The position numbers and the translations under genes were made by a program. The notes below the pieces were generated by a model. That model made no database searches. It saw nothing but the letters and a program-made list of their open reading frames with translations, and was not told the DNA's origin. DNA of 6,763 nt from Deltaproteobacteria bacterium (lineage in GTDB: Bacteria; Desulfobacterota; BSN033; UBA1163), in the NCBI GenBank assembly GCA_016875155.1, contig VGSD01000160.1, positions 1 to 6,763 of the forward strand, given 5' to 3'. Shown piece after piece: positions 1-6,763 of this stretch (its first letter is position 1; each line of letters begins with the position of its first letter).

Positions 1-843
1 GGAAAATTTTTAAAAAAAGAAAGAGAAAGGCTGAACATCCCGCTAGAAAAAATCTGTTCATTCACAAAAATAAAAGAGCATCATCTCAAGGCTATTGAAG
101 AGGAAAAATTTGAACTGCTTCCTCATCCTCTTTATGTCAAAGGATACTTAAAGAGTTATGCCAGGTATCTTACCGTGGATGAAAAAGATATTCTTCTCCA
201 ATATGAAAATTATCTAAAAAGCCTTCTCCCTCCTGAACCCCCCGAACCAATGCCAGAAGCTCAGCCACCGAAAAAAAATATGAGATCATTTAGGCTCTCT
301 CCATTCGTCATCGCTGCCCTTATTTTCGCATCACTTTCCATCACCTATCTCCTCCGCGAATCCATGGATGAGAAGCCTTCCACTTCCCTGCTCTTCCCTG
401 TACAGCCTGCAACGGCTATCCAGAGAGAGGAAGGGAAACAGGCCATTGATCTGGTCCAACCAGTGAAGGGGGTAGATCTGGAAACGAAGAAGGTCGAATC
501 ACGGCCTGCATCTGTTTATGAAATTCTTGAGGCGGGTATTGGAACAAGCATTGAGAAAGAGAATGACCGGCAGTTCCTTACAGGGAACGCTTTGGATTTT
601 AGTTCAAATAATCAAAGGGGTTACTTCTTCACAAGAATCAAGACTCCAAAACCTGGAAAGATTGCCCATGTCTGGCTACGGGAGGGGAAGGAGTACCACC
701 GAATAGAAATGGAGGTCAAGTCTCCTGCATGGTCAGTTTACAGTTACCTAACCTTCCAACCACAACACATTGGAAACTGGAAAGCTGAAGTCAGGGAGGG
801 CGATCAGACCCTGACGAGCCTCAACTTCAAAGTCCTTCAATAG
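1..843 (+). CDS. RodZ-like HTH membrane protein with C-terminal DUF2914 domain (5' end missing)
   Basis: The frame is open from base 1 and ends at TAG 841-843, giving 280 visible residues; the true start lies outside the window. Residues 1-70 match the RodZ/HTH_25 helix-turn-helix fold: an LKKERERLNIPLEKI helix, a TKIKEHHLKAIEE recognition region, and the hallmark LPHPLYVKGYLKSYARYL. An acidic/proline-rich linker follows, then one membrane segment at about residues 101-118 (FVIAALIFASLSITYLL), a low-complexity stretch, and a domain at about 206-280 that resembles DUF2914 (FFTRIKTP, IAHVWLREG, SPAWSVYSYL, GNWKAEVREGD). RodZ proteins link the MreB cytoskeleton to the envelope; here the N-terminus would be cytoplasmic and the DUF2914 part periplasmic. 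Since the usual RodZ tail is replaced, orthology with RodZ is uncertain and a regulatory or envelope-sensing role is equally possible. The GTG at 175 is internal and not the start. The gene converges on the E2 gene with a 35-nt gap. Confidence 0.85.
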   Translation, partial: GKFLKKERERLNIPLEKICSFTKIKEHHLKAIEEEKFELLPHPLYVKGYLKSYARYLTVDEKDILLQYENYLKSLLPPEPPEPMPEAQPPKKNMRSFRLSPFVIAALIFASLSITYLLRESMDEKPSTSLLFPVQPATAIQREEGKQAIDLVQPVKGVDLETKKVESRPASVYEILEAGIGTSIEKENDRQFLTGNALDFSSNNQRGYFFTRIKTPKPGKIAHVWLREGKEYHRIEMEVKSPAWSVYSYLTFQPQHIGNWKAEVREGDQTLTSLNFKVLQ

Positions 844-878
844 AAGGGACGCGAAAATAAATCCTGCCATTTGACATT

Positions 879-2135
879 TCAAGTCTCTAACAGAATAAGG
901 TCCGGGTCTTCGAGTCGTGATATGACTGTATTGAGGAATCGAGCTCCTTCCCCACCATCCACGACTCGATGGTCAAAGGAGAGAGCCAGGCTGAGAATTT
1001 TTCGAACGACCAACTTACCACTTTTCACCACCGATGTATCTTTAATTTTTCCCACGCCCAGGATGGCCACCTCAGGATAGTTGATGATCGGAGTGGCATA
1101 AATTCCTCCTAACGCCCCGTAGTTGGAGATGGTAAAAGTCCCTCCTTTCAGGTCAGCCAGATCAATCGTACGATTCCTTGCCTTCTCAACCAACTTGGTT
1201 AATTCATCCGCTATTTGAAGGATGGACTTGTCCTTTGCATTCTTAACCACAGGGACCATCAAGCCCTCGGGAGTATCTGTGGCAACGCCAATATTAAAAT
1301 ACTTTTTCAGAATGATCTCTTCGTTTTCATCATCCAATGAGGCATTGAGATAGGGGTGCTCCATCAAACCCGCAATCACCGCTTTGATGATGAAGGGAAG
1401 AATGGTCAATTTGACCCCCTTCTTCTCCGCCGCCTTTTTCTCTTTCTCTCTGATTTTCCACAATGCGGTCACATCCGCCTCATCCATGGCAGTCACATGT
1501 GGAGCCGTATATTTTGACTTGACCATGGCCTTGGCAATAGATCGCCGTACTCCCCGCAATGGAATACGGTCTACATATCCATAGAGATCATACTTTTTAA
1601 CCTTGGTGATTTTCTTTTCCGGTTCTAGAGGTTTTTCTTTACCCTCTGCAATTTGCCTCACATCTTTTTCCACAACCCGTCCTTCGGGCCCGCTTCCTTT
1701 TACCTTATTGATATCAACCCCCAGTTCTTTTGCCAGCCCTCTTACTGCAGGGGTTGCCAGGGCATGTTCACTGACAAGGACAGGTTTAACGGTTTCAACC
1801 TTTGCTTCAGGGACAGTGGGTTCTTCCGGAGCTTCTTCCAATTCACCCACCACGCCAACTGATTTAGGTTTTGCAGGTGGGGTTGCAAGGGATTCTCCTT
1901 TCTCCCCGAAAATGACGATCACCTGCCCTACCTTAACAATCTCCTTCTCCTTGGCGAGTATTTTTAAGATGACCCCTGTCTTGGGAGAAGGTATCTCTGC
2001 AAGTGCTTTATCGGTCTCCACCTCAACAAGGGGTTGACCTTCTTTCACCTCATCGCCTTCTTTGACCAGCCAGCGAACGATCTCGCCTTCCGTTAACCCT
2101 TCCCCGATATCAGGAAACTTGAATTCGTAAGCCAT
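879..2135 (-). CDS. pdhC: 2-oxoacid dehydrogenase complex E2 subunit (dihydrolipoamide acyltransferase)
   Basis: This 418-residue protein is the core acyltransferase that moves the acyl group from E1 to coenzyme A through a swinging lipoyl arm. Domains in order: one lipoyl domain at 1-77, with lipoyl-lysine K43 in VEVETDKA; a Pro/Glu/Val-rich linker; a peripheral-subunit-binding domain at about 125-162 (ATPAVRGLAKELGVDI, GSGPEGRVVEKDV); a second linker; and the catalytic domain at about 188-418. The catalytic signature SFDHRVVDGG gives H389 and D393 as active-site residues, and TFTISNYGALGG is also intact. Length is normal for a single-lipoyl E2. The ATG at 2135 is chosen because it begins the lipoyl domain (AYEFKFPDIGEG); a G-rich GGGGGT lies 6-7 nt upstream as a modest ribosome site. 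It is the last gene of the minus-strand E1-alpha/E1-beta/E2 set. Pyruvate is the likeliest substrate, but branched-chain 2-oxoacids cannot be excluded from sequence alone. Confidence 0.95.
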   Translation of the reverse strand: MAYEFKFPDIGEGLTEGEIVRWLVKEGDEVKEGQPLVEVETDKALAEIPSPKTGVILKILAKEKEIVKVGQVIVIFGEKGESLATPPAKPKSVGVVGELEEAPEEPTVPEAKVETVKPVLVSEHALATPAVRGLAKELGVDINKVKGSGPEGRVVEKDVRQIAEGKEKPLEPEKKITKVKKYDLYGYVDRIPLRGVRRSIAKAMVKSKYTAPHVTAMDEADVTALWKIREKEKKAAEKKGVKLTILPFIIKAVIAGLMEHPYLNASLDDENEEIILKKYFNIGVATDTPEGLMVPVVKNAKDKSILQIADELTKLVEKARNRTIDLADLKGGTFTISNYGALGGIYATPIINYPEVAILGVGKIKDTSVVKSGKLVVRKILSLALSFDHRVVDGGEGARFLNTVISRLEDPDLILLET

Positions 2136-2152
2136 GTCATACCCCCAAGATT

Positions 2153-2210
2153 AAGGTTTAGGCTCAGGTTAAGAAACATCTATGTTTTGCTCAACCTTGG
2201 CCTTAACCTG
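2153..2210. repeat. Inverted pair of hexamer-period arrays between E1-beta and E2 genes
   Basis: The left arm (2153-2173) reads as 6-nt units AAGGTT, TAGGCT, CAGGTT; the right arm (2192-2210) as CAACCT, TGGCCT, TAACCT. The arms pair in two registers: CAGGTTAAG (2165-2173) is a perfect 9-bp complement of CTTAACCTG (2202-2210), and 2154-2170 pairs with 2193-2209 at 14 of 17 positions. The element nearly fills the 81-nt gap. There is no T-run typical of an intrinsic terminator. It could form a hairpin in the mRNA between the two cistrons, or be an inert dispersed repeat. Confidence 0.7.
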
Positions 2211-2216
2211 GATTTG

Positions 2217-3194
2217 CTAAAAACTCATCACCTTTTTTACGGCCATCACAATTCGTTTGGGATTGGGAAGATAGTAGTGCTCTGATTTCAGCAAGGGCAC
2301 GGGAATATCAAATCCTGTCACCCTTTCGATAGGCGCCTGAAGTGAGAGAAAGGCTTTTTCGTTGATAACAGCAATGATCTCCGCACCCAGGCCGCAGGTC
2401 TTTGGTGCCTCATGGACGACGACCGCTCTCCCTGTTTTTCGGACCGAGGTGATAATCGCATCTACATCCATGGGTGAGATCGTTCTGAGGTCAATGATCT
2501 CCAAAGCGATTTTATCACCTTTCAATTCCTCGGCCGCATTTAAAACCTCTCTCACCATTGCTCCCCAGGCAATGACAGTCGCATCCTTGCCTTCCTGAAC
2601 CAATCTCGCCTTACCCAAGGGAATGGTATAATCTCCTTCTGAAACATCCTCTCGAATGGCTCTATAGATTCTTTTGGGCTCTAAAAAGATCACAGGATCT
2701 GGGCTTCGGATTGAAGAGAGCAGAAGCCCTTTGGCTTCATAAGGGGTCGAAGGAATCACAACTTTGATCCCTGGCGTATGGGCCAGGATCGCTTCAGGGC
2801 TCTCGGAATGATGCTCGGGTGCATGGATGCCGCCTCCATAGGGAACCCGGATGACAAATGGACAGGTGAATCTCCCTCTGGATCGGTTCCGCATCCGACC
2901 GATGTGGTTCGTGATCTGATCGAGACAGGGATAGAGAAAACCATCAAACTGAATCTCCACAACTGGCCGCAGTCCATAGAGCGCCATCCCCAATGCAGTA
3001 CCAACGATTCCTGTCTCTGCGAGAGGTGTATCAACCACCCGCTCATCACCAAACTTAGTCTGAAGCCCATCGGTTACCCGAAAGACACCACCCTCGCGAC
3101 CAACATCTTCACCTAGGACAACAATTGTTTTGTCTTTCTCCATCTCCTCCCGGAGAGCTAAATTGATTGCTTCGACCAAATTGAGTCTGGGCAT
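2217..3194 (-). CDS. pdhB: 2-oxoacid dehydrogenase E1 beta subunit
   Basis: This 325-residue protein matches the usual E1-beta length (about 325). With E1-alpha it forms the thiamine-diphosphate heterotetramer that decarboxylates the 2-oxoacid and reductively acylates the E2 lipoyl group. Visible signatures: LGEDVGREGGVFRVTDGL at 27-44; DTPLAETGIVGTALGMA at 55-71, whose E60 is the expected cofactor-activating glutamate; GGGIHAPEHHSES at 120-132, with the conserved active-site histidine region; IDLRTISPMD at 234-243, start of the C-terminal transketolase domain; and the C-terminal VTGFDIPVP and NPKRI. ATG 3194 is preceded by AAGGAAGG about 9 nt upstream. The gene sits between E1-alpha and E2 on the same strand, separated from each by gaps that carry inverted repeats. 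No residues look missing. Confidence 0.95.
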   Translation of the reverse strand: MPRLNLVEAINLALREEMEKDKTIVVLGEDVGREGGVFRVTDGLQTKFGDERVVDTPLAETGIVGTALGMALYGLRPVVEIQFDGFLYPCLDQITNHIGRMRNRSRGRFTCPFVIRVPYGGGIHAPEHHSESPEAILAHTPGIKVVIPSTPYEAKGLLLSSIRSPDPVIFLEPKRIYRAIREDVSEGDYTIPLGKARLVQEGKDATVIAWGAMVREVLNAAEELKGDKIALEIIDLRTISPMDVDAIITSVRKTGRAVVVHEAPKTCGLGAEIIAVINEKAFLSLQAPIERVTGFDIPVPLLKSEHYYLPNPKRIVMAVKKVMSF

Positions 3195-3222
3195 AGTTAA
3201 AACCTTCCTTTTATTATTCTTT

Positions 3223-3313
3223 CCTCTCCCCTGGTGGGAGAGGATTAAGGTGAGGGGGAACTAAATTTTTCTTTTCACCCCCACCCTCACCCTCCCCCAT
3301 CAAGGGGGAGGGG
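3223..3313. repeat. Purine/pyrimidine-rich inverted repeat pair between E1-alpha and E1-beta genes
   Basis: Two related elements of about 36 nt lie in opposite orientation. The first contains a perfect 8-bp hairpin, CCTCTCCC (3223-3230) with GGGAGAGG (3236-3243), loop CTGGT. The second contains a perfect 9-bp hairpin, CCCTCCCCC (3290-3298) with GGGGGAGGG (3304-3312), loop ATCAA. The inner flanks GGTGAGGG (3249-3256) and CCCTCACC (3284-3291) are also exact complements, so the whole can fold as one long stem or as two small hairpins. The element fills most of the 133-nt gap. It resembles the short C-rich palindromic repeats dispersed in many Gram-negative genomes; copy number elsewhere cannot be judged here. 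Confidence 0.75.
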
Positions 3314-3327
3314 AAGACAAAAAATAT

Positions 3328-4401
3328 TTACCCCAGTGTTCCTTTCAGGTACTCCATCTGTTCTTTTAACTGCGGTGTCATCTCTGCATAGACATATTTA
3401 AAAATATCTTCCACACTCGGAGTCGGAACCGCTTCGGCCTCTTTCACTGTTTGATCGATCTCTTCTTGAGCCTTTTCAATCACCTGTTTTTCAACCTCAT
3501 CACTCCAGAGTCCTCTTCCTTTGAGATAGAACCTCAGTCTGACCAATGGATCAAGCGCCTTCCACGGCTCGACCTCCTCTTCTCTTCGATATTTTGTAGG
3601 ATCATCGGCTGTCGTATGAGGACCGAACCGGTAGGTCACCCCCTCAATCAGGGTAGCCCCTCCTCCGGAACGGGCCTTATCAACCGCTTCCTTTGTTACC
3701 GCATAGGCAGCAAAGAGATCATTGCCATCCACTTGAATTCCATCCACCCCATAGGCAACCGCCTTCTGGGCGATCGTCTCAGAGGCGGTCTGGATCTTTC
3801 TCGGAACAGAGATGGCAAACTGGTTATTCTGGCAGAAGAAGATGGTTGGGACTTTAAAGACCCCGGCAAGATTCATCGCCTCATGAAAATCGCCCTTGGA
3901 AGTTGCGCCATCCCCAAAATAAGAAACGGTAACGATCTTATCTCCCTTAATTTTTGCCGCCCAGGCAGTTCCAACCGCATGCAAGGGATGAGTCCCAACA
4001 GGTATAGAGACAGGCATCATATTGATTCCATCCGGAGCACGGCTTCCTTCTTCATTGCCCATCCAGTAGAGATAGACCGTTTTGAGCGGGACTCCCATCA
4101 TCAGGGATGCACCGAGTTCTCTAAAAGCAGGAAAAACCCAATCCCCTTTTTGAAGAACAGAGGCGCTCCCAACCTGACAGGCTTCCTGTCCCCAGATAGG
4201 CGCATAGGTTCCCATCCTCCCTTGCCTCTGAAGCATCAAGGCTTTCTGGTCTGCCAGCCGGATGAAAACCATCTTCTGATAAAGATTAAAAATTTCCTGA
4301 TCACTCAGTGGGGACTTCACATCCGGATGTAGGGTCCCATCCGGTTTAAGAATCTGGAACATCTTTCCCTTCAAAGGATGGTAATCTTCAAACAAACTCA
4401 T
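3328..4401 (-). CDS. pdhA: 2-oxoacid (pyruvate) dehydrogenase E1 alpha subunit
   Basis: This 357-residue protein is the thiamine-diphosphate subunit that partners E1-beta. The cofactor motif is intact: GDGATSKGDFHEAMNLAG begins at 163 and ends with QNNQFAISVP (191-200), giving the GDG...NN metal/diphosphate signature. The active-site loop YRFGPHTTADDPTKYR (257-272) resembles the YG-PHT-DDPT-YR loop of Bacillus-type pyruvate dehydrogenase. The N-terminal layout (FQILKPDG, MVFIRLADQKALMLQRQGRMGTYAP) and the C-terminus also fit the Gram-positive-type E1-alpha of heterotetrameric complexes, rather than the single-chain E1 of Escherichia coli. ATG 4401 has GGGAGG 5 nt upstream. It is the first of the three dehydrogenase genes, 135 nt downstream of the thioredoxin gene. 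Substrate preference (pyruvate versus branched-chain acids) is inferred by resemblance only. Confidence 0.95.
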   Translation of the reverse strand: MSLFEDYHPLKGKMFQILKPDGTLHPDVKSPLSDQEIFNLYQKMVFIRLADQKALMLQRQGRMGTYAPIWGQEACQVGSASVLQKGDWVFPAFRELGASLMMGVPLKTVYLYWMGNEEGSRAPDGINMMPVSIPVGTHPLHAVGTAWAAKIKGDKIVTVSYFGDGATSKGDFHEAMNLAGVFKVPTIFFCQNNQFAISVPRKIQTASETIAQKAVAYGVDGIQVDGNDLFAAYAVTKEAVDKARSGGGATLIEGVTYRFGPHTTADDPTKYRREEEVEPWKALDPLVRLRFYLKGRGLWSDEVEKQVIEKAQEEIDQTVKEAEAVPTPSVEDIFKYVYAEMTPQLKEQMEYLKGTLG

Positions 4402-4415
4402 CAGAACCTCCCAAA

Positions 4416-4538
4416 TGGAATGATGGAATATTGGAATACTGGAATAATGGATTGAACACTTTGAAGCTGAGGCCTTAACCTTCTATTTTCTGATTAACCC
4501 ATTTTTCCATTCTTCCATGATTCCACTATTCCGGTATT
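4416..4538. repeat. Inverted pair of 8-nt-period arrays upstream of the E1-alpha gene
   Basis: The left array (4416-4455) has five consecutive 8-nt units beginning TGGAAT (TGGAATGA, TGGAATAT, TGGAATAC, TGGAATAA, then TGGATTGA). The right array (4499-4538) has five units in the opposite sense (CCATTTTT, CCATTCTT, CCATGATT, CCACTATT, CCGGTATT). Together they can fold as a long imperfect stem around 4456-4498. The loop carries GGCCTTAACCT (4471-4481), an 11-mer also present at 2199-2209 in the E1-beta/E2 gap. The right array overlaps the stop codon of the thioredoxin gene (TTA at 4537-4539 on the plus strand). It is neither a CRISPR array (no spacers of suitable length) nor a terminator (no T-run). 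Confidence 0.8.
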
Positions 4539-4809
4539 ATTCTAGCGCCCATTTCTTCAACCGCTCGTAATCTGCAGACCCGCAGATCCATTTGCCGGTC
4601 CTTTTGTTGAAAAAGAACGGTACGCCTCCGCAATATCCCTTATCATACTCTCTCATCAGTTTGGCATTGGCCTCGTTGTGCCAGACTTCCAGTTTTGCGA
4701 CCTTAACTCCTTCTTCATCCTCTAACCTCTCCACGAGAGGTTCTACATGTTGGCAGTGGGGTCACTCCGCACCGGTAAACTCTAAAAGGTAAAACTCCTC
4801 TTTTGTCAT
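4537..4809 (-). CDS. Thioredoxin-like selenoprotein, UPHC redox motif with in-frame TGA
   Basis: Reading from ATG 4809 gives 90 residues if TGA at 4764-4762 (codon 16) is read as selenocysteine. The N-terminus MTKEEFYLLEFTGAE is a thioredoxin-type beta strand running into U16-P17-H18-C19, so the TGA occupies exactly the first cysteine of a CPHC motif. The frame then continues without fault: helix HVEPLVERLEDEEG, strand VKVAKLEVWH, and GGVPFFF with the expected cis-proline at P64; it ends at TAA 4539-4537. Two further cysteines are C60, just before that loop, and C76 (WICG). AGGAGG lies 7 nt upstream of ATG 4809. The protein would be a cytosolic thiol-disulfide oxidoreductase or peroxide-linked reductant; partner unknown. 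A plain nonsense mutation or sequencing error at TGC/TGT is the main alternative, but the hairpin at 4724-4742 argues against it. The gene lies between the prenyltransferase and E1-alpha genes on the same strand. Confidence 0.85.
4724..4742 (-). promoter_or_regulatory. Candidate bacterial SECIS hairpin following the in-frame TGA
   Basis: In the mRNA sense, AACCUCUC pairs perfectly with GAGAGGUU (8 bp) around a GUG loop. The stem begins 19 nt after the UGA and the loop lies 27 nt after it. Bacterial SECIS elements are known to sit inside the coding region just after the UGA, with a small apical loop carrying G near its 5' side, roughly 16-37 nt downstream; this hairpin meets those rules. It would recruit SelB with Sec-tRNA to recode the UGA. 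Whether the host has selA, selB, selC and selD cannot be seen here. Confidence 0.75.
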
Positions 4810-4816
4810 CAGGCGT

Positions 4817-4822
4817 CCTCCT
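4817..4822 (-). promoter_or_regulatory. Ribosome binding site that fixes the selenothioredoxin start
   Basis: AGGAGG on the minus strand lies 7 nt before ATG 4809. No comparable site precedes the internal GTG at 4734. This supports translation beginning upstream of the in-frame TGA and argues that the TGA is read through. Confidence 0.8.
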
Positions 4823-4838
4823 CTCTTCCTAAATCTAT

Positions 4839-4897
4839 CAGGGCTAAAGCCCTGAGTTACTGCTTACAAAATATTGTAACTCAACCCTTCAGGGTTG
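4839..4897. repeat. REP-like twin-hairpin palindrome overlapping the prenyltransferase 3' end
   Basis: The left half has hairpin CAGGGC (4839-4844), loop TAAA, GCCCTG (4849-4854), then AGTTAC (4855-4860). The right half is the same design inverted: GTAACT (4876-4881), then hairpin CAACCC (4882-4887), loop TTCA, GGGTTG (4892-4897). AGTTAC and GTAACT pair with each other around a 15-nt centre. Read in the same orientation, the two 6-bp stems differ at three positions, all with compensating changes that keep pairing. The right half overlaps the last codons (TLKG) and the TGA stop (4883-4881) of the prenyltransferase gene. There is no T-run, so an intrinsic terminator is unlikely. Confidence 0.8.
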
Positions 4898-5906
4898 GCG
4901 AGAAAATTGCTCTCCTGATCAACGTTGCGACAGGAAAATAGAGGATGATTAACACAATTAAAGGTAAAAAAGAGGAGATTAAGGCCTCCTTTCTAAAGCC
5001 GACGATGGTATAGGCGATGATCAGCAGGATTGCCGTAATATTGTGGGTGCAGATCATTCCTAAATTAGCGGGTGCCATTATAACGGAATCCTGATAGTGC
5101 TTTCTTAAAATGCAGATCGTTTTATAGGCTATGGGAAGAGTCAGCAGAGAGATCAGCCCGATGACGGGAATTTTCCCCAAAAGGATGCCCATCAGAATAG
5201 CACCATAAGCAGAAAGAAGGCTCAGGATAAACAGTTTTACTCCTGCCTCTCTTCCGAAGCGTGCGACTAAGTTCATTTTCCCGGCTTTTCTGTCTTCAAG
5301 GTAATCAGGAATCTCATTGATCGTAATCATCGAAAAGAGCATGATTCCAAAGGGAAACGTTCCCCAGAAGGCTTCCCATGAGAGGTTCTGCGTCTGGACA
5401 TAGTAAGCCCCAAGGCCTATCCCCGGACCAAAACAAAGAAGTTGTGTAATCTCCCCAAGCCCCCTGTAACCGAATCGAATCGGAGGGGCCGTATAAAAGA
5501 AAGCGCAGAAAAAGCCGAACGCTAACAGGAAGAGAACAAAAGATCCTCTCAAAATTCCTAAAACGATCCCGATCCCAATGGCAATGACATAGAAACTCGA
5601 AAAGACATTTCGCATCTGGCTAGGACTGATCAACCCCTTTGAAAGGGTGCCGCTCCCTCCGGCATAAGGATTCCCGTGTGTGTCCAAAACATCAACCAGA
5701 TGTCGGAAGTCGTAATAGTCATCCGTCATATTGAGGGCCAGATGATTGAGGATGAGGCCCAGCATCACCAGAAGGAAGTATCCTGCATGGAACTGGCCAT
5801 CGTAGGTCCAGGCAATCATCCCTCCCAAAATCCCTGGCATGAAACTGGCTGAGGCATAGTGAAACCGGAAAGCCTTCCACCACACCTGGAAAGAATTGGA
5901 ATTCAT
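4881..5906 (-). CDS. UbiA-family prenyltransferase (MenA-like)
   Basis: This 341-residue polytopic membrane protein has about eight or nine hydrophobic segments. UbiA enzymes attach a polyprenyl chain to an aromatic acceptor, using two Asp-rich Mg-diphosphate motifs. The first is N59-M-T-D-D-Y-Y-D66, followed by the NPYAGGSGTLSKGLIS region; the second is D201-Y-L-E-D205 followed by RKAGK. The spacing and the DxxxDRKAGK form resemble MenA (dihydroxynaphthoate prenyltransferase) more than UbiA proper, suggesting menaquinone or another prenylated lipid, but the acceptor cannot be read from sequence. ATG 5906 lies 2 nt after the DoxX-family stop, so translation is probably coupled; only a weak A/G-rich stretch precedes it. 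The last codons (TLKG, stop TGA) fall inside the palindromic element at 4839-4897, so the C-terminal end may have been altered when that repeat arrived. Confidence 0.9.
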   Translation of the reverse strand: MNSNSFQVWWKAFRFHYASASFMPGILGGMIAWTYDGQFHAGYFLLVMLGLILNHLALNMTDDYYDFRHLVDVLDTHGNPYAGGSGTLSKGLISPSQMRNVFSSFYVIAIGIGIVLGILRGSFVLFLLAFGFFCAFFYTAPPIRFGYRGLGEITQLLCFGPGIGLGAYYVQTQNLSWEAFWGTFPFGIMLFSMITINEIPDYLEDRKAGKMNLVARFGREAGVKLFILSLLSAYGAILMGILLGKIPVIGLISLLTLPIAYKTICILRKHYQDSVIMAPANLGMICTHNITAILLIIAYTIVGFRKEALISSFLPLIVLIILYFPVATLIRRAIFSPTLKG

Positions 5907-5908
5907 AA

Positions 5909-6310
5909 TCAGGTCTTCTTTCCCCTTAAGAAATAATCGAGACTCAGTCGCCCCGGCCCGACAGCAAAGAGGAGAAGACAGCCTCCAAACATGCTCACAT
6001 TCTTCATGAACATGATCATCTGGATGCGGTCGCTGAAATCAGTATGAAAGATCAAGGTGGTTGGAATCAAAAAAATGAGGATCAGAAAAGCTCCAAACCG
6101 TGTGAAATACCCCAGGATGATGCTAATACTCCCCACCAGCAGAAAGACGATGGCACCGAAGAGAAAAAAACTGGTGTAGGGGATGCCGAATTTGGCCATG
6201 TATTGGGCGGTTCCCTCAAAGTTTCCGATCTTCCCGATTCCCGAATTGAGAAAGATGAGAACCAGAAGAATCCTGCCAATTAAACCGCAAAAGGCTTTCA
6301 ACCATTCCAT
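5909..6310 (-). CDS. DoxX-family four-helix membrane protein
   Basis: This 133-residue protein has four hydrophobic segments at about 5-23, 45-67, 72-90 and 104-118, the usual DoxX size and layout. Family hallmarks visible are GRILLVLIFLNSGIGKI in helix 1, followed by AQYMAKFGIP, and a short basic tail. DoxX proteins are inner-membrane proteins of mostly undefined role, some linked to quinone-dependent sulfur oxidation or to oxidative-stress complexes with a thiol protein. The start is placed at ATG 6310 because AGGAGG (6321-6316) lies 5 nt upstream; a longer reading from TTG 6334 or ATG 6331 would place that site inside the gene and add a charged segment before helix 1. It is the first gene of the minus-strand run and lies 2 nt before the prenyltransferase gene, so the two are very probably co-transcribed. 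Confidence 0.88.
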   Translation of the reverse strand: MEWLKAFCGLIGRILLVLIFLNSGIGKIGNFEGTAQYMAKFGIPYTSFFLFGAIVFLLVGSISIILGYFTRFGAFLILIFLIPTTLIFHTDFSDRIQMIMFMKNVSMFGGCLLLFAVGPGRLSLDYFLRGKKT

Positions 6311-6315
6311 ATTCT

Positions 6316-6321
6316 CCTCCT
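6316..6321 (-). promoter_or_regulatory. Ribosome binding site that fixes the DoxX-family start
   Basis: AGGAGG on the minus strand lies 5 nt before ATG 6310. It favours this start over TTG 6334 and ATG 6331, which have no comparable site upstream. Confidence 0.75.
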
Positions 6322-6431
6322 TTCCCTCCATCAATGTAACCCTGAAACTGCTTCCTCACCTTATAATCAAGGGGCTGATTCAACCAGGTGTCTTATTATA
6401 TTTTATACCATAATTTTCCCCCCCGTTCACC

Positions 6432-6460
6432 TTGAATTTTAAAGGTTCGATTCTTATCTT
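6432..6460 (+). promoter_or_regulatory. Possible sigma-70-type promoter for the Cys-rich peptide
   Basis: TTGAAT (6432-6437) and TATCTT (6455-6460) are separated by exactly 17 nt, each matching 4 of 6 consensus bases. They lie 22 nt before ATG 6483 with an AT-rich stretch downstream. The spacing is ideal but the boxes are moderate, and AT-rich DNA gives such matches by chance. On the other strand of the same gap (6391-6410) there are AT-rich TATAAT/TATAAA-like boxes that could serve the DoxX-family gene, without a convincing -35 box. Confidence 0.35.
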
Positions 6461-6471
6461 TTAATTAAGAG

Positions 6472-6479
6472 AGGAGGTG
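6472..6479 (+). promoter_or_regulatory. Strong ribosome binding site of the Cys-rich peptide
   Basis: AGGAGGTG is fully complementary to the typical 3' end of 16S rRNA. The AGGAGG core ends 5 nt before ATG 6483, and a second ATG follows at 6486. This is the strongest translation signal in the window and the main reason to accept the short frame as a gene. Confidence 0.75.
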
Positions 6480-6482
6480 TTG

Positions 6483-6614
6483 ATGATGAAAAAAAATGAT
6501 AAAAAAACCAGGATGGAAAAAACAAAAGGGACAACTCCTTCTATGTCGGATATCTGCTGGTATGAGGTATCCTACTATGATCCCTGCCGTGGTGAGGTTT
6601 GCTGCTGCTGTTAA
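6483..6614 (+). CDS. 43-residue cysteine-rich peptide, unknown function
   Basis: The frame from ATG 6483 to TAA 6612-6614 encodes 43 residues. The first 20 (MMKKNDKKTRMEKTKGTTPS) are strongly basic and polar; the last 23 are aromatic, acidic and cysteine-rich: SDICWYEVSYYDPC followed by RGEVCCCC, with cysteines at 25, 35, 40, 41, 42 and 43. There is no signal peptide or membrane segment. The perfect AGGAGGTG site and a plausible promoter support expression. The split into a charged leader and a Cys-rich tail recalls precursors of ribosomally made, modified peptides, or a small metal- or thiol-binding protein, but I recognise no family and no maturation enzyme is visible. The gene is alone on its strand, diverges from the DoxX-family gene and converges on the gene at the right edge, 29 nt away. 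The codons are ordinary apart from the TGC-TGC-TGC-TGT end. Confidence 0.6.
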   Translation: MMKKNDKKTRMEKTKGTTPSMSDICWYEVSYYDPCRGEVCCCC

Positions 6615-6643
6615 TGTAAGTGCAGCTCAGACCATTCTGAAGG

Positions 6644-6763
6644 TTACTTAGATCGCTCTTCAATGGGGACATACTCGCAGGACTGGGGACCGCAGTATGT
6701 CCCGACATAATCGGCATCGGGGCGATAAAGCTCGGCTTTGGGCTGAGCCTCGGCAAACTTCTC
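6644..6763 (-). CDS. C-terminal end of an unidentified protein (5' part outside window)
   Basis: The minus-strand frame is open from the right edge of the window to TAA 6646-6644, giving 39 residues. The composition looks like real protein: EKFAEAQPKAELYRPDADYV, then GTYCGPQSCEYVPIEERSK, with two cysteines four residues apart (C-GPQS-C). The codons prefer G or C at the third position, as in the neighbouring genes. I do not recognise the family. A longer minus-strand frame in another register (6756-6541) runs antisense through the Cys-rich peptide and looks like a shadow. The gene converges on the peptide gene; between them is only a 5-bp hairpin (TCAGA 6627-6631 with TCTGA 6636-6640) without a T-run. 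Confidence 0.5.
   Translation of the reverse strand, partial: EKFAEAQPKAELYRPDADYVGTYCGPQSCEYVPIEERSK
6666..6703. repeat. 10-bp perfect inverted repeat within the right-edge gene
   Basis: GGGACATACT (6666-6675) is exactly complementary to AGTATGTCCC (6694-6703), with 18 nt between; GC at 6677-6678 and 6692-6693 could extend the stem past a one-base bulge. The arms encode the similar peptide pieces GTY and EYVP around the two cysteines, so the palindrome may simply reflect local codon choice. It could form a strong hairpin in the 3' end of the mRNA. Confidence 0.5.

Follow-up and report, generated by a model that had tools for sequence, protein, structure and literature searches.

The window analyzed here, a 6,763-nucleotide stretch of contig VGSD01000160.1 from a Deltaproteobacteria bacterium, carries along its minus strand, in this order, genes for a DoxX-family membrane protein, a UbiA-type prenyltransferase, a small thioredoxin, and the E1α, E1β, and E2 components of a pyruvate dehydrogenase (PDH) (Table 1). 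No E3 gene was found among the ORFs of the window, and E2 occupies the same position in the gene order of relatives.

Table 1. Features of the window and the evidence for each
Feature	Position	Strand	Evidence
E2 acyltransferase, lipoyl and E3/E1-binding domains	879..2135	minus	PF00198 305.8, PF00364 84.0, PF02817 58.7 bits
Pyruvate dehydrogenase E1β, transketolase-type	2217..3194	minus	PF02779 155.5, PF02780 138.2 bits; order kept in relatives
Pyruvate dehydrogenase E1α	3328..4401	minus	TIGR03181 488 bits, cut-off 411.35
Thioredoxin-like gene, predicted selenoprotein, 90 residues	4537..4809	minus	UxxC 16-19, C60, C76, cis-Pro P64; PF00085
Bacterial SECIS-like hairpin	4724..4742	minus	8-bp stem, 3-nt loop GUG, loop 27 nt after UGA
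Hairpin core CCUCUC/GAGAGG, 6 bp	4726..4740	minus	part of the SECIS-like hairpin
UGA codon 16, predicted to be read as selenocysteine	4762..4764	minus	TGA conserved in 12/12 relatives, distant ones Cys
AGGAGG ribosome-binding motif	4817..4822	minus	sequence; 7 bases upstream of ATG 4809
UbiA-family (MenA-like) prenyltransferase	4881..5906	minus	upstream of thioredoxin
DoxX-family membrane protein	5909..6334	minus	PF07681 74.2 bits

Read through its single TGA, at codon 16, the thioredoxin gene yields 90 residues with PHC directly after the TGA, which bears out the preliminary description of a frame from ATG 4809 broken only at that codon. The two additional cysteines and the cis-Pro loop pointed out there are also present, and C60, C76, and P64 are identical in all 35 rows of our alignment, in which F11, G13, E15, C19, E32, E41, W43, H44, N48, F65, N68, G77, W87, and A88 are likewise invariant. 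The product matches PF00085 with 25.0 bits (cut-off 23.5), and its AlphaFold model (pLDDT 88.2), arranged as β-α-β-α-β-β-α, predicts a thioredoxin fold whose best structural matches are mostly thioredoxins; a PDB sequence search gave weak matches only, among them thioredoxins, PDI, and DsbA. By this predicted fold, the CxxC-type site, and the cis-Pro, the protein belongs to the thioredoxin superfamily PF00085. It does not qualify as TrxA (TIGR01068, 16.6 bits against a cut-off of 96.8), and its best NCBIfam match by E-value, the small archaeal thioredoxins of the MJ0307 type (TIGR00411), which are similarly short, scores 21.4 bits, the cut-off being 92.75. The nine NCBIfam 20.0 families found at E ≤ 0.1 include none of the Sec-family models named in the table of PMC13188914, as far as the accessible part of that paper extends.

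Decoding of the in-frame UGA

The TGA lies at the identical codon, with no further stop, in all 12 relatives for which DNA was retrieved (L001-L011 and L029, 81 to 97% identity), and more distant relatives have TGC or TGT in its place. Scanning a genome collection gave 17 loci with a relative of the window thioredoxin: 11 with the TGA (L001-L011; 83 to 97% identical; Deltaproteobacteria, Syntrophaceae, and Thermodesulfobacteriota) and 6 coding for Cys by TGC or TGT (L012-L017; archaea and one Paceibacter). The gene was present in 13 of the 23 genomes searched from the class of G001, 12 with one TGA, among them an added genome (G015, 81% identity), and 1 stop-free (G025). It was found in 15 genomes of a 375-genome phylum sample, where 9 have the TGA and 6 have none and carry Cys codons, and in 50 of 371 genomes from the phylum of G029, a Woesearchaeota record, with a stop in none. 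Cys occupies the site in two close homologues known from protein records alone, P0002 (92% identical) and P0003 (88%). At position 16, homologues thus carry either Cys or the TGA, one of the patterns that the preliminary description had proposed to look for, and the scattered stops of a decaying pseudogene are absent from the 12 relatives. Residues 5 to 15, ahead of the TGA, are conserved in the TGA relatives, as are the residues past it, while outside the hairpin described below 48% of the synonymous codon comparisons among the 13 TGA genes differ.

According to the accessible part of PMC13188914, a bacterial SECIS element has an upper stem of 4 to 16 bp and a loop of 3 to 9 nt located 16 to 37 nt from the UGA, with a G within the first two loop positions and a minimum free energy of −7.5 or lower. 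The hairpin of the window agrees with these rules (8 bp, GUG, 27 nt), its stem alone reaching −9.5 kcal/mol. All 13 TGA genes can form a core stem, 6 bp long except in L006 (5 bp), with a G-first loop, and in all but L007 this core belongs to the minimum-energy structure calculated for the 45 nt past the UGA. Since the 6-bp core alone gives only −6.9 kcal/mol in most TGA genes, the energy rule requires a longer stem. In the same register, four of seven Cys homologues have no stem and the other three have weaker ones (L015, −2.9; L016, −0.9; L030, −3.0 kcal/mol). Among the 13 genes, the synonymous-pair difference is 0.065 in the five hairpin codons versus 0.479 elsewhere, the lowest of 81 five-codon windows. 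Covariation is thin, with two pairs changed in one sequence each (a compensatory C-G to U-A change in L004 and a U-G in L006), and 15 to 37 of 500 column shuffles, depending on which of five measures is used, match the observed pairing and covariation. Because 188 of 2,000 synonymous shuffles of the window gene satisfy the bSECIS rule as we coded it, the conservation across genes, not any single hairpin, carries the argument for a SECIS element, and the window hairpin is weak evidence by itself.

The machinery for selenocysteine (Sec) insertion was sought in the first 11 TGA genomes identified and in two Cys genomes (G012 and G013), a set to which G015 does not belong. SelA was detected in all 11 TGA genomes and in neither Cys genome. 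Among the TGA genomes, SelB exceeded its cut-off in 10 (the exception being G005), tRNA-Sec scored more than 76 bits in 9 (G008 was recovered only at the 47-bit cut-off, and G006 fell below it), and SelD exceeded its cut-off in 9 (the exceptions being G004 and G010). Each SelD match over the cut-off (G001-G003, G005-G009, and G011) contains one in-frame TGA, for which reason SelD is itself probably a selenoprotein in those nine genomes.

A conserved in-frame UGA at the position of a redox-active Cys is the mark of a bacterial selenoprotein. Together with the hairpin and the machinery in relatives, it supports the selenocysteine reading put forward in the preliminary description, and we consider that codon 16 almost certainly encodes Sec. 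A nonsense mutation, leaving a thioredoxin pseudogene or a shorter protein of 65 to 69 residues that starts after the TGA, is very improbable. It would account for the short homologues, as 21 of the 120 listed (of 706 found; the length statistics of the family rest on those listed) have 66 to 72 residues and start near residue 22, one such record standing for 863 member sequences. Such stumps are nevertheless expected because gene callers stop at TGA, and we rejected this explanation since the same catalytic codon is TGA in every relative with DNA, residues 5 to 15 are kept despite frequent synonymous change, and a constrained hairpin 3' of the TGA is accompanied by Sec machinery. Decoding of the UGA as Cys or Trp, through ordinary suppression or an altered genetic code, is scarcely credible and was also rejected: Cys does occupy the site in homologues, yet most relatives have SelA, SelB, and tRNA-Sec, five neighboring ORFs of the window are normal under table 11, and the hairpin would be left without explanation.

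The gene therefore appears to be the selenium form of a thioredoxin family that otherwise has Cys in the lineages seen, and E-C-x-x-C occurs in 99 of the 100 sequences of at least 80 residues among the listed homologues and the query. A thioredoxin tree, poorly resolved on 87 columns, groups all 13 Sec proteins, 20 of the 21 short ones, and 3 Cys rows, of which L013 is a doubtful member, in one set (SH-aLRT 81); it was built from full-length proteins P0002-P0030 and all 21 short ones, omits L040, L046, L051, L057, and L059, and has wrongly trimmed rows for L015 and L016. Because gene callers cut the protein at the TGA, this selenoprotein subfamily is being missed.

Sec-containing thioredoxins (Trx, PF00085, UxxC) are an established kind, as stated in Table 1 of PMC13188914 and in PMC9312934, and occur in Geobacter, Anaeromyxobacter, and Treponema (PMC1794560), according to the accessible parts of these papers. 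The window protein resembles them in its thioredoxin fold, its UxxC with Sec first, and its origin in anaerobic Deltaproteobacteria. It differs from them, in a comparison made with their descriptions rather than their sequences, by the motif E-U-P-H-C, the invariant C60 and C76, the linkage to E1α, and by not being TrxA. The literature that we searched, in which subscription papers were mostly outside coverage, yielded no description of this subfamily or of its link to PDH.

Pyruvate dehydrogenase linkage and the distribution of E3

The preliminary description had mentioned the PDH cluster as background to the thioredoxin; the adjacency stands, and it became the main clue to function. In tblastn searches with the window proteins, E1α was found downstream of the thioredoxin in 12 of 12 TGA relatives, as in the window, and it lies within about 1 kb of the thioredoxin in five of the seven Cys loci first seen (L012, L015, L016, L017, and L030), with no match near the thioredoxin in L013 and L014. 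Fourteen of the 15 thioredoxin loci in the phylum sample have E1α in their flanking sequence. All 12 TGA relatives have UbiA upstream of the thioredoxin; in the Cys loci searched, tblastn gave no UbiA match. LipA lies between the thioredoxin and E1α in L015 and L016 (over its cut-off in L015), and in L017 E1α and E1β are separated by an LplA-like gene that scores below the equivalog cut-off. Of 30 archaeal thioredoxin loci examined with about 1.5 kb of flank on either side, 13 have LipA or an LplA-like gene next to the thioredoxin and 3 (L034, L052, and L053) have thioredoxin reductase there. In the flanks of L001-L011 and L029, tblastn at 1e-5 found neither LipA nor LplA. As the family stands beside E1α in both bacteria and archaea, we regard the thioredoxin as a likely working partner of lipoyl-dependent PDH.

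We examined how E3 is distributed around E1α genes in the archaeal set (the 371 genomes from the phylum of G029), where E3 was scored on at most the four best candidates per genome, and in a second set of 31 genomes; most genomes analyzed are metagenome-assembled. The archaeal set contains the thioredoxin in 50 genomes, E1_dh in 75 (78 genes), E3 over its cut-off in 30, and some match to the E3 model at 1e-40 in 105. E1_dh is present in 43 of the 50 thioredoxin genomes, versus about 10 expected. With neighbor distances of our own choosing (thioredoxin within 6 kb and E3 within 8 kb of E1α), the 78 archaeal-set E1α genes comprise 40 with thioredoxin only, 13 with E3 only, 25 with neither, and none with both (Fisher 2.5e-5), E3 being recorded on contigs that also carry E1α. 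The 13 include two doubtful neighbors (G245 and G253; encoded on the other strand at a distance of about 5 kb and scoring below the cut-off), a contig-end fragment (G374), and a match scoring 312.6 (G062). In the second set, 45 E1α genes divide into 17 with thioredoxin only, 21 with E3 only, 7 with neither, and none with both (Fisher 3.2e-7). These represent 45 of 49 E1 matches; the other four are archaeal (two from G012, one each from G027 and G028), three of them being thioredoxin-linked with no nearby E3 and one unlinked. Contig ends will conceal some neighbors, and these p-values, like those that follow, ignore kinship.

At the level of whole genomes, E3 exceeds its cut-off in 6 of the 43 genomes with thioredoxin and E1 versus 14 of the 32 with E1 only (p 0.007), and any E3-model match at 1e-40 occurs in 19 of 43 versus 23 of 32 (p 0.02); the archaeal matches below the cut-off, which make up most of the 19, could be divergent E3s. 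Among the 12 TGA genomes, 11 have E3 over the cut-off elsewhere in the genome and G002 has none in its contigs, so that an E3 from elsewhere could serve this PDH complex in those 11.

An E1 tree of 101 rows (the window, 60 other thioredoxin-linked, 33 E3-linked, and 7 unlinked rows, the E3-linked ones being the 13 archaeal and 20 of the 21 from the second set) places all 61 thioredoxin-linked rows in one clade of 76 (support 100/100, in a bootstrap that had not settled). This clade also holds 11 archaeal E3-linked and 4 unlinked rows; the remaining 22 E3-linked rows fall elsewhere in the tree. E3-linked and thioredoxin-linked E1α genes of the Desulfobacterota set fall into different E1 clades; because the contrast in that second set lies between two E1 types, the exclusion there may be a single old operon difference. 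In the archaeal part, the E3-linked rows fall into about six groups, which mostly sit on an unresolved fork; only the two doubtful neighbors, G245 and G253, are firmly placed within a thioredoxin group. The most parsimonious history on the tree takes 6 changes between thioredoxin and E3, and the well-supported branches alone require no fewer than 3 changes of the E3 label. Repeated replacement is suggested rather than demonstrated by this tree.

Some genomes with the thioredoxin have no clear E3. In the archaeal G027, G028, and G029, which have thioredoxin and PDH, the best E3-model scores are 67, 42, and 53 bits, and no E3 match was found at 1e-60 in G505, G605, and G756. Two genomes with thioredoxin and E1 are single contigs of about their listed sizes, G605 (3.28 Mb; listed, 3.3 Mb) and G073 (0.74 Mb; listed, 0.7 Mb), and both lack an E3 match at the search thresholds used. 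The cluster of G073 is composed of thioredoxin reductase, thioredoxin, E1α, an LplA-like gene, E1β, an unidentified ORF, and E2, with the reductase (TIGR01292, 346 bits; cut-off 343.45) divergent to the thioredoxin; an LplA-like gene also lies inside the cluster at L177, as in L017. The E2s of the window, L001, L012, L015, L017, and L177 keep PF02817, three of the PF02817-bearing E2s coming from genomes without a clear E3. This retention does not decide whether E3 is used, because the domain can hold E1 as well as E3. A further arrangement, consisting of thioredoxin, E1α, E1β, and a PfpI/DJ-1 protein, was observed in L176 of G605 (5905-8919) and L178 of G505 (5920-9101); no E2 was found within 17 and 15 kb, respectively, around these clusters.

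Possible roles of the thioredoxin

The lipoyl groups of E2 end each turnover as dihydrolipoyl and are normally reoxidized by E3, a flavoprotein much larger than the thioredoxin and of another fold. Because the family travels with PDH clusters that have no visible E3 gene, it may share the job of E3. In the mechanism that we propose, UGA codon 16 would be read as Sec under the direction of the SECIS hairpin just downstream, and the selenolate/Cys pair of the UxxC motif would take electrons from dihydrolipoyl-E2 by thiol-disulfide exchange, a reaction that Sec would accelerate. The electrons would then be handed to thioredoxin reductase or to another acceptor in this lineage, so that the thioredoxin would offer an alternative to E3 or stand in for it. 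Speculatively, the presence of UbiA (MenA-like) and DoxX genes at the locus might hint at a membrane quinone route, and C60 and C76 may form a second disulfide or a metal site. Taken together, Sec at position 16, the partnership with PDH, and some form of electron exchange with E2 seem probable to us, a judgment that draws on sequence for the conserved UGA, the hairpin, the Sec machinery of relatives, the E1α linkage, and the lack of clusters with both thioredoxin and E3, and on a model for the fold.

In a stronger form of the proposal, a dedicated thioredoxin, with Cys in archaea and some bacteria and Sec here, might reoxidize the lipoyl groups of PDH; we advance this tentatively, and replacement of E3 in some members of the family is possible rather than probable. 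E3 (TIGR01350) stands near E1α genes that have no nearby thioredoxin, and vice versa, as would suit two proteins with the same net job, yet unlike E3 the thioredoxin would need a second partner. This dihydrolipoyl model does not predict the E2-free clusters of G605 and G505. The AhpD and Ohr systems are comparable in that a thiol protein receives electrons from a lipoylated protein, as proposed here; AhpD and Ohr have other folds than thioredoxin and, unlike the window protein, peroxidase roles. That lipoylated proteins can reduce AhpD and Ohr is described in the accessible part of PMC8945050. No account of an E3-less or thioredoxin-linked PDH was found in the literature covered, and the accessible parts of PMC12071522 and PMC10936187 added nothing on either.

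The exchange of electrons between lipoylated proteins and AhpD or Ohr would also fit a thioredoxin that protects or repairs PDH while an E3 encoded elsewhere performs the normal oxidation, which we consider rather unlikely. Such a role would consist in the reduction of thiyl radicals or mixed disulfides on the lipoyl groups or the maintenance of E1 and E2 thiols. The E3 found elsewhere in nearly all TGA genomes and the PF02817 domain kept in E2 speak for protection, but it explains neither why a nearby E3 and the thioredoxin did not occur together in either set nor why genomes with E1 and thioredoxin, two of them single contigs, have no E3 match. An improbable alternative is that the thioredoxin serves lipoylation by reducing lipoate, LipA, or an LplA-like ligase that lipoylates E2; the LipA and LplA-like genes adjacent in archaeal loci, including LipA in L015 and L016 and the LplA-like genes inside the L017 and L177 clusters, agree with this, whereas tblastn detected neither gene in the flanks of the TGA loci, and the E3 pattern is not predicted.

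Whichever role applies, the family marks PDH clusters in which a thioredoxin is present and a nearby E3 gene is absent. Should E3 be replaceable, as we tentatively propose, this would account for pyruvate oxidation in genomes that have E1 (as well as E2 in G073 and G029) and in which no E3 was detected. A central step of carbon metabolism would then be coupled straight to a thiol carrier, here a selenol, and pyruvate oxidation would feed that carrier rather than give NADH directly.

Other elements of the locus

A strong GC-rich inverted repeat lies between E1β and E1α, at about 3209-3323, and L004 has a sequence resembling it ahead of its thioredoxin gene. When the window was searched permissively against Rfam, all matches fell below the family cut-offs, and the microRNA matches to this repeat, being far below cut-off, were taken as chance. 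A palindromic, repeat-like element at about 4836-4900 (CTGAAGGGTTGAGTTAC ... GTAACTCAGGGCTTTAGCCCTGA), which resembles a small mobile hairpin element, recurs in the corresponding position in L005 and, with small differences, in L010, and is missing in several other relatives.

A Cys-rich ORF of 43 codons (window 6483-6614, plus strand) ends in CCCC and has no Pfam match. It has relatives in five loci, L001 (2202-2324), L002, L003, L006, and L008, of which those in L001 and L006 end in Cys-Cys-TGA, where the TGA may be a plain stop or a further Sec codon. The right end of the window encodes on the minus strand what looks like the C terminus of a citrate synthase, and in L001 a citrate synthase and subunits of the aconitase/isopropylmalate-dehydratase type (992-4434) lie upstream of DoxX.
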